From the NCBI GenBank assembly GCA_030156435.1, contig JASGMM010000003.1, positions 1 to 59,930 on the forward strand: a stretch of DNA of 59,930 nucleotides. Direction: 5' to 3'. This document shows, one piece after another, positions 1 through 59,930 of this stretch. The DNA is from Clostridiales bacterium (GTDB lineage: Bacteria > Bacillota > Clostridia > Mahellales > Mahellaceae). A program made the translations under genes and the position numbers. Numbering within the stretch: the first letter of the stretch is position 1; the number at the start of each line of letters is the position of its first letter. A model generated the notes under the pieces. The model did no database searches, was not told the origin of the DNA, and worked only from the letters and a program-made list of their open reading frames with translations.

Positions 1-1
1 A

Positions 2-841
2 ACAGACAGGGCCATCGCCCTTTTTGGCAATAAGGACGCAGGCGGTATTGTACTGCTTAAGACATACGATGAATACTATAAGGGATATGATGAAAAAGGT
101 GAGCACAAACCGGGCTATGAAGAACTGATTGATACCCTTACTGCAAAATATCCCCTCGGACAGCCTATTCTCGGGGAAGAAGCAGAAAAAGGATTTATCC
201 GGCTCTATGGGGCAATACTCCGGATCAGGAATATCCTTACCTCCTTCGATGATTTTGAAGGGAATGAAATCCTGTCTGAAAGAGATTTCCAGGATTATCA
301 GAGTATTTATATTGATCTGTACCAAAAATATGTAAAAAATACTGATGCTGACAAAGAAATTATCAATGACGATATAATTTTCGAGATTGAACTTGTAAGA
401 CAGATTGAAGTAAACATTGACTACATCCTTATGCTTGTGGCCAAATACCAAGAATCAAACTGCAAGGATAAAACTATTCTTGTGACCATTGATAAAGCCA
501 TTAATTCAAGTATCGAGCTTCGCAGCAAGAAAGAGCTGATCGAACGTTTCATTGAGCAGGTCAATGTATCTACAAAAATAGATGAGGACTGGCGTAAATT
601 CCTGCATGAGCGTAAGGAAGAAGATATAGCGGCGCTTATAGAAGAAGAAAAATTAAAGCCTGAAGAAACTCGACGGTTCATTGATAACGCACTGCGTGAT
701 GGTGCGCTGAAGACAACCGGTACAGCTATTGATAAAATTATGCCGCCTGTATCGCGCTTTGGAGGCAATAGAACTGCAAAAAAGCAAGGGATTATTGAAA
801 AACTGATGAAATTTTTTGAAAAATATTTTGGGTTGGTATAG
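2..841 (+). CDS. hsdR: Type I restriction endonuclease R subunit, C-terminal part (runs off left edge)
   Basis: The frame is open from the first complete codon to TAA at 839-841, giving 279 visible residues with no start, so the gene begins before the window. The text reads like the C-terminal helical region of HsdR, the ATP-dependent translocase/nuclease subunit of type I restriction systems: FEGNEILSERDFQDYQSIY, then NDDIIFEIELVRQIEVNIDY, and the end motif LKTTGTAIDKIMPPVSRFGG followed by KKQGIIEKLMKFFEKYFGLV. The nuclease and helicase motifs lie outside the window. No hsdM or hsdS is visible here; they should be to the left. The next gene on the same strand is an unrelated MoxR operon, so this is probably the right border of the restriction locus. 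Confidence 0.93.
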   Translation, partial: TDRAIALFGNKDAGGIVLLKTYDEYYKGYDEKGEHKPGYEELIDTLTAKYPLGQPILGEEAEKGFIRLYGAILRIRNILTSFDDFEGNEILSERDFQDYQSIYIDLYQKYVKNTDADKEIINDDIIFEIELVRQIEVNIDYILMLVAKYQESNCKDKTILVTIDKAINSSIELRSKKELIERFIEQVNVSTKIDEDWRKFLHERKEEDIAALIEEEKLKPEETRRFIDNALRDGALKTTGTAIDKIMPPVSRFGGNRTAKKQGIIEKLMKFFEKYFGLV

Positions 842-926
842 TTCACTTATTTTTTATAATTCTACCACATATCCGCTCAAATGTGCTAAAATAGATAAGA
901 GAAAAGAGATGTTGGAGGTCCTTTTT

Positions 927-1886
927 ATGCAGCTAGAGGAGATAAAATCATTGGCGGATAGGATAAAAGCCAATATTTCCCGGGTTATAGTGGGCAAGAG
1001 CGATGTGATGGATTTGGTACTGACGGCATTGATAGCAGGCGGCCACGTTTTGCTGGAGGATGTACCCGGTATGGGCAAGACGATGTTGGCCAAGAGCCTT
1101 GCCCGTTCTATCGACGCAGAGTTTAAGCGTATACAATTTACACCGGATTTACTACCTTCTGATCTTACAGGCATAAACTTTTATAATCAAAAACTTGGCG
1201 AATTCGTGTTCCGGCCGGGTCCGATATTTTCGCAGATATTGCTGGCCGATGAGATAAACAGAGCCACGCCGAGGACACAGTCCAGCTTGCTGGAGTGTAT
1301 GGAGGAAAAACAGGTTACTATAGATGGGGAAACCCATCTTTTGAAGCAGCCGTTCTTCGTTATAGCGACGCAGAACCCGGTTGAAATACAGGGCACATTC
1401 CCATTGCCGGAAGCGCAATTGGATCGATTTTTGATGAAGATAAAGCTAGGTTACCCGACGTTGGAAGAAGGTAAAGAGATATTGAGCCGTTTTAATGGCG
1501 ATAATCCGCTGGATTATATGGAAGCTGCGGGCGATGCTTTGCAGATAGCCGATGCGCAGGCGAGTTTTAGCGCTGTATTTGTAAGTGATGCCATAAAGGA
1601 ATATATATTGAAAATAGCCGAGGCTACGCGCCAACACCAGGGAGTAGCATTAGGCGTCAGCCCGAGAGGTTGTCTGGCCATAATGAAATCGGCTCAGGTA
1701 TGGGCGATATTAAAAGGCAGGGATTACGTATTGCCCGACGATGTGCAGGATATTGCTGTTCCGGTGTTGAGCCACCGTATCATTTTAAAAGGCAATGCCA
1801 GAGTAAGAGGAACGGCGGCCGAAGAGATAATACAAGGAATACTCGAGGAAGTACCGGCGCCTACAGAGGATCTTCAGGAAGCATAA
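927..1886 (+). CDS. MoxR-family AAA+ ATPase
   Basis: A 319-residue AAA+ ATPase of the MoxR group, chaperone-like proteins that usually work with DUF58/VWA partners encoded next door. Walker A is VPGMGKT (residues about 46-52), Walker B is ILLADEINRA, and the sensor region reads ATQNPVEIQGTFPLPEAQLDRF. I chose ATG 927 because GGAGG lies at 914-918 with 8-nt spacing; an open frame extends upstream to 816 but has no good ribosome-binding site. It ends just before the DUF58 gene, so the two are co-transcribed. A possible extended -10 (TGCTAAAAT, 884-892) lies upstream with a poor -35. Substrate is unknown. Confidence 0.93.
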   Translation: MQLEEIKSLADRIKANISRVIVGKSDVMDLVLTALIAGGHVLLEDVPGMGKTMLAKSLARSIDAEFKRIQFTPDLLPSDLTGINFYNQKLGEFVFRPGPIFSQILLADEINRATPRTQSSLLECMEEKQVTIDGETHLLKQPFFVIATQNPVEIQGTFPLPEAQLDRFLMKIKLGYPTLEEGKEILSRFNGDNPLDYMEAAGDALQIADAQASFSAVFVSDAIKEYILKIAEATRQHQGVALGVSPRGCLAIMKSAQVWAILKGRDYVLPDDVQDIAVPVLSHRIILKGNARVRGTAAEEIIQGILEEVPAPTEDLQEA

Positions 1887-1900
1887 GGAACGTGAGTTAT

Positions 1901-3028
1901 ATGGAGTTTGTTTGGCTTATCATAGCGTTGGCTGTCGTGGTCTATGCCGGAGATCGATTGTTTTCATATTTTGCGTTGAAACGCGTCGCTTATATGTGCC
2001 GATTTGAGCGCGAGGCTGTCTTCGAGGGCGAGAGCGTGAGGCTCATAGAGCAGCTTATAAACGATAAACCCCTGCCCATATTGTGGCTAAAAGTAAGATT
2101 GCAGATGCCGCTGGCGTTAAAATTTGAAAATACCGCTTTTGTGGATATAAGTGATAAACAGTATTACCAAAGGCTATTTTCATTGCTTGGTTATCAGCAA
2201 GTGACGTGCAGGCATGTATTGAATTGCATTAAGCGGGGCTATTACGTCATAGACGATGTGGATATGATATCGGGGGATATATTGAGCGGACGGCGCTGTT
2301 ATGAAAGAGTACCGATGAATATGCATTTTTTAGTCTATCCGCGTTTTATAGATGTGGACGACGTGCTCATACCGGCGAGGCTTATAAATGGCGATATGAT
2401 AGTTAAGCGCTGGATAATAGAGGATCCGTTTCAGATAGCAGGATTCAGGGATTATATGCCGACAGATAGCTTGAATAAGATCAATTGGCTGGCTACCGCT
2501 CGCCAGCAACGGCTTCAAGTCATAAAACACGATTTTACGGCTTCTTCAAGCATGATTATAATGTTGAACGTAACCTATAAATCATCTTGGGTAAATTATA
2601 ATGTGCTTGAGCAAAGCATAAGGCTATGCGCTTCGCTGGCTCGGGAAGCTGTGGATAACGGTATACCTGTGGCGGTTATCAGCAATGGTCTGCTCAAAGG
2701 CTATGATGATGCCATTCACATGGAAACGCCTCTGGGATGCAGCAATGAACACATGACAGGTATATTAGAAGATCTGGCCAGGTTGACTTTTGAGTATGAG
2801 GATGATTTTTCTGTTTTTTTGAACGGTGAAATAGAGCAGATACCATATAACGCGGATATCCTTATATTGACGTCGTATATCGACGATGATCTGGCGGCTG
2901 CCATAGTTGATATCGATAAAAGCCGTATATCGGTGCGAATGGGTTTTATGGAGGACGTCGATTGGGAACGCTATGAGTTGAACGATGTGGATGTATATAC
3001 TATAACCGAGGAAGGGGCGATCAAATGA
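1901..3028 (+). CDS. DUF58 domain protein
   Basis: About 375 residues. The N-terminus is hydrophobic (FVWLIIALAVVVYAGDRLF), followed by a beta-rich segment and the DUF58 core, recognisable by DYMPTDSLNKINWLATARQ, which corresponds to the usual D-x-x-R-x-I-D-W-x-A-x-A-R signature. DUF58 proteins are almost always encoded beside MoxR ATPases, as here, and are thought to be membrane-linked partners of them; the actual role is unknown. Start is ATG 1901 (AAGGA at 1885-1889) or the in-frame GTG at 1892, which sits too close to that site. Its end overlaps the next gene by 4 nt (ATGA), implying translational coupling. Confidence 0.88.
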   Translation: MEFVWLIIALAVVVYAGDRLFSYFALKRVAYMCRFEREAVFEGESVRLIEQLINDKPLPILWLKVRLQMPLALKFENTAFVDISDKQYYQRLFSLLGYQQVTCRHVLNCIKRGYYVIDDVDMISGDILSGRRCYERVPMNMHFLVYPRFIDVDDVLIPARLINGDMIVKRWIIEDPFQIAGFRDYMPTDSLNKINWLATARQQRLQVIKHDFTASSSMIIMLNVTYKSSWVNYNVLEQSIRLCASLAREAVDNGIPVAVISNGLLKGYDDAIHMETPLGCSNEHMTGILEDLARLTFEYEDDFSVFLNGEIEQIPYNADILILTSYIDDDLAAAIVDIDKSRISVRMGFMEDVDWERYELNDVDVYTITEEGAIK

Positions 3029-4350
3029 CAGCGCTTTTAAAACGAAATGGTTTTAAAATGTTAGAAGCAGCAGCGGAATTTCTGATATATATGCCGTGGA
3101 TGTTTTGCCTGTATTATGTTTTATTTGGCGATACGCGATTTTTTGATTTCCTTCCCCTTGAAATTTTATTCTTGATGATGGGCTTGTTTATAACCGATTA
3201 CCTTATAGCAAAGCACAAAGCCATATACAAGATATCGGCCTATATGATAGGCGCAATACCGGTTGCCATAGCAGTGTTCTTGCTGGGCATATATGTTGAT
3301 CCGTTTTTTGCCGCAATATACGCTCTGTATCTTATAATATGTTATATGCGCGGCATGGCTTTTGCCACGCATGATATGAGGGTTTCGTATAGCCAGAGCA
3401 AGTTTATGTTTGGCGTAGGCGCGCTTATGGCGGCCTTTGCTTTATCTATGTATCTTGGATATTTGAGATGGTTTAGCAGCTATATAATATGGTGTGCGGT
3501 TGTTTTTATCGCCATGTCCATTATAATACTGAATCAATTGCAACTGGTTCGCATGCTGGATATGATGAATGCCGAGGCATATGCCACGCATAGGGATGTG
3601 AGGTTTAGGAATTTCATATTTTCGCTGATAATAATAGGGCTTATAGTATTCATATTCGAGATCAAAGCTGTAGTGCAATTTTTATCATTGCTGGTAACAT
3701 ATATAGGTGATGGCTTAAGGCATGTACTGCTTGTAGTGATACAGTGGCTTATAACATGGCTGAACGGTTTATTCGGACCTTCGGAACAACAGGGCACCGC
3801 GCCTCCTGTGGATCTCAGCCAATTTGCCGACAATACAACTTCTCCTATCGCGAACATTATAAGGGCCATTATGGAAGTAGTATTTTACGCTGTGGCTATA
3901 GCCATAACAGCTTTTTTGGTTTATCAATTGATCAAGGCGCTGGCGAGATGGATTTCGTCTATGATGGAAAGATATACGGCTGGGGATGAAGAAAGGAGCT
4001 TCATATTATCGTTGGACGATATAGTGGATCGAAGTTCATCGCTAGGGCAAGATATAAGACGGCGTATGAGGCGCGCGCTGAGGCATTTTGAAACGCCTCA
4101 ACAACGCATACGTTTTTTGTATGCCCAGACTATAAAACGCTTTGCCGATAAAGGTTATGAAATAAAACCGCAGCAAACGCCCGATGATATTCATTCATCG
4201 ATAAGCGGTCTACAGCCTGGCGCAGATCCCGAGTTTAAAGAACTGACCGAACTATATAATAAAGCCCGCTACAGCCATCACAGCGTGAGCGATGAAGAAG
4301 CGGCACGTGCCAAACGATACAGGGATAGGCTATTCAGGATGAAATTGTAA
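3025..4350 (+). CDS. Polytopic membrane protein of the MoxR/DUF58 operon (DUF4129-like C-terminus)
   Basis: 441 residues. The N-terminal half holds about six hydrophobic segments (for example FLIYMPWMFCLYYVLFG and FIFSLIIIGLIVFIFEI), followed by two more around residues 235-315 and a soluble charged tail. The tail ends in TELYNKARYSHHSVSDEEAA, which resembles the DUF4129 segment found at the end of transglutaminase-like proteins in MoxR/DUF58 operons. The transglutaminase domain itself is not visible, so this looks like a shortened operon partner. It overlaps the DUF58 gene by 4 nt. Its stop codon directly abuts the stop codon of murC on the other strand, with no spacer. Confidence 0.75.
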   Translation: MTALLKRNGFKMLEAAAEFLIYMPWMFCLYYVLFGDTRFFDFLPLEILFLMMGLFITDYLIAKHKAIYKISAYMIGAIPVAIAVFLLGIYVDPFFAAIYALYLIICYMRGMAFATHDMRVSYSQSKFMFGVGALMAAFALSMYLGYLRWFSSYIIWCAVVFIAMSIIILNQLQLVRMLDMMNAEAYATHRDVRFRNFIFSLIIIGLIVFIFEIKAVVQFLSLLVTYIGDGLRHVLLVVIQWLITWLNGLFGPSEQQGTAPPVDLSQFADNTTSPIANIIRAIMEVVFYAVAIAITAFLVYQLIKALARWISSMMERYTAGDEERSFILSLDDIVDRSSSLGQDIRRRMRRALRHFETPQQRIRFLYAQTIKRFADKGYEIKPQQTPDDIHSSISGLQPGADPEFKELTELYNKARYSHHSVSDEEAARAKRYRDRLFRMKL

Positions 4351-5760
4351 CTATATGATTTTGCCAATTATCATCGAATGTTCCAAAAGGTCATCGCCTA
4401 TTTTATATACATCGCCGGCGCCCATGGTTATTATTATATCTCCCGGTTGGCAGTTCTCAAGGATATAACGCTCGATAGAGCTGAAATCCTGCATATAAAT
4501 CGCATTTTGACCTGCTTGATTTATCCTCAGGGCCAGATCTTTTGAATTTATAGAGCCATCATCAGCCTCTCTCGCAGCGTATATGTCTGTGATGATAAGA
4601 TGGTCTATTCCGTAGAATGCCGACGCGAATTCGTCCAGTAAAAGCCTGGTACGCGTGTAGGTATGAGGTTGAAATACGCACCATATATGGTTATGCGGGT
4701 AATTCAATGCCGCTTGTATGGTGGCCTTTACTTCTGTAGGATGATGCGCATAATCGTCTATGACAGTCACACCTTCCTCTAACTGTCCTTTCACTTCGAA
4801 ACGCCTGTGCGCACCCTTGTAAAGGCGTAAGGATTCTTTTATCATTTCAATATCTATACCGCATAAATCGGCTACCGCCACTGATGCCAAAGCGTTATAG
4901 ATGTTATGCCGTCCAGGTATACTGAGCGAAAAACGTCCCATATTTAGCCCGCCGCAGTATATATTAAACGACGGAATGCCTTTTTTATCAAAAGTTATGT
5001 CAGTGGCCGTCCAGTGTGCCGGTTTATCTATGCCATAGGATATTGCCTTGCCGGGCATATCGTTTAATAGTCGCTCTACAAGCGAATCATCTATGCATCC
5101 TACCACATAGCCATCATCGGGCGTTAATTTGGCGAATGATAAGAATGCATCATATATAGCATCCAAATCCTTAAAATAGTCGAGGTGATCCCTCTCTATG
5201 TTTAAGATTACCGCTATATACGGATAAAACTTTAAGAAACTTTCTACATATTCGCATGCCTCGGTTACAAAATACTGACTTTCCCCTACGCGTACATTAC
5301 CGCCTATAGCGTCCAGTTCGCCGCCTACCAGTACAGTAGGATCCAGACCGGCATTCTGCAAGATAATGGATATTATAGAGGTGGTAGTGGTTTTACCGTG
5401 TGTGCCGGCAACAGCTATACCTTTGCCATAATTTTTCATAATTTGTCCTAAAAATGTGGCCCTATCCACTGTCGGAATGCCAAGCCTATCGGCCTCATTG
5501 AGTTCTGGATTATCATTATGTATAGCCGCTGTGTAAACTACCAGATCAGCGCCATTTACATTATCTGCTTTATGTCCTATATATATAATAGCGCCGGAAT
5601 CAGAGAGTTTTTGGGTTAAAGTCGAAGCCTTTATGTCAGAACCCGTAACTATGCAACCCTGCCGGAGGAGTATTTGGGCCAGGCCGCTCATGCTTATGCC
5701 ACCTATGCCGATGAAATGAATGTGTTTACCCTTTAGCTCTTCAATATTTATATTATTCAT
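4351..5760 (-). CDS. murC: UDP-N-acetylmuramate--L-alanine ligase
   Basis: 469 residues, normal for MurC. The enzyme adds L-alanine to UDP-MurNAc in cytoplasmic peptidoglycan precursor synthesis. Visible motifs are the N-terminal Rossmann loop HFIGIGGISMSGLAQ, the ATP loop AGTHGKTTTTS (around residue 118), and DDYAHHPTEVKATI in the C-terminal domain. It stands alone on the minus strand. The ATG at 5760 has no clear ribosome-binding site; instead a short perfect hairpin (AAAGGTTTTTTAACCTTT in mRNA sense, 5765-5782) lies directly upstream. Confidence 0.97.
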   Translation of the reverse strand: MNNINIEELKGKHIHFIGIGGISMSGLAQILLRQGCIVTGSDIKASTLTQKLSDSGAIIYIGHKADNVNGADLVVYTAAIHNDNPELNEADRLGIPTVDRATFLGQIMKNYGKGIAVAGTHGKTTTTSIISIILQNAGLDPTVLVGGELDAIGGNVRVGESQYFVTEACEYVESFLKFYPYIAVILNIERDHLDYFKDLDAIYDAFLSFAKLTPDDGYVVGCIDDSLVERLLNDMPGKAISYGIDKPAHWTATDITFDKKGIPSFNIYCGGLNMGRFSLSIPGRHNIYNALASVAVADLCGIDIEMIKESLRLYKGAHRRFEVKGQLEEGVTVIDDYAHHPTEVKATIQAALNYPHNHIWCVFQPHTYTRTRLLLDEFASAFYGIDHLIITDIYAAREADDGSINSKDLALRINQAGQNAIYMQDFSSIERYILENCQPGDIIITMGAGDVYKIGDDLLEHSMIIGKII

Positions 5761-6000
5761 AATACAAAGGTTAAAAAACCTTTAGCACGTCCCTTCATGA
5801 TGATTTTATATTATATTATTACCCATTTGATATAGTCGATACCGTGTTTTTCAGTCTACGAACATTATATGTATCACGTGCTTATTATACCACATTGCCG
5901 GATAATAAAATAGATGCTGCTGTTGAATATTTCACAGATTGGTATTTGGAGAATAAGATATTATTAAAGATTAAAAATATATTGAATTGAGGTATTTCCG

Positions 6001-6429
6001 ATGAACCAAAGCGTGTCGCGGGAGAGTTTACTTCAGGTTATAGACAAATATAAGAGCGTGCCTTTTGTCCATAACGGGCGTTCCATGGATGGATTGGATT
6101 GCCTTGGGTTCGTAGTGTTGTTTTACAAAGAATTTGGCATATATATACCGGACAGCGACGGCAGTGCTATAGGAGAGCGGTGGTTTCGCGACGATCCCGA
6201 ACGGTATATACGCGGTATAAAGGCATTGGACGGTGAAGATGTGGGTATGGAACAATTGCAACCCTTGGACCTGGTGTACTTTACATTACGCCGGCATATA
6301 ATAAATCACACCGGCATTATGATAAGTAAGAACGAATTCGTACACATGTTTCCTAAAAAAGGGCTTATGATAAGCCAATTCGATCTATTCTGGAAGATAC
6401 GCTTTAGAGGCGGCAAAAGGCTTGTATAA
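6001..6429 (+). CDS. NlpC/P60-like cysteine peptidase domain protein
   Basis: 142 residues with no signal peptide. The fold signature is GLDCLGFVVLFYKEFG (a Cys followed by a helix, as in the NlpC/P60 catalytic Cys) and a downstream His in HIINHTGIMISKNEFVHM. Family members cleave cell-wall peptides or act as amidases; an uncoupled, unsecreted copy like this may act on small intracellular substrates. GAGG at 5989-5992 with 8-nt spacing supports the ATG at 6001. The gene sits alone between the divergent murC and the YeiH-type gene. Assignment rests on the Cys and His motifs only. Confidence 0.75.
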   Translation: MNQSVSRESLLQVIDKYKSVPFVHNGRSMDGLDCLGFVVLFYKEFGIYIPDSDGSAIGERWFRDDPERYIRGIKALDGEDVGMEQLQPLDLVYFTLRRHIINHTGIMISKNEFVHMFPKKGLMISQFDLFWKIRFRGGKRLV

Positions 6430-6528
6430 GTTTTGCTTATCGATGCCATAAGTTATCTTTATTTTACAATCCTGCTGCGATGCAGTATATTGTTTAATAA
6501 TTACTGCATAAACGGAGGATTTATTTTT

Positions 6529-7500
6529 ATGTTAATGGGTTTGATTATGACATTGCTCATCGCACTTGCATCTAAGCTGTTGGTAGGTTTACCTATACTT
6601 TCGGTGATGGGCACTATGGTTACCGCAATAGTATTGGGAATGATATGGAGGGCTGTGATCGGTGTGAAACAACAAGCCCAGGTCGGTATAGATTTTTCGG
6701 CAAAAAAATTATTGCGGTTAGGAATAATATTAATGGGGATACGCCTTGATATATCCGATATATTGGCTGCCGGCCCCAAGGTGGTATTAATGGCCGTATT
6801 GGTAATAAGCTTTGCTATGCTGCTGATACCGCGGTTGGGAAAGCGTTTCGGCGTAGATACGGTATTGGCTGTACTGGTGGCATCGGGTACTGCTATATGC
6901 GGAGCTGCGGCTATAGCCGGCGTAGCCCCTATGGTTAAAGCTGATGAGCAGCGCACAGCGGTATCCATAGCTATCATAGCCATACTTGGTACGGTTTTTA
7001 CTTTTGCCTATACGTTTTTGAATTCTGTCTTCACTATACCTGCATATACATACGGTATATTATCTGGTTCTACGCTGCATGAATTAGGACATGTTATAGC
7101 AGCTTCCTCAACGGGCGGGCAACAGAGTATGGATATAGCATTGATTATAAAGCTCACGCGAGTAGCGTTTCTGGTTCCTGTGGCTTTTATATTGGGCATA
7201 ATATTTATGGACAAAGACGACAGGAAGAATATAGGCTTCAGGGATCTGCCTATACCGTGGTTTGTATTGGGTTTTATAGCTTTTAGTATTATCAATACGA
7301 TTGGTATACTTTCTCCATCGGTCACTGATTTTTTTACTCAGGCCAGTGTGTTTATAATGACTATGGCTATGGCTGGTTTGGGCCTCAATGTCGATTTTAA
7401 TGCTTTTGGCAAAATGGGGGGACGAGCGCTGGGTATGGGAATAATCGGCTCTGTAGCGTTAAGTGTCTTTGGCGGTATCCTAACGATGTTACTGTTTTAA
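6529..7500 (+). CDS. YeiH/UPF0324 family membrane transporter (putative sulfate exporter)
   Basis: 323 residues with about ten membrane segments. Typical family text includes LLRLGIILMGIRLDISDI, VLVASGTAICGAAAIAG and a C-terminal AGLGLNVDFNAFGKMGGRAL. The family is annotated as putative sulfate exporter, although the substrate is poorly established. Start is ATG 6529, preceded by GGAGG (6514-6518); the longer open frame from 6433 lacks a ribosome-binding site. The 3' end overlaps the convergent LysR gene by 12 nt. In enterobacteria yeiH also neighbours a LysR regulator (yeiE), which supports a link but does not prove it. Confidence 0.9.
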   Translation: MLMGLIMTLLIALASKLLVGLPILSVMGTMVTAIVLGMIWRAVIGVKQQAQVGIDFSAKKLLRLGIILMGIRLDISDILAAGPKVVLMAVLVISFAMLLIPRLGKRFGVDTVLAVLVASGTAICGAAAIAGVAPMVKADEQRTAVSIAIIAILGTVFTFAYTFLNSVFTIPAYTYGILSGSTLHELGHVIAASSTGGQQSMDIALIIKLTRVAFLVPVAFILGIIFMDKDDRKNIGFRDLPIPWFVLGFIAFSIINTIGILSPSVTDFFTQASVFIMTMAMAGLGLNVDFNAFGKMGGRALGMGIIGSVALSVFGGILTMLLF

Positions 7501-8412
7501 GGGCATATCGATCAACAATTGTTTCCATTTAATGTTATGTACAAATTCAACGAATACTGCGGATGCTGGAGTTAAAGCTACATGAACAGGTAATAGAGTG
7601 TAAAAATATCGTCTCATGTCTAAACCTTTTATAGTAGCAGCTTTTAAAATTCCGGCTTCAATCTCTTTTATAACTGTACATTGCGATATTATGGAACAGC
7701 CTAAACCAGCCTCTACAATTTCTTTTATGGTCTGAGTGCTGCCCAATTCCATGGCTATATTGAACTGCTGCAGCTCTAAACCGGCTGCTTTCAATTGTAT
7801 TTCCATGATACGTCGGGTGCCTGAACCTGGCTCGCGCAGTATAAGCGGCATACTTTTGAGCTGCTCAAGCGATATGATATCGTCGGAAATCTGCTTATTG
7901 TTTGGTGATATTATAGCCACAAGTTGGTCTTCCATAAACGGCTTAAGCTGTAGATCAGGGTTGTCTACCGGTCCTTCTATCAATCCCACATCTATAGTTT
8001 TATTCAGCATTCGCTGTGATATATCATAGGTATTGGCTACCGAAAGGGCTATATTGATATTAGGATACATACGCTTGAATAATACCAGAGCTTTGGGTAT
8101 CACGTATTCCCCTATAGTTAAACTGGTCCCTATTGATAACGGTCCTGTAATGGTTTCTTTCATCTTCATTAAAGCCTGCTGGGATTGGCCATAAAGCGTT
8201 GCGATTTGTTCGGCATAGTGGCGTAAAACACGTCCGCTTTCGGTTAATGTTACTTCTTTATTGTTTCTTTCGAACAGCTTTGTGCCATAAAGGCTTTCCA
8301 GCGCTTGTATATTCATGCTGACGGCCGGTTGTGTCATATGCAGCGATTTTGCTGCGTTGGAAAAACTGTGATGACGGGCAACAGCTAAAAATATTTCCAA
8401 TTGATTATCCAT
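7489..8412 (-). CDS. LysR-family transcriptional regulator
   Basis: 307 residues. The N-terminal winged helix is typical: LEIFLAVARHHSFSNAAKSLHMTQPAVS, followed by IQALESLYGTKLFERNNKEV. The C-terminal part is a periplasmic-binding-protein-like effector domain (residues about 90-300, with REPGSGTRRIMEIQL), resembling the CysL/YeiE branch. I place the start at the ATG ending at 8412, with GAGGTG upstream in good spacing; a GTG nine bases earlier would overlap that site. It converges on the YeiH-type gene and is divergent from the ArsM-like operon. An ATC-N9-GAT palindrome in the operon promoter could be its binding site. Its true target is therefore open. Confidence 0.95.
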   Translation of the reverse strand: MDNQLEIFLAVARHHSFSNAAKSLHMTQPAVSMNIQALESLYGTKLFERNNKEVTLTESGRVLRHYAEQIATLYGQSQQALMKMKETITGPLSIGTSLTIGEYVIPKALVLFKRMYPNINIALSVANTYDISQRMLNKTIDVGLIEGPVDNPDLQLKPFMEDQLVAIISPNNKQISDDIISLEQLKSMPLILREPGSGTRRIMEIQLKAAGLELQQFNIAMELGSTQTIKEIVEAGLGCSIISQCTVIKEIEAGILKAATIKGLDMRRYFYTLLPVHVALTPASAVFVEFVHNIKWKQLLIDMPLKQ

Positions 8413-8492
8413 AAGGTTCACCTCAAAAAAAGATTTAACAATATTTTATTATATACCCGATCGATTAAGCAATAAAATTCTTTTCTTCATAC

Positions 8493-8521
8493 TTTACATT
8501 TATCACAATGGGTGATATACT
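8493..8521 (+). promoter_or_regulatory. Promoter with internal palindromic operator for the ArsM-like/peptide operon
   Basis: TTTACA (8493-8498) and TATACT (8516-8521) are separated by exactly 17 nt, giving a good sigma-A promoter. Between the two boxes, touching the -10, is a perfect 17-bp palindrome TATCACAATGGGTGATA (8501-8517). Its core ATC-N9-GAT (8502-8516) has the LysR-type T-N11-A form, and a LysR gene lies divergently 90 nt away. A regulator bound here would block RNA polymerase, so repression is more likely than activation at this position. Confidence 0.7.
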
Positions 8522-8540
8522 TATATCAATCTAATCCCTT

Positions 8541-8557
8541 TACCATAGGGGGGTATA
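8541..8557 (+). promoter_or_regulatory. G-tract element TACCATAGGGGGGTATA in the 5' leader
   Basis: About 20 nt after the predicted transcription start lies TACCATAGGGGGGTATA. A TACC half facing a GGGGTA half resembles operators of CsoR/CstR-family metal or sulfide sensors, but the left half is imperfect. No CsoR-family gene is in the window. It is recorded as a possible second control site only. Confidence 0.3.
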
Positions 8558-8581
8558 TTTCATTGCAAGGATGGTATTAAT

Positions 8582-9220
8582 ATGGACATAAAAGAAGCTG
8601 TTAAACAACGCTATGCTGATGAGGCATGTTGCGACGACAATCTAAGCTGCGGCGGTCAAAATGTATACCTGGTCGACTTAAAGGCTGGGCAATGGCTGCT
8701 CGATATAGGCTGTGGCCGTGGCAGCGATGTGCTTAAAGCGGCTGCTCTGGTCGGTGAACAGGGCAAGGCCGTAGGGGTGGATCTCTCGCCGGATATGATA
8801 AAAGCGGCTGCCACAGCAGCGGAGCAACAAGGCGTGAGTAACGTTGAGTTTTATCAAGGCGATGTGGAAGCGTTGCCTTTGCCGGATAGCGTTTTCGATG
8901 CGGTTATAAGCGATTGTGCTATAAATCATGCACTGGATAAAAAGCGCGCTTATGCGGAAATATTTCGCGTATTAAAGCCGCAGGGCGTTATGGTAGTATC
9001 GGATGTGGTGGCGTTGGAGACGCTGCCTCAAGAGATAAAGGATGATCCGGCGGCATGGGCGGACTGTTTCGGTGGGGCCATAAGCGAAGAGGACTATATA
9101 GATGCTGTAAAAGCAGCAGGTTTTGCTGAAATAGATATGCTCAAACGTCGGGAGTACATCAAAAATGGATACAAGATGGCAAGTATTACCTTGAAAGCTG
9201 TAAAGGAGGTGATATCATGA
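8582..9220 (+). CDS. ArsM-like SAM-dependent methyltransferase
   Basis: 212 residues, class I methyltransferase. SAM loop: LLDIGCGRGSDV (residues 39-50); acidic residue after strand 2: VGVDLSPDM. Two cysteines sit where arsenite methyltransferases bind As(III): SDCAIN (Cys112) and WADCFGGA (Cys162). The N-terminus carries a further cluster, EACCDDNLSC (Cys16, 17, 23). This pattern is the arsenite methyltransferase (ArsM) one rather than that of a generic methyltransferase, but a different thiophilic or peptide substrate is possible. Its stop overlaps the start of the 34-residue peptide gene (ATGA), so the two are translationally coupled. No arsR, arsB or arsC gene is present in the window. 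Confidence 0.85.
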   Translation: MDIKEAVKQRYADEACCDDNLSCGGQNVYLVDLKAGQWLLDIGCGRGSDVLKAAALVGEQGKAVGVDLSPDMIKAAATAAEQQGVSNVEFYQGDVEALPLPDSVFDAVISDCAINHALDKKRAYAEIFRVLKPQGVMVVSDVVALETLPQEIKDDPAAWADCFGGAISEEDYIDAVKAAGFAEIDMLKRREYIKNGYKMASITLKAVKEVIS

Positions 9221-9321
9221 AGGCCATAACAAAGCAATCGAACGCTTGCTGCACACAGACCAAGGCAGTAGCTCAGTGCTGCTCCAAGTCTTCCAAGCTT
9301 ATGGCAGGTTGCCACGACTAA
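9217..9321 (+). CDS. 34-residue Cys-rich peptide, putative substrate of the adjacent radical SAM protein
   Basis: A short gene with a very strong ribosome-binding site (AAAGGAGGTGAT, about 9202-9213) whose ATG overlaps the methyltransferase stop. It encodes 34 residues with five Cys: Cys11-Cys12, Cys21-Cys22 and Cys32. The two pairs lie in a weak 10-residue repeat (NACCTQTKAV then AQCCSKSSKL). There is no signal peptide or membrane segment, and Lys residues are plentiful. The SNACCT segment looks like the Cys-pair segment near the N-terminus of bacterial ArsM proteins as I remember them. Position before a radical SAM/SPASM gene, with an attenuator between, suggests a ribosomally made precursor peptide. 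A metallothionein-like chelator is the main alternative. Confidence 0.75.
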   Translation: MKAITKQSNACCTQTKAVAQCCSKSSKLMAGCHD

Positions 9322-9332
9322 TTTACGTTATT

Positions 9333-9387
9333 GCGGCCGGAGCGGCTTCAAAATCATCGCTGCGGCCGCCACCTTTTTAAGTTTTTT
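9333..9387 (+). terminator. Hairpin plus T-run between the peptide gene and the radical SAM gene (probable attenuator)
   Basis: GCGGCCGGAGC (9333-9343) pairs with GCTGCGGCCGC (9359-9369), 10 of 11 positions matching, around a 15-nt loop. T-tracts follow at 9374-9378 and 9382-9387. It lies inside an otherwise continuous operon. The next ribosome-binding site AGGAGG (9388-9393) begins directly after the T-run. A partial terminator here would yield much more peptide mRNA than maturase mRNA, as is common in peptide natural-product operons. Confidence 0.75.
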
Positions 9388-9398
9388 AGGAGGATGAT

Positions 9399-10715
9399 AT
9401 GTACTGGAGCAAATACAATGTTGTGATACCGCATGGAGATAAATATGCTTTAATAAATCCATTGGCAGGCAGCTTTGATATCGCTGATAAAGATGAGATA
9501 CAAGCGCTCAGGGATGGCATAGCCGATATGGATCTTATGGATTATGCTGTATCGCGCGGTTATATATATGATGACGAGCAACAAGAGAAGGCGGCCTTGG
9601 ATGCGGCATACAGCGAATTTCAGGATATAATGGCGACTTCTCAAACCCAGGTATTATTGATACCGACCTATGACTGTAACTTCTCGTGTATATATTGTTA
9701 TGAAAGCGGCGTGGCTGGCAGGAGCGGTATCATAAGCCGCGAGGCTGTAGACGCCTTCTTTGATGATATGGAGTATAGGCTGGGCGATGAAGCGGTTAGA
9801 CCGTATATAACCCTGTTTGGCGGTGAGCCGTTACTCAACCGTCCGGGGCAGAAGGATATTATTGCTTATACAATAGACAAGGCAGCCGATAATGCTTATG
9901 AGATAGCCGTAGTGACAAATGGTTATTATCTGGCGGATTATTTGGATATATTATCTCGAGCACATATAAGGGAAATCCAAGTAACCTTGGACGGGCCGCC
10001 TGAAGTCCACAACCGCCGAAGGCGTCTTAAGGGCGGGCAGGACAGCTTCGATACCATTATGGAAGGCATAGCGGCGGCTATAGATAAAGGCATGCCCATA
10101 AACCTGCGCGTGGTTACTGATAAAGATAATATAAACGATTTGCCTCGTTTAGCGGATATATTGGAGCATAGGGGCTGGTTGGATTTGCCGCCGGAGCGTT
10201 TTAAGGTGCAAATCGGACGCAACTACGATCCGTTTAATTGTTTCGGAAATAACGACAGCCTTATGGACAGGGCGCAGTTATGGGCGGATTACACCGAGCT
10301 ATCCCATCAATATCCTATATTGAAGAAGTTTCATCAACCCGAATTCAAGGGCTTGAAGCAAGCTATCGAAACCGGCAGCATGTACGCGCCTACATTTGAT
10401 ACGTGCCCTGCCGGCAAGAAAGAATGGGTATACGATTTATATGGAGATATATATGGCTGTACCGCAGCTAGCGGTAGAGAGGAATATAAATTGGGAACAT
10501 ACTTCCCTGAGTCGAAGATATTTGAAGATAGATTGGAACCATGGCGCCGTCGTGATATCCTTCACATAGAACAATGTGCATCCTGTCCTGTAGGTATGGT
10601 ATGCGGAGGGGGATGCGGTGTCATGGCTCACCAGAGGTCTGGGGAGGTACTGGCGCCCGATTGTGAACCCATAGCCGATATATGGGAATCGGCATTAAAA
10701 TATTACGATATATGA
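9399..10715 (+). CDS. Radical SAM/SPASM domain protein, putative peptide maturase
   Basis: 438 residues. Residues 1-80 form an N-terminal region of the sort seen in peptide-modifying radical SAM enzymes (YNVVIPHGDKYALINPLAG). The radical SAM cluster motif is CNFSCIYC (Cys93, 97, 100), followed by LFGGEPLL and TLDGPPEVHNRRR. A C-terminal SPASM region (about residues 340-415) supplies Cys ligands for auxiliary iron-sulfur clusters: YGCTAASG, CASCPVGMVCGGGCG and a last Cys in PDCEPI. SPASM enzymes typically modify peptides, for example by thioether formation. The preceding 34-residue Cys-rich product is the obvious candidate substrate. I cannot place the protein in a named maturase subfamily. 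Confidence 0.9.
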   Translation: MYWSKYNVVIPHGDKYALINPLAGSFDIADKDEIQALRDGIADMDLMDYAVSRGYIYDDEQQEKAALDAAYSEFQDIMATSQTQVLLIPTYDCNFSCIYCYESGVAGRSGIISREAVDAFFDDMEYRLGDEAVRPYITLFGGEPLLNRPGQKDIIAYTIDKAADNAYEIAVVTNGYYLADYLDILSRAHIREIQVTLDGPPEVHNRRRRLKGGQDSFDTIMEGIAAAIDKGMPINLRVVTDKDNINDLPRLADILEHRGWLDLPPERFKVQIGRNYDPFNCFGNNDSLMDRAQLWADYTELSHQYPILKKFHQPEFKGLKQAIETGSMYAPTFDTCPAGKKEWVYDLYGDIYGCTAASGREEYKLGTYFPESKIFEDRLEPWRRRDILHIEQCASCPVGMVCGGGCGVMAHQRSGEVLAPDCEPIADIWESALKYYDI

Positions 10716-10728
10716 CAGGAGGCTTAAT

Positions 10729-11997
10729 ATGGTTAGAGAAATAAACGCGGATCAATTTGATGACGTGGTTTTAAAGGCCCAAAAACCGGTTTTAGTGGAT
10801 TTCTACTCGAATGATTGCCCGCCTTGTGCGGCATTAAAACCCATATTCCACCGTTTGGCCGAAGTTTACGGCGAGTATATGGATTTTGTGGAGATACACA
10901 GACAGGACAATAAACAACTTGCACTGAGCTTAAATGTTAAAAGCAGCCCCACGCTATTATTTTACAAAAATGGTCAAGAAGTTAATGACAGGTTGAATGG
11001 CTATATAAGTAAACCGATGTTGCGCAAGGCCATAGAAAATGTGACCGGCGTATCGTTGCTGGATAAACCGCCTAAAGAAATCGACTGCGATGTGCTTATA
11101 CTTGGAGGCGGCCCTGCCGGGTTATCGGCCGCTTTATATGCAGCCCGATCAGGCTTGGATACCGTATTGGTGGAGCAGGACCTTATAGGCGGCCAGGCGG
11201 CCAAAACCTTCATTATAGAGAATTACCCGGGTACCGACGGCCCTATAGAAGGCAAAACTCTCACAGGCCATATGGCTGATCAGGCGCGCAGTTTCGGAGC
11301 GAGATTGGAGGACCTTAAGGAGGTGCTGGATGTAAATCTGGATCCATCGCGCCGTTATGTTCGCACAGAGGATACGCTTTATCGTCCTAAGGCCGTTGTA
11401 ATAGCCACGGGCGCTGAGCCGCGCAAGTTGCCGGCGACAGGTGAGGATGTATTCCGCGGAAAGGGTATACACTATTGTGCCATATGTGACGGGGCTATGT
11501 ACGAAGGCCGGCATGTGGCGGTGATAGGAGGAGGTAATTCGGCGCTGCAGGAGGCTCTATACCTGTCCCGTATAGCCGAGCGCGTGACTATAATACATGA
11601 ATTCGATGATTTTCAGGGTACAAAGATAGCGCAAGAAAAGGTCTTTAGCACGCCCAATATAGATGTCATATGGCATTCACATGCTATAGAAGTACTGGGC
11701 GATGGCATGGTAAACGGCCTTAAGTTGAAAAACCTCAGCAACGGCGAAATAACTTCAATACCGATAGACGGCGTTTTTGTGTACATCGGTACCGCGCCTC
11801 ACACCGATATGTTCAAAGGACAGATCGCCATGGATAAGTACGGTTATATGCTAGCCGGCGAGGATATGAAAACGGATGTAAGCGGTGTATTTGCGGCCGG
11901 AGATGTGAGGCAAAAAGCCGTACGGCAGGTGGCTACTGCTGTGGGCGATGGCGCTATAGCAGCCATAAACGCCGAGAGATATTTAAACGAGGTATGA
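10729..11997 (+). CDS. Thioredoxin-thioredoxin reductase fusion
   Basis: 422 residues with two domains. Residues 1-105 are a thioredoxin fold with active site NDCPPC (Cys30, Cys33), where the usual WCGPC has lost its Trp and Gly. Residues about 118-420 are a thioredoxin-reductase-like flavoprotein: FAD loop LGGGPAGLSA (126-131), redox pair CAICD (Cys250, Cys253), second loop IGGGNSAL (267-272) and C-terminal FAAGDVR. The basic NADPH-binding stretch expected after the second loop (HRRxxFR) is replaced by HEFDDFQGT, so the electron donor may not be NADPH. AGGAGG precedes the start. In the operon it probably supplies or removes electrons at thiols of the peptide or its maturase. Confidence 0.92.
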   Translation: MVREINADQFDDVVLKAQKPVLVDFYSNDCPPCAALKPIFHRLAEVYGEYMDFVEIHRQDNKQLALSLNVKSSPTLLFYKNGQEVNDRLNGYISKPMLRKAIENVTGVSLLDKPPKEIDCDVLILGGGPAGLSAALYAARSGLDTVLVEQDLIGGQAAKTFIIENYPGTDGPIEGKTLTGHMADQARSFGARLEDLKEVLDVNLDPSRRYVRTEDTLYRPKAVVIATGAEPRKLPATGEDVFRGKGIHYCAICDGAMYEGRHVAVIGGGNSALQEALYLSRIAERVTIIHEFDDFQGTKIAQEKVFSTPNIDVIWHSHAIEVLGDGMVNGLKLKNLSNGEITSIPIDGVFVYIGTAPHTDMFKGQIAMDKYGYMLAGEDMKTDVSGVFAAGDVRQKAVRQVATAVGDGAIAAINAERYLNEV

Positions 11998-12001
11998 TGA
12001 G

Positions 12002-12754
12002 ATGGCTATGGATATACAAAACGATGCCTGCGGCAGTGCGAGCTGTTGCTGCCAGGATGAGCAGATAAAGACCACCGATTGCATGGTATGCGGGCATCCA
12101 TTGATCTATTCATCGCAGCCTATCGTTATGGCGTGCAGCTATTGCGGCAAAGAGCAGCAAGCGTATATTTTCTGCCCGGATGGGCATTACGTATGCGATG
12201 AGTGCCATGCCAAGGACAGCCTGACCATTATAAAAGAATATTGCATTTCCAGCACTACTGCAAATCCGATGGAATTAGCTGAAACCATCATGGCCGATAT
12301 TCGCATACCGATGCATGGTCCGGAACATCACGCTCTGGTACCTGCTGTACTGGTGGCAGCTTACAGGAATTTGACCGGTAAGGTAAGCGATAACGATATA
12401 GAGCAGGCGTTGGAGCGAGGCAGCGGCGTGCCGGGCGGAGCTTGCGGTTACTATGGCGCTTGCGGAGCCGCTGTCGGTTTGGGCGTGGCTGTCAGCGTTA
12501 TATTCAAAGCCACGCCGCTTACGCCGCTGAAGCGGTCTCATGCTAACAGGATTACCGCTCGTGCGTTGGATGCCATAGCCGACGACGGGGGTGCTCGCTG
12601 CTGCAAACGCGCGGTAAGGCGGGCGATAGAACAGGCTGTGATCTATTTCAAGGATGAATTGAAAATAGAGTTCCCGCTTTTTGACAGCCCGCATAACTGC
12701 ATTCACAGCGTGCGTAACAGAGAATGCCTGGCAAGATGCGTTTATAAGAATTGA
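12002..12754 (+). CDS. DUF5714 domain protein with Cys-rich N-terminal zinc-knuckle region
   Basis: 250 residues. The first 70 hold 13 Cys: a cluster ACGSASCCCQDE (Cys10, 15-17), then CMVC (27/30), CSYC (45/48), a CPDGH pair and CDEC (65/68), which could form zinc sites. The rest matches my recollection of DUF5714: MHGPEHHALVPAVLVAAYRN, then PGGACGYYGACGAAVGLGVA and a C-terminal part with RCCKR and a Cys-containing tail. Function is unknown. It begins 4 nt after the reductase fusion and ends the operon. The Cys-run near its N-terminus echoes those of the methyltransferase and the peptide, suggesting a shared metal or thiol chemistry. Confidence 0.82.
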   Translation: MAMDIQNDACGSASCCCQDEQIKTTDCMVCGHPLIYSSQPIVMACSYCGKEQQAYIFCPDGHYVCDECHAKDSLTIIKEYCISSTTANPMELAETIMADIRIPMHGPEHHALVPAVLVAAYRNLTGKVSDNDIEQALERGSGVPGGACGYYGACGAAVGLGVAVSVIFKATPLTPLKRSHANRITARALDAIADDGGARCCKRAVRRAIEQAVIYFKDELKIEFPLFDSPHNCIHSVRNRECLARCVYKN

Positions 12755-12808
12755 GTTGCTATCTGCAACGCAAAATCGTAAAAATGGAAATAAAATACCT
12801 CTGGAAAA

Positions 12809-12858
12809 AATACCGAATATGAATTAAAATATAAAATATATAGATAATGTTCGGAAAA
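12809..12858 (+). promoter_or_regulatory. Pair of PurBox-like sites upstream of purR
   Basis: AATACCGAATATG (12809-12821) matches the Firmicute PurBox AWWWCCGAACWWT at 11 of 13 positions. AATGTTCGGAAAA (12846-12858) matches its reverse complement at 12 of 13. The two face each other, as PurBoxes do, but with 32 nt between the CGAA cores instead of the usual 16-17. The second box ends just before the purR ribosome-binding site, so autoregulation by PurR is likely. Confidence 0.6.
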
Positions 12859-12879
12859 TGATTCTGGAGGTATTTTATT

Positions 12880-13689
12880 TTGCAAGAATTTAAAAGGAAC
12901 GAGCGCATCAGTATTATAACAAAGATATTGATAGAGCATCCCAATCGCGTATACGGTTTGGATTTTTTCGTAGATATGTTTAAAACCGCTAAATCCACTA
13001 TAAGCGAGGATATAGCCATTATAAAAGATGCTATGGCAAAGTCGGGTATGGGTGATATATATGCGGTATTGGGAGCGGGCGGCGGCATTCGATACGCTCC
13101 CGATATGCCGCATGAGAATAAACTCGTTTTTGCAAATGGGTTAGCCGAAATGATGTCTCAACCTGACCGCATAATACCCGGCGGATACATTTATATGAAC
13201 GATATCATATACAGGCCGGATTTAGCCGATACTATAGGGCTTATATTGGCGAGCTATTTTGTGAAAGAGGATTTAGATTATGTAGTGACGGTGGAGACCA
13301 AGGGTATACCTCTCGCTATGGCAGTCGCACGCCAATTGGCTAAGCCCTTGCTTATTGTAAGGAGAGAGAATCGCGTCACCGAAGGATCAGCTATAAGTAT
13401 AAATTATGTATCGGGATCTTCAAGGCGTATACAAACTATGTCACTTTCAAGGCGCTCCTTATCCTCGGGTTCCCGAGTGGTATTCATAGATGACTTTATG
13501 AAGGCTGGGGGCACTGCCAAGGGCATATTAGATTTGATGAAAGAATTTGGGGCTGAAGTGGTAAATAATGGAGTGTTGGTAGCTACATCTACACCTCTTG
13601 ATAAATTGGTAGATAAATATATAGCATTATTTACGTTATATGGCATTGATGAATTCACTGGCAAAATAGATATTCACTCAAATTTATGA
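12880..13689 (+). CDS. purR: Pur operon repressor
   Basis: 269 residues, the normal size of Firmicute PurR. An N-terminal winged-helix domain (residues 1-75, with KTAKSTISEDIAIIKDAM) is joined to a phosphoribosyltransferase-like domain whose PRPP loop is VVFIDDFMKAGGTAKGILDL. The protein represses purine genes and is released by PRPP. The start is TTG at 12880, with CTGGAGG at 12864-12870 and 9-nt spacing. PurBox-like sites lie just upstream. The order purR-spoVG-glmU-prs is as in Bacillus, except that yabJ is missing. Confidence 0.96.
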   Translation: MQEFKRNERISIITKILIEHPNRVYGLDFFVDMFKTAKSTISEDIAIIKDAMAKSGMGDIYAVLGAGGGIRYAPDMPHENKLVFANGLAEMMSQPDRIIPGGYIYMNDIIYRPDLADTIGLILASYFVKEDLDYVVTVETKGIPLAMAVARQLAKPLLIVRRENRVTEGSAISINYVSGSSRRIQTMSLSRRSLSSGSRVVFIDDFMKAGGTAKGILDLMKEFGAEVVNNGVLVATSTPLDKLVDKYIALFTLYGIDEFTGKIDIHSNL

Positions 13690-13775
13690 AAATTTTAAAA
13701 TCATGCAGGAAAATATAAAGATATGGCGAATATTATAAAAAGAAGTATAAGCATCATGTAGAGGAGTGAATTGAT

Positions 13776-14036
13776 GTGAAGATAACAGATATACGTCTGC
13801 GGAAGATCGATAGCGATAGCAAGATGAAGGCTGTGGCGTCGGTAACCTTTGACGATGAATTCGTAGTCCACGATATAAAGGTCATCGAGGGGCAGAATGG
13901 TCTATTTATCGCTATGCCGAGCCGTAAGCTATCGGACGGGGAATTCAGGGATATCGCTCATCCAATAAACTCACAGGCGCGCGAAGTCATTCAAGCGGCT
14001 ATAATAGAGAAATATAAGCAGGCTATGGAGGCATAA
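13776..14036 (+). CDS. spoVG: Septation/sporulation regulator SpoVG
   Basis: 86 residues beginning [20 protein letters not shown], with the family text [20 protein letters not shown] and [11 protein letters not shown]. SpoVG is a small nucleic-acid-binding regulator affecting sporulation, septation and virulence-type genes. The start is GTG 13776, with GAGGAG at 13761-13766. A terminator follows directly, separating it from glmU. Confidence 0.97.
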
Positions 14037-14051
14037 AGGTTCTGAACTATT

Positions 14052-14081
14052 AGAGGGTCTATAATAGTAGGCTCTCTTTTT
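14052..14081 (+). terminator. Rho-independent terminator after spoVG
   Basis: AGAGGGTC (14052-14059) pairs with GGCTCTCT (14070-14077), including two G-U pairs, with a 10-nt loop and a T-run to 14081. Confidence 0.75.
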
Positions 14082-14109
14082 ATGTGAATTGCTTGAATTC
14101 TCTGTAAAC

Positions 14110-14138
14110 TTGCTCCTAAGTCGTATTAAATGTATAAT
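14110..14138 (+). promoter_or_regulatory. Sigma-A promoter of glmU-prs
   Basis: TTGCTC (14110-14115) and TATAAT (14133-14138) with a 17-nt spacer, 38 nt before the glmU start. Confidence 0.75.
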
Positions 14139-14176
14139 AATAAAGGTTTTTTAATAATCGAAAGGAGCGATTAGAT

Positions 14177-15562
14177 TTGGATGACTGCATGGCACTGATA
14201 TTGGCGGCAGGCCAGGGCGTGAGGATGCGTTCTGCCATACCTAAGGTACTTCATTCTTTATGCGGTAAACCTATTATAAGCTATATTGTTTCAGCGGTAA
14301 AAGATGCTGGCGTAGAAAAATGCGTTGTTGTAACCGGTCCGGGCGGCGAAAGCATAAAAGATGTCTTGGGGGACGGTTTGGACTATGTATATCAAGCCGA
14401 GCGGTTAGGAACCGGACACGCCGTTATGATGGCACGGCATTATCTAAATGGCGACCGCAAATACGCTTTGGTATTGCCGGGCGATGTGCCTTTGATAAAA
14501 AACAGCACATTGAGATGCTTGTACGATACAGCACGAGAAGGCGGATATGCGGCCGTGGTACTGACGGCAGTAATGGATGATCCGAAGGGTTACGGCCGGA
14601 TAATACGAGATAGTCAAGGCAATGTGGCTGCTATAGTGGAGGATAAGGATGCTGACGAATCTCAAAAAGCCATAAAAGAGATAAATTCCGCCATATATTG
14701 TTTTGATGCCGATGTCTTAAATGGCGCATTGGATATGATAGATAATAACAATGCTCAACATGAATATTACCTTACCGATGTTTTAGCGGCGATGGCTAAA
14801 CAGGGTTTAAAGGTTGGTGCCGTAACAGTAGAGCAGCCTGAAGAAGTTATAGGTATTAACGATAGGGTACAGTTAGCACGGGTTGAAAGGCTTTTGAGGA
14901 GTGAAATAGCCGTGCGTTGGATGACGGAGGGGGTAACCATAATAGATCCATCATCGGTATACATCGATACCGATGTCAGGATAGGGCAAGATACGATTAT
15001 TTATCCCGGCAATGTATTGGAACAGGGCACCATAATAGGACGGCAATGTATTTTATATCCTAATAGCCGCTTATCTAATGCCATAATAGGCGATAGAGTT
15101 ACCATTCAATCCTCTGTTATAATAGATAGCGAAGTAGGCGATGATACCACGGTAGGCCCGTTCGCATATTTGCGTCCGGGGACGCGCATAGGTAGGGGGA
15201 CGCGCATAGGTGATTTTGTGGAGATAAAAAATTCTACTATAGGCGATGGTACCAAAGTTCCGCATTTATGTTATGTCGGTGATGCGGATGTGGGTAAGAA
15301 AGTGAATTTTGGGTGCGGGTCTGTAGTGGTAAATTATGATGGTGTGCGCAAATACAGGACAATTGTAAAGGATAATGCATTCATAGGCTGTAACGCTAAT
15401 CTGGTATCCCCTGTGGAGGTGGAAGAAAATGCATATATAGCGGCAGGATCCACTATCACCGATAAAGTACCGGCCGGAGCATTGGCTATAGCACGGGCAA
15501 GACAAGTGGTTAAAGAAGGTTGGGTGGCAAAAAAATTTAAGAAGGGAACGGAAGAAGAATGA
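14177..15562 (+). CDS. glmU: Bifunctional UDP-N-acetylglucosamine pyrophosphorylase / glucosamine-1-phosphate N-acetyltransferase
   Basis: 461 residues, typical. The uridylyltransferase domain starts with [20 protein letters not shown] and contains TGHAVMMA. The C-terminal left-handed beta-helix acetyltransferase domain (from about residue 250) has repeats such as [19 protein letters not shown] and the active-site stretch [20 protein letters not shown]. It makes UDP-GlcNAc for peptidoglycan. The start is TTG 14177 behind AAAGGAG with 9-nt spacing. It overlaps prs by 4 nt. Confidence 0.98.
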
Positions 15563-16512
15563 TGTCCAGATCGACAAATATTAAGATTTTCACAGGCAAT
15601 GCCAATCCTGTATTGGCCAAAGAAATAGCGGATCATATAGGTGTGCCCATGGGCGATTGTCTGGTCACTACATTCAGCGATGGAGAGATATCGGTTAATT
15701 TTTTTGAAACGGTAAGAGGATTCGATGTATTTATAATTCAGCCCACATGCGCACCGGTAAATAACAATTTGATGGAGTTGCTCATAATGATCGATGCCTG
15801 CAAGAGGGCTTCGGCCGGTATGATAACCGCGGTAGTGCCGTATTATGGGTATGCCAGGCAGGATAGAAAGGCTAAGGCCAGGGATCCCATTACAGCCAAA
15901 CTTGTAGCTGATCTGTTGAGTAAAGCTGGGGCTGATCGTGTGCTGACAATGGACTTGCATGCGGCTCAGATACAAGGTTTCTTTGACATACCGGTGGATC
16001 ATCTGCTGGGCGTGCCTATTTTGGCTCAATATTTCTTGGAACGTGATTTTGTCGGAGATGATCTGGTGGTAGTGTCGCCCGATCTTGGCAGCGTGACGCG
16101 TGCCAGAGGGTTTGCGCATAAGCTGGATGCCCCTTTGGCTATCATAGATAAACGCCGGCCTAAGGCCAACGTGGCTGAAGTAATGAATATAATAGGCGAT
16201 GTCAAGGGCAAACGGACTATATTGATCGATGACCTCGTCGATACTGCCGGCACGCTGGTCGAAGGTGCGGCGGCTTTGATCAACAATGGTGCTAAGGAGG
16301 TTTATGCGTGCGCCACACATGGTGTGCTGTCAGGGCCTGCCATAGAGCGATTGCAGAATTCTGTCATAAAAGAGTTGGTTATCACCAATACTATTCCTTT
16401 GTTGCCCGAAAAGCAATTGGATAAGATAAAGGTTTTATCCGTGGCACCTTTGTTTTCCGAGGCGATAGAGCGTATATATGAGCATTTGCCGGTAAGCGTG
16501 CTGTTCGATTAA
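15559..16512 (+). CDS. prs: Ribose-phosphate pyrophosphokinase (PRPP synthetase)
   Basis: 317 residues. Typical motifs include [34 protein letters not shown], the catalytic flexible-loop region [20 protein letters not shown], and the PRPP-binding [18 protein letters not shown]. It makes PRPP for purine, pyrimidine, His and NAD synthesis. It overlaps glmU by 4 nt, and the PRPP sensor PurR is encoded nearby. Confidence 0.98.
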
Positions 16513-16530
16513 GGAGGTATAAACGCTATT

Positions 16531-17190
16531 ATGAAAATACGATATTTAGGGCACTCTTGTTTTCAGATAGAATCATCTGATGGTATAAAAATTGTTACCG
16601 ATCCATACAGCCCTATGGGTATCAAAATGCCCGGGGTAAAGGCGGATATAGTTACATCCAGCCATAGCCATTATGACCATAACTATTTCGAGGGCGTAAG
16701 CGGGGATTTTGTTGTGGTGAATACTGCGGATCCTATACAGGTAAAAGGCATAAATATACGGGGATTGCAGACGTTTCACGATGATGAGAATGGCAAAAAG
16801 AGGGGTAGAAATATAATCTTTGTGATAGAAGCAGACGGCATTAATGTATGCCATATGGGTGATCTAGGGCATAAATTGACAAAAGAGCAGATCAATTCCT
16901 TGGGCGATGTGGATGTATTACTTATACCGGTGGGAGGATTCTTTACTATAGGACCTGAAGATGCTGCAGATATTGTAAAAGCTATAGCCCCTAAAATAGC
17001 TATACCTATGCATTTTAAGCCTGATATACCTCAAAATGTAAGATTCGAACTGCCTATAGTAGATGCAGAAGCATTTCTATCATTACTCAACGGCAATAAA
17101 TACAATAGCGATACATTGAGTATAGATAAAGAACATCTGCCAGCATCTACGCAGGTTATACAGCTTGCTTCAGCAGCTGAATTACAGTGA
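16531..17190 (+). CDS. Metallo-beta-lactamase-fold hydrolase (UlaG/UPF0173-like)
   Basis: 219 residues. The zinc motif is SSHSHYDHNYF (residues about 44-54); further ligands fit VCHMGDLGHKL and the late PMHFKPD. This is a small cytoplasmic MBL-fold protein of the UPF0173 type, whose substrates are mostly unknown. AAGGAGG lies directly before it, and an 18-nt gap from prs suggests co-transcription. Convergent to the CBM-like gene, with a long palindrome between them. Confidence 0.9.
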   Translation: MKIRYLGHSCFQIESSDGIKIVTDPYSPMGIKMPGVKADIVTSSHSHYDHNYFEGVSGDFVVVNTADPIQVKGINIRGLQTFHDDENGKKRGRNIIFVIEADGINVCHMGDLGHKLTKEQINSLGDVDVLLIPVGGFFTIGPEDAADIVKAIAPKIAIPMHFKPDIPQNVRFELPIVDAEAFLSLLNGNKYNSDTLSIDKEHLPASTQVIQLASAAELQ

Positions 17191-17251
17191 TTATTCACGT
17201 ACCATTATGCATAGACAACGGTAACGATTGGCCTCAAGGCAATTTTGTTAC

Positions 17252-17358
17252 GGCTTGACATATATGCCTCGCTACGGCTGTGAAGCTGGACCACTACGCA
17301 ATCAGAAATTGCTGTGGTCCTACGCTTCAAAAGCCCGCTCAGCATATATGTTTAAGCC
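17252..17358. repeat. Long imperfect palindrome between convergent genes
   Basis: A 107-bp inverted repeat with nested arms. The outer arms are GGCTTGACATATATG (17252-17266) and CATATATGTTTAAGCC (17343-17358). Moving inward are GGCT/AGCC, GAAGC (17282-17286) with GCTTC, GGACCAC (17288-17294) with GTGGTCC (17314-17320), and GCAAT/ATTGC around a 5-nt loop. There is no T-run and no obvious target-site duplication. It could be a structured RNA, a bidirectional terminator, or a remnant of a small mobile repeat. The rest of 17191-17390 shows nothing else. Confidence 0.7.
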
Positions 17359-17390
17359 TTCTACAAGTTGTCCGCCCTCTGTCCGACAGT

Positions 17391-17723
17391 TTATCGACGG
17401 CTGCCATTGTGGATTTCATAGCTCCAATTATGGCCATAGTTATTGTCCCAGCGGGAGTTATTATCCTTAAAGCATATATTGAATCGGCCGCCGTGCTTTA
17501 TATCTACCGTTCCCTGCCAACCATTAAACGAGTTTTGTAATTTTATGTCTTGAACATCCTGCCAATTGTCGTTGGGGCCGTATCCTATATGTGCGTAGAT
17601 ATCCTGTGCTTGCCCATCGGATAAAAAGCCTTTATAACGTATGATTACACGCTCACCCGGTGTTATAGGCACAGGTTCCACAGCTATAGCGTCGGAAGTG
17701 CTTATATCATTATTCAATACCAT
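17391..17723 (-). CDS. Solitary CBM25-like starch/carbohydrate-binding protein
   Basis: 110 residues, one beta-sandwich domain. The text HIGYGPNDNWQDVQDIKL, NGWQGTVDI and CFKDNNSRWDNNYGHNWSYE is what CBM25 (starch-binding) modules of amylases look like, with the conserved Trp and Asn-rich loop. There is no catalytic domain, signal peptide or membrane anchor. A strong site (AGAGGAGG, minus strand, 17731-17738) supports the start at 17723, so it appears to be a true stand-alone gene. Possible roles are glycogen granule binding or storage; this is inference. Confidence 0.8.
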   Translation of the reverse strand: MVLNNDISTSDAIAVEPVPITPGERVIIRYKGFLSDGQAQDIYAHIGYGPNDNWQDVQDIKLQNSFNGWQGTVDIKHGGRFNICFKDNNSRWDNNYGHNWSYEIHNGSRR

Positions 17724-17824
17724 AATTTAGCCTCCTCTATAAAAATTTTGTAAGCATAAGTCTAAGCTACATATATAGTATTGCTTAGCGAGAGGCATTT
17801 TAAAACATAGCGAAATTTTGCATA

Positions 17825-17853
17825 TTGACAGCAAACGCCTGCTATCGTATAAT
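17825..17853 (+). promoter_or_regulatory. Consensus promoter of tRNA-Leu
   Basis: Perfect TTGACA (17825-17830) and TATAAT (17848-17853) with a 17-nt spacer, 12 nt before the mature tRNA. Confidence 0.92.
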
Positions 17854-17865
17854 ATTTATTGTGAA

Positions 17866-17953
17866 GCCGAAGTGGTGGAATTGGCAGACACGCTACTTTG
17901 AGGGGGTAGTGAAGGATTTCTTCATGCGGGTTCGAGTCCCGCCTTCGGCACCA
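17866..17953 (+). tRNA. tRNA-Leu (anticodon GAG)
   Basis: 88 nt with encoded CCA. The acceptor GCCGAAG (17866-17872) pairs with CTTCGGC (17943-17949). The anticodon stem CTACT/GGTAG encloses loop TTGAGGG, giving anticodon GAG. There is a long variable arm typical of class II tRNAs, and a TTCGAGT T-loop. A terminator follows at 17979. Confidence 0.97.
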
Positions 17954-17978
17954 CTTTAATGACATTGTTAATAGAAAT

Positions 17979-18002
17979 GAGCTGCTCTGTCAGCTCTTTT
18001 TT
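17979..18002 (+). terminator. Terminator after tRNA-Leu
   Basis: GAGCTG (17979-17984) pairs with CAGCTC (17991-17996) around a 6-nt loop, followed by a T-run to 18002. It lies in the leader of the rodA-type gene. Confidence 0.85.
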
Positions 18003-18023
18003 AATATAACGGGAGAAAATTTT

Positions 18024-19127
18024 ATGGTAAACAAAAGGTTTATTAAATATATAGATTACAGCTTAATACTAGCTGTTACGGCTATAGTATTCGTAGGGCT
18101 ATTTGCTATAAGCAGCGCTACAGGGGCTCATGACAGCGGGGATTACAGTACGGCTCGTATGCAGCTTATGTGGTTTATAGTAGGCTTTATAGCTATGATA
18201 ATAATCATTAGCGTAGATTATAAAACCATAGGCGATATGGCTGTTTATATATATGTCTTTTGTTTACTGATGTTGGTGACTGTATTGCTTTTTGGCAAAG
18301 AGGTAAACGGATCGAAAAGCTGGCTGGGATATGGAGGATTGGGTATCCAGCCGTCGGAATTTGCTAAACTGGGCGTTATAATAATGGTGGCTAAAGCGAT
18401 GTCATCGTATGAGGACGGTATAAAGACCTTGAAGCAGTTTATAACTGTACTTATATATATAGGCATTCCTTTGGTATTGATACTCAAACAGCCGGATCTC
18501 GGAACAGCTCTAGTGTTTATTGCTATAGCTTTGGGTATGTTCGTCATAGGAGGTATAGACTATAAGTTCATGCTGACATTGATAGGAACCGGAGCTGCTG
18601 CCGTACCGCTGGCATGGAAATATGTTTTAGAGGATTATCAAAAGGATCGTTTACTAATATTTTTGGACCCATACAGCGATCCCATGGGAAGCGGCTTCAA
18701 TGTCATACAATCTATGATAGCCATAGGTTCCGGACAGATTACAGGTAGAGGACTGTATCACGGCAGCCAAAGCCAGCTTAATTTCGTTCCTGAACAGTAT
18801 ACCGATTTTATTTTCTCGGTGGTTGGCGAGGAATTGGGATTTATAGTGTGCGCCTCGCTGATAGCATTGTATGCGTATATTATATTTAAGAGCATAAGGA
18901 TTTCTTTCCGTTCCAAAGATAAATTTGGGATGCTCATGGTTATAGGTATAATATCTATGCTAGGATTCCAAATATTTGAAAATATAGGTATGACTATGGG
19001 CATAATGCCTGTAACGGGCATACCGCTGCCGTTTATGAGCTATGGTGGCAGTTCATTGTTTACTAATATGATAGCTCTAGGGTTGATATTAAATGTTGGC
19101 ATGAGGCAGCATAAAATAAAGTTTTAA
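18024..19127 (+). CDS. rodA: RodA/FtsW/SpoVE family peptidoglycan glycosyltransferase
   Basis: 367 residues with about ten membrane helices. SEDS-family signatures: SKSWLGYGGLGIQPSEFAKL, KQPDLGTALVFIAIALGMFV and the C-terminal TGIPLPFMSYGGSSLFTNMI. SEDS proteins polymerise lipid II, RodA in elongation and FtsW/SpoVE in division. Placement upstream of mgsA and the M23/M50 pair fits RodA of Clostridia, but the subgroup is inferred. Confidence 0.9.
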   Translation: MVNKRFIKYIDYSLILAVTAIVFVGLFAISSATGAHDSGDYSTARMQLMWFIVGFIAMIIIISVDYKTIGDMAVYIYVFCLLMLVTVLLFGKEVNGSKSWLGYGGLGIQPSEFAKLGVIIMVAKAMSSYEDGIKTLKQFITVLIYIGIPLVLILKQPDLGTALVFIAIALGMFVIGGIDYKFMLTLIGTGAAAVPLAWKYVLEDYQKDRLLIFLDPYSDPMGSGFNVIQSMIAIGSGQITGRGLYHGSQSQLNFVPEQYTDFIFSVVGEELGFIVCASLIALYAYIIFKSIRISFRSKDKFGMLMVIGIISMLGFQIFENIGMTMGIMPVTGIPLPFMSYGGSSLFTNMIALGLILNVGMRQHKIKF

Positions 19128-19150
19128 TGAGAGGGGCATTGTGAGCTTTT

Positions 19151-19582
19151 ATGAACATCGCTTTGATAGCGCATGATAAGAAAAAAGACGATATGATAAA
19201 TTTTTGTATAGCATATAAGGATATATTGAAACATCATAATCTTTGTGCTACAGGCACTACCGGAGGGTTGGTTATACAGGCTACAGGGCTTAATGTTCAT
19301 CGCTTTTTATCTGGGCCATTAGGGGGAGATCAGCAGATAGGCGCCAGGGTGGCATATAATAAGATCGACCTTGTTATATTCTTAAGAGATCCGCTTACGG
19401 CGCAACCGCATGAGCCTGACGTAAACGCTTTACTCAGATTATGCGATGTGCATAATATACCTCTGGCCACCAATATGGCCACGGCTGAAGCCCTGATAAA
19501 AGCCTTAGACAGGGGGGATCTTGACTGGCGTTTGGTAGTCAATCCTCCCAGTAGAGATGATATATATTCCGAAGACATATAA
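19151..19582 (+). CDS. mgsA: Methylglyoxal synthase
   Basis: 143 residues. Converts dihydroxyacetone phosphate to methylglyoxal, a bypass of lower glycolysis. Typical text: [68 protein letters not shown] and the end region [11 protein letters not shown]. It directly follows the rodA-type gene. Confidence 0.97.
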
Positions 19583-19640
19583 GCGTTGTTATATTCCTTC
19601 TCTGCTGTAAATATAAATAGAATAGCGAGGAGGAATATAT

Positions 19641-20471
19641 ATGGATGGACAAAGCAATACAGCACCGAGAAGCATAGAGGATATACTGGCCGATATGAAT
19701 TCCGATCGGCATCGCTGGCATAACGATATCGCCAGGCCAGTTTCAACCTATGAAGGCAAGGATGGACATCCTGATAAATGGCGTAAACTGCTTACTAAAA
19801 TAGGTATATGCATAGTAATAGTGGCATTCATATTGTTGCTTAAAAGTATAAATGCTCCTTTTGCAAAGCAGGTTACCAGTTGGTTGACTGCGGCTTTCAC
19901 TACTAACGTCGATATAAAGGATACGGTAGGACAGCTCAAGTTTGTTCAGAATATATTGCCGGAATTCCAACGGCAAGTGGAGAGGGTTTTCAGCGATATA
20001 AGCGATGAAACGCCGGCTCAGCAAACCGATGCTGTAGTACCGCCGGTTATAGATGGCGAACAGCGCATAGATATGATAGCGCCTGTCAATGGGCAGGTAA
20101 CGTCAAAATTCGGCAAGAGGGTCAATCCAATATTTCAGAAAGAGGAACTACATACCGGTATAGATATAGATAGTCAGGCCGACCAACCTGTATTAGCAGT
20201 AGCCGACGGTACGGTGATCGAGATAGGGGAAAATAGTACCGAAGGCCGTTATGTCCGCATAAAACATTCAGAGGAAGTGGAAACGCTTTATGCTCATGCT
20301 GCCGAAATTTTAGTAAAACAAAGCCAGCAGGTGCGCAAAGGCGATGTCATAGCTAAAATCGGGAACAGTGGCTTAGCCACAGGCACACATCTTCATTTCG
20401 AGGTGTGGTATAAAGGTCAGCCGGTAGATCCCTTGGAGTGGATAAATATCAAAAATCAGTCATCCATTTAA
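19641..20471 (+). CDS. Membrane-anchored M23 peptidase (SpoIVFA-position protein)
   Basis: 276 residues: a cytoplasmic N-terminus, one membrane segment (KIGICIVIVAFILLL, about residues 53-68), a linker and a C-terminal LytM/M23 domain. Zinc ligands are intact: HTGIDID and GTHLHFEV. It lies directly upstream of the site-2 protease, the place of SpoIVFA, the regulator of SpoIVFB in sporulating Bacillus. Unlike a purely structural SpoIVFA, this one could still cut peptidoglycan. GAGGAGG precedes the ATG. Confidence 0.87.
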   Translation: MDGQSNTAPRSIEDILADMNSDRHRWHNDIARPVSTYEGKDGHPDKWRKLLTKIGICIVIVAFILLLKSINAPFAKQVTSWLTAAFTTNVDIKDTVGQLKFVQNILPEFQRQVERVFSDISDETPAQQTDAVVPPVIDGEQRIDMIAPVNGQVTSKFGKRVNPIFQKEELHTGIDIDSQADQPVLAVADGTVIEIGENSTEGRYVRIKHSEEVETLYAHAAEILVKQSQQVRKGDVIAKIGNSGLATGTHLHFEVWYKGQPVDPLEWINIKNQSSI

Positions 20472-20488
20472 AGGGGGCCGTTATTCAG

Positions 20489-21358
20489 TTGAAAATAGGC
20501 AGTTTTTTAGGTATAGACATAATATTGAATCGATGGCTGATATTACTGATGATTATAACGGCGCTTATGGGCTATGTATATCATGTAGCCGTATTGTTGG
20601 CCGTTATATTTATACATGAAATGAGCCATGCTGTCACAGCAAAGGCTTTTGGCTTATATGTCAGCGATGTTGAGCTTATGCCTTTTGGCGGCGTGGCGCA
20701 TGTGGAGGCATTATTTGAAGGTGATGCTAAAACCGAGTTGGCGGTGGCTTTAGCCGGACCGGTGGCTAACCTTATAATAATCTCAATTATAACAGCGCTG
20801 AATTCGTACGGTATGCTGAATTCGGATAAATGGGCTTATTTTATAAGCTGCAATGTCATATTGGCTGTATTTAACCTTCTGCCGGGCCTTCCGTTGGATG
20901 GCGGCCGTGTTTTAAGAGCGCTGTTGTCGATACCCTGGGGTATAAAAAAAGCTACGGTAGCGGCTGTAAATACTGGTAGGATCATAGCTGCGATTTTATG
21001 CGCGATAGGGGTTTATATATTGATTTCAGGCACCTTCAATCCGACCTTTTTGGTAATGGGTATTTTTATGTTTATGTCTCTGCATCACGAGAAGCAAAAG
21101 GGGACATATATAGCATTGCGAGATATAACGCGCAAGAAAGAAACCATGGTGCGCAGCGGTACTTTGCCCGTTGTAGAAATAGCATCGGTGCCTTCGGCGA
21201 CAATAAAAGATGTGATGCGCCATTTTATATCCAACAAATATAATGTGGTGGTAGTGATAGATAGAGACGGCAGGATAAAAGGATACGTGGGCGAGATACA
21301 GATTGTAAATGCCCTTATGGATTATGGGCCTAATGTGGTTATGAATAAACTGATATAA
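20489..21358 (+). CDS. Site-2 zinc metalloprotease, SpoIVFB-like (M50)
   Basis: 289 residues with several membrane segments. The zinc site is FIHEMSHAVTAKAFG (HExxH) and the third ligand lies in NLLPGLPLDGGRVLRALL. The C-terminal 80 residues resemble a single CBS-like domain (TIKDVMRHFISNKYNVVVVI). SpoIVFB processes pro-sigma-K in the mother cell. I prefer TTG 20489 (AAGGGGG at 20471-20477) over a GTG at 20438 inside the M23 gene. Its partner gene is immediately upstream. Confidence 0.9.
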   Translation: MKIGSFLGIDIILNRWLILLMIITALMGYVYHVAVLLAVIFIHEMSHAVTAKAFGLYVSDVELMPFGGVAHVEALFEGDAKTELAVALAGPVANLIIISIITALNSYGMLNSDKWAYFISCNVILAVFNLLPGLPLDGGRVLRALLSIPWGIKKATVAAVNTGRIIAAILCAIGVYILISGTFNPTFLVMGIFMFMSLHHEKQKGTYIALRDITRKKETMVRSGTLPVVEIASVPSATIKDVMRHFISNKYNVVVVIDRDGRIKGYVGEIQIVNALMDYGPNVVMNKLI

Positions 21359-21372
21359 AAGAGGTAAAGATT

Positions 21373-23232
21373 TTGAGGAACAGAAACATAGATAAGATAC
21401 TATTATCGGTAGAAAAGCCTGCGAGGTATATAGGAAATGAGTATAATGCGGTACACAAAAATTTGGCTTCAGTAGAAGTGAGATTTGCCTTTGCATTCCC
21501 TGATGTATACGATATAGGCATGTCCCATCTGGGTATACGTATACTTTACGACATATTGAATAAAAGAGATGATACGTTTTGCGAGAGGGTTTTTGCCCCA
21601 TGGGTCGATATGGAACAGCAGATGCGTCGGCATGAAATACCTCTGTTCGCTCTGGAAAGTGGCGATAACATAGCCGATTTCGATATGCTCGGTTTTACGT
21701 TGCAGTATGAGATGAGTTATACCAATGTATTGAATATGTTGGATTTAGCAGGTATACCGATATGGAGCAAAGAACGCACCAATCGCCATCCTTTTGTGCT
21801 GGCCGGCGGACCATGTGCCTATAATCCCGAACCTTTGGCCGACATAATAGATTTCTTTCTTATTGGAGATGGCGAGGAAGCCATAAATGAAATAGTGGAT
21901 TGTTATAAGACGTGGAAGTATAGCGGGGATACCGATAGGCAGAACTTTTTGAAGCACGTAGCATCTATAGAAGGAGTTTATGTGCCATCGCTCTACGAGG
22001 TTTCATATAATGATGATGGGACTATAAATGCCATAACACCCAAGATAGATAGCCTTCCCCATATCATAAGGAAGCGCGTGGTAACCAATTTGAGCAGCGC
22101 CGCTTATCCCGAACGCCCTATAGTGCCCTATATAGATATAGTACATGATCGTGCGGTGCTGGAGATATTCAGGGGTTGCACAAGGGGATGCCGCTTTTGC
22201 CAGGCCGGCATGGTCTATAGGCCTATACGTGAGCGCTCGGCTGATAGGTTGGTTGAATTGGCGGACAAGCTTGTTAGAGCAACCGGATATAGCGAGATGT
22301 CGCTTTCTTCTCTAAGCACAGGGGATTACAGCCAGTTGGAACAGCTTGTAAAGATTTTACTAGAAAAATTTCAAGAAGAGAAAGTGGCGTTGTCATTGCC
22401 ATCATTACGGTTGGACAGCATAGATAAAAGCCTTCTGGAACGCATCCAAAGCGTAAAAAAGACCGGTTTAACCTTTGCGCCGGAGGCCGCTACCCAGCGC
22501 TTGCGGGATGTGATAAATAAGGGTATCACCGATGACGATATATTGCGTACCGTGGAATATGCCTTTCAACAAGGGTGGCAGTCGGTCAAACTATATTTTA
22601 TGATAGGATTGCCTACTGAAACCGATGATGATTTATATGGTATAGCTGAAATGGCTCGTCGAATATTAGACGTCTATTATTCCATACCTAAAGATCAGCG
22701 CGGCAGGCATATAGATATTACAGTTAGCACGTCATCTTTTGTGCCTAAACCGTTTACGCCGTTTCAGTGGGACCCACAGGATAAAATAGACCGCTTATCA
22801 TATAAGCAGCACTTGCTACAACAGCAATTACGCATGAAACATGTGACGTATCATTGGAGCGATAACCGTTTGAGCTTCATGGAAGCGGTATTTGCGCGAG
22901 GCGATCGTCGTTTGGGAAGGGTATTGGCCGCTGCGTTGGCCAATGGTTGCCGATTCGATGCATGGACCGATTATTTTAATTATGACGGTTGGCTTAAAGC
23001 TTTTGAACAATGCAGCATAAATCCTGAATTTTATGCCGGTCGGGTCCGTTCTTATGATGAAGTGCTTCCATGGGATCACATAAACGCTGGTGTGTCGAAG
23101 GATTTTCTTATACGAGAGCGTGAGAGAGCGTTGAAAGGCAAGACCACTTTCGACTGCCGACGTGCGTGTATAAAATGCGGTATAGAGCGATGGGAGGGGG
23201 TATGTGACAATGCGAATGCTGGTACGCTTTAG
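21373..23232 (+). CDS. TIGR03960-type radical SAM protein
   Basis: 619 residues. The N-terminal domain (residues 1-200) is B12-binding-like: FPDVYDIGMSHLGIRILYDI. The radical SAM cluster site is FRGCTRGCRFCQAG near residue 270, followed by SLSSLSTGDYSQLEQLV and FAPEAATQRLRDVINKG. In Firmicutes this uncharacterised protein is paired with a DUF2344 protein, as here. TTG start at 21373 after GAGGT. It overlaps the next gene by 29 nt. Confidence 0.92.
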   Translation: MRNRNIDKILLSVEKPARYIGNEYNAVHKNLASVEVRFAFAFPDVYDIGMSHLGIRILYDILNKRDDTFCERVFAPWVDMEQQMRRHEIPLFALESGDNIADFDMLGFTLQYEMSYTNVLNMLDLAGIPIWSKERTNRHPFVLAGGPCAYNPEPLADIIDFFLIGDGEEAINEIVDCYKTWKYSGDTDRQNFLKHVASIEGVYVPSLYEVSYNDDGTINAITPKIDSLPHIIRKRVVTNLSSAAYPERPIVPYIDIVHDRAVLEIFRGCTRGCRFCQAGMVYRPIRERSADRLVELADKLVRATGYSEMSLSSLSTGDYSQLEQLVKILLEKFQEEKVALSLPSLRLDSIDKSLLERIQSVKKTGLTFAPEAATQRLRDVINKGITDDDILRTVEYAFQQGWQSVKLYFMIGLPTETDDDLYGIAEMARRILDVYYSIPKDQRGRHIDITVSTSSFVPKPFTPFQWDPQDKIDRLSYKQHLLQQQLRMKHVTYHWSDNRLSFMEAVFARGDRRLGRVLAAALANGCRFDAWTDYFNYDGWLKAFEQCSINPEFYAGRVRSYDEVLPWDHINAGVSKDFLIRERERALKGKTTFDCRRACIKCGIERWEGVCDNANAGTL

Positions 23233-23878
23233 CAAAGAGAACGATTTAAGGTTTATATCGCATCTTGATATGGTACACGCTATGGAAAGAGCGTTGCGCA
23301 GAGCCGATATACCGATGGCTTACAGCAAAGGATTCAGTCCCCATGCGAAGATAAGTTTCTCAGCGCCCACGCCTTTGGGTATACCTAGCTCGGCCGAGTA
23401 TATGGACGTGCATTTGGTTAAGCCATTGTCCGCACAAATCTTTGTTCAAAGGCTAAATAATGCTTTACCGAATGATATGCGTGTGCTCGAAGCTATGGAA
23501 ATAGATGATGATGTACCCGGTGTTCTTGGCAAAGCAACCATAGGCTGCTATACTATACAACCATATGAAGGTGTCCAATGGATATCGCAGTCGCATATCA
23601 ATGTGCTCATGAATATGAATGACATTATTATGGAAAAGCGAACTAAAAAGGGTTTAAAAGAAATCAATATAAGGCCATGCATAAAAGAATTGATTTTGAT
23701 GCAAGACGGGCAACATATAACTGCAAAGTTGTTATTGCCTAGCGTGGGCGGTATAAACCCTGATATTTTACTGAAAGCGTTTAATATTTATACCGATGTC
23801 AGGATAGATGTTGAAGATATGGCGATCCATAAGGATGATATATTGTTAGAGGATGGACGCGTGCTCCTACCTGAATAG
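23204..23878 (+). CDS. DUF2344 (TIGR03936) protein, partner of the upstream radical SAM protein
   Basis: 224 residues. Conserved text: LRFISHLDMVHAMERALRRA, IPMAYSKGFSPHAKISFSAP and LGIPSSAEYMDVHL. Function is unknown; in many genomes the domain is fused to or follows TIGR03960. Start is GTG 23204, just after a GGAGGGGG tract; ATG 23210 is an alternative. RNase G and rplU, often next in Clostridia, do not follow here. Confidence 0.9.
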   Translation: MTMRMLVRFSKENDLRFISHLDMVHAMERALRRADIPMAYSKGFSPHAKISFSAPTPLGIPSSAEYMDVHLVKPLSAQIFVQRLNNALPNDMRVLEAMEIDDDVPGVLGKATIGCYTIQPYEGVQWISQSHINVLMNMNDIIMEKRTKKGLKEINIRPCIKELILMQDGQHITAKLLLPSVGGINPDILLKAFNIYTDVRIDVEDMAIHKDDILLEDGRVLLPE

Positions 23879-23921
23879 TCGCCATGGGCAAATTTGTAAA
23901 TAAATTTTTTTGCAAAAGCTA

Positions 23922-23950
23922 TTGACTAAGGTTATATGTCATGTTACAAT
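23922..23950 (+). promoter_or_regulatory. Promoter of carD
   Basis: TTGACT (23922-23927) and TACAAT (23945-23950), 17-nt spacer, 85 nt before the start codon. Confidence 0.75.
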
Positions 23951-24034
23951 GTAAAGTTTATTTGACAATGGGATATTATGTGTGTTATAATTAAAAATGA
24001 TAAATTATTTAATTATGACAAGAGGTGTATTGTT

Positions 24035-24523
24035 GTGCTTCAAATAGGCGATAAGGTCGTATATCCAATGCATGGCGCCGGTGTAGTAGAAGCTATAGAG
24101 GAAAAAGAAATATTAGGGATTACACAAAAATACTATATATTGAAGTTGCCAGTATGCGATGTAAAGATAATGATACCACTATCCAATGCTGATGATATTG
24201 GCATAAGGCATATAATAGATGAAGATGAGAGCAAAAAGGTTTTGGCTGCTTTATCACAAAGCAATCAAGATGGTGATAATACCAATTGGAATCGGCGCTA
24301 TAGGATTAACATGGATAAGATAAAGAGCGGGGATATATATGAAGTGGCGGATGTGGTCAGAAGTCTTATGATACGGGAAAAGCAAAAGGGCTTATCAGCC
24401 GGAGAACGCAAGATGCTCAATAGCGCCAAACAGATATTAGTGAGCGAGTTGGCGTTAGCTAATAGCACCGGCACAGATGAAATAGAGAGGCTTATAGAAG
24501 AAAGAATATGGCAAGGCGTCTAA
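24035..24523 (+). CDS. carD: CarD-family transcription regulator
   Basis: 162 residues. The N-terminal RNA-polymerase-interacting Tudor-like domain reads LQIGDKVVYPMHGAGVVEAI; the C-terminal half is helical (RYRINMDKIKSGDIYEVADV and REKQKGLSAGERKML). CarD binds the polymerase beta subunit and stabilises open promoters. Start is GTG 24035 with AGAGGTG at 24021-24027; the upstream open frame from 23978 has no site. The stop codon lies in the loop of the following terminator. Confidence 0.93.
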   Translation: MLQIGDKVVYPMHGAGVVEAIEEKEILGITQKYYILKLPVCDVKIMIPLSNADDIGIRHIIDEDESKKVLAALSQSNQDGDNTNWNRRYRINMDKIKSGDIYEVADVVRSLMIREKQKGLSAGERKMLNSAKQILVSELALANSTGTDEIERLIEERIWQGV

Positions 24524-24542
24524 TTGAGGACGCTTATTTTTT
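24513..24542 (+). terminator. Terminator overlapping the carD stop codon
   Basis: GCGTC (24516-24520) pairs with GACGC (24529-24533), extended by AA/TT with one bulge; a T-run follows at 24537-24542. The TAA stop (24521-24523) is in the loop. Confidence 0.75.
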
Positions 24543-24623
24543 ATCCAAAAATCTTCAAATTTTCTTATCTTTGTGATAAAAGTATGGTATAATGGAAATA
24601 CTATAGGAGGAGGTGAATATTAA

Positions 24624-25718
24624 ATGCTTATAACCGTGCTGAGAATAGTTTTTGGAATTATAGGTGCTATAATAGGGGCAGGTATATCATTATTGATATC
24701 GGATTTTTTGACATTTAGTTTATCGTTATGGCAAAGCATTGCCTTATATGCTGTTTGTTCTATTGGATGTGGCATCATATCGTTTTTGTTATCCAACAGG
24801 TTTATACACTGGATGTCATCGCTTACCAATTGGATGGAGCGGGAACTCCAGAAGGTGCCCATGGTCGATGTTTTGCTGGGTGTAGTAGGTCTCATAATAA
24901 GCAGTGTAGTAGCTGGATTGCTGATCAAACCAGTTATGCTTATCCCTGTTAAATGGTTGGCTACAGCTTTAGTTATATTAATCTATGTATTGTTGTGTTA
25001 TATAGGTGTGACTTTAGCTGTGAAGCGCAAAGACGACATAATTGGTTTCGCCAATATGTTTAAGAAAAGTGCGTCAAAAGATAAACAAGGCGCAAGCAAT
25101 GCGGGCAATGCTATGCCAAAAATATTGGATACCAGCGTTATAATAGACGGCAGGATATTCGATATATGCCGTACTGGCTTTATAGAGGGACCTCTTATAA
25201 TACCTACTTTTGTACTTAAGGAACTGCGCCATATAGCCGATTCGTCCGATGCACTGAAACGCAATAGAGGGCGGCGTGGCCTGGATATATTGAACAGGAT
25301 ACAAAAAGAATTGGACATTGATGTACAGATAGTGGATGTAGATTTTGAAGATGCCGATGAAGTGGATATAAAGCTGCTCAGATTGTGTAAATTATATAAC
25401 GGCAAGGTTATTACAAATGATTATAACCTCAACAAAGTGGCTGATTTTCAGGGCATTCAGGTATTGAACATAAATGAGCTGGCAAATGCCGTAAAGCCCA
25501 TGGTACTGCCCGGAGAAGAGATGCTGGTTCAAGTGGTTAAAGATGGCAAAGAGTCTGGGCAGGGCGTTGCTTATCTGGATGATGGTACTATGATAGTGGT
25601 AGATGGTGGCAAAAAGCACGTAGGCCATACTATAGGCGTTATGGTGACCAGCGTGCTTCAAACGGCAGCAGGGCGTATGATATTCGCTAAACCAAAGCAA
25701 ATGGATAAGGCCGGATGA
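24624..25718 (+). CDS. PIN and TRAM domain membrane protein (YacL family)
   Basis: 364 residues. Four membrane segments fill residues 1-130, followed by a PIN nuclease-like domain (ILDTSVIIDGRIFDICRTG, VLKELRHIAD, and the acidic VITNDYNLNKVADFQG) and a C-terminal TRAM domain (GEEMLVQVVKDGKESGQGVA). YacL-type proteins follow carD/yacM-like genes in Firmicutes; the RNA target is unknown. GGAGGAGG precedes the ATG. Its stop codon abuts the dacF stop codon on the opposite strand without spacer. Confidence 0.93.
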   Translation: MLITVLRIVFGIIGAIIGAGISLLISDFLTFSLSLWQSIALYAVCSIGCGIISFLLSNRFIHWMSSLTNWMERELQKVPMVDVLLGVVGLIISSVVAGLLIKPVMLIPVKWLATALVILIYVLLCYIGVTLAVKRKDDIIGFANMFKKSASKDKQGASNAGNAMPKILDTSVIIDGRIFDICRTGFIEGPLIIPTFVLKELRHIADSSDALKRNRGRRGLDILNRIQKELDIDVQIVDVDFEDADEVDIKLLRLCKLYNGKVITNDYNLNKVADFQGIQVLNINELANAVKPMVLPGEEMLVQVVKDGKESGQGVAYLDDGTMIVVDGGKKHVGHTIGVMVTSVLQTAAGRMIFAKPKQMDKAG

Positions 25719-27038
25719 TTAAAAGCGATAAGTATCATTATCATGGGACTTTTTTAGCGAATACAGCATCCATAATGCGGCCACTATTATAAGTACAAGG
25801 CTTATCTGCCACCATGTCGATGATGTGGTACTGTTACTGTTTGCTGTGACAAGCGGAGGAATGGCCTCCGCTTGCTTTGCAGTTATGCTTTGCGGAGCTA
25901 TCAAATTGGCCGAAGCTACTTTCTGTTTACCTATCATATAATCTACGCTACCTAGTACATCGCCTTCGTTTATCGGTGCCGTTATGGAAGATGGAAGATG
26001 CACGGATGGCTGAATGATTTCACTGACCTTAGGTATCATAATCTCTATGTCGCGATCTAATACGGCTTCTATGCTTTCAGATGTTGATCCATTGGTGATG
26101 TTTACTGTACCGAGCGGAGTTCCTTTAGTTGCTATTATCTTTCGAGTAAAGGCATTAAAGCCATAGTCCATAAGAGCTGCAGCATCTTTCCAAGCAACTG
26201 GTTTGCTTGGTTCACCCATCAATACGGCTATGAGCTCCGTGCCGTTGCGTTGTGCTGATGCTACCAATGTATGACGTGCCTGGTTGGTGTATCCGGTTTT
26301 TATGCCGGTAGCCCCTTTGTAATAATATTTGCTGTTTGGCTGTACGAAAAAATTTATATTATCCCAGCGCCGCTGATCCCCTCTTAAGGTTTTCGGTATA
26401 TCAAGATACAATGTGGTTGATACTATATCGCGAAATTTAGGTATGATCATGGCATGGCGCGCTATCATGGCCATATCGTAAGCAGTGGTATAATGTTCAT
26501 CGTTATGGAAACCGTGAGGATTAGCGAAATGGCTGTTTTTTGCTCCCCATTCCTTAGCCTTTTGGTTCATCAAGTTTACAAATTCGTCTGTAGTACCCGA
26601 TATATGTTTGGCTATAGCTACCGCGGCATCATTGCCGGATACGAGCATAAGGCCGTATAGAAGCTGCTCTAAAGTGAATTGCTCACCTTTGTCCATGACG
26701 ACAGCGCTGCTACCGTCTGGTATACCCAAAGAAGCCTCTTCATCTATAGTTACTACGTCTTTGAGATTTCCTTGTTCCAACGCAATGGCGGCGGTCAATA
26801 TCTTGGTTATGCTAGCAGGGTAAGCCTTTTGATGCGGATTTATGCTGTATAGCGTATTGCCAGTCTTAGCATCTATGAGTATGACGTTTTTAGCCGATAC
26901 GGTAGGTGGCGACAAGACAGTGGCATCGTCGGCTGGTGTATCGTTTGACGTTGGTTCGGCATATGCGACCGGGGTATATGCCGCAAGTGCCAGTATGTAT
27001 AATATAAGCACGGGTATGACAAGTAACTTTTTCTTCAT
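25719..27038 (-). CDS. dacF: D-alanyl-D-alanine carboxypeptidase, DacF type
   Basis: About 439 residues. An N-terminal signal peptide (KKKLLVIPVLILYILALAAY) is followed by the penicillin-binding serine peptidase motifs YPASITKIL (SxxK), VSGNDAA (SxN) and GIKTGYT (KTG). A C-terminal PBP5-like domain and a final membrane segment (ISLVLIIVAALWMLY) anchor it. It trims pentapeptides of peptidoglycan. GGAGGAG supports the ATG ending at 27038; another ATG lies 3 nt upstream at 27041. A 190-nt leader to its right shows no distinct element other than AT-rich promoter-like sequence. Confidence 0.95.
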   Translation of the reverse strand: MKKKLLVIPVLILYILALAAYTPVAYAEPTSNDTPADDATVLSPPTVSAKNVILIDAKTGNTLYSINPHQKAYPASITKILTAAIALEQGNLKDVVTIDEEASLGIPDGSSAVVMDKGEQFTLEQLLYGLMLVSGNDAAVAIAKHISGTTDEFVNLMNQKAKEWGAKNSHFANPHGFHNDEHYTTAYDMAMIARHAMIIPKFRDIVSTTLYLDIPKTLRGDQRRWDNINFFVQPNSKYYYKGATGIKTGYTNQARHTLVASAQRNGTELIAVLMGEPSKPVAWKDAAALMDYGFNAFTRKIIATKGTPLGTVNITNGSTSESIEAVLDRDIEIMIPKVSEIIQPSVHLPSSITAPINEGDVLGSVDYMIGKQKVASANLIAPQSITAKQAEAIPPLVTANSNSTTSSTWWQISLVLIIVAALWMLYSLKKSHDNDTYRF

Positions 27039-27234
27039 CATGCTCCTCCGTTATTGCTATTATACATAATAGTATAACAGAAATCGTATGATTTTTGGAG
27101 AGAAATTTTTACCTATCAATATATATTTTTTGTTATAAATGAACGTTAATGAAACAATCATATGATCAGGATAAAATGCGTCGAAAGAAAGTATAATAAA
27201 TATATGATATTTTGCGTACGCAGGGAGGAATAAT

Positions 27235-27474
27235 ATGGCAACGGTGCATCAACTATACGATAAACGCCTCTATAAGTTAAAAAAGGCCGAGGAAGTGGCC
27301 GCGCATATGATAGGCAAAAAGATAACCGATGTACGTTCTATAGGCAAAGAGGAATTTGCTATAGAATTGGATGATAGTAGCAACGTTATATTCGAAAGGG
27401 ATGGTAAAGGTGATATAGAATGCCGTTGGCAACGCATTTTTAGAGAGGAAAACGATGATGGGTACAATGGATGA
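27235..27474 (+). CDS. Small protein of unknown function (first of two paralogues)
   Basis: 79 residues with a clear GGGAGGAA site. The first third is helical and basic; then comes a short beta-type unit, IGKKITDVRSIGKEEFAIEL followed by DDSSNVIFE. The following gene carries a similar unit (EGKTIIGVKILSKDGIVLFF then DDESRAH). I do not recognise the family. It overlaps the next gene by 20 nt and is in one operon with a GT4 glycosyltransferase. Confidence 0.75.
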   Translation: MATVHQLYDKRLYKLKKAEEVAAHMIGKKITDVRSIGKEEFAIELDDSSNVIFERDGKGDIECRWQRIFREENDDGYNG

Positions 27475-27631
27475 TCAGAAACAATTGGAAGGGAAAACCA
27501 TCATAGGCGTGAAAATATTAAGTAAAGATGGAATCGTGCTTTTTTTCGATGATGAAAGCCGAGCACATATAGATATGGGAAACGGCGAGATCAAGTACAT
27601 GTGCAAAGACAAGGGGGAAGCGCGTCGATGA
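27455..27631 (+). CDS. 58-residue protein of unknown function (second paralogue)
   Basis: A short gene starting at ATG 27455 or 27458, with GAGAGGAA just upstream, and ending at TGA 27629-27631, which overlaps the glycosyltransferase ATG (ATGA). It consists almost only of the beta-type unit shared with the preceding gene, suggesting a duplication. Overlaps on both sides indicate translational coupling. No function can be assigned. Confidence 0.7.
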   Translation: MMGTMDDQKQLEGKTIIGVKILSKDGIVLFFDDESRAHIDMGNGEIKYMCKDKGEARR

Positions 27632-28851
27632 AGGTTCTTATGCTTGCCTGGGAATACCCGCCGCGCAGCGTGGGCGGTATATCAAGTCATGTTTATGATT
27701 TATCCCATCATATGGCTAAGATGGGGCATACGGTCTATGTGATGACTTGTAATGACAGTACCCTTAAAGAGTTTGAAGAGGATGAGGGTGTATATGTATA
27801 TCGCGTTTGTCCATATAATATAACCACCAACAACTTTATAGATTGGGTGTTCCATTTGAATATGGCAGCACTGGAGCGCGCTACGCAGCTTTTAAACGAT
27901 GGGCTAGATATCGATATAATACATGTGCATGACTGGCTTATGGCATTCTGTGGCAGAGCGCTTAAACATGTATATGGCAAACCGCTGATAGTTACCATTC
28001 ATGCCAGCGAATATGGGCGCAATAACGGTTTGCACAACGATATGCAACGCTATATAAGCAACGTGGAGTGGTGGCTGACTTATGAGGCGTGGCGTGTCAT
28101 ATGCTGCAGCAATTATATGAAAGATGAACTTAGATTTGTGTTTCAACTTCCAGAGGATAAAATACGTATACTGCCCAACGGCGTGGACATAGAACAATTG
28201 TCTGTAGACGGCGATGTAAGCGATTTTCGCTTGAGATACGCGGTGCCCGACCAGCGCATAATATGCTTTGTGGGGCGATTGGTACGCGAGAAGGGCGTAG
28301 ATACGCTCATAGAAGCGGCTCCAGCAGTTCTGTCCAGGCATCCTGAGGTAAAGTTTGTTATAGCCGGAAATGGGCCTTATGAAGATGCGCTGAGGCGAAT
28401 GACGTGGGACAGGGGCCTGTATGAGAAAGTCCAGTTTGCCGGTTATGTGGATAAGCAGACGCGCAATAAATTATATAAGGCGTCTGATATAGCGGTTTTT
28501 CCGAGTTTCTATGAGCCTTTTGGTATAGTGGCGCTGGAGGCCATGGCTGCCCGCGTGCCGGTGGTGGTATCCGATGTCGGAGGATTATCCGAGATAGTGG
28601 TGGATGGCATAGACGGTTATAAAGTGCCGCCGGGTAATGCCGGAGCTTTGGCGGACGGCATATTAAGCCTGTTGGATAACCCATCTATGGCATCGAGAAT
28701 GTGTCAAAAGGCTTTTTATAAAGTTCAGGAGGCGTATAATTGGGATATGATAGCATCTGCTACCATAAAGGTATATAAAGAGATATTGCGCGAGAATGAA
28801 CGCACTTCGAAGAAATCGCCTGTTTCTTCTTTACCGTATATTAACATTTGA
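27628..28851 (+). CDS. GT4-family glycosyltransferase
   Basis: 407 residues, GT-B fold. N-terminal AWEYPPRSVGGISSHVYDL and HVHDWLMAFCGRALKHVYG; C-terminal nucleotide-sugar site FVGRLVREKGVDTLIEA and FPSFYEPFGIVALEAMAA with the E-x7-E pattern. The start motif resembles bacterial glycogen-synthase-like GT4 enzymes. Donor and acceptor are unknown. AAGGGGGA precedes ATG 27628. Its 3' end overlaps nadE on the other strand by 11 nt. Confidence 0.92.
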   Translation: MKVLMLAWEYPPRSVGGISSHVYDLSHHMAKMGHTVYVMTCNDSTLKEFEEDEGVYVYRVCPYNITTNNFIDWVFHLNMAALERATQLLNDGLDIDIIHVHDWLMAFCGRALKHVYGKPLIVTIHASEYGRNNGLHNDMQRYISNVEWWLTYEAWRVICCSNYMKDELRFVFQLPEDKIRILPNGVDIEQLSVDGDVSDFRLRYAVPDQRIICFVGRLVREKGVDTLIEAAPAVLSRHPEVKFVIAGNGPYEDALRRMTWDRGLYEKVQFAGYVDKQTRNKLYKASDIAVFPSFYEPFGIVALEAMAARVPVVVSDVGGLSEIVVDGIDGYKVPPGNAGALADGILSLLDNPSMASRMCQKAFYKVQEAYNWDMIASATIKVYKEILRENERTSKKSPVSSLPYINI

Positions 28852-29779
28852 TATCATCGGATAGAGATGATATCAACGGATGCGGTGGAAGATTGCGCAT
28901 ATGCTCCGATAGTTGCACAAGGCGCTTTATATAAGCTATAGTCGCAGGATCGACTTCAGCCTCTTGTGCTATATCCTGTTCATCCATGAATAATGCAAGG
29001 CCCATAAGCACAATATCGAGTTTGTCATAGCTTATACGCATAGCCTGTTCATCAGTAAGTCCGGGCATGAGATCCGGGGTGGGAGCTTTATCGATAATTC
29101 TATCAGGTATCAATAAGTATCGCGCTAATTGCTTCACTTGTGTTTTATATAGATCGGCTATAGGATCGATATCCGATGCGCTGTCGCCGTATTTTACAAA
29201 GAAACCGGTCATCTTTTCGCTTTTGTTACAGGTACCAAGTATGAGGAGGTTGTTCATCTCGCCATAAAAATAAAGCAGTACCATGCGTAATCTATGTTTT
29301 ATGCGATAATAGGCTATGTGCTTTTGGAGATCGGATTGGCCTATCCCGCCTTTTAGCGTCTTAAGAAATGTGGGTTCTTCTTCAGTGGAATATTGATGGT
29401 ATTTTTGAGTAACGTAGCGTTCCTGTATAGAACGCGGTATAAACATCGGAGAGGGTTCCAGGCCGTATACCCCTATTTTTTTAAGCAGTGGCGTAAGGCT
29501 TATTTCCTTCATCGATAAGCCGAGTATCTCGGCTATGAGGCGGGCGTCATCGTAGCTTTGCTTGGAACTGTCCCTTTCGGGCATAAAAAGCGCTTGCACG
29601 TTTGCTTTGCCGATAGCCCTTACGGCAAGGTATGCCACCAGCGCTGAGTCCAATCCACCGCTTATGCCTAATATGCAACCCTCTCTTTGCCAATCGGTCA
29701 TAATATTTTTAATGAAGTCCTCTATTTGACAACACACTTTTTCCTTATCGGCTATTTCTAATCTTTCTTTTATACCCAT
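28841..29779 (-). CDS. nadE: NH3-dependent NAD synthetase
   Basis: 312 residues, somewhat longer than the usual 245-280. The pyrophosphatase loop is LGISGGLDSALVAYLA; later LILGTCNKSEKMTGFFVKYG and DIDPIADLYKTQVKQLARYL are typical. There is no glutaminase domain, so ammonia is the nitrogen donor. It completes NAD synthesis by amidating the deamido form. It stands alone on the minus strand, divergent from the LCP gene. Confidence 0.95.
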   Translation of the reverse strand: MGIKERLEIADKEKVCCQIEDFIKNIMTDWQREGCILGISGGLDSALVAYLAVRAIGKANVQALFMPERDSSKQSYDDARLIAEILGLSMKEISLTPLLKKIGVYGLEPSPMFIPRSIQERYVTQKYHQYSTEEEPTFLKTLKGGIGQSDLQKHIAYYRIKHRLRMVLLYFYGEMNNLLILGTCNKSEKMTGFFVKYGDSASDIDPIADLYKTQVKQLARYLLIPDRIIDKAPTPDLMPGLTDEQAMRISYDKLDIVLMGLALFMDEQDIAQEAEVDPATIAYIKRLVQLSEHMRNLPPHPLISSLSDDIKC

Positions 29780-29979
29780 GGCAGTGTCATCCTTTCCAAG
29801 CCAATATCTGTTACAATAATATATCTATTTTCACTTTTTTGCAATTATAAAATATTAAGCGTGACTATTCAGCTCGAAAAATGTAAATTTTTTATTTCTT
29901 CCATACAATATTCCACTGTTTATATGTTATAATTTGAGTAAGTCATACAGCTTCATTTTGTGAGAGAGAGGAAGAGGAT

Positions 29980-30981
29980 ATGTCTAAGGATAAACAAAAG
30001 AAGAGAGGTTGTCTTAGTAAAGCGCTGCTTATATTGGGGATTATAGTGCTGTTTATCGTCGGTGGGGTTATAGGGTATAGTTATATGATGTTAAACAGTG
30101 TTGAACAAACAAAACTCGATGATGAAGATCTCGGCATTACAGAATATAAGCCGCCTGAACCTTCTGATAATAATGTGGTTCAGCCAGCACCTGAATACGA
30201 TGTAATCAATATAGCGTTATTTGGCATAGACAGCAGAGACCCAGATCAGACGGGTCGGTCGGATACCATGATGATAGCTTCTGTCGACAAGAAAAATAAA
30301 AAGGTAAAGTTGACGTCGCTTATGCGCGATATGTACGTAGATATACCAGGCCACGGAGGCGACAGGATGAATCATGCTTATGCTTATGGAGGCCCGGCGT
30401 TGGCTATAAAAACTATAAACACTAATTTTAAGATGGATATAAGCGATTATGTGACTGTGGATTTTTTTAACCTTCCCAAGATAATCGATGAACTCGGTGG
30501 CGTGGATATAGATGTTAAATCCAGTGAGATTAAGCTTTTAAACTCATATTTGAATGGGATAAATAAATTAAGTGGAGGCAAGCCGTCACCCAATTTAACA
30601 AAACCCGGGATGCAGAGGCTGGATGGGCGCCAGGCCCTTGCATATTCGCGCATACGCTATGTCGGCAACGGTGATTATGAGCGCACTGAAAGACAAAGGC
30701 GTGTCATGGAGGCTTTATTCCAACGGGTAAAAGAGGCTGGCCCGATTCAATTGCCGGGTATGGTAGCCAGTATATTACAGTATTGCGAAACCAGTTTATC
30801 AAAAGGCGAGATTTTAGAACTAGGCCTAGCTGTGCTAAGTTTTGGCGATGTGTCCATGCAACAATATCGATTGCCGGTCGACGGCACATTTAAGAACCAA
30901 AATATCCGAGGCATGGCCGTATTGGTTCCGGATATAGAGAAGAATACGCAACTCTTGCATGAGTTCATATACGAAAAATAA
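29980..30981 (+). CDS. LytR-CpsA-Psr (LCP) family protein
   Basis: 333 residues. One N-terminal membrane segment (ALLILGIIVLFIVGGVIGYS) precedes the extracellular LCP domain: NIALFGIDSRDPDQTGRSDT, KVKLTSLMRDMYVDIPGHGG, MNHAYAYGG and ALAYSRIRYVGNGDYERTER. LCP enzymes attach wall teichoic acid or other polymers to peptidoglycan. GAGAGAGGAAGAGG precedes the start. Confidence 0.95.
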   Translation: MSKDKQKKRGCLSKALLILGIIVLFIVGGVIGYSYMMLNSVEQTKLDDEDLGITEYKPPEPSDNNVVQPAPEYDVINIALFGIDSRDPDQTGRSDTMMIASVDKKNKKVKLTSLMRDMYVDIPGHGGDRMNHAYAYGGPALAIKTINTNFKMDISDYVTVDFFNLPKIIDELGGVDIDVKSSEIKLLNSYLNGINKLSGGKPSPNLTKPGMQRLDGRQALAYSRIRYVGNGDYERTERQRRVMEALFQRVKEAGPIQLPGMVASILQYCETSLSKGEILELGLAVLSFGDVSMQQYRLPVDGTFKNQNIRGMAVLVPDIEKNTQLLHEFIYEK

Positions 30982-31066
30982 TAAAAAAGCAAAATCAATG
31001 ACGCTCAACCCTTTTTATTATAAAGTTAATGCTAAATGGGTAAATTAACTGAGCGGAGTTGATGTT

Positions 31067-31372
31067 ATGGCCGATGAGGATAAAGATGCTATAAAAAGAT
31101 TGGATGAGCGATTGACCGAGTTTATAAAACAGATGGAGTCTATGAAAGTGGCAGAATATATGGAGTATCTAAATGACCGACGGAAAATCTTTTGGTCAAA
31201 TTTTATGGCTGGTCTCTGGCGTGGCTTGGGTATGGCCATAGGTTTTACCATTTTAGCGGCTGTAATATTATATATATTACAAAAATTGGTTGTATTGAAT
31301 CTGCCCTATATAGGCCAATTTATATCCGATATAGTTAGAATAGTGCAACAGAACATGGAGGGACCGCGGTGA
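31067..31372 (+). CDS. DUF5665 membrane protein
   Basis: 101 residues. A charged helical N-terminus (LDERLTEFIKQMESMKVAEY) is followed by NDRRKIFWSNFMAGLWRGLG and a hydrophobic stretch (AIGFTILAAVILYILQKLVV). This layout fits the small DUF5665 family of Firmicutes, whose role is unknown. It is followed after 1 nt by the DksA-like gene. Confidence 0.85.
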   Translation: MADEDKDAIKRLDERLTEFIKQMESMKVAEYMEYLNDRRKIFWSNFMAGLWRGLGMAIGFTILAAVILYILQKLVVLNLPYIGQFISDIVRIVQQNMEGPR

Positions 31373-31373
31373 T

Positions 31374-32030
31374 ATGAGAAACAGAGGGTTACAGCACTTT
31401 AAGAGCCTATTGCTTAAGGAGCGTAGCAAGGCTATGGATACACTAGAGCTTATGGATAAGAATAACTTTAATACTTCTTTACGCGATAGCATAGAGGAAT
31501 TGTCCACATACGATAATCATCCGGCCGATATAGCCACCGAAACCTTTCAAATGGAGGAGGCTATGGCATTAAAGCAGAACCAGCGTCTTGTGATACAGCG
31601 TATAGATGATGCGTTAAAGCGCATAAACGACGGCACTTACGGAGTATGTCAGCGATGCGGCAAAACTATAGACAGTTCCAGGCTTGAGGTTTTGCCGTAC
31701 GCCGAATTATGCATAAGTTGCCAGCAAAGTGATCGTTCGGATATAGACGAACTGCATCATGAACGACCGGTGGAAGAGCAACTGCTAGGGTCATACTACG
31801 GTTATGGTGTGGCCGACAGAGATGACCGCGTAGGCTTTGACGGAGAGGACTCATGGCAGGCAGTGGCCAGATATAATCAAGTACCCAATGATCCCAGTTA
31901 TAGCACGGGTGACCAGCAAGGCGTATTTGATGAAAACGATAGAGGAATAGTACAGCGGGCAGATAAAACGATAAATGAGGATTATGAAGAACAATTGTCC
32001 GAGGGGGGCAACGATATTCCAGATAGATGA
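31374..32030 (+). CDS. DksA/TraR-type zinc-finger protein (YteA-like)
   Basis: 218 residues. A coiled N-terminal half (LKERSKAMDTLELMDKNNF, DNHPADIATETFQMEEAMAL) leads to a C4 zinc finger: CQRCGKTIDSSRLEVLPYAE then CISCQQ. The acidic, disordered tail is typical of the Firmicute YteA subgroup. Role is unknown; these proteins are thought to touch RNA polymerase. It precedes lspA in the same orientation. Confidence 0.9.
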   Translation: MRNRGLQHFKSLLLKERSKAMDTLELMDKNNFNTSLRDSIEELSTYDNHPADIATETFQMEEAMALKQNQRLVIQRIDDALKRINDGTYGVCQRCGKTIDSSRLEVLPYAELCISCQQSDRSDIDELHHERPVEEQLLGSYYGYGVADRDDRVGFDGEDSWQAVARYNQVPNDPSYSTGDQQGVFDENDRGIVQRADKTINEDYEEQLSEGGNDIPDR

Positions 32031-32074
32031 GCCATGTGGTATAATGATTAAAATGCTGTAGAGGGGGTATACCT

Positions 32075-32539
32075 TTGTTTCAATTGTTGATAGCTTCCAT
32101 TGTAGTGGTAGCCGATCAAATAACTAAGTACTTGATGACGTCTATATTGCTTCAGCGGCCGGGACATACCATCCCGTTAGTGGACGGTGTCCTTCATTTC
32201 ACATATGCTGAAAATAAAGGCGCTGCTTTCAGCATACTGCAGAATCAGCGTTGGCTGTTTATATCGCTGACTGTGGTGGTATGCGCTGTTATCGTATATG
32301 CTGTATTTGCTCGCCCGAACATGTCTTTAATGCTTAAAATAAGCCTTGGGCTTATACTGGGCGGAGCGGTGGGCAATCTCATAGACCGTATACGGTTGGG
32401 TTATGTCGTAGATTTCATAGATTTTCGTATTATAAATTATCCGATATTCAATGTGGCCGATTCTGCAGTAGTAATAGGCACTATATTGTTCGGATATTAT
32501 GTAATTTTCGTAAGCGATGCTAAAAAGTCAATGGTGTAA
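32075..32539 (+). CDS. lspA: Signal peptidase II (lipoprotein signal peptidase)
   Basis: 154 residues, four membrane helices. Catalytic aspartates fall in GNLIDRIRLGYVVDFIDF and FNVADSAVVIG; the conserved AENKGAAFSIL loop is present. It cleaves prolipoprotein signal peptides after lipidation. The start is TTG 32075 with GAGGGGG upstream. A promoter-like TTCCAG-17-TATAAT lies at 32019-32047, inside the end of the preceding gene. Confidence 0.97.
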   Translation: MFQLLIASIVVVADQITKYLMTSILLQRPGHTIPLVDGVLHFTYAENKGAAFSILQNQRWLFISLTVVVCAVIVYAVFARPNMSLMLKISLGLILGGAVGNLIDRIRLGYVVDFIDFRIINYPIFNVADSAVVIGTILFGYYVIFVSDAKKSMV

Positions 32540-32546
32540 AACGGTT

Positions 32547-33461
32547 ATGGATGAATATACGCTTTGCGTGAGTGCAGATAAGACTGACCAACGCCTGGAT
32601 ACATTCCTGACCGAAAGTTTCGAACAATGGACACGATCGCATATACAAAACCTTATAAAAAACGGCAATATAACAGTAAACGGCCAGCATATAAAGAGCG
32701 GTTATAAACTAAGGGATGGCGATATCATAAAAGTAGATGTTCCCGAGTTGCGGCCGATCAATGTACAGCCTGAAGATATACCTTTGAATATACTATATGA
32801 GGATGAAGATATAATAGTCATAAATAAGCCTCAGGGTATGGTGGTCCATCCGGCTGCCGGAAATTACAGCGGTACGCTTGTAAATGCGCTGCTTGCCCAT
32901 TGCAAGGACCTTTCAGGCATAAACGGTGAAATACGTCCTGGTATAGTACACCGTATAGATAAGGATACATCAGGGGTGCTGGTCGTAGCCAAAAACGATA
33001 TGGCTCATGTCGCTCTAGCTCAGCAGATAAAGGAAAAGACAGCTATAAGAAAATATGTAGCATTGCTCGAAGGAGATATAAAGGAAGACACGGGCGTTAT
33101 AAATGCCCCTATAGCCCGCCATCCAACCGATAGAAAGAAGATGGCTGTTGTGAGTGGAGGGCGCAGTGCCATAACGCATTTTAAGGTTTTAGAAAGATTC
33201 GGTCGCTATACGCTTATAGAGGCTCGCCTGGAGACCGGGCGAACTCATCAGATACGCGTTCATATGGCCTATATAGGCCATCCTGTAGTAGGGGATCCAA
33301 TATACGGCTATAGAAGACAAGCCTTTGCGTTGAAGGGGCAGCTCTTGCATGCACAATGCCTGGGCTTTGTTCATCCGAGGACGGGACGATATATGGAGTT
33401 TTGCGCGCCTCTGCCTGATTATTTTGTTGATATAATCGAGAAATTGAGGCAAATGCAGTAA
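32547..33461 (+). CDS. rluD: RluD-family 23S rRNA pseudouridine synthase
   Basis: 304 residues. An S4 RNA-binding domain (RLDTFLTESFEQWTRSHIQN) precedes the catalytic domain with VHRIDKDTSGVLVVAKND (the catalytic Asp in RxDxxTSG) and ETGRTHQIRVHMAYIGHPVV. It modifies uridines of large-subunit rRNA. ATG 32547 is chosen over a frame extending into lspA. The lspA-rluD order is standard in Firmicutes. Confidence 0.94.
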   Translation: MDEYTLCVSADKTDQRLDTFLTESFEQWTRSHIQNLIKNGNITVNGQHIKSGYKLRDGDIIKVDVPELRPINVQPEDIPLNILYEDEDIIVINKPQGMVVHPAAGNYSGTLVNALLAHCKDLSGINGEIRPGIVHRIDKDTSGVLVVAKNDMAHVALAQQIKEKTAIRKYVALLEGDIKEDTGVINAPIARHPTDRKKMAVVSGGRSAITHFKVLERFGRYTLIEARLETGRTHQIRVHMAYIGHPVVGDPIYGYRRQAFALKGQLLHAQCLGFVHPRTGRYMEFCAPLPDYFVDIIEKLRQMQ

Positions 33462-33584
33462 ATTTCTAGAGGGTAAATCTTTTTTACCGGGTCGGTGACA
33501 TTAGAATCTATGGATGATTTGGAGGAGCAAATAAACACCGTTATAGCTTCGGATGGCATATATAAAATTGTGTTCTGAGCGGGC

Positions 33585-33613
33585 TTGCAAATAGTGCTAA
33601 CTCGTGATATACT
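33585..33613 (+). promoter_or_regulatory. Promoter of the rimP-nusA-infB operon
   Basis: TTGCAA (33585-33590) and TATACT (33608-33613) with a 17-nt spacer, about 85 nt before the rimP start. Confidence 0.75.
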
Positions 33614-33648
33614 GATTTAAGAAAAACGTAAATAGATGGCTTGACTAG

Positions 33649-33673
33649 AAGAGTGGGGAAACCCACTCTTTAA
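33649..33673 (+). promoter_or_regulatory. GAAA-tetraloop hairpin in the rimP leader
   Basis: AAGAGTGGG (33649-33657) pairs perfectly with CCCACTCTT (33662-33670) around a GAAA tetraloop, then TT. It lies between the promoter and rimP. The short T-run could make it an attenuator read through by NusA feedback; hairpins of this sort often precede rimP in Clostridia. Confidence 0.6.
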
Positions 33674-33698
33674 TATTGGCGATTTGGAGGTCGGTAAA

Positions 33699-34163
33699 TT
33701 GGCTAAAGTTAAAGTTGCGGATACGGTCAGGCAGTTGGTTATGCCTATATTAGAGGATAATGGCTTTGAACTGGTGGATATAGAGTTTAAAAAAGAAGGC
33801 GCAGAACAATATCTGCGCATTTTTATAGATAAGCCGGGCGGTATAACCATAGATGATTGCGAGCTTGTAAGCCGGCATCTCAGCGATAAATTGGACGAGA
33901 TAGACCCAATACCGCAAGCATATATACTGGAGGTATCATCTCCAGGTATAGATAGGCCCCTTAAGACTCAACGCGATTTTGAGCGCAATATGGGCAAACA
34001 GGTAGAGATAAAGCTCTATAAGCAGTCTATGGGGCATAAGACTTATAAAGGTACTTTGGTTGGTTTTGACGATGAAAGGGTAGAGATAGAAACCGTGGAT
34101 AACCAACATTTATCGTTTGGCATTAAAGATATAGCCTTGATAAAGCCTATAATAGAATTCTGA
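33699..34163 (+). CDS. rimP: Ribosome maturation factor RimP
   Basis: 154 residues. Typical text: ILEDNGFELVDIEFKKEGAE, LRIFIDKPGGITIDDCELVS, YILEVSSPGIDRPLKTQRDF. It assists 30S subunit assembly. The start is TTG 33699 with GGAGGT at 33686-33691 and 7-nt spacing. Confidence 0.95.
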   Translation: MAKVKVADTVRQLVMPILEDNGFELVDIEFKKEGAEQYLRIFIDKPGGITIDDCELVSRHLSDKLDEIDPIPQAYILEVSSPGIDRPLKTQRDFERNMGKQVEIKLYKQSMGHKTYKGTLVGFDDERVEIETVDNQHLSFGIKDIALIKPIIEF

Positions 34164-34188
34164 TTGAATTGGAGGGTTTAAGACTGTT

Positions 34189-35238
34189 ATGAACGATGAA
34201 TTTATGCAGGCGTTATATAAAATAGAAAAAGAAAAACATTTGCCTAAGGATGTGTTATTGCAGGCTATACAGTCGGCGCTTTTATCGGCTTATAAGAAGG
34301 ATTACGGTACGGCTAATAATGTAAGCGTCGATATAAATGCCAACAGCGGGGATATAAAGGTCTATGCGTCTAAAAAAGTAGTGGAGGATGTAAAAAATTC
34401 TGCTGTTGAGATAGATTTGTATAAGGCCAGAGATATACGGCCTGATGTACAATTGGGTGATATAATAAATATTGAAGTTACGCCCAAAGATTTCAGGCGT
34501 ATAGCAGCGAAAGCTGCTAGAGATATAGTATTACAAAAAATACACGAAGTGGAAAAACATATAATATTGGATGAGTATTCCGAAAAAGAAGGCGAGATTT
34601 TAACGGCTACGGTGGCGCGCCTCGATAGAAAGAATGTATATTTGGATTTAGGTAAAATAGAAGGTATTATGCCCATGAATGAGACGGTGCCGAGTGAAAT
34701 ATATAAGGTAAACGACCGTTTGAAAGTATATATACTGGAAGCTAAAAAAGGGGGCAAATCTCCCAATGTGATAGTATCCCGCAGCCATCCAGGCTTAGTA
34801 AAGCGCTTGTTTGAATTGGAGATACCTGAGATCCATGATGGCATAGTGGATATACGAGCCATAGCGAGGGAGGCCGGGCATAGGTCAAAGGTAGCAGTTT
34901 ATTCCAAGTACGACAAAATAGATCCAATAGGTTCTTGTATAGGCCCAAAGGGCACTAGAATCCAGACTATAATGAACGAATTGAGAGGCGAACGCATAGA
35001 TATAGTTGAATGGAGTCTTATGCCTGAGCGATTTATAGCTAACGCATTGAGTCCGGCTAAAGTACTAGAAGTAATATTAAATGAAAAAGAGAAATCTGCA
35101 CGGGTTATAGTACCTAAAAATCAGTTATCTTTAGCAATTGGCAAAGAAGGACAGAATGCAAGATTGGCTGCTAAACTGACTGGGTGGAAGATAGATATAA
35201 AAACGCCTGATCAACAAGAGGTGAATGAAACAAAATGA
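34189..35238 (+). CDS. nusA: Transcription termination/antitermination factor NusA
   Basis: 349 residues, the short Firmicute form. N-terminal polymerase-binding domain, S1 domain (GEILTATVARLDRKNVYLDL), KH domains with RSKVAVYSKYDKIDPIGSCI, GPKGTRIQTIMNELRGERID and AIGKEGQNARLAAKLTGW. No C-terminal acidic repeats. It controls pausing and termination. It overlaps the next gene by 4 nt. Confidence 0.97.
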   Translation: MNDEFMQALYKIEKEKHLPKDVLLQAIQSALLSAYKKDYGTANNVSVDINANSGDIKVYASKKVVEDVKNSAVEIDLYKARDIRPDVQLGDIINIEVTPKDFRRIAAKAARDIVLQKIHEVEKHIILDEYSEKEGEILTATVARLDRKNVYLDLGKIEGIMPMNETVPSEIYKVNDRLKVYILEAKKGGKSPNVIVSRSHPGLVKRLFELEIPEIHDGIVDIRAIAREAGHRSKVAVYSKYDKIDPIGSCIGPKGTRIQTIMNELRGERIDIVEWSLMPERFIANALSPAKVLEVILNEKEKSARVIVPKNQLSLAIGKEGQNARLAAKLTGWKIDIKTPDQQEVNETK

Positions 35239-35519
35239 TGAGAAAAATCCCGGAGAGAACTTGTGTGGCATGCAGGCAAGCTAAACCTAAAAAGGAGCTT
35301 ATAAGGGTGGTAAGAAATAACGAAGGCAATGTTTGCATAGATCCGACCGGCAAAGCGGCCGGACGAGGCGCCTATATATGCGCCAATATCCAATGCATAT
35401 CAAAGGCTCACAAGAGCAGGGCTTTAGACAGAGCATTGAAAGTTAAAGTAGAGGATAGCGTTTATGAAGATTTAGAGAGATATTCTGATACGGAGGTAGT
35501 TGCCGATGGCAAAAAGTAG
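35235..35519 (+). CDS. rnpM: YlxR/RnpM (DUF448) RNA-binding protein
   Basis: 94 residues. The family signature is [19 protein letters not shown] and [18 protein letters not shown]. YlxR/RnpM is described as an RNase P modulator. It overlaps nusA by 4 nt and infB by 14 nt. The L7Ae-like gene ylxQ, normally next, is absent. Confidence 0.94.
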
Positions 35520-37869
35520 CGTATACCAAGATGAAAGACGATTGAAGCACAATGTAGGAGTCTTGATGAAGATGGCGAATTCGCTGGAGAACGAGATAAA
35601 AGCATATGAGGCTGTATTAGCACAAAAGCAGCAGGATATACAGCGCGAGGAACAAAAGCGCCTGGAAACGGCCAAAGCTTCGGAACAAGCCGCTAAATCT
35701 GAGCGTCCCAATAGGAATGAAACCCGACCGATACAGCAGGGCAGGATGGAACGCAATAAGCGGCAGCAACAGGCTCAACCTGCCAGACGCGACAACAACC
35801 TGGATAAATCGCTTGAAAAATTGCGTAAAGAAACCCCTGAGTCAGAGGTACTGGAGGAAAAAGAAAAGGCTGCACGACGCAAAACTGCGCAGAAGCCAAA
35901 ACCTGTCTCATCCCATAATACCGGAGAAAAGGTAAAAGAACGGGTTAAAGTGGACGACGACAATATAATAGATGGCCGCAAGATAATTAAGGGTTATCAG
36001 GGTATAGAGCATGTTGAGGATGTCATCGATGAACCTATAATAAAGAAAACCAGGAAACCTGCTAAAAAGGGTGCTAAAAATAATGCAATGAAAGGTATTG
36101 ATATACCTAAAAGCGATAAACCTATAGTGATAGGTGCTTCTATAACTGTAAAAGACTTGTCGGAGAAAATTGGCAAACCGGCTGCTGGAATAATAAAGTC
36201 GCTTATGAAGTTAGGTATAATGGCTACTATAAACGATGAAATAGATTTTGATACGGCATCTCTCGTAGCTTCGGAATACGGCGTAGTATTGGAGCGCAAA
36301 GAGGAAAAGAGTAACGAAGAACTGTTGCTAGAGCTTGAAAATACCGACGTGTCCGATCCAACAAAGCTTGTACCAAGACCACCGATAGTAACCGTTATGG
36401 GCCATGTTGATCACGGCAAAACCTCGCTCCTGGATGCTATACGTTCTACACGTGTTACTGAGCAGGAAGCCGGGGGCATAACTCAACATATAGGTGCTTA
36501 TCAGGTGCAAATAAACAACAGATGGATTACATTTTTGGATACGCCTGGCCACGAAGCGTTTACAGCTATGAGGGCTAGAGGAGCTCAGGTAACCGATGTA
36601 GCTATATTGGTAGTAGCGGCGGATGACGGTGTTATGCCTCAAACTGTAGAAGCTATAAATCATGCCAAGGCGGCCGGTGTGCCAATCATAGTAGCTATAA
36701 ACAAGATAGATAAACCGGGAGCCAATTCTGATCGCATAAAGCAACAATTAACCGAATATGATCTTATACCCGAGGACTGGGGTGGCGATACCATATGTGT
36801 CCCGGTATCGGCTAAGGCGAAAATAGGCATAGATACATTATTGGAAATGATACTGCTGGTGGCTGATATGCAGGAGCTTAGGGCTAATCCAGACCGTCCA
36901 GCATATGGAACAATAATAGAAGCGCAGTTGGATAAAGGCATGGGCCCGCTGGCTACGGCACTGATTCAAGACGGTACGCTGCATGTAGGCGATGTTATAT
37001 TATCGGGTCTTACTTATGGCAAGGTTAAGGCTTTGATAAATGATAAAGGTCAACGGGTAAATCAAGCCGGACCGGCTATGCCTGTGCAGGTATTGGGGTT
37101 CTCGGACGTTCCGAGTGCCGGTGATAAATTTTATGTAGTAGAAGAAGCGCTGGCCAAAAAAATAGTGGAGGAACGCAAGAACACTATAAAAGAAGAGCAG
37201 GTTAAGCATAATCAACGTTTAACACTCGATGATCTATTCAATCAGATAAAAGAGGGCGAGATAAAAGACCTTGACATAATAGTCAAAGCCGATGTGCAGG
37301 GATCTGTAGAAGCTGTTAAACAGGCTTTAGAGCGTTTGAGCAATGATGAAGTGCGCGTCAACGTTATCCACGGTGGTGTAGGGGCTATAACCGAAAGCGA
37401 TGTATTATTGGCTTCCGCCTCTAACGCCATTATAATAGGTTTTAACGTTAGGCCGGAGCCTGGTGCTAAAACAGCTGCTGCTAGGGATAATATAGATATA
37501 AGATTGTATAGAATAATATACGATGCCATAGATGATATTAAGGCTGCTATGAAGGGTATGTTAGCAAAACGCTTTGAGGAAGTGGTGCTGGGCCATGCCG
37601 AGGTCAGAGAAACGTTTAAAATAAGCAATATAGGCACCGTAGCAGGGTGCTATGTAACCGACGGCAAGATTACCCGTAATGCCGATGCCCGTATAATCAG
37701 AGACGGTATAGTAGTATATGAGGGTAAAATATCTTCGCTCAAGCGGTTTAAGGATGATGTCAGGGAGGTTGCTGCCGGCTATGAATGCGGCATTACAATA
37801 GAACGGTTCAACGATGTAAAAGAAAAAGATATAATAGAAGTATATACTCAACAAGAGGTTGAACCATAA
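35506..37869 (+). CDS. infB: Translation initiation factor IF-2
   Basis: 787 residues. A long charged, Gln/Lys/Glu-rich N-terminal region (about residues 1-180) is followed by the IF2N-type domain ([20 protein letters not shown]) and the GTPase: [19 protein letters not shown] (G1), [18 protein letters not shown] (G3), AINKIDKP (G4). Domains II-IV follow, with [17 protein letters not shown]. It places initiator tRNA on the ribosome. ATG 35506 has GGAGG at 35492-35496 with 9-nt spacing. Confidence 0.98.
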
Positions 37870-37889
37870 AAACAGGGAGGTTGACTTAT

Positions 37890-38258
37890 ATGGAGTTTTC
37901 AAGGCTGGCCCGCATATCGGAAGAACTCAAGCGCGAGATCAGCGATATTATAAGAAACGAATTAAAAGATCCTCGGGTTCCGATGATGACAAGTGTCACA
38001 AAGGTTGAGGTAACCAATGATCTTAAATATGCCAAGGTTTATGTGAGCGTATTAGGGGACGAGGATGCCATAAAAAATGCTTTTGATGGCTTAAATAGCG
38101 CGGCTGGTTTTGTGCGCAAAGAAGTTGGTTCACGCGTAAGGCTTAGGTATACACCGCAGATAATATTCGTTCGCGATACTTCTATTGAATACGGCGCGCA
38201 TATATCCAAGCTGTTGCATGATATAAATACCAATAAGCCAGAGCATGAGGAGCAATAA
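37890..38258 (+). CDS. rbfA: 30S ribosome-binding factor A
   Basis: 122 residues. SRLARISEELKREISDIIRN, ELKDPRVPMMTSVTKVEVTN and DLKYAKVYVSVLG are typical of this KH-fold assembly factor. ATG 37890 has GGAGG at 37876-37880; the frame extends to a TTG at 37881 that touches the ribosome-binding site. Confidence 0.96.
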   Translation: MEFSRLARISEELKREISDIIRNELKDPRVPMMTSVTKVEVTNDLKYAKVYVSVLGDEDAIKNAFDGLNSAAGFVRKEVGSRVRLRYTPQIIFVRDTSIEYGAHISKLLHDINTNKPEHEEQ

Positions 38259-38260
38259 AT

Positions 38261-39232
38261 ATGGTAGCTTCCGATATAGTAAGGTTATTGAAAACTAGCG
38301 ATAAGATAGCTTTGATATCGCATATAATGCCGGACGGGGATACGCTGGGTTCATCGCTGGCCCTGGCATTAACATTGCGGCAGAAAGGTAAGGAAGTTGT
38401 GTGCCTTTGTTCTGATCCTATACCCAAATCTTACGCCTTCTTGCCGGGCGCTGATATTATAAGGCGTCCGATTCATTCGGACGCCGATATCACGACAGTG
38501 CTAGCTATAGACTGCAGTGATAGGGAACGCCTGGGTGATTGTAATAATATATTTTCAAAAGCCGCCTATACGGTCAACATAGACCATCACATAAGCAATA
38601 CATCTTATGCCCATTATAACATGGTGGATACCACGGCGGCCGCAACTGCAGAGCTCATATATCAGCTTATAAGGCTTACAGGTGCGAACATAGAGAAACA
38701 AGTAGCCACATGCCTTTATACGGGCATTGTTACCGATACAGGACGCTTTTCTTATGATAACACAACGTCGGTGACACATGAAATAGCCGGTGATCTTATA
38801 AACTGCGGTGTGGATACTAATTGGCTTAATGATGAACTATTTAATAAACGCTCTTTACAGAGGACGCGTCTATTAGCTAAAGCTCTGGACACTATACAGG
38901 TTTGTGGAGGTGGCAGCATAGCTTTTATTAAAGTTGACATGGCCATGCTGCGTGCTGTCGGAGCCGACGATGCCGATTGCGATGGTTTGGTGAATTATGC
39001 AAGAGATATAGATACTGCAGAAGTAGGCCTGCTTTTTAAGGAGATGGATAATGGTCGCATAAAGGTAAGCCTTCGCTCTAAAAATCATGTCGATGTTAAT
39101 GCCATAGCGGCAAAATTTAACGGTGGAGGTCATAAGAAGGCGTCGGGCTGTACTATCGCAGCATCTATGGATGAAGCTATTGAAATGGTGTTAAAAGAGC
39201 TTGAGCCGATTATGAAGGTCGCGGAGGTTTAA
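38261..39232 (+). CDS. nrnA: DHH-family oligoribonuclease/pAp phosphatase NrnA
   Basis: 323 residues. DHH domain metal motifs: ISHIMPDGDTLGSSLALALT, LAIDCSDRERLG and VNIDHHISN; the DHHA1 domain ends in KFNGGGHKKASGCTI. It degrades nanoRNA and 3'-phosphoadenosine 5'-phosphate. It starts 2 nt after rbfA. Order rbfA-nrnA-truB-ribF is standard. Confidence 0.96.
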   Translation: MVASDIVRLLKTSDKIALISHIMPDGDTLGSSLALALTLRQKGKEVVCLCSDPIPKSYAFLPGADIIRRPIHSDADITTVLAIDCSDRERLGDCNNIFSKAAYTVNIDHHISNTSYAHYNMVDTTAAATAELIYQLIRLTGANIEKQVATCLYTGIVTDTGRFSYDNTTSVTHEIAGDLINCGVDTNWLNDELFNKRSLQRTRLLAKALDTIQVCGGGSIAFIKVDMAMLRAVGADDADCDGLVNYARDIDTAEVGLLFKEMDNGRIKVSLRSKNHVDVNAIAAKFNGGGHKKASGCTIAASMDEAIEMVLKELEPIMKVAEV

Positions 39233-39239
39233 ACGGGTC

Positions 39240-40142
39240 ATGGATGGTATCATAAATATGTACAAGCCCGCTGGCATGACCTCTAATGACGTAGTAATGA
39301 CATTGAGGCGTAGATTAAAACCGCTTAAGGTTGGCCATGCGGGTACTTTAGACCCCGATGCTTCGGGCGTATTGCCTATATGTTTGGGTAAAGCCACAAG
39401 GGTTGCGCAATACATAGTCGATGGTGAGAAGGTATATATAGCTGAAATGACCCTTGGCATAGTTACCGATACGCAAGATGCTTCAGGGCAGGTTATAGAA
39501 CAACGGCCCATAAATGTTGATGTCAACGATATATACGATGCCGTATATTCTTTCAAGGGCAAGCAACAGCAGGTGCCGCCAATGTACTCTGCAATAAAGC
39601 ATGACGGTGTTCCTTTATATAAATTAGCCAGGCGGGGACAAAGCATTGTACGTACGCCGAGGGATATAGAGATATATGACATATCGATTTTAGATATACA
39701 ATTTCCTGATCGAGTGCTTTTCAAGGTGAGGTGCTCGAAAGGTACCTATATACGCACTTTATGCCATGATATTGGCCAAAAGCTGGGTTGTGGAGCGCAT
39801 ATGTCTTATCTTTTGCGCACGCAAGTAGCTAATTTCTATATAAAAGACTCTGTTGATCTTGATATGGTAGAACAAATGTACCAGCAAGGCACTTTAGGAG
39901 ATATTATAACACCTATAGATAAAGCACTTGCTGCGTTTGATTCTATATACGTCAACCGTGAAGGATATGAGCGTACATTGAATGGCAGCAGTCTTTATAA
40001 AATGCATGTAGAACATGTGCCACAGGATTTGTCCATGGGAGATATAGTAAAAATATATTATAACGACGAATTTTTAGCATTGGGTCGATTGAGTGAACAG
40101 GATACCGGTAAGTGTATAAAACCCGTCAGAGTTTTTGTATAA
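39240..40142 (+). CDS. truB: tRNA pseudouridine-55 synthase
   Basis: 300 residues. Catalytic motif: VGHAGTLDPDASGVLPICLG; also KPAGMTSNDVV and KGTYIRTLCHDIGQKLGCGA. It converts U55 of tRNAs to pseudouridine. A C-terminal PUA-like extension is present. Confidence 0.97.
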   Translation: MDGIINMYKPAGMTSNDVVMTLRRRLKPLKVGHAGTLDPDASGVLPICLGKATRVAQYIVDGEKVYIAEMTLGIVTDTQDASGQVIEQRPINVDVNDIYDAVYSFKGKQQQVPPMYSAIKHDGVPLYKLARRGQSIVRTPRDIEIYDISILDIQFPDRVLFKVRCSKGTYIRTLCHDIGQKLGCGAHMSYLLRTQVANFYIKDSVDLDMVEQMYQQGTLGDIITPIDKALAAFDSIYVNREGYERTLNGSSLYKMHVEHVPQDLSMGDIVKIYYNDEFLALGRLSEQDTGKCIKPVRVFV

Positions 40143-40152
40143 GAGGATAGAG

Positions 40153-41109
40153 ATGGATATAATAGCATCAGGTAGCGATACCATCGAAGAGCCTTTAGCC
40201 ATGGCTATAGGTACGTTCGATGGTATACATTTAGGACATCAGCAGCTTATTAAAACATTGAAAGATAAAGCATCGTCATATAAATGCGCGTCGGCTATAT
40301 ATACCTTCGATCGACATCCGCTAAATGTATTATGTCCGGATAAAGCACCTCCCTTGCTGATGAATAATAAGCAGAAATTGAGTGTATTACGCCAATATGG
40401 CATAGATTATATAATATTAAATGAATTCAATAAGGCTTTTGCCGATATACCGGCCGATAAATTTGTAAATAACATTTTATTTGGGCTATATTACGTAAAA
40501 TCGGTGATAGTGGGTTTTGATTTTACGTTTGGCTATAAAGGGCAGGGCAATGCGCAATTGTTGAGAGACGAAGGACGAAAGCGCGGTATAGACGTCGTAA
40601 TAGTGCCGCCGGTAAAAGTGAACGGCATAACGGTGAGCAGCAGTCTTATACGCCGTTTGGTCAGCGATGGCTGCGTGGAAGAGGCGGCGCGTTATTTGGG
40701 CATGCCCTTTGCGCTGCTCGGGGAGGTTCATACAGGCCATAAGATAGGCCATAAGCTTGGATTTCCCACTGCCAATTTGACACCCGATCCCGAAGTGGTG
40801 GTACCTCGTCGCGGCGTTTATGCCACTGAAGTGGTTATAAGTGGTATGGAGGGCATATGGAAGGCTGTTACCAATATAGGGACAAGACCTACATTCAATG
40901 ATACACATATAAGCGTAGAAACCCATATATTGGATTACGATGGACAACTGTACGGTCAGGAGCTGGAGATACGTTTTATAAGCCGTTTGCGCGATGAGAT
41001 GCTATTTTCCAGCCCTAAGCAACTCGTCCAGCAAATACGCGAGGATATCGATAGGGCAAGGGAAGTGCTCGAAAATTTTGATAAAGCGTCCTCAGCTTCG
41101 CAGTCGTAG
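40153..41109 (+). CDS. ribF: Bifunctional riboflavin kinase / FAD synthetase
   Basis: 318 residues. The N-terminal FAD synthetase domain has IGTFDGIHLGHQQLIKTLKD and FDFTFGYKGQGN with SSSLIRRL; the C-terminal flavokinase domain has GHKIGHKLGFPTANLTPD and TNIGTRPTF. It makes FMN and FAD. ATG 40153 follows AGAGGA; an open frame from 40135 overlaps truB. Confidence 0.97.
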   Translation: MDIIASGSDTIEEPLAMAIGTFDGIHLGHQQLIKTLKDKASSYKCASAIYTFDRHPLNVLCPDKAPPLLMNNKQKLSVLRQYGIDYIILNEFNKAFADIPADKFVNNILFGLYYVKSVIVGFDFTFGYKGQGNAQLLRDEGRKRGIDVVIVPPVKVNGITVSSSLIRRLVSDGCVEEAARYLGMPFALLGEVHTGHKIGHKLGFPTANLTPDPEVVVPRRGVYATEVVISGMEGIWKAVTNIGTRPTFNDTHISVETHILDYDGQLYGQELEIRFISRLRDEMLFSSPKQLVQQIREDIDRAREVLENFDKASSASQS

Positions 41110-41277
41110 CGGGGTGTATATGTCAAGCTTTATGCCACGTAATGATTGCGTACTTACAATTCGTTTCGCTTGAGCAAGCTAACGCCGGCAATTCGCTGCG
41201 CAATATTTCAAGGTGTTCTCCGGCTTTATATCGTTTGCATGAGCTGAATTTGCCATATTACGGTTTAAAAAAATATA
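41110..41277 (+). other. Gene-free stretch with imperfect repeats before the rpsO promoter
   Basis: No coding region. It has GCTTGAGCAAGC (a short palindrome), ATTGCG and CGCAAT flanking about 55 nt, and two related words ACAATTCGTTTCGC and GCAATTCGCTGCGC. It shares TATATGTCAAGC and TGATTGCGTA with the reverse complement of the 17.25-kb palindrome, so it may be a decayed copy of the same repeat. Confidence 0.35.
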
Positions 41278-41306
41278 TTGTTAATTGATGAAAAATGATA
41301 TATACT
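41278..41306 (+). promoter_or_regulatory. Promoter of rpsO-pnp
   Basis: TTGTTA (41278-41283) and TATACT (41301-41306), 17-nt spacer, giving a leader of about 90 nt before rpsO. Confidence 0.75.
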
Positions 41307-41323
41307 AATGTTAACCATGAGCT

Positions 41324-41403
41324 GGGGATATCGATTCCTCGACGTTATCCTCTGTTCAATGGAGATTATATGGCATTGGTGCCAAAAAAGAGGAGGTGTA
41401 CAC
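41324..41403 (+). promoter_or_regulatory. Possible S15-binding autoregulatory leader of rpsO
   Basis: The leader can form GGGGATA/TATCCTC, CTC/GAG and GGCA-TTGG-TGCC (41372-41383) stems just before the GAGGAGG site. Leaders of rpsO in many bacteria bind S15 and repress translation; by position and hairpins this is a candidate, but I cannot match it to a known fold. Confidence 0.4.
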
Positions 41404-41667
41404 ATGGATAAGGCCAAGAAACAGGAGATAATAAAGGCCTATGGCCTGCATGAGAATGATACTGGTTCACCAGAGGTGCAAATAGCTATCCTGACAGAGC
41501 GAATCAATCATTTAACGGAGCATTTGCAGGTTAATAAGCACGACAACCATTCCAGGAGAGGATTGCTCAAAATGGTCGGGCAGAGGCGTAGGTTTTTAAA
41601 CTATCTCAAAGACAAAGATATTGAGCGTTATCGTTCCATAGTGGACCGTTTAGGACTCAGAAAATAA
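41404..41667 (+). CDS. rpsO: 30S ribosomal protein S15
   Basis: 87 residues. [40 protein letters not shown] and [20 protein letters not shown] are canonical. ATG 41404 has a strong GAGGAGGTG. A GC-rich hairpin lies just after it (41674-41688), before pnp. Confidence 0.99.
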
Positions 41668-41742
41668 TTATGGGCGGGGATTCCCCGCTCTGTTCATTAA
41701 AGACGGTCAAAGGACGGCTCGATATGGAAGGAGGAATTTTTT

Positions 41743-43869
41743 CTGTATAGACAATTTGAAATGGAACTTGCCGGGAGAAAGTTGACAATAGAAACCGGCA
41801 AACTGGCTGAACAGGCCAACGGAGCTGTGTTGGTCAGATGCGGCGATACTACCGTATTTGTAGCGGTTACAGCTTCTAAAGAACCGCGGGAGGGCATAGA
41901 CTTTTTTCCGTTGAGCGTGGATTTTGAAGAAAAGTTATATGCTGTCGGTAAGATACCGGGCGGATATATAAAGAGAGAAGGTAAGCCGACTGAAAAGGCC
42001 ATATTGACATCGCGGCTGATAGACAGACCTATACGGCCGTTATTTCCAAAGGGTTATAGAAATGACGTGCAGGTAGTTGCCATGCCATTATCTGTGGAGC
42101 CAGATGTGCTGCCGGATGTAGTAGCTATGGTTGGCGCTTCGGCCGCTTTGAGCATATCCGATATACCCTTTGAAGGTCCTATAGGGGCAGTATTAGTAGG
42201 ACTGGTGGATGGCGAACTGGTCATTAATCCTGACGCTGCTCAGCGTGAAAAAAGCAGGCTTCACTTAACCGTAGCGGGAACAAAGGACGCCATAATGATG
42301 GTCGAAGCCGGCGCTAATGAGGTGCCGGAAGATAAAATCTTGGAAGCTATTATGTTCGGGCACGAGCATATAAAACAATTGGTGGCATTTCAAGAGCAGA
42401 TCGTGTCTGAAGTGGGTATCCCGAAGAATGTGCCTGAATTGCATCACGTGGACCCCGAGATAGAAACCGCGGTGCGCGAATACGCTTTTGATATGATATA
42501 TGGAGCTGTGCGTTCCAATAATAAGCAAGGCCGTGAAGATCAGATGGATAAGGTCAAAGAGGATATATTCGAGCATTTTGCCGAGATATTTCCGGAACGT
42601 GAGGCTGAGATCGATGAAGCGGTCTACAATATAACAAAAGAGTGCGTTCGCAAGATGGTTCTTACCGAAGGGGAGCGACCTGATGGACGAAAATTAGATG
42701 AAATAAGGCCTATATCCTGCGAAGTCGGTCTTATACCAAGGGTCCATGGGTCTGGTTTATTTACAAGAGGTCAGACACAGGTGTTGACGATAGCTACCCT
42801 GGGTGCACCTGGGGACGAGCAAATGCTTGATGATTTAAGCCTGGAAGAGAGCAAGCGTTATATACATCATTATAACATGCCACCTTATAGCACGGGCGAG
42901 GCTAAAATGATGCGCGGACCAGGGCGCCGAGAGATAGGTCACGGTGCGCTGGCTGAAAGGGCATTGGAGCCTATGATACCATCTCAGGATGAATTCCCGT
43001 ATACCATAAGGTTAGTTTCGGAAGTAATGAGCTCCAACGGTTCCACATCTCAAGCTAGCGTATGCGGCAGCACATTGGCCCTTATGGATGCCGGTGTCCC
43101 TATAAAAGCCCCAGTGGCTGGCGTGGCTATGGGTCTAATGAAGGATGAGCAATCCGACAAAGTGGCTATATTGACCGATATACAGGGCTTGGAGGATTTC
43201 TTTGGAGATATGGATTTTAAGGTGGCAGGCACGGCTGACGGTGTGACCGCCATACAGATGGATATAAAGGTAAAAGGTATAGACAGGTCCATATTGGAGG
43301 CCGCGCTGAAACAAGCATATGAAGGGCGCATGTTCATAATGAATAAGATGCTAGAGGTTATATCTGAGCCGCGCAAAGAGGTATCGCCATATGCACCTAA
43401 AATTATGACCATGACCATAGATCCCGATAAGATACGTTCGGTTATAGGCAGCGGTGGTAAAGTCATAAATAAAATCATAGCCGATACAGGCACAAAAATA
43501 GACATAGAGGAAAGCGGCACTATATATATAGCCGCGCCGGACAGCGAATCCGGTAAAAAAGCCATGCGTATAATAGAAGGCATCGTTAAAGATGTGGAGG
43601 CGGGCGACGTATACCTGGGTAAAGTGACTAGAATAATGCCTTTTGGTGCTTTTGTAGAAATATTGCCCGGGAAAGAGGGATTGGTTCATATATCCAAACT
43701 GTCAAAGGAGCACGTTGCTAAGGTTGAAGATGTGGTCAAGGTTGGCGATGAAATATTGGTCAAAGTTACCGATATAGACAAACAAGGGCGGATAAATTTA
43801 TCCCATAAAGCAGTGCTTAGTGAGGAAACCAACGATAATCCAAAAGATAGACGGGATAGAAATTCATAA
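41743..43869 (+). CDS. pnp: Polyribonucleotide nucleotidyltransferase (PNPase), likely CTG start
   Basis: About 708 residues: two RNase PH domains ([20 protein letters not shown]; second core at [20 protein letters not shown]), KH domain ([20 protein letters not shown]) and S1 domain ([20 protein letters not shown]). It degrades mRNA phosphorolytically. The first ATG is at 41761, 26 nt from the ribosome-binding site. However GGAAGGAGG (41726-41734) is 8 nt before an in-frame CTG at 41743, and the extra residues YRQFE make the usual PNPase N-terminus (x-F-E-M-E-L-A-G-R). I therefore prefer CTG 41743. Confidence 0.95.
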
Positions 43870-43899
43870 AAACATAAACCTTTAAGGTTTATGTTTTTT
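43868..43899 (+). terminator. Terminator after pnp
   Basis: A perfect stem of 13 bp, AAAAACATAAACC with GGTTTATGTTTTT, around TTTAA, ending in a T-run. It starts within the pnp stop codon. Confidence 0.88.
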
Positions 43900-43964
43900 G
43901 TTATAATCGCTCTGGCTGCTGAATATGGTAATACCATCATATAAATAGGGCAGGGTGATTAGAA

Positions 43965-44681
43965 ATGAAGGTCCGCAATTTTCACATAAAAGACAGCTTT
44001 TGGATAAATATCATAATAGCTGTGCTATTAATAGCTTTACTAGCAATAGTAGTAAACCGTAAGCCCGAGGCCGTGTTCAATACTTACGTAAATACACCGG
44101 TTTATAAAGGTGATGTATCGAAGCCGCTGATCGCTTTTGCATGCAGTGTGGCAGACGGCGCTGAATACATACCGCCTATGCTGAAAATACTTAAAGACAA
44201 CGATATTAAAGTCACATTTTTTGTAACCGGTCGCTGGGCTAAGCAACATCCGGATCTATTGATGCAGATGGTGTCTGAAGGCCATGAGATAGGTAATCAT
44301 GGTTTTAATTATGATATGCCGACACAGCTTTCATCGGAGCAAAATAAAAAGGGAATTCTGGATACCGAAAGAATTATAGCAGATATAGTCGGTATAAAGA
44401 CAACGTTATTTTCTCCACCTTACGGCGATTATGATCGGCAAGTACTTAGAGTAACTGAAAGTTTGGGCTATAAGACCGTGATATGTAGCATAGATACACT
44501 CGATTTAATAGACGATGGCTATCAGGCTATAATAGAACGCACATTGAAAAACCCCGGCAATGGGGATATAATATCGATACATCCTACCAGAGATACATTG
44601 GTTGCATTACCTATAATGATACGTGAGCTTAAAAGCCGCGGTCTCAATATATGTTGTGTGGGCGATGTAATATCCGGTTGA
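43965..44681 (+). CDS. Polysaccharide deacetylase-like protein with degenerate active site (YlxY position)
   Basis: 238 residues. A membrane anchor (INIIIAVLLIALLAIVV, 14-30) precedes a NodB-type domain: VTFFVTGRWAKQHPDLL, EGHEIGNHGFNYD and SPPYGDYDRQVLRVTESLGY. The usual first motif TFDDG reads CSVADG (residues 60-65), losing the catalytic-base Asp; the second motif NHxxxH reads NHGFNYD, losing the second His. So the fold is kept, but activity is doubtful. In Bacillus ylxY also follows pnp. GGGTGATTAG precedes the ATG. Confidence 0.88.
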   Translation: MKVRNFHIKDSFWINIIIAVLLIALLAIVVNRKPEAVFNTYVNTPVYKGDVSKPLIAFACSVADGAEYIPPMLKILKDNDIKVTFFVTGRWAKQHPDLLMQMVSEGHEIGNHGFNYDMPTQLSSEQNKKGILDTERIIADIVGIKTTLFSPPYGDYDRQVLRVTESLGYKTVICSIDTLDLIDDGYQAIIERTLKNPGNGDIISIHPTRDTLVALPIMIRELKSRGLNICCVGDVISG

Positions 44682-44684
44682 CGC

Positions 44685-44713
44685 TTGCTATGCGTTAAGC
44701 ATTATGCTATACT
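44685..44713 (+). promoter_or_regulatory. Promoter of the fapR-plsX-fab operon
   Basis: TTGCTA (44685-44690) and TATACT (44708-44713), 17-nt spacer; the -35 lies just after the deacetylase-like gene. Confidence 0.7.
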
Positions 44714-44716
44714 ATT

Positions 44717-44733
44717 CTAGTATCAGGTATTAG
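44717..44733 (+). promoter_or_regulatory. FapR operator
   Basis: CTAGTATCAGGTATTAG is a 17-bp inverted repeat. Its complement CTAATACCTGATACTAG follows the FapR consensus TTAGTACCTxxTACTAA closely. It covers the predicted transcription start, so FapR binding should block the operon until malonyl-CoA releases it. Confidence 0.85.
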
Positions 44734-44775
44734 AAGCAGCATATAAGCCAAATATGCCAAAGCGGAGGTGGTAGG

Positions 44776-45339
44776 GTGAGCCGAGGGATTCCCAAACAAG
44801 AAAGGCAGGCAGCATTGCTGATGAAATTAAAGCAGGACCCGTTCCTCACTGATGAGGAATTAAGTCGTGCTTTTTGCGTTAGTATACAAACCATACGTTT
44901 AGATAGGATGGAAATAGGTATACCGGAGCTTAGACAACGCATACGCGAGCTGGCCGCTGAAAGCTATGGTAAAGTAAAATCGATAAGCGGTAAAGAGATA
45001 GTGGGAGAATTGATAGACTTAGAGCTTGGTAAAAGCGGTATATCAGTACTTCAAACCGATAATCAGATGGCTTTTGAGAAAACCAGAGTGGTTAGAGGGC
45101 ATTTTATATTTGCTCAAGCCGAATCATTGGCTATTGCCGTTATAGATGCTCCTGTAGCGTTGACCGGTGTAGCCAATATTAAATATAAAATCCCTGTTCA
45201 TGCAGGGGAGAAATTGGTAGCAAAAGCGGAGGTGGTAAGAGTAAGGGCTAATAAATACTTTGTATGGGTAAAAACGAAGGTAAGGGACAATGAGGCCTTT
45301 AGAGGGAAATTCATATTGGTCTCGTTGCAAAACGGTTGA
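44776..45339 (+). CDS. fapR: Fatty acid and phospholipid biosynthesis regulator FapR
   Basis: 187 residues. N-terminal helix-turn-helix: [20 protein letters not shown] and [18 protein letters not shown]. The C-terminal hot-dog domain binds malonyl-CoA ([20 protein letters not shown]). The start is GTG 44776 after GGAGGTGG. It represses its own operon through the operator at 44717-44733. Confidence 0.96.
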
Positions 45340-45352
45340 AGGAGGACTCATC

Positions 45353-46372
45353 ATGCGTATAGCCGTAGATGCTATGGGAGGCGATTATGCACCACATGAG
45401 ATAGTAAAAGGATGCATAGAGGCCTTAGATGCTTATAAAACCCACGATATAGATATAGTGCTGGTGGGTCAACAACAAGCTATAGAAGATTTGCTGCAAG
45501 GATATGCTTATGATAAATCGCGGTTGAGCATAGAGAACGCATTGCAGGTTATCGGCAATGACGAAAAACCCATTAACGCTATAAAAAAGAAAAAAGATTC
45601 TTCCATGATGATAGGGCTTCAAATGCTTAAAGAGGGAAAGGCCGATGCTTTTATATCGGCTGGCAATACAGGTGCTTTGATGGCAGGCGCATTATTGAAA
45701 GTGGGCCGCATAGAAGGGATAGACAGACCAGCATTGGCTCCGGTTATTCCTACGGCACAAGGCGGAAGTTTGCTGGTGGATGCAGGTGCTAATATAGAAT
45801 GCAAGCCTGAAAATCTCATGCAATTTGCAGTAATGGGCTCTGTATACATGGAAAAGGTTTTGAATGTTATATCGCCTCGCGTCGGTTTGGTGAACGTGGG
45901 CGAGGAGGAAACCAAGGGCAACGATGTTATACAGGAAGCTTACGGACTTATAAAATCCACTCATCTTAATTTTATAGGTAATATAGAAGCCAGGGATATC
46001 CCTGCCGGCAAGGCTGACGTCATAGTATGCGACGGTTTTGTAGGCAACGTTATATTAAAACTTCTGGAAGGCATAGCATCGTCGCTTTTTAATATACTTA
46101 AACAAAATATATTGAAAAGCTGGCGCGCTAAATTAGGCGCACTTTTATTGATGCCGACATTAAAAGAACTTATGAAAGAGTGGGATTATGCAGAATATGG
46201 AGGGGCACTGCTGCTAGGCATAGACGGTTTGGTTATAAAATCACATGGAAGCTCTGATGCATCCGCAATAAAAAATGCCATCAAACAAGCCGATATATTC
46301 GTTTCTAAGGGCGTTTTAACGCAAATCCGAAATGAAATAGTTATGATAGAGGATAGGAGTAATGAACAATAA
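45353..46372 (+). CDS. plsX: Phosphate acyltransferase PlsX
   Basis: 339 residues. IAVDAMGGDYAPHEIVKGCI, SAGNTGALMAGALLKVGRIE and VCDGFVGNVILKLLEG are typical. It converts acyl-ACP to acyl-phosphate for phospholipid synthesis. GGAGGACT lies before ATG 45353; the frame upstream lies inside fapR. It overlaps fabH by 11 nt. Confidence 0.97.
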   Translation: MRIAVDAMGGDYAPHEIVKGCIEALDAYKTHDIDIVLVGQQQAIEDLLQGYAYDKSRLSIENALQVIGNDEKPINAIKKKKDSSMMIGLQMLKEGKADAFISAGNTGALMAGALLKVGRIEGIDRPALAPVIPTAQGGSLLVDAGANIECKPENLMQFAVMGSVYMEKVLNVISPRVGLVNVGEEETKGNDVIQEAYGLIKSTHLNFIGNIEARDIPAGKADVIVCDGFVGNVILKLLEGIASSLFNILKQNILKSWRAKLGALLLMPTLKELMKEWDYAEYGGALLLGIDGLVIKSHGSSDASAIKNAIKQADIFVSKGVLTQIRNEIVMIEDRSNEQ

Positions 46373-47357
46373 GATTTCAGCTGGTATATTAGGTTTAGGC
46401 AGTTATATGCCTGAAAAGATACTGACTAATTTTGATTTGGAAAAAATGGTAGACACATCAGACGAATGGATTCGCACCCGGACAGGCATAAGCGAACGCC
46501 GCATAGCCGATCCAAATGATGCGACGTCCGATATGGCGACAAGGGCGGCATTGAAGGCATTGGATGATGCGGGGGTATCGGCTGCCGATATAGATATGAT
46601 AATAGTGGCCACTATAACACCCGATATGATATTTCCTGCGACAGCATGCATCGTGCAGGACAATATAGGTGCTAAGAATGCAGCTGCTTTTGATTTGGAA
46701 GCCGCTTGTTCTGGTTTTATATATGGTTTGAGCATAGCCAAACAATTTATAGAAACGGGGACGTATAGATATGTATTGGTAATAGCTGCGGACATACTCT
46801 CAAGAATCACAGATTGGCAAGACAGAAACACATGCGTATTGTTCGGCGATGGTGCCGGAGCTGCGGTGGTAGGACCTGTGGAAGAAGGATATGGCATATT
46901 GTCTACATATCTCGGTTCGGATGGCTCGGGCGGAAAATATCTGCACATAAAAGCAGGTGGATCGCGTATGCCGGCTTCCCATGAAACTGTGGACAAAAGA
47001 TTGCATTATATGTATATGGATGGCGGGGAGGTATTTAAGTTTGCTGTTAAAATAATGGATACTGCATCGATGGAAGCCATAGAGAGGGCTGGATTGAAGC
47101 CAGATGATATAGACTGGTTTGTGCCGCATCAGGCCAATATACGTATAATTGAATCGGCAAGAAGGCGGTTGGGGATATCGCCGGAAAGGGTGTGCCTTAC
47201 TATACACAAGTACGGAAATATGTCGGCGGCTACTATACCGGTTACTTTGGATGAGGCGGCACACGAAGATAAATTTAAAAAAGGCGACAATATTGTTTTG
47301 GTAGGATTCGGAGGCGGTCTGACGTGGGCCTCCTGTGTACTGAAATGGTCGAAATAA
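46362..47357 (+). CDS. fabH: 3-oxoacyl-ACP synthase III
   Basis: 331 residues. Catalytic Cys in LEAACSGFIYGLSIA, His in FVPHQANIRI, Asn in YGNMSAATIPV. TSDEWIRTRTGISERRIAD is the typical N-terminal text. It condenses acetyl-CoA or branched starters with malonyl-ACP to begin fatty-acid synthesis. Confidence 0.97.
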   Translation: MNNKISAGILGLGSYMPEKILTNFDLEKMVDTSDEWIRTRTGISERRIADPNDATSDMATRAALKALDDAGVSAADIDMIIVATITPDMIFPATACIVQDNIGAKNAAAFDLEAACSGFIYGLSIAKQFIETGTYRYVLVIAADILSRITDWQDRNTCVLFGDGAGAAVVGPVEEGYGILSTYLGSDGSGGKYLHIKAGGSRMPASHETVDKRLHYMYMDGGEVFKFAVKIMDTASMEAIERAGLKPDDIDWFVPHQANIRIIESARRRLGISPERVCLTIHKYGNMSAATIPVTLDEAAHEDKFKKGDNIVLVGFGGGLTWASCVLKWSK

Positions 47358-47375
47358 TGACAGGATGGTGATAAA

Positions 47376-48323
47376 GTGCTTCATACGACCATATGTGATT
47401 TATTAAATATTCGGTATCCTATTATTCAAGGAGGAATGGCGTGGGTAGCCACAGCTGAATTGGCTGCGGCTGTTTCCAACGGTGGCGGATTGGGCATCAT
47501 AGGTGCCGGAAATGCTCCCAGCGAATTTGTCAGACAACAGATACGCAAAGCTAAAACATTGACCGACAAGCCATTTGGCGTTAATGTCATGCTTATGTCG
47601 CCATACGCCGATGATGTTGTAAAAGTAATATGTGAGGAGAAAGTTCCTGTTGTTACTACGGGGGCGGGCAATCCGGCTAAATATATATCGGATTTAAAAA
47701 GTACCGGTTGTAAAGTAATCCCTGTAATACCTTCGGTTGCTTTGGCCAAGCGCATGGAAAAGGTCGGAGCTGATGCGTTGGTGGCTGAAGGTCACGAATC
47801 TGGAGGTCATATAGGTGAACTTACCACCATGGTTTTGATACCTCAGGTGGTCGATGTAGTTAATATACCCGTTATAGCAGCCGGCGGCATTGCTGATGGA
47901 AGAGGCATGGCGGCGGCGCTGGCATTAGGTGCTCAGGGGGTGCAGATGGGCACTCGCTTTGTATGCTCTACCGAATGCACCGCACATGAACATTATAAAG
48001 AAGCCATAGTTAATGCCGGCGATAGGGATGCTGTCGTTACAGGTAGACCTACGGGGCATCCCGTAAGGGTGTTGAAGAACAAATTAACAGCCCAATACGA
48101 TAAACTGGAGCAGGAGCATGCTTCGACAGATGAATTGGAAGCATTGGGTACCGGCAGGCTTAAGGCGGCGGTAGTGGACGGAGATGCTGAATACGGTTCG
48201 ATTATGGCCGGCCAGATAGCCGGCTTGATAAATGATATAAAACCGGCAGCGGCTATAATACAGGATGTTATATCTCAGGCGGCCGATATTATAAGTCGTA
48301 TGCAGGGTTTGTTAGATAAATAA
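47376..48323 (+). CDS. fabK: Enoyl-ACP reductase II (FMN-dependent)
   Basis: 315 residues, nitronate-monooxygenase-like TIM barrel: YPIIQGGMAWVATAELAAAV, EGHESGGHIGELTTMVLIPQ, PVIAAGGIADGRGMAAALAL and GVQMGTRFVCSTEC. FabK performs the last reduction of the elongation cycle and replaces FabI; no fabI is in the window. The start is GTG 47376. Confidence 0.95.
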   Translation: MLHTTICDLLNIRYPIIQGGMAWVATAELAAAVSNGGGLGIIGAGNAPSEFVRQQIRKAKTLTDKPFGVNVMLMSPYADDVVKVICEEKVPVVTTGAGNPAKYISDLKSTGCKVIPVIPSVALAKRMEKVGADALVAEGHESGGHIGELTTMVLIPQVVDVVNIPVIAAGGIADGRGMAAALALGAQGVQMGTRFVCSTECTAHEHYKEAIVNAGDRDAVVTGRPTGHPVRVLKNKLTAQYDKLEQEHASTDELEALGTGRLKAAVVDGDAEYGSIMAGQIAGLINDIKPAAAIIQDVISQAADIISRMQGLLDK

Positions 48324-48351
48324 AAGGACAGGGGGAGGAAGGTATATACTT

Positions 48352-49290
48352 ATGGGAAAGATTGCTTTTATATTCCCGGGCCAAGGAGCTCAGTATGCTG
48401 GGATGGGACAACAATTGGCCCTTCGGTATGCCGAGGTTAGCGAGATTTTCAAAGCTGCTTCGGAAGCGCTTGGTTATGACATGGCCAAACTGTGTTTTGA
48501 AGGACCAGATGAAGTGCTCAAACAGACTGAGATAACCCAGCCGTCTATATTCACTGTAAGTATGGCATGCGCCAAAGCATTGGAGATAAACGGCGTGGTG
48601 CCGGATATGGCGGCCGGGCTCAGTTTAGGTGAATACGGAGCGTTGACCGTAGCCAATGCTATAGATTTTGCTGATGCCGTTAAGCTTTTAAGGCAGCGTG
48701 GCAGATTTATGCAGGAGGCTGTTCCTATAGGGCAAGGAGCAATGGCTGCTATCATAGGGCTTGATAAAGAAACTGTAGAGCAGGTTTGCAAAGAAGCGTC
48801 GGAATATGGCGTAGTAGAACCGGCTAATTACAATTGTCCTGGGCAGATCGTCATATCAGGCCAAACTGTGGCTGTTCAGAAGGCTTCCGAGATGGCCAAA
48901 GAAAAAGGCGCCAAAAGGGCTATTATGTTAGAAGTCAGTGCTCCGTTTCATTGCAGCTTGCTGAAATCGGCTGGCGACAGACTCGCTGAAGTATTAGAGA
49001 GTGTAAGTATAAACAAACCTGCGATACCTGTCATAGCCAATGTTACGGCTGAAGAGGTATCCAGTCCTGAGGATATACGCCAGCTGCTCATTGAACAGGT
49101 AAGCAGTCCGGTGCGCTGGGAAGAGAGCGTGAGAAGGATGATAGCCATGGGAGCTGATACATTTATAGAAGTAGGGCCAGGTAAGGCGCTCAGCGGCTTT
49201 GTAAAAAAGATAAGCAAGGATGTAAAGGTGATGAATGTGGAAGATATTCAGTCCCTTGAGTCGGCGATTAGCCAATTGGAGGAACGATGA
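48352..49290 (+). CDS. fabD: Malonyl-CoA:ACP transacylase
   Basis: 312 residues. FIFPGQGAQYAGMGQQLALR, AAGLSLGEYGALTVANAIDF (the catalytic Ser sits in a GLSLG variant of the usual GHSLG motif) and EVSAPFHCSLL for the His. It loads malonyl onto ACP. It overlaps fabG by 4 nt. Confidence 0.96.
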   Translation: MGKIAFIFPGQGAQYAGMGQQLALRYAEVSEIFKAASEALGYDMAKLCFEGPDEVLKQTEITQPSIFTVSMACAKALEINGVVPDMAAGLSLGEYGALTVANAIDFADAVKLLRQRGRFMQEAVPIGQGAMAAIIGLDKETVEQVCKEASEYGVVEPANYNCPGQIVISGQTVAVQKASEMAKEKGAKRAIMLEVSAPFHCSLLKSAGDRLAEVLESVSINKPAIPVIANVTAEEVSSPEDIRQLLIEQVSSPVRWEESVRRMIAMGADTFIEVGPGKALSGFVKKISKDVKVMNVEDIQSLESAISQLEER

Positions 49291-50036
49291 ACGACATGCT
49301 TAAAGATAAGGTGGCCTTGATAACTGGTGCTTCACGAGGCATAGGAAAGGCTGCAGCTATAAAACTAGGTTCAGAAGGTGCAAAAGTGGCCGTTAATTAC
49401 TTGAAGAATGCTGATGCTGCGGCGAAAGTAGTGGATATAATAAACAGCAATGGTGGCGATGCCGTGGCTATTCAAGGCGATACCAGCGTGCGAGAGCATG
49501 CAGCCGATGTTGTAAATAGGACATTGGAGCACTATGGCACCATCGATATACTAGTGAATAATGCTGGTATAACGAGAGATAATTTGTTGATGAGAATGTC
49601 GCAGGATGATTGGCAGAAAGTCATAGATATTAATCTAGGTAGCGTATTTAACTGTACGCAGGCAGTTTGCCGCACCATGATAAAAAAACGCACCGGGACT
49701 ATAATAAACATCGCTTCAGTGGTTGGTTTGACGGGTAATGCAGGGCAGGCTAATTACGCTGCCGCCAAAGCAGGTATAATCGGTTTTACCAAAGCAGTGG
49801 CCAAAGAGTTGTCCAGCAGGGGTATAACCGTAAATGCAGTGGCACCCGGTTTTATAAAAACCGACATGACGGATACACTGGCCGATAGCGTAAAAGAGCA
49901 AGTGTTAAACAATATACCATTACACAGGTTCGGTGAACCGGAAGAAGTAGCTGAATTGATAGCGTTTTTAGCTGGCGAAGGGGCAAAATATATAACCGGT
50001 CAAGTAATTAATATTGACGGGGGCTTAGTTATGTAA
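49287..50036 (+). CDS. fabG: 3-oxoacyl-ACP reductase
   Basis: 249 residues, short-chain dehydrogenase. NADPH loop ALITGASRGIGKAAAIKLG, VNNAGITRDNLLMRM, and the catalytic YxxxK in NYAAAKAGIIGFTKAVAKEL. First reduction in fatty-acid elongation. Confidence 0.97.
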   Translation: MNDMLKDKVALITGASRGIGKAAAIKLGSEGAKVAVNYLKNADAAAKVVDIINSNGGDAVAIQGDTSVREHAADVVNRTLEHYGTIDILVNNAGITRDNLLMRMSQDDWQKVIDINLGSVFNCTQAVCRTMIKKRTGTIINIASVVGLTGNAGQANYAAAKAGIIGFTKAVAKELSSRGITVNAVAPGFIKTDMTDTLADSVKEQVLNNIPLHRFGEPEEVAELIAFLAGEGAKYITGQVINIDGGLVM

Positions 50037-50085
50037 TATTATCTTATGGAGGAGCTTTGCTTTAAAGTTTGAAGGGAGGTGAAAG

Positions 50086-50319
50086 ATGATGTTATTTGAG
50101 AAAATAAGAGATGTTATAGTGGACCAGTTGGGCGTGGAGCCCGATGAGGTCAAACTGGAGTCGTCTTTTATAGATGATTTAGGGGCTGATTCATTGGATA
50201 TAGTGGAATTGATAATGGCATTGGAAGAGGAATTTGATATGGAGATTCCGGATGAAGAAGCTGAGAAATTGACTACAGTAAACGACGTGGTGGAATACAT
50301 AAAGAGCCATCAGGCGTAA
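50086..50319 (+). CDS. acpP: Acyl carrier protein
   Basis: 77 residues, acidic. Phosphopantetheine attachment Ser in [20 protein letters not shown]. It carries the growing acyl chain. GGGAGGTG precedes the start. It is followed by a terminator-like hairpin before fabF. Confidence 0.98.
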
Positions 50320-50331
50320 TTTGCTGGATAG

Positions 50332-50362
50332 GTCCCGCAGCAGTTACTTACTGCGGGACTTT
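50332..50362 (+). terminator. Hairpin after acpP
   Basis: GTCCCGCAG (50332-50340) pairs perfectly with CTGCGGGAC (50351-50359), then TTT. The short T-run suggests partial termination, allowing more acpP than fabF transcript. Confidence 0.65.
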
Positions 50363-50439
50363 AAAAAATACGTATTCAAGCTAGCGCTTTTTATATATAT
50401 TTTAACTTTTTAATTTTCTAACCAAAAATGGAGGTAGAA

Positions 50440-51684
50440 ATGAGCAACCGAGTAGTGATAACAGGTATGGGAGCCGTCACGCCTTTGGGCATAGGTAAAG
50501 ATATATTTTGGGACAATATAAAGAACGGCGTGTCTGGCATAGATAAAATACAGCGTTTTGACGCCTCAGCATTTACCACGCAGATAGCAGGCGAAGTGCT
50601 GGATTTTAAACCTGAGGACTATATAGATCGAAAAGAAGCCAAGCGCATGGACAGATTTACACAATTTGCCATAGCATCGGCCGCTATGGCCGTGAATGAT
50701 GCAGGTATAAACCTGGATGATATGGATAAAAACAGGCTTGGCGTCGTTATGGGCGTAGGCATAGGGGGTATAGCTACCTTTGAGGAGCAGCACACGCTTC
50801 TCAATACTAAAGGACCTGGCCGTATAAGCCCATTCTTCGTTCCCATGATCATAACCAATATAGCCGCTGGCCAAATAGCTATAGCATATGGTGCAAAAGG
50901 GTACAATACAACTATAGTAACGGCGTGTGCTTCGGCTACCAATGCCATAGGAGAAGCGTTCAGGGTTATAAGGGACGGCTATGCCGATGTTATGTTTACC
51001 GGTGGAGCAGAGGCAGCCGTTACACCGTTGGCCTTGGCAGGATTCTGCGCGATGAAAGCCTTATCCACGCGCAACGATGATCCAAAATCGGCTAGCAGCC
51101 CATTTGATGCTAAGCGTGATGGTTTTGTCATGGGCGAGGGAGCTGGTGTTCTTATGCTCGAAAGCCTGGATCATGCAGTTAAACGCGGTGCTCATATATA
51201 TGCTGAAGTAGTAGGCTATGGAGTTACGTGCGATGCATACCATATCACTGCTCCTGCTCCGGAAGGCGAAGGTGGGGCAAGGGCTATGAGCAATGCGCTC
51301 GAGGATGCCGGTGTAAAGCCCGACCAAGTGGATTATATAAATGCCCACGGTACATCAACGCCATATAACGATAAATTCGAAACAATGGCCATCAAAAGCG
51401 TTTTCGGACAGCATGCGTATGAGCTTGCTGTAAGCTCCACGAAATCTATGACAGGGCATCTTTTGGGTGCCACAGGAGCTATCGAGGCCATTGCCAGCGC
51501 CATGGCCATACAAGAAGGTTTTATTCCGCCTACCATAAATTACGAAGATCCTGATCCCGAATGCGATTTGGATTATGTGCCTAATAAAGGGCGCGCGGCC
51601 GATATAGAATATGCCATGTCCAATTCATTCGGCTTTGGCGGACAAAATGCAGTGCTGTTATTTAGAAAATATATGACTGATTAA
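50440..51684 (+). CDS. fabF: 3-oxoacyl-ACP synthase II
   Basis: 414 residues. [20 protein letters not shown], catalytic Cys in [17 protein letters not shown], His in [11 protein letters not shown] and [20 protein letters not shown]. It is the elongating condensing enzyme. ATG 50440 follows GAGG (50431-50434). Confidence 0.97.
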
Positions 51685-51736
51685 TTAATATGGACATTGT
51701 GCGAAAGAGGGGGCGGACATAATAGATAAAAGCCGT

Positions 51737-52423
51737 TTGGAGCGGTTAAAAGAGCTCATGGATCTTTTGGGTTATAGATTTAATGATATCAATAAGCTGC
51801 ATGAGGCCTTAACCCATAGCTCATATGCATACGAGCACGGTCTGGATTATTATAATGAGCGTTTGGAATTGTTGGGCGACTCGGTATTAAACCTTATCAT
51901 TACTGATTATCTATTTGTCACCTATCCTGAGCTCTCAGAAGGGAACTTATCTAAGCTGCGTTCCAATATAGTTTCCGAGAAACCACTTTATAAAGTGGCT
52001 GCGGCAATGAATCTTGGCTCATATCTTTTATTAAGCCGTGGCGAGAAGCTGAGCCACGGCGATATGCGCCCGTCAACATTAGCCGATACCGTGGAAGCTA
52101 TAATAGGAGCGGTATATCTGGACGGTGGCTTCGATGCTGCCAAAGTATTTGTCCTATCCCTGCTTGCTCCTATAATAGAAGAAACAGCTGCTATATCGAA
52201 TTTCAACGATTATAAGAGCGAGCTGCAGGAGCGCTTGCAGATCGACGGTTACTCTGATATAAAATATGAAATAATAAGGGAAGAGGGGCCAGACCACGAT
52301 AAGATGTTTTTTGCAGAGGTAAAAGTGGACGGCAAGCCAGTTGGACAAGGCAGCGGCAGGAGCAAAAAGGATGCCGAGCAAAAAGCCGCGCAACAGGCTT
52401 TGGGTGAATTATTCGGCGTATAG
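51737..52423 (+). CDS. rnc: Ribonuclease III
   Basis: 228 residues. The RNase III signature is NERLELLGDSVLNLIITDYL; acidic metal ligands follow in LADTVEAIIGAVYLDGGF. The C-terminal dsRNA-binding domain reads DYKSELQERLQIDGYSDIKY with SKKDAEQKAAQQAL. It cuts double-stranded RNA in rRNA processing. The TTG start listed has no nearby ribosome-binding site; a strong GAGGGGGCGG (51707-51716) instead points to an ATA at 51719 or 51722 in the same frame. Confidence 0.95.
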   Translation: MERLKELMDLLGYRFNDINKLHEALTHSSYAYEHGLDYYNERLELLGDSVLNLIITDYLFVTYPELSEGNLSKLRSNIVSEKPLYKVAAAMNLGSYLLLSRGEKLSHGDMRPSTLADTVEAIIGAVYLDGGFDAAKVFVLSLLAPIIEETAAISNFNDYKSELQERLQIDGYSDIKYEIIREEGPDHDKMFFAEVKVDGKPVGQGSGRSKKDAEQKAAQQALGELFGV

Positions 52424-52437
52424 AGGATGAGAACAGG

Positions 52438-53520
52438 ATGAAGAACCGCAAGAGGTATATAATACCTGTTTTTATACCTCAGCAAGGTTGCTCGTTTCAA
52501 TGTATATATTGCAATCAATATGCCATTACTGGTATGCGCCAGGATATATTAAGTCAGGCCGATAAGATATTGAGACAAGCCATTTTGACTGCTCCCTCAG
52601 GTATCGATATAGAAGTAGCCTTTTATGGCGGTACATTTACCGCTATGCCAGAAGATACTCAGGAAAGCTTGTTAAAGCTTGCAGCTTCATATAGGCGATA
52701 TGCAAATATCACTGATATAAGGCTCTCCACGCGTCCGGACTATATAGACCCGCCTATATTGGATATGCTGTCGCACAACGGTGTTACTGTCATTGAGTTG
52801 GGCGCACAATCTATGGACGACACAGTACTTCATGCCAGCGGTCGTGGACATTCGTCGAAAGACGTAGAGGATGCGGCGTATTTGATTAAGGAATACGATA
52901 TTAAGCTGGGCATACAACTTATGGTGGGCTTGCCCTCAGACGATACGGACAAAGATATGCGCAGCGTAATTAAAGCTATAGATATAGGTGCTGATTTTAT
53001 AAGGATATACCCGACGTTGGTTATAAGAGATACACCTTTAGAGCGGCTTTACCTTAAAGGCAGGTATAAGCCGCTATCGCTGTATGATGCTGTGGCTGTT
53101 AGCGCTGGTATGCTATGTGTCTGTATAGCCAACGATATACCTGTAATACGCATAGGGCTTCAGCCTAGCGATGGTATCCAATTGGGCAAAGATGTTGTGG
53201 CAGGGCCGTTTCATCCGGCTTTCGGGGAGCTGGTAAAAAGCCACCTTTATCTGGACGCTATAAAGGATTCGCTAAAAAGTGTCAGATACGGAGAAAGCGA
53301 TGTTGTCACACTTCGAACCCATCCATCTGAGCTTTCCATTGTATTAGGCCAAAAACGTTCCAATGTGCAAGGGCTTATGGATCTGGGATTAAAGAAAGTG
53401 GATGTAATCCCATCGTCGGATGTAGAGGCCGGTAATATACAATTAGAAATTGCTTCATGGGGGCTGTATAATATGAGTATAAAAGATTACTGTCGTCGGC
53501 GATGTGAAGGGAGGATATGA
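52438..53520 (+). CDS. Elp3-like radical SAM protein
   Basis: 360 residues. The iron-sulfur site is QGCSFQCIYCNQYAITG near residue 20, followed by VAFYGGTFTAMPEDTQESLL, RLSTRPDYIDPPILDML and ELGAQSMDDTVLHASGRGHS. This arrangement matches the Elp3/HemN-related proteins encoded between rnc and smc in Clostridia; there is no acetyltransferase domain. Substrate is unknown, with tRNA or another RNA possible. Confidence 0.9.
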   Translation: MKNRKRYIIPVFIPQQGCSFQCIYCNQYAITGMRQDILSQADKILRQAILTAPSGIDIEVAFYGGTFTAMPEDTQESLLKLAASYRRYANITDIRLSTRPDYIDPPILDMLSHNGVTVIELGAQSMDDTVLHASGRGHSSKDVEDAAYLIKEYDIKLGIQLMVGLPSDDTDKDMRSVIKAIDIGADFIRIYPTLVIRDTPLERLYLKGRYKPLSLYDAVAVSAGMLCVCIANDIPVIRIGLQPSDGIQLGKDVVAGPFHPAFGELVKSHLYLDAIKDSLKSVRYGESDVVTLRTHPSELSIVLGQKRSNVQGLMDLGLKKVDVIPSSDVEAGNIQLEIASWGLYNMSIKDYCRRRCEGRI

Positions 53521-53525
53521 ATGTT

Positions 53526-56500
53526 ATGTATCTTAAGAGAATAGAGATTTACGGTTTTAAATCCTTTGCTGACAAGATAGACATAGATCTCCTTCCGGGT
53601 ATAACAGCCATAGTAGGGCCTAATGGGAGCGGTAAGAGCAATATAGCCGATGCCATAAGGTGGGTATTGGGCGAGCAGAGTCCCAAGGTTTTGCGAGGTA
53701 GCAGGATGGAGGATATCATATTCTCAGGCGCTGACAGCAGGAAACCTGTAGGCATGGCCGAGGTATCCATGATTTTAGATAATAGCGATCGGGCATTGGA
53801 TATGGATTATTCAGAGATAAAAGTTACGCGCCGTATGTTTAAATCCGGTGAATCGGAATATTATCTGAACAAGGCCCTTTGCCGCCTTAAAGATATACAG
53901 CAGCTATTTATGGATACAGGAGTGGGCAAAGAGGGTTATTCCATTATAGGGCAAGGGCGCATAGATCAACTGTTAAGCGATCGGCCCCAGGAGCGCAGAG
54001 GCATATTTGAAGAAGCGGCGGGCATAGTAAAATATAAATCCCGAAAAATAGATGCCGAAAAAAAACTGGAGCAAACCATACAAAATTTACAGCGTGTAGA
54101 GGATATTTTATCTGAACTTGAGTTGCAATTAGGCCCTTTAGAGCAGGAAAGCCGGAAAGCCCGGCATTATATACAGCTGTTGGACGAGCTAAAATATATA
54201 GATATAAATTTGTTCTTATACAATTATCATCGGTTAAAAGAGCAGATAGCCAGGACAGAACAGGAAAGCGCCGATATTAAAGAAACGCTGTACCAAAAGG
54301 AACAAAGCAAACAAGCTGATGAAGCGGCATTGGCACAACAGAAAGCGTTGTTGGGGGTATATAAAGATAAAATAGAAGCGCTGCACGCTGATATTCTGAA
54401 TAACAGAGGACAATCGGAGCGCTTGAACGGCCTCATAAACAGCGCCCGACAGCGAATAGAATATCTGGAAAATGATTTAAGCCGACTAAAGAAGGAGATC
54501 AGCGATAAGCAGGATCAACAGCAGCATTATGCTGAGCTTATGGTAGGAGTAAAAGCCGAGCTTGAAAGCCTCGAGAATAAAAGGACCAACGTTTTAAAGG
54601 AGTTGGACCAATACAAAGAGCAGTTGGCAGACGTAGACGCTGCTCTTGATCGATATAAGGCTTCTGTTAAAAATGGTGAAAGCCAAATAATGGATATCAT
54701 CGATCGGCAGTCTCAACTTAAAAGCAAGCTCAGCGTCCTGACTTCCGAATTGCAGTCGGTAACAAGGCATATGGTCAGATTGGATGGGGAGCTGGAAAGC
54801 TTGTATGCCGATGAAAATCATTTGGTATCGACTAAACTTAGAATAAAGAAGGATATGGACGATGCAAGGCTGAATCTGGAGCAACAGGAACTGTTATTGA
54901 AATCCAGAACAGCCGACATATCGGATATCGAAGCTAAAATAAAGGAGATAGCCGAGCGCCGTACGGGCATTGACCGATCTATTCATTCGGATGCATCGCG
55001 GTTGAAGTTGCTTCAAGATATGGAGAACAATATGGAAGGATTTAATCGCAGCGTTAAGCTCATAATGGATCAGCGGCTGCGTGATGCTGAGATGAACAAG
55101 GGCATTTATGGTCCGGTAGGGCGTTTGATACAAGTAGATGCCGAATATGAGACCGCCTTTGAAGCTGCTTTGGGTGGTAGCATTCAATATCTTGTTACAC
55201 GCAACGATGACGATGCACGGTATGCTATAAATTTCTTGAAGGCTCGCCAAGGCGGGAGAGCCACCTTTCTTCCTATAAGCGCTATAAAGCCTAGAAGGCT
55301 GAGCGAGCGCGAGAGGGCTGCTTTGAAGCATGAGGGATGCATAGGTGTGGCTTGTGATATAGCTCGATTTAGTCCTGAATTTTCCGATGTCGTAGGCTAT
55401 TTGCTGGGCCGCGTGCTTATATGCGACGATCTGGCACATGCGATAGACATAGCTCGAGCTTTCAAGTATTCATTTCAGATAGTGACGTTAGAGGGCGACG
55501 TGGTTGGCAGCGGAGGTTACATATCCGGCGGCAGCTTAAAGCGCCGTGAGAGCGATATATTGAGCAGGTCGGGGCAGATACAGCGGTTGGAGCAAGCTAT
55601 TGAGGAACATAGACACAGTTATGCGGCGATGAGCAAGCAAATGGATATGCTCAGCGATGTGCTTAACGAACAACGCAAACAGCGCAGCGATATAGAGGGC
55701 AAATTATCTCAGTTGCACGTAGAATATGCGCGCATGGAAGAAACTATAAAAAATCTCGAACAGCAGCAGGATGCTTTAACACATAAAAGGGAGGCTATGG
55801 AACAAGAACGCTTGACGTTATCTGAAAACCAAGCATCGCTTGAGCGGGAAATCGAGCAATGCAAGGCCGAGATTGCGAAAGTGGAGCAACAGCGTCATTC
55901 CTTCGCTCAGGATGCACAGGAAAACGATAAACGTATTCAAGATTTGACTCAGCAAAGAGAAGATATCATGGGCCGTCTCACTCAAATACAAGTAAGCGCG
56001 GCCAAGCTTGAGAGCGAATGCGCTTCATTGCGACATCGGCTGGACGAGGCAGAAGCAAATATCGAAAGGGCCAAAGCCGATGTCGAGAACAAACTGGAAC
56101 AGATAAAATGCAACGATGAAGAGAAAATAGCTGTTCAAGAGGGTTTGGATAAACAGCGCATGGAGCTGGAAGAACATCGTTCGCTGGATGATAAACTGCA
56201 GCAGGATATTAAACGCCTTGAAAGAGAACAAGAGGCTCTGTATCAGGAAATAGCAGAAAAAGAGGAGGATCTGCACGATTTAAACGAGGTTGTAGCTGAT
56301 TTGAGCAATAAGCTGTATAAATGCGATGTCCAAAAGCAGCATTTAGAAGAGCAGTTACAATCTTTACAGGAGGAAATATGGGAATCGTATCAGCTTTCAT
56401 ATGCCAATGCACTGAAGTATAGAGATGATGGCTTTGAGTGGGCTAAGGCATCTAAAGACAGAACCGCGATAAAGGAAGAAATAGCTGCTATTGGGCCTGT

Positions 56501-57092
56501 AAACCCGGGGGCTATAGAAGAATACGAGCGAATATACCAGCGAGTCGAATTTTTGAGGCGACAGCATGATGATTTGTCCAAGGCAATTCAGACATTGCAA
56601 GACCTTATAGCTGATTTGGAGGCTGATATGCGCCGGCAGTTTGCCGGACAATTTTCTGTTATAAATAATAACTTTCAGCGCATATTTAGACGGTTATTCG
56701 GTGGAGGCAGTGCATCTCTTATACTGGAAGATGGAGATGTGCTGGAAGCCGGCATAGATATAATAGCGCAACCGCCGGGTAAAAAACTGCAGAATATAAT
56801 GCTGTTGTCAGGTGGCGAACGCACCTTGACAGCTATAGCCATATTGTTTGCATTGTTGGAGATACGTCCGTCGCCTTTTTGCGTTTTGGACGAAATAGAG
56901 GCGGCTTTGGATGAGGTAAACGCTCAGAGATTTGCAAATTTTATTCAGGATTACAGCCAAAACATCCAATTTATAATCATAACGCATCGTCGGCCTACTA
57001 TGGAAGTAGCTAGTGCTCTATATGGCGTATCTATGGTGGAGCGCGGCGTTTCCAAGCTAATATCTGTTCAATTGGATGAAAAAACTGGTTAA
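53526..57092 (+). CDS. smc: Chromosome segregation protein SMC
   Basis: 1188 residues. N-terminal ATP loop GPNGSGKSNIADAIRWVLG; long coiled coils at about residues 170-500 and 660-1000; hinge around 510-640 (GPVGRLIQVDAEYETAFEAA); C-terminal signature LLSGGERTLTAIAILFALLE and Walker B PFCVLDEIEAALDEVNAQRF. It condenses and separates chromosomes with ScpA/ScpB. GAAGGGAGG favours ATG 53526 (11-nt spacing) over ATG 53517 (2 nt), which overlaps the previous stop. Confidence 0.97.
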   Translation: MYLKRIEIYGFKSFADKIDIDLLPGITAIVGPNGSGKSNIADAIRWVLGEQSPKVLRGSRMEDIIFSGADSRKPVGMAEVSMILDNSDRALDMDYSEIKVTRRMFKSGESEYYLNKALCRLKDIQQLFMDTGVGKEGYSIIGQGRIDQLLSDRPQERRGIFEEAAGIVKYKSRKIDAEKKLEQTIQNLQRVEDILSELELQLGPLEQESRKARHYIQLLDELKYIDINLFLYNYHRLKEQIARTEQESADIKETLYQKEQSKQADEAALAQQKALLGVYKDKIEALHADILNNRGQSERLNGLINSARQRIEYLENDLSRLKKEISDKQDQQQHYAELMVGVKAELESLENKRTNVLKELDQYKEQLADVDAALDRYKASVKNGESQIMDIIDRQSQLKSKLSVLTSELQSVTRHMVRLDGELESLYADENHLVSTKLRIKKDMDDARLNLEQQELLLKSRTADISDIEAKIKEIAERRTGIDRSIHSDASRLKLLQDMENNMEGFNRSVKLIMDQRLRDAEMNKGIYGPVGRLIQVDAEYETAFEAALGGSIQYLVTRNDDDARYAINFLKARQGGRATFLPISAIKPRRLSERERAALKHEGCIGVACDIARFSPEFSDVVGYLLGRVLICDDLAHAIDIARAFKYSFQIVTLEGDVVGSGGYISGGSLKRRESDILSRSGQIQRLEQAIEEHRHSYAAMSKQMDMLSDVLNEQRKQRSDIEGKLSQLHVEYARMEETIKNLEQQQDALTHKREAMEQERLTLSENQASLEREIEQCKAEIAKVEQQRHSFAQDAQENDKRIQDLTQQREDIMGRLTQIQVSAAKLESECASLRHRLDEAEANIERAKADVENKLEQIKCNDEEKIAVQEGLDKQRMELEEHRSLDDKLQQDIKRLEREQEALYQEIAEKEEDLHDLNEVVADLSNKLYKCDVQKQHLEEQLQSLQEEIWESYQLSYANALKYRDDGFEWAKASKDRTAIKEEIAAIGPVNPGAIEEYERIYQRVEFLRRQHDDLSKAIQTLQDLIADLEADMRRQFAGQFSVINNNFQRIFRRLFGGGSASLILEDGDVLEAGIDIIAQPPGKKLQNIMLLSGGERTLTAIAILFALLEIRPSPFCVLDEIEAALDEVNAQRFANFIQDYSQNIQFIIITHRRPTMEVASALYGVSMVERGVSKLISVQLDEKTG

Positions 57093-57117
57093 ATCAAAAA
57101 AGCGGAGGTTTTAGTGA

Positions 57118-58029
57118 ATGGGTATATTTGATAAGCTAAAAAGTGGCCTGGCTAAAACAAGAGATAATTTCAGCAGCAGGGTAAATGGCTTGATAAATTC
57201 ATCCAAAGTTATAGATGAGGAATTTTATGACCAATTGGAAGAGTTGCTTATATTGGCCGATGTAGGGGCTAAGGCTGCTGAATCGATAATAAATGATATA
57301 AGAAAGCAGGTCAAGCAGCAGAAATTAAGAGCTCCAGAGCAGGTAAGAGCCCTGTTAAAAGATGAACTGGAACGAGTGTTGAGCAAAAATGCGGCATCGA
57401 AGGATATGGATTTATACCCCCGTATCATATTAGTAGTAGGCGTGAACGGTGTGGGCAAGACCACTACTATAGGTAAACTGGCCTATAAATTTAAACAGGA
57501 CGGTAGAAAGGTTCTATTGGCGGCTGCCGATACATTCAGGGCTGCGGCTACTGAACAGTTGGAGATATGGAGTCAGCGTGCCGGCGTGGATATAGTGAAA
57601 CATGAGGAGGGTTCCGATCCGGCGGCTGTAGTATTCGACGCTATACAATCAGCTAAAGCCAAGAAAGCCGATGTTATAATATGCGATACTGCCGGTCGTC
57701 TTCATAATAAGAAAAACCTTATGGAGGAATTGAAAAAGGTAAACCGCGTGGTAGAAAGGGAATATCCTGAAGCCTATAAAGAAGTACTGCTGGTACTGGA
57801 CGCTACGACTGGTCAGAACGCTATATCTCAGGCACGCGTGTTTAAAGAGGCCGTGGATATAAACAGTATAGCACTTACCAAACTAGACGGTACCGCTAAA
57901 GGTGGCGTGGTCATAGCCATAGCTGACGAACTTTCGGTTCCAGTCAAATATATCGGTGTCGGGGAAGGCATAGATGATTTGCAGGATTTTGAACCTAAAA
58001 ATTTTGTATCCGCGCTGCTACAGGGGTGA
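57118..58029 (+). CDS. ftsY: Signal recognition particle receptor FtsY
   Basis: 303 residues, the short Firmicute form. GTPase motifs: GVNGVGKTTTIGKLAYKF, AADTFRAAATEQLEIW, CDTAGRLHNKKNLMEEL, TKLDGTAKGGVVIAI. It receives ribosome-SRP complexes at the membrane. GCGGAGG lies upstream. Its usual partners ylxM and ffh do not follow; a transposase lies next instead. Confidence 0.97.
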   Translation: MGIFDKLKSGLAKTRDNFSSRVNGLINSSKVIDEEFYDQLEELLILADVGAKAAESIINDIRKQVKQQKLRAPEQVRALLKDELERVLSKNAASKDMDLYPRIILVVGVNGVGKTTTIGKLAYKFKQDGRKVLLAAADTFRAAATEQLEIWSQRAGVDIVKHEEGSDPAAVVFDAIQSAKAKKADVIICDTAGRLHNKKNLMEELKKVNRVVEREYPEAYKEVLLVLDATTGQNAISQARVFKEAVDINSIALTKLDGTAKGGVVIAIADELSVPVKYIGVGEGIDDLQDFEPKNFVSALLQG

Positions 58030-58206
58030 AGCATGAAATTTTATGATCTGTGCCTGGTTGTTTCTGAAGAACTATATATTTACTTTTATTTGATGTTCGC
58101 CTCTCTTATCGACTATTTATAGCCAGTGGCATTTATTATTCGCTCTATGATACTGTCATCACATTACTTAATTGTTTTTTTATGGGTCGGCATCGGCATA
58201 ACTACA

Positions 58207-58232
58207 AAACCATATCCAAGCATGGTTTTTTT
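58207..58232 (+). terminator. Terminator between ftsY and the transposase
   Basis: AAACCAT (58207-58213) pairs with ATGGTTT (58222-58228), then a T-run to 58232. Its left AAAA tract makes it partly usable from the other strand as well. The rest of 58030-58245 shows no gene. Confidence 0.7.
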
Positions 58233-58245
58233 ATAGCTTATTCTG

Positions 58246-59706
58246 TCAGTTGAGTTCGGATGGCACCAACCTCCACTGACATCTTCGGTCAATAACCTCA
58301 CGAATCCTTTGTATATCCAGAACCGCTCCTCTTAATGCATCATATAAATCTTTTATAAATTGCTGAACCCCGCGCTCTTTAACCTTTTTTATCACTAATT
58401 CGCTGTGAGTTACCAGTTCGTTGATAAGATGCGCTATCTTCATAAGATAGTGATATCCTTTCATAGCGTTCCAGTTATACGATAAACAGTGTTCATATCC
58501 GTAACCATAATGCTTTTCTACTAAAATGTTGTTCTCTATTTTCCACCTATATCGCGCCATCTTGGTACAGCGGTTAAATACGTTGTCTTTGTTGATCGGT
58601 CTACCGGATAACCAGGCGTAACGTGTCTTTTTATGTTTTGTTTCGCCACTGTTGCGTTCAACCTCGTCCCACTCTTCTTCGCATATCACTACAGCGAAGG
58701 TCTCTTTGTGGTGACCATAGTAATATGGGACAGCGTTTACCCATGTGTATACTTGATGACGGTTGCCCCAATCGCACTCGTAATGGTTCTCCTGCTCTAA
58801 CTTCATCAATCCTTCGGCATCTTCCCAGACATCTTTTAGGCAGTTGTCCTTGAACACAATCATGTAATCCCAGTGGTGTTGTTTGCATATGTGTATTATC
58901 GGTCCGCAGGCATATAATCCGTCAACTACTATTGAAAGGCCGCTTTGGGGGAATATGCTTTTGATTTTTTGGGATATGCGGTAAAATGCTTTCCTCTCGC
59001 AATCCTGTTTGCTCGTTTCGTCAGCATATTCTTTGTTATCAAGAAATTCGCTCATTATGGGCAATATAATGCCATTATCTAATATTAGCACCGCTTCCAA
59101 TACATACACATAATATTGTGCTGCTTTCTCTTCTCCTTTGCTTACGTGGCGTTCCAAACATTGTTCGGCCCAGCGATAATCGCGTGAGTATTTCTGTGTT
59201 CCGTCAATGGCGATAAGGTATTGATGGTCACGCAGGTAATTCTTGAATTTCTTTCTCCTGATAAGGTCTTTTAAAAGTTCTACCATACATTCTTGAATTT
59301 GCTCAATGTCGTTTATATCTTCAAGTAATCTTGCAAGTGTATCAGCATGAGGGATATTTTCTAATTCTGGAAACATGGCTTTTATATTTTCGATGAATAT
59401 GGGCAGGCTCATCTCTCTATTGGCTTGCCGCCGTGATGATACCTGGAATACGAACATAAGGATGCCATATAGCATCAGCACGGTCATTTTGTGTTTGATT
59501 TTGCCAGGCTGCCTGGGATCAGGAATATTGCTCAGTTTTTTGAGCAATGACGGCAGGATTTGTCTGTAGATGATAAGTGTATTTTCGACAGTTTCTTGTC
59601 TGTCAGCCATTTCTTCAGCATAGGTCTTCTGAGTTGATTTGCGATTGGGTATGGACGGTTTCTGAGGCTTGGGAAAAAATTTAATCTTTGAACGCTTATT
59701 CTTCAT
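58246..59706 (-). CDS. DDE transposase of an IS4-like element
   Basis: 486 residues and apparently intact. An N-terminal domain NIPDPRQPGKIKHKMTVLML precedes the catalytic core: first Asp in YLIAIDGTQKYSRD, second Asp in LSIVVDGLYACGPIIHICKQ, and Glu in the IS4-type YRWKIENNILVEKHYG. I prefer the ATG ending at 59706, with GAAGGG upstream; the frame reaches 59808 but overlaps the DUF4338 gene. Terminal inverted repeats are not recognisable, and the right end lies outside the window. Confidence 0.9.
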   Translation of the reverse strand: MKNKRSKIKFFPKPQKPSIPNRKSTQKTYAEEMADRQETVENTLIIYRQILPSLLKKLSNIPDPRQPGKIKHKMTVLMLYGILMFVFQVSSRRQANREMSLPIFIENIKAMFPELENIPHADTLARLLEDINDIEQIQECMVELLKDLIRRKKFKNYLRDHQYLIAIDGTQKYSRDYRWAEQCLERHVSKGEEKAAQYYVYVLEAVLILDNGIILPIMSEFLDNKEYADETSKQDCERKAFYRISQKIKSIFPQSGLSIVVDGLYACGPIIHICKQHHWDYMIVFKDNCLKDVWEDAEGLMKLEQENHYECDWGNRHQVYTWVNAVPYYYGHHKETFAVVICEEEWDEVERNSGETKHKKTRYAWLSGRPINKDNVFNRCTKMARYRWKIENNILVEKHYGYGYEHCLSYNWNAMKGYHYLMKIAHLINELVTHSELVIKKVKERGVQQFIKDLYDALRGAVLDIQRIREVIDRRCQWRLVPSELN

Positions 59707-59929
59707 CAGGATCAACCCTTCTATATGGTTTCTCTCCCTTAAGATAAGCCCTAAAGTCTTTCTCGAGAGGATATACATATATGGCCTTACGCGATAGAAG
59801 GTATTCATTCTTCCTATCCATCCGCCCCCGACCTTTGGTCTGCCCTAGATAGAGCCAGTTGGCTGCTTTGTAGCAGGTACCGGCAAAGTGCTCAAGGTCG
59901 ACAAAGGTTTCCAACAGCACTGGTGCATA
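59696..59929 (-). CDS. DUF4338 (DruA-like) protein, C-terminal part (runs off right edge)
   Basis: 77 visible residues, open to the right edge with no start. The text LLETFVDLEHFAGTCYKAAN, LYLGQTKGRGRMDRK and KAIYVYPLEKDFR matches the C-terminus of DUF4338 proteins, the family that includes DruA of Druantia phage defence. It overlaps the transposase start by 11 nt on the same strand, so the two form one unit. It is probably an accessory protein of the element rather than part of a defence island. Confidence 0.85.
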   Translation of the reverse strand, partial: YAPVLLETFVDLEHFAGTCYKAANWLYLGQTKGRGRMDRKNEYLLSRKAIYVYPLEKDFRAYLKGEKPYRRVDPDEE

Positions 59930-59930
59930 G

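Follow-up and report, generated by a model that had tools for sequence, protein, structure and literature searches.

The locus analysed here raises the question of whether a very short, cysteine-containing gene next to a radical SAM/SPASM gene has a defined partner and, if so, what the two might do together with the genes around them. Within the 59,930-nucleotide stretch of DNA under analysis (the window), checking the sequence for ORFs gave five genes, all on the plus strand, which encode a short ArsM-like SAM methyltransferase (8582-9220), a precursor peptide of 34 aa with five Cys (9217-9321; MKAITKQSNACCTQTKAVAQCCSKSSKLMAGCHD), the radical SAM/SPASM enzyme (9399-10715), a thioredoxin-thioredoxin reductase (Trx-TrxR) fusion (10729-11997) and a DUF5714 protein (12002-12754). 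The methyltransferase and peptide genes overlap by 4 nt, a gap of 4 nt separates the Trx-TrxR and DUF5714 genes, and a strong Shine-Dalgarno sequence (AAAGGAGG) precedes the peptide gene.

A consensus scan placed a suggestive sigma-70-like promoter with an extended -10 (TTTACA-17-TATACT) on the plus strand at 8493-8521, in a region where the count of promoter-like sites is near chance. Overlapping it is a palindrome (TATCAC-N5-GTGATA, 8501-8517) that is a possible operator, judging by its sequence. The gap between the peptide and radical SAM genes contains a GC-rich plus-strand hairpin (9333-9369; -27.8 kcal/mol, z -3.0), and most Bacillota relatives carry a GC-rich hairpin at the equivalent position; Rfam gave no match. 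An earlier, sequence-only reading of this DNA had described five same-strand genes with two tight boundaries, a palindrome and an internal hairpin, all of which are indeed present in the sequence, and Pfam and NCBIfam agreed with the product classes it had given to the four larger proteins.

A conserved peptide and its radical SAM partner

Reading upstream of the Bacillota radical SAM orthologues revealed a short ORF ending in ...AQCCSK......GCHD. We sampled 80 loci, the best 80 of 432 relatives, from Bacillota, Spirochaetota, Bacteroidota, Myxococcota, Bdellovibrionota and Margulisiibacteriota. Wherever the contig spans the position, in 77 loci from six phyla, the peptide family was found: 74 as whole ORFs (74 of the 80 sequences, namely the window plus L046-L124), two by six-frame translation (L082 and L109) and one cut off after '...AGCHN*' (L059). 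In L084, L091 and L093, the contig starts only within the enzyme gene.

The conserved part of the peptide is a C-terminal core of 16 residues (9271-9318, plus strand; AQCCSKSSKLMAGCHD) with the consensus A-Q-C-C-[AS]-K-x-[ST]-x-x-x-x-G-C-H-[DN]-COOH. Across 61 distinct cores there was no variation in A, Q, C, C, K, G, C and H or in their spacing, and the last residue was D in 58 and N in 3. The search pattern itself contained C, C, K, G, C and H, which accounts in part for their constancy, but it did not specify A, Q, the spacing or the terminal residue. The peptide had been described as having five Cys, which is true of the window, but only three of these are universal in the family: some peptides carry an extra N-terminal CC pair, and another branch consists of 3-Cys peptides that do not have it. 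The peptide had no match above noise in Pfam, NCBIfam or PHROGs.

Because the locus sampling had begun from the enzyme, we also ran the core DNA pattern by itself against 398 Bacillota genomes. This search returned 20 matches, one per genome and each just upstream of the enzyme, while a reversed control pattern had no match in the 398 genomes. The genomes with the core pattern were exactly the 20 of 20 with a full-length radical SAM enzyme and none of the 378 others (Fisher p 4e-34, with kinship between genomes ignored). Conservation of the core across six phyla, the free variation of its synonymous codons between relatives and the ability of the pattern to pick out the enzyme genomes together show that this short ORF is not there by chance. 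The sequence-only reading had regarded the short gene as a partner of the radical SAM/SPASM enzyme, and beside homologous enzymes it proved to be conserved, in 77 of 77 covered loci and in 20 of 20 genomes.

The enzyme itself has the radical SAM motif CX3CX2C (C93, C97 and C100) and a complete set of seven SPASM Cys (C336, C354, C393, C396, C402, C406 and C422), all invariant in the homologue alignment. Pfam recognised the radical SAM domain in the window enzyme (E 5e-21), and the SPASM model TIGR04085 scored above its cut-off in the homologue from L109. Orthologues with 47-62% identity occur in 20 of these 398 genomes, counting the one to which the window belongs, and the search also turned up one related enzyme (36%) and one remnant. 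In an AF2 model of the L058 homologue, an enzyme-DUF5714 fusion (mean pLDDT 90.8), the chain opens with an RRE-like beta3-alpha3 unit, and an N-terminal RRE in the radical SAM enzyme is likely. The closest solved structure to this model is that of CteB (5wgg, E 4e-16), covering most of its length, and an anaerobic sulfatase maturase, TigE, SuiB and ChlB are also among the nearest.

The nearest enzyme profiles are likewise those of peptide maturases (CefB, Clo7bot, TIGR04463 and PapB). The enzyme nevertheless falls far below the curated NCBIfam cut-offs for CefB, Clo7bot, PapB, SCIFF, TIGR04463, CcpM, CbpB and geopeptide, its best match being CefB at 165 bits against a cut-off of 600. Beside a related enzyme in genome G125 (L043; 33-36% identical) lies a small ORF that also encodes Cys but differs from the peptide gene, and an ORF downstream resembles an ABC exporter as read from its sequence; this context is as expected for a RiPP maturase. 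The peptide and the radical SAM/SPASM enzyme are very probably a RiPP-type precursor-maturase pair. By those defining features that sequence can test, the cassette belongs with the radical SAM/SPASM RiPP systems.

The companion proteins

Four genes form the obligate set: those for the methyltransferase, the peptide, the radical SAM/SPASM enzyme and Trx-TrxR. They recur in several orders, even on opposite strands in L089 and L090, and the locus L047 belongs to a strain of the genetically tractable species Thermoanaerobacterium saccharolyticum. The methyltransferase is present in every locus but five, whose contigs end nearby. In the Trx-TrxR fusion, the Cys pairs of the thioredoxin (C30-x2-C33) and of the thioredoxin reductase (C250-x2-C253), assigned with Pfam and NCBIfam, are conserved. 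At a strict threshold, the fusion was present in 20 of 20 system genomes versus 6 of 378 others, so that it also occurs without the cassette in some genomes. It is locally absent from nine loci, one of which belongs to a genome (G173, the isolate of L054) that has the fusion on another contig, and some Myxococcota-like loci encode Trx and TrxR as separate adjoining ORFs.

The DUF5714 protein (Pfam PF18978, E 1.9e-61) combines a zinc-ribbon-like N-terminus with a helical domain, and HGxEH, GGxCGxxGxC, CCK and a C-terminal Cys are invariant in its alignment. In at least 13 loci it forms the C-terminal part of a fusion with the radical SAM enzyme, and in others, the window among them, an adjacent gene encodes it. 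DUF5714 was found in 17 of 20 system genomes versus 30 of 378 others (p 8e-15, with kinship ignored and non-local copies counted). It was missing from 9 of 9 sampled genomes with the 3-Cys peptide branch, which lacks the N-terminal CC; there were 21 loci with both DUF5714 and the CC pair and none with DUF5714 but no CC. This link between DUF5714 and the CC pair is suggestive, and on the tree it is indistinguishable from shared ancestry. Modelled alone, DUF5714 reached a pLDDT of 82, and its fold had no relative in the PDB (best E 1.1). Stand-alone DUF5714 genes had mixed contexts with no informative pattern, and the open-access literature gave no match for the family. Since it is absent in the 3-Cys branch and occurs independently elsewhere, DUF5714 is an accessory rather than an obligate component. 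Of the five-gene system originally proposed, a functional unit of four genes stands.

The methyltransferase scored 201 bits (E 2.5e-59) against the NCBIfam arsenite methyltransferase model PRK11873, below the cut-off of 263 bits, and its closest PDB relatives were ArsM crystal structures (5evj, E 9e-28). In ArsM, the functional Cys triad consists of C72, C174 and C224 (CmArsM numbering). The triad in the cassette enzyme is C23 (in an LSCG motif), C112 and C162, which are kept in 70 of 71 homologues, in line with the ArsM-type Cys pair noted in the sequence-only reading. In the alignments to 5evj and 4kw7, C112 and C162 fall directly on ArsM Cys, and C23, which lies outside the PDB alignment, is presumably the equivalent of C72, given the resemblance of the motifs. 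The window enzyme has about 212 aa and the family a median of 215 aa, versus 377-387 for full-length solved ArsM chains, whose C-terminal domain is absent from it. Its substrate may have shifted, since it reads INH in place of the INL or CNL of solved ArsM proteins and lacks that domain.

No exporter, protease, immunity gene, regulator or ars family recurred among the 88 genes directly flanking the cassettes, which accords with the earlier remark that the system has no exporter or protease, and neither a metal efflux pump nor a metal regulator recurred beside the cassette. The only flanking families with more than two members were DUF1847 (4) and DUF456 (3), and ArsP_1 had two members only. 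Membership in an ars operon was rejected, as arsR, an efflux pump and arsenate reductase did not recur among these 88 genes. A plasmid search returned no relative.

Comparison with known systems

With the Cys-rich RiPP systems (SCIFF/CteB, the PapB ranthipeptides, Clo7bot, CefB Cys-every-fifth and TIGR04463), the cassette shares a SPASM maturase, a predicted RRE-like N-terminus and a short Cys-containing precursor. In contrast with these, it adds an obligate ArsM-like methyltransferase and Trx-TrxR, has no exporter or protease, and its precursor belongs to no family. PQQ and mycofactocin biosynthesis offer another parallel, in which a SPASM enzyme acts on a tiny precursor at its conserved C-terminal core, and the outcome is an intracellular cofactor; the present cassette differs in its core, its three conserved Cys, the lack of a dedicated peptidase and the presence of the ArsM-like methyltransferase. 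ArsM/AS3MT proteins have the Rossmann domain and three functional Cys in common with the cassette methyltransferase, but the latter is short, reads INH and always accompanies the peptide-maturase pair.

The Trs-type selenoprotein cassette (TrsS radical SAM selenoprotein, DVU_1556 methyltransferase) also combines a methyltransferase, a radical SAM protein and redox proteins, and we know of no precursor peptide in it. The window methyltransferase matches the model NF045667 (E 1e-27, 97 bits), under its cut-off of 155 bits. Unlike the Trs-type cassette, the one described here does not require selenium, because no selD scored above cut-off in the window genome (99.6% complete) or in three other system genomes; a dependence on selenium was rejected on these grounds, although the divergent LysR gene matches a selenium-metabolism model. 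The window proteins contain no Sec (in-frame UGA). DUF5714 and the window methyltransferase each resemble, far under cut-off, one of two double selenoproteins listed in PMC13188914, the metal-binding MbdU and Methyltransferase/UXPK-star (NF045648 and NF047649), but both are Cys proteins here and part of a peptide cassette.

Proposed function and its alternatives

In the mechanism that we propose, the RRE-like N-terminal domain of the radical SAM enzyme would bind the peptide leader, and the enzyme would modify the 16-residue core, probably at Cys, by thioether or related chemistry as in CteB, PapB and TIGR04463, with DUF5714 perhaps supporting the modification step or metal delivery. The modified peptide would not leave the cell and would act there as a dedicated ligand with thiol groups. 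Through its CC...GCHD end it would offer the ArsM-like methyltransferase a soft trivalent metalloid, most likely As(III), and the thiols or disulfides arising in turnover would be re-reduced by Trx-TrxR. What the computations show is that the four-gene unit, the core and the ArsM Cys are conserved and that the enzyme has SPASM and RRE-like anatomy; that the core is what is modified, the kind of modification, the intracellular action and both the involvement of a metalloid and its identity are inferences. A trivalent metalloid is favoured because of the three invariant peptide thiols and the ArsM Cys triad, and, since arsenic-resistance genes do not recur beside the cassette, it is the methyltransferase that carries the case for arsenic. 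The model as a whole, with a RiPP-type maturase, an intracellular thiol peptide and a metalloid handled by the methyltransferase with Trx-TrxR, is tentative, and we place it somewhat short of probable. That the matured peptide is a carrier or cofactor for metalloid methylation by the ArsM-like enzyme, giving a peptide-bound organometalloid, is doubtful but worth entertaining.

The main rival of this metalloid model is a peptide-derived redox or thiol cofactor, in which the methyltransferase would act on the peptide (at S, N or carboxyl groups) and Trx-TrxR would recharge it, with no metalloid involved. A core that hardly varies across six phyla and sits at the very C-terminus, the lack of an exporter and of ars genes, and a near-obligate Trx-TrxR would all suit such a cofactor, but the enzyme has kept all of the ArsM Cys triad, for which an ordinary methyltransferase of thiols or amines would have no use, and we consider this reading rather unlikely. 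With its three invariant Cys, its His and its Asp, the peptide might instead chaperone or buffer a different soft metal (Hg, Cu, Cd, Sb or Bi), the ArsM-like enzyme detoxifying that element. The Cys- and His-rich DUF5714 and the DUF1847 genes in some loci would fit this role; the missing metal efflux pumps and metal regulators would not, and it seems improbable.

An ordinary exported bioactive RiPP, such as a bacteriocin or a signal, would be in keeping with a maturase superfamily rich in such products and with the exporter-like ORF beside the related G125 enzyme. However, the cassette has no exporter, protease or immunity gene and its core is nearly constant across phyla, unlike those of bacteriocins, so that this origin is very improbable. 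The idea that unrelated neighbours merely share a transcript could draw on the occurrence of DUF5714 and Trx-TrxR alone in other genomes, yet it is scarcely credible: peptide and enzyme co-occur perfectly, the four genes stay together despite changed orders and strands, the enzyme is found fused to DUF5714, and the counts already contradict it.

The peptide and its radical SAM enzyme have no close match among curated families, and a search of 5.39 million open papers gave no description of the system. The statement that no system with this gene set had been described held there, in that we found no paper with AQCCSK or AQCCAK, the gene set or a RiPP-ArsM system (subscription papers and preprints lay outside the search). 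These data bring in a precursor-maturase family that is widespread and whose core hardly varies, a pattern that speaks for a conserved role in the cell and against chemical warfare. They also connect an ArsM-type methyltransferase and a thioredoxin system with the peptide chemistry of radical SAM enzymes, and place DUF5714, a family with neither a function nor a solved fold, in a concrete context. The cassette probably yields a modified peptide with an intracellular role, perhaps in the handling of a metalloid such as arsenic. If the metalloid model is true, a peptide-bound organometalloid would be biology new to description, in at least six bacterial phyla.

Regulator and transporter genes upstream of the cassette

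Divergent from the cassette lies a LysR regulator gene (7489-8421, - strand), which overlaps at its 3' end with the gene for a YeiH-type transporter (6433-7500, + strand). The regulator exceeded the cut-off of the 'selenium metabolism-associated LysR' model, although selD was missing from the genome at the cut-off applied.

Interrupted and degraded cassettes and a DUF5714 homologue in other genomes

In several lineages, the radical SAM and Trx-TrxR genes are separated by a gene encoding a DUF1847 protein (L120:2185-2769, L087:9327-9878 and L100:9280-9849), while in two Bacteroidales loci a TonB-dependent receptor gene separates the methyltransferase from the peptide (L118:3329-5629, by Pfam match; L121:5297-7579, by membership of the same cluster). 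One genome carries a degraded cassette in which pieces of the methyltransferase and radical SAM genes are joined together (L044:8101-9006). Two TGA codons lie in frame in a DUF5714 homologue (L134, G062:C1:473360-473719), which is possibly a double selenoprotein or a broken gene.

Cassette components in other contexts

The Trx-TrxR fusion occurs without the peptide cassette in one Bacillota family (L145-L150), where a response-regulator/sensor-like pair and small ORFs of exported appearance were found nearby several times. A related radical SAM enzyme (L043:8179-9582, 33-36% identity) is flanked by a small Cys-containing ORF unlike the cassette peptide (...VTCGMICSPYCVKSTPS), with an ORF resembling an ABC exporter downstream; together, these three may constitute a further RiPP system.

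Follow-up and report, generated by a model that had tools for sequence, protein, structure and literature searches.

A cysteine-rich peptide gene and its neighbors

The DNA analyzed here (the window) is a stretch of 59,930 nucleotides. It comes from a Clostridia-type class, from a genome of 2.19 Mb whose order was represented by three sampled genomes in all. We found five consecutive genes, which encode, in this order, an ArsM-like methyltransferase, a cysteine-rich peptide, a radical SAM/SPASM protein, a thioredoxin/thioredoxin-reductase fusion and a DUF5714 protein. The features of this cassette are the following:

8582..9220, + strand: ArsM-like SAM methyltransferase of a cassette-specific subfamily, 212 aa, with Cys23, Cys112 and Cys162
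9203..9213, + strand: Shine-Dalgarno sequence of the peptide gene, AAGGAGGTGAT
9217..9321, + strand: cysteine-rich candidate precursor peptide gene, 34 aa, protein MKAITKQSNACCTQTKAVAQCCSKSSKLMAGCHD
9217..9270, + strand: variable leader-like part of the peptide, residues 1-18, MKAITKQSNACCTQTKAV; its homologs vary in length and sequence
9271..9318, + strand: invariant core of the peptide, residues 19-34, AQCCSKSSKLMAGCHD; equal length in 47/47 loci
9333..9369, + strand: hairpin between the peptide and radical SAM genes, z -3.0
9399..10715, + strand: radical SAM/SPASM maturase, 438 aa, with a predicted RRE-type N-terminal domain in residues 1-80
10729..11997, + strand: thioredoxin/thioredoxin-reductase fusion, 422 aa, a neighbor kept in 42/47 loci
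12002..12754, + strand: DUF5714 protein, 250 aa, C_GCAxxG_C_C-like, present in some loci only

An earlier note had picked out the 34-residue reading frame as a gene that is easily missed, and the 47 homologous loci described below show that it is a real gene. The strong ribosome-binding site that the note described is a near-perfect Shine-Dalgarno sequence, matching the 16S anti-Shine-Dalgarno almost in full. The overlap with the methyltransferase gene is likewise present: the stop codon of that gene and the ATG of the peptide gene share the sequence ATGA at 9217-9220. A near-identical genome differs at 17 positions in the 8.5 kb around the locus. Only one of these differences, at position 9300, lies inside the peptide gene, and it is synonymous by its codon position as derived from the sequence.

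Hairpins similar to that between the peptide and radical SAM genes occur at the same place in most relatives tested, and their sequences are unrelated to one another. The hairpin could possibly be a partial terminator that allows more precursor than maturase to be made; the observations fit such a role and do not prove it. The only Rfam match in the window is a tRNA.

A LysR regulator gene (7489-8421, - strand), beside a gene for a YeiH-type putative sulfate exporter (6433-7500, + strand), is divergent from the cassette. The regulator scores above the cut-off of NF040786, a model associated with selenium metabolism. We did not count a link to selenium through this gene as part of the system, given that it lies beside the exporter gene and that just two further loci have a LysR gene less than 7 kb from the peptide.

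Distribution and conservation of the peptide

The first homologous peptides came from two more loci of the same class and occupy the same place in the cassette, next to radical SAM genes, which is where the earlier note had proposed to look. The family was then built by scanning public bacterial genomes with the maturase and searching with peptide profiles, which yielded 47 loci. These belong to Clostridia, Anaeromyxobacter-type Myxococcota, Bacteroidota, one Leptospiraceae and one Spirochaetia bin. The peptide occurs in 23 of the 193 genomes of the Myxococcota sample (Anaeromyxobacter-type) and in 5 of 247 Bacteroidota genomes, usually as a single copy per genome. The third genome of the window's genus (99% complete, one contig) has no peptide, maturase or methyltransferase gene of this kind. 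No model in Pfam or NCBIfam matches the peptide.

All 47 loci share a 16-residue C-terminal core, A-Q-C-C-[AS]-K-x-S-x4-G-C-H-[DN]-stop. By contrast, the N-terminus is short, variable and mostly Lys-rich, and the whole peptide measures 30-50 aa. The core is under purifying selection across the 47 loci: pS is 0.77 versus a pN of 0.14, and codons at invariant sites drift freely. This comparison of synonymous and non-synonymous change had been proposed in the earlier note, which had also named stop codons or frameshifts in relatives as the observation that would count against a gene. We found neither in any of the 47 loci.

Other details of the earlier description did not hold up. The spacing between the two CC pairs, taken to be a 10-residue repeat, ranges from 8 to 17 in the homologs, and the first pair is missing in 15 of 47. 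Because of this, the segment SNACCT is not a conserved element, and its supposed resemblance to the N-terminus of ArsM is most simply explained by chance. The conserved residues of a metal-binding type are just three Cys and one His, in the pattern C-C-x9-C-H. A metallothionein-like ligand, the other function that had been suggested, is therefore possible but has weaker support than a precursor peptide.

In two genomes the peptide gene is present a second time, as a solitary copy with no maturase nearby (L124:7018-7122 and L125:6824-6937). Downstream of the L124 copy are DUF1847 and DUF302 genes, and the L125 copy is surrounded by nadA, nadC, NifU-like and DUF134 genes. A diverged Cys peptide, with the end SVAFCCSKASLDERDINQCTQCVI, lies in a Desulfobacteraceae bin (L044:4334-4533), upstream of a more distant maturase gene with 34% identity. 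It is perhaps a sister peptide family.

We also considered an origin in mobile elements and rejected it. The peptide was not found in plasmids or phages, plasmids contain only remote relatives of the radical SAM protein, and a maturase scan of viral contigs gave no match.

Partner genes

Within 6 kb of the peptide, the methyltransferase is found in 44/47 loci, and the radical SAM protein and the thioredoxin/thioredoxin-reductase fusion in 42/47 each. The loci that lack partners are the two solitary second copies, and otherwise short contigs or loci in which the gene lies just past 6 kb. In a set of 391 Clostridia genomes, the same 4 genomes have the peptide, the orthologous maturase (at least 46% identity, all others being at most 33%) and a methyltransferase of this subfamily. 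The methyltransferase scores 295-318 bits in these four and at most 192 in the rest. Pairwise distances of the three cassette enzymes correlate at 0.92-0.94, to which shared host ancestry contributes.

In most Clostridia relatives the DUF5714 and maturase genes form one fusion. The predicted model of the DUF5714 protein has no significant match among solved structures, and the domain was not found in the literature searched. No dedicated peptidase or exporter recurs within 7 kb of the peptide; either could be encoded elsewhere. No immunity gene recurs among the neighbors.

Some further families recur near the cassette. A DUF1847 protein occurs at about nine loci in different phyla, and a DUF302 protein at seven Bacteroidota loci. 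Genes belonging to one or the other of these two families lie at L036:2422-2970, L043:11333-11881, L041:5974-6537, L028:1270-2169, L124:7190-7753 and L175:11453-12205. In L025, L026 and L027, a gene resembling NifX-type FeMo-cofactor-binding proteins is directly 5′ of the methyltransferase gene and precedes the peptide by about 1 kb. L025 and L027 also have DUF134 and NifU-like genes near the cassette.

The radical SAM/SPASM protein and related systems

The maturase is predicted to carry an RRE. Its structural model (pLDDT 92) begins with the arrangement strand-strand-strand-helix-helix-helix that is typical of this domain. The closest solved fold is that of CteB, a ranthisynthase that has an RRE at its N-terminus (PMC8326336), to which the model aligns end to end (Z 27.6, residues 4-438). 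The cysteines of the radical SAM and seven-Cys SPASM motifs are invariant. This SPASM domain and the CteB-like predicted fold are compatible with the thioether chemistry of ranthipeptides, whether at the beta or gamma carbon.

The cassette thus resembles SCIFF (CteA-CteB), in which a widely conserved Cys peptide is likewise encoded beside a maturase with an RRE, a radical SAM domain and a seven-Cys SPASM domain. However, SCIFF has six Cys in forty-five residues, whereas the peptide studied here has three invariant Cys, and the cassette adds an ArsM-type methyltransferase and the thioredoxin/thioredoxin-reductase fusion. The window's maturase scores 84.7 bits with the SCIFF maturase model TIGR03974, far below the cut-off of 425. 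Its best NCBIfam match is CefB (NF038107) of the Cys-every-fifth system, at 165 bits against a cut-off of 600, and the peptide does not share the spacing of that system. The protein stays below the cut-off of every NCBIfam maturase model.

A third resemblance is to the selenoprotein-linked metal systems of NCBIfam. The DUF5714 protein is similar to MbdU, the methyltransferase to the DVU_1556 methyltransferase, and permeases near three loci to SaoE, all below curated cut-offs. Unlike in those systems, the cassette genes of the window are ordinary open frames with no in-frame TGA.

The methyltransferase and the arsenic context

The family nearest to the cassette methyltransferase is the arsenite methyltransferase ArsM. 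Cys23, Cys112 and Cys162 are invariant in 45/45 sequences and correspond to the three cysteines with which ArsM binds As(III). The second and third were aligned with ArsM structures; the first lies beyond the phmmer alignment and was assigned by motif only. With the arsenite methyltransferase model NF008823 the protein scores 201 bits, below the cut-off of 263. Judging from its sequence, it is ArsM-type but not an orthodox ArsM, and forms a subfamily of its own that goes with the peptide. ArsM requires thiol reductants, and the thioredoxin/thioredoxin-reductase pair would therefore suit the methyltransferase or the maturase.

ArsP_1-type permeases occur within 7 kb of the cassette in 5 of 41 genomes, where 0.19 would be expected, and ArsR-type regulators are close to the cassette in three loci (L018, L027 and L037). 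The best scores of the neighboring permeases are with models of SaoE and of Cu/Zn efflux, under the cut-off, so arsenic is not singled out. We rejected Acr3 as a neighborhood partner, since no acr3 gene is found within 20 kb of the cassette on the same contig, and the genome of the window has no Acr3. In a different genome (G260), another ArsM-like gene lies about 1 kb from acr3. The cysteines of the methyltransferase, the ArsR-type regulators and the ArsP_1-type permeases suggest a soft element, for example arsenic. We treat the arsenic link as a lead, not a finding.

Possible functions of the peptide

Based on its sequence and context, the 34-residue gene very probably encodes the precursor of a RiPP. 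Such systems are recognized by a short gene for a precursor with a conserved core and a separate leader, next to the gene for an enzyme that modifies it, and by an RRE in the maturase or nearby. The former arrangement is found here, and the latter is seen in the predicted structure. The term "precursor peptide" in the earlier note is thus well supported by the adjacent RRE-type radical SAM/SPASM protein, co-occurrence in genomes, the invariant core, the variable Lys-rich N-terminus and the recurrent 3′ hairpin. With just 34 codons, the reading frame could be suspected of being a chance occurrence, but the probability of this is negligible in view of 47 homologs, purifying selection and the exact C-terminal length; conservation across the 47 loci rules it out.

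Our full reading, which we consider about evenly poised between right and wrong, is that the 34-residue peptide is the precursor of a RiPP family not described so far, and that the product is not a bacteriocin but serves a soft metal or metalloid, with arsenic as the leading candidate, as a small, conserved ligand of the thiolate type or as a cofactor. Residues 1-18 (9217..9270) would serve as the leader, and the RRE would bind this N-terminal part of the peptide. The radical SAM maturase would modify the core, probably in the manner of CteB-type enzymes, by linking the sulfur of a Cys to a residue close by. Thiols may be held in the reduced state by the thioredoxin pair, and the methyltransferase could act on a soft element bound by three thiolates. 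One point against a metal-ligand role is that, if the core Cys were turned into thioethers, fewer thiolates would be left for the metal.

It is possible, but rather unlikely, that the matured RiPP has no metal role and is instead either a conserved peptide of the SCIFF kind or a redox cofactor, for which PQQ and mycofactocin may be compared; the methyltransferase would then have the peptide itself as its substrate. The fold of the SCIFF maturase CteB is the nearest one, the extreme conservation of the core is typical of cofactor-type RiPPs, and the spread of SCIFF in Clostridia has been taken as an argument against an antimicrobial role (PMC8326336). However, methylating a peptide would not need the three As-binding Cys that the ArsM-type enzyme retains, nor does this explanation account for the permease and ArsR neighbors at some loci. 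Less likely still is an unmodified Cys peptide that supplies the methyltransferase with a soft ion, As(III) or another, while the radical SAM protein acts on something else. Three invariant Cys would suit trigonal As(III) binding, and the solitary second copies in two genomes have no adjacent maturase. Yet the peptide and maturase strictly co-occur, the maturase has a predicted RRE-type domain, and no alternative candidate substrate recurs.

A bacteriocin or signaling peptide is very unlikely. This annotation is common among radical SAM/SPASM Cys-peptide systems, but it fits poorly with a core that is near-invariant across phyla, with the mostly single copy per genome and with the lack of a recurring exporter, peptidase or immunity gene among the neighbors. 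Finally, we see a slim prospect that the peptide itself carries the metalloid: the ArsM-type enzyme would load As(III) onto the core with its three thiolates or methylate it there, and the radical SAM protein would bond the peptide to arsenic or lock the arsenic in, to give a ribosomally encoded organoarsenic product.

Conclusions

Systems in which a radical SAM protein is paired with a Cys peptide are already known. What is new to the sources searched is the core motif, together with the presence of an ArsM-type methyltransferase and a thioredoxin/thioredoxin-reductase fusion as partners. No paper on an arsenic RiPP or on the peptide motif was found in the literature searched, which took in a minority of subscription journals. 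The pattern AQCC[AS]KxS-x4-GCH[DN]-stop can be used to search for this gene, which is probably easy to overlook, and the system occurs in a cultivable genus, Anaeromyxobacter. A 16-residue core that is nearly unchanged across phyla, together with a fixed set of enzymes, suggests a small molecule or cofactor of wide use. We know of no earlier link from peptide maturation by radical SAM enzymes to the biochemistry of arsenic. If arsenic is involved, the cassette would provide the first such link, in anaerobes such as Anaeromyxobacter.
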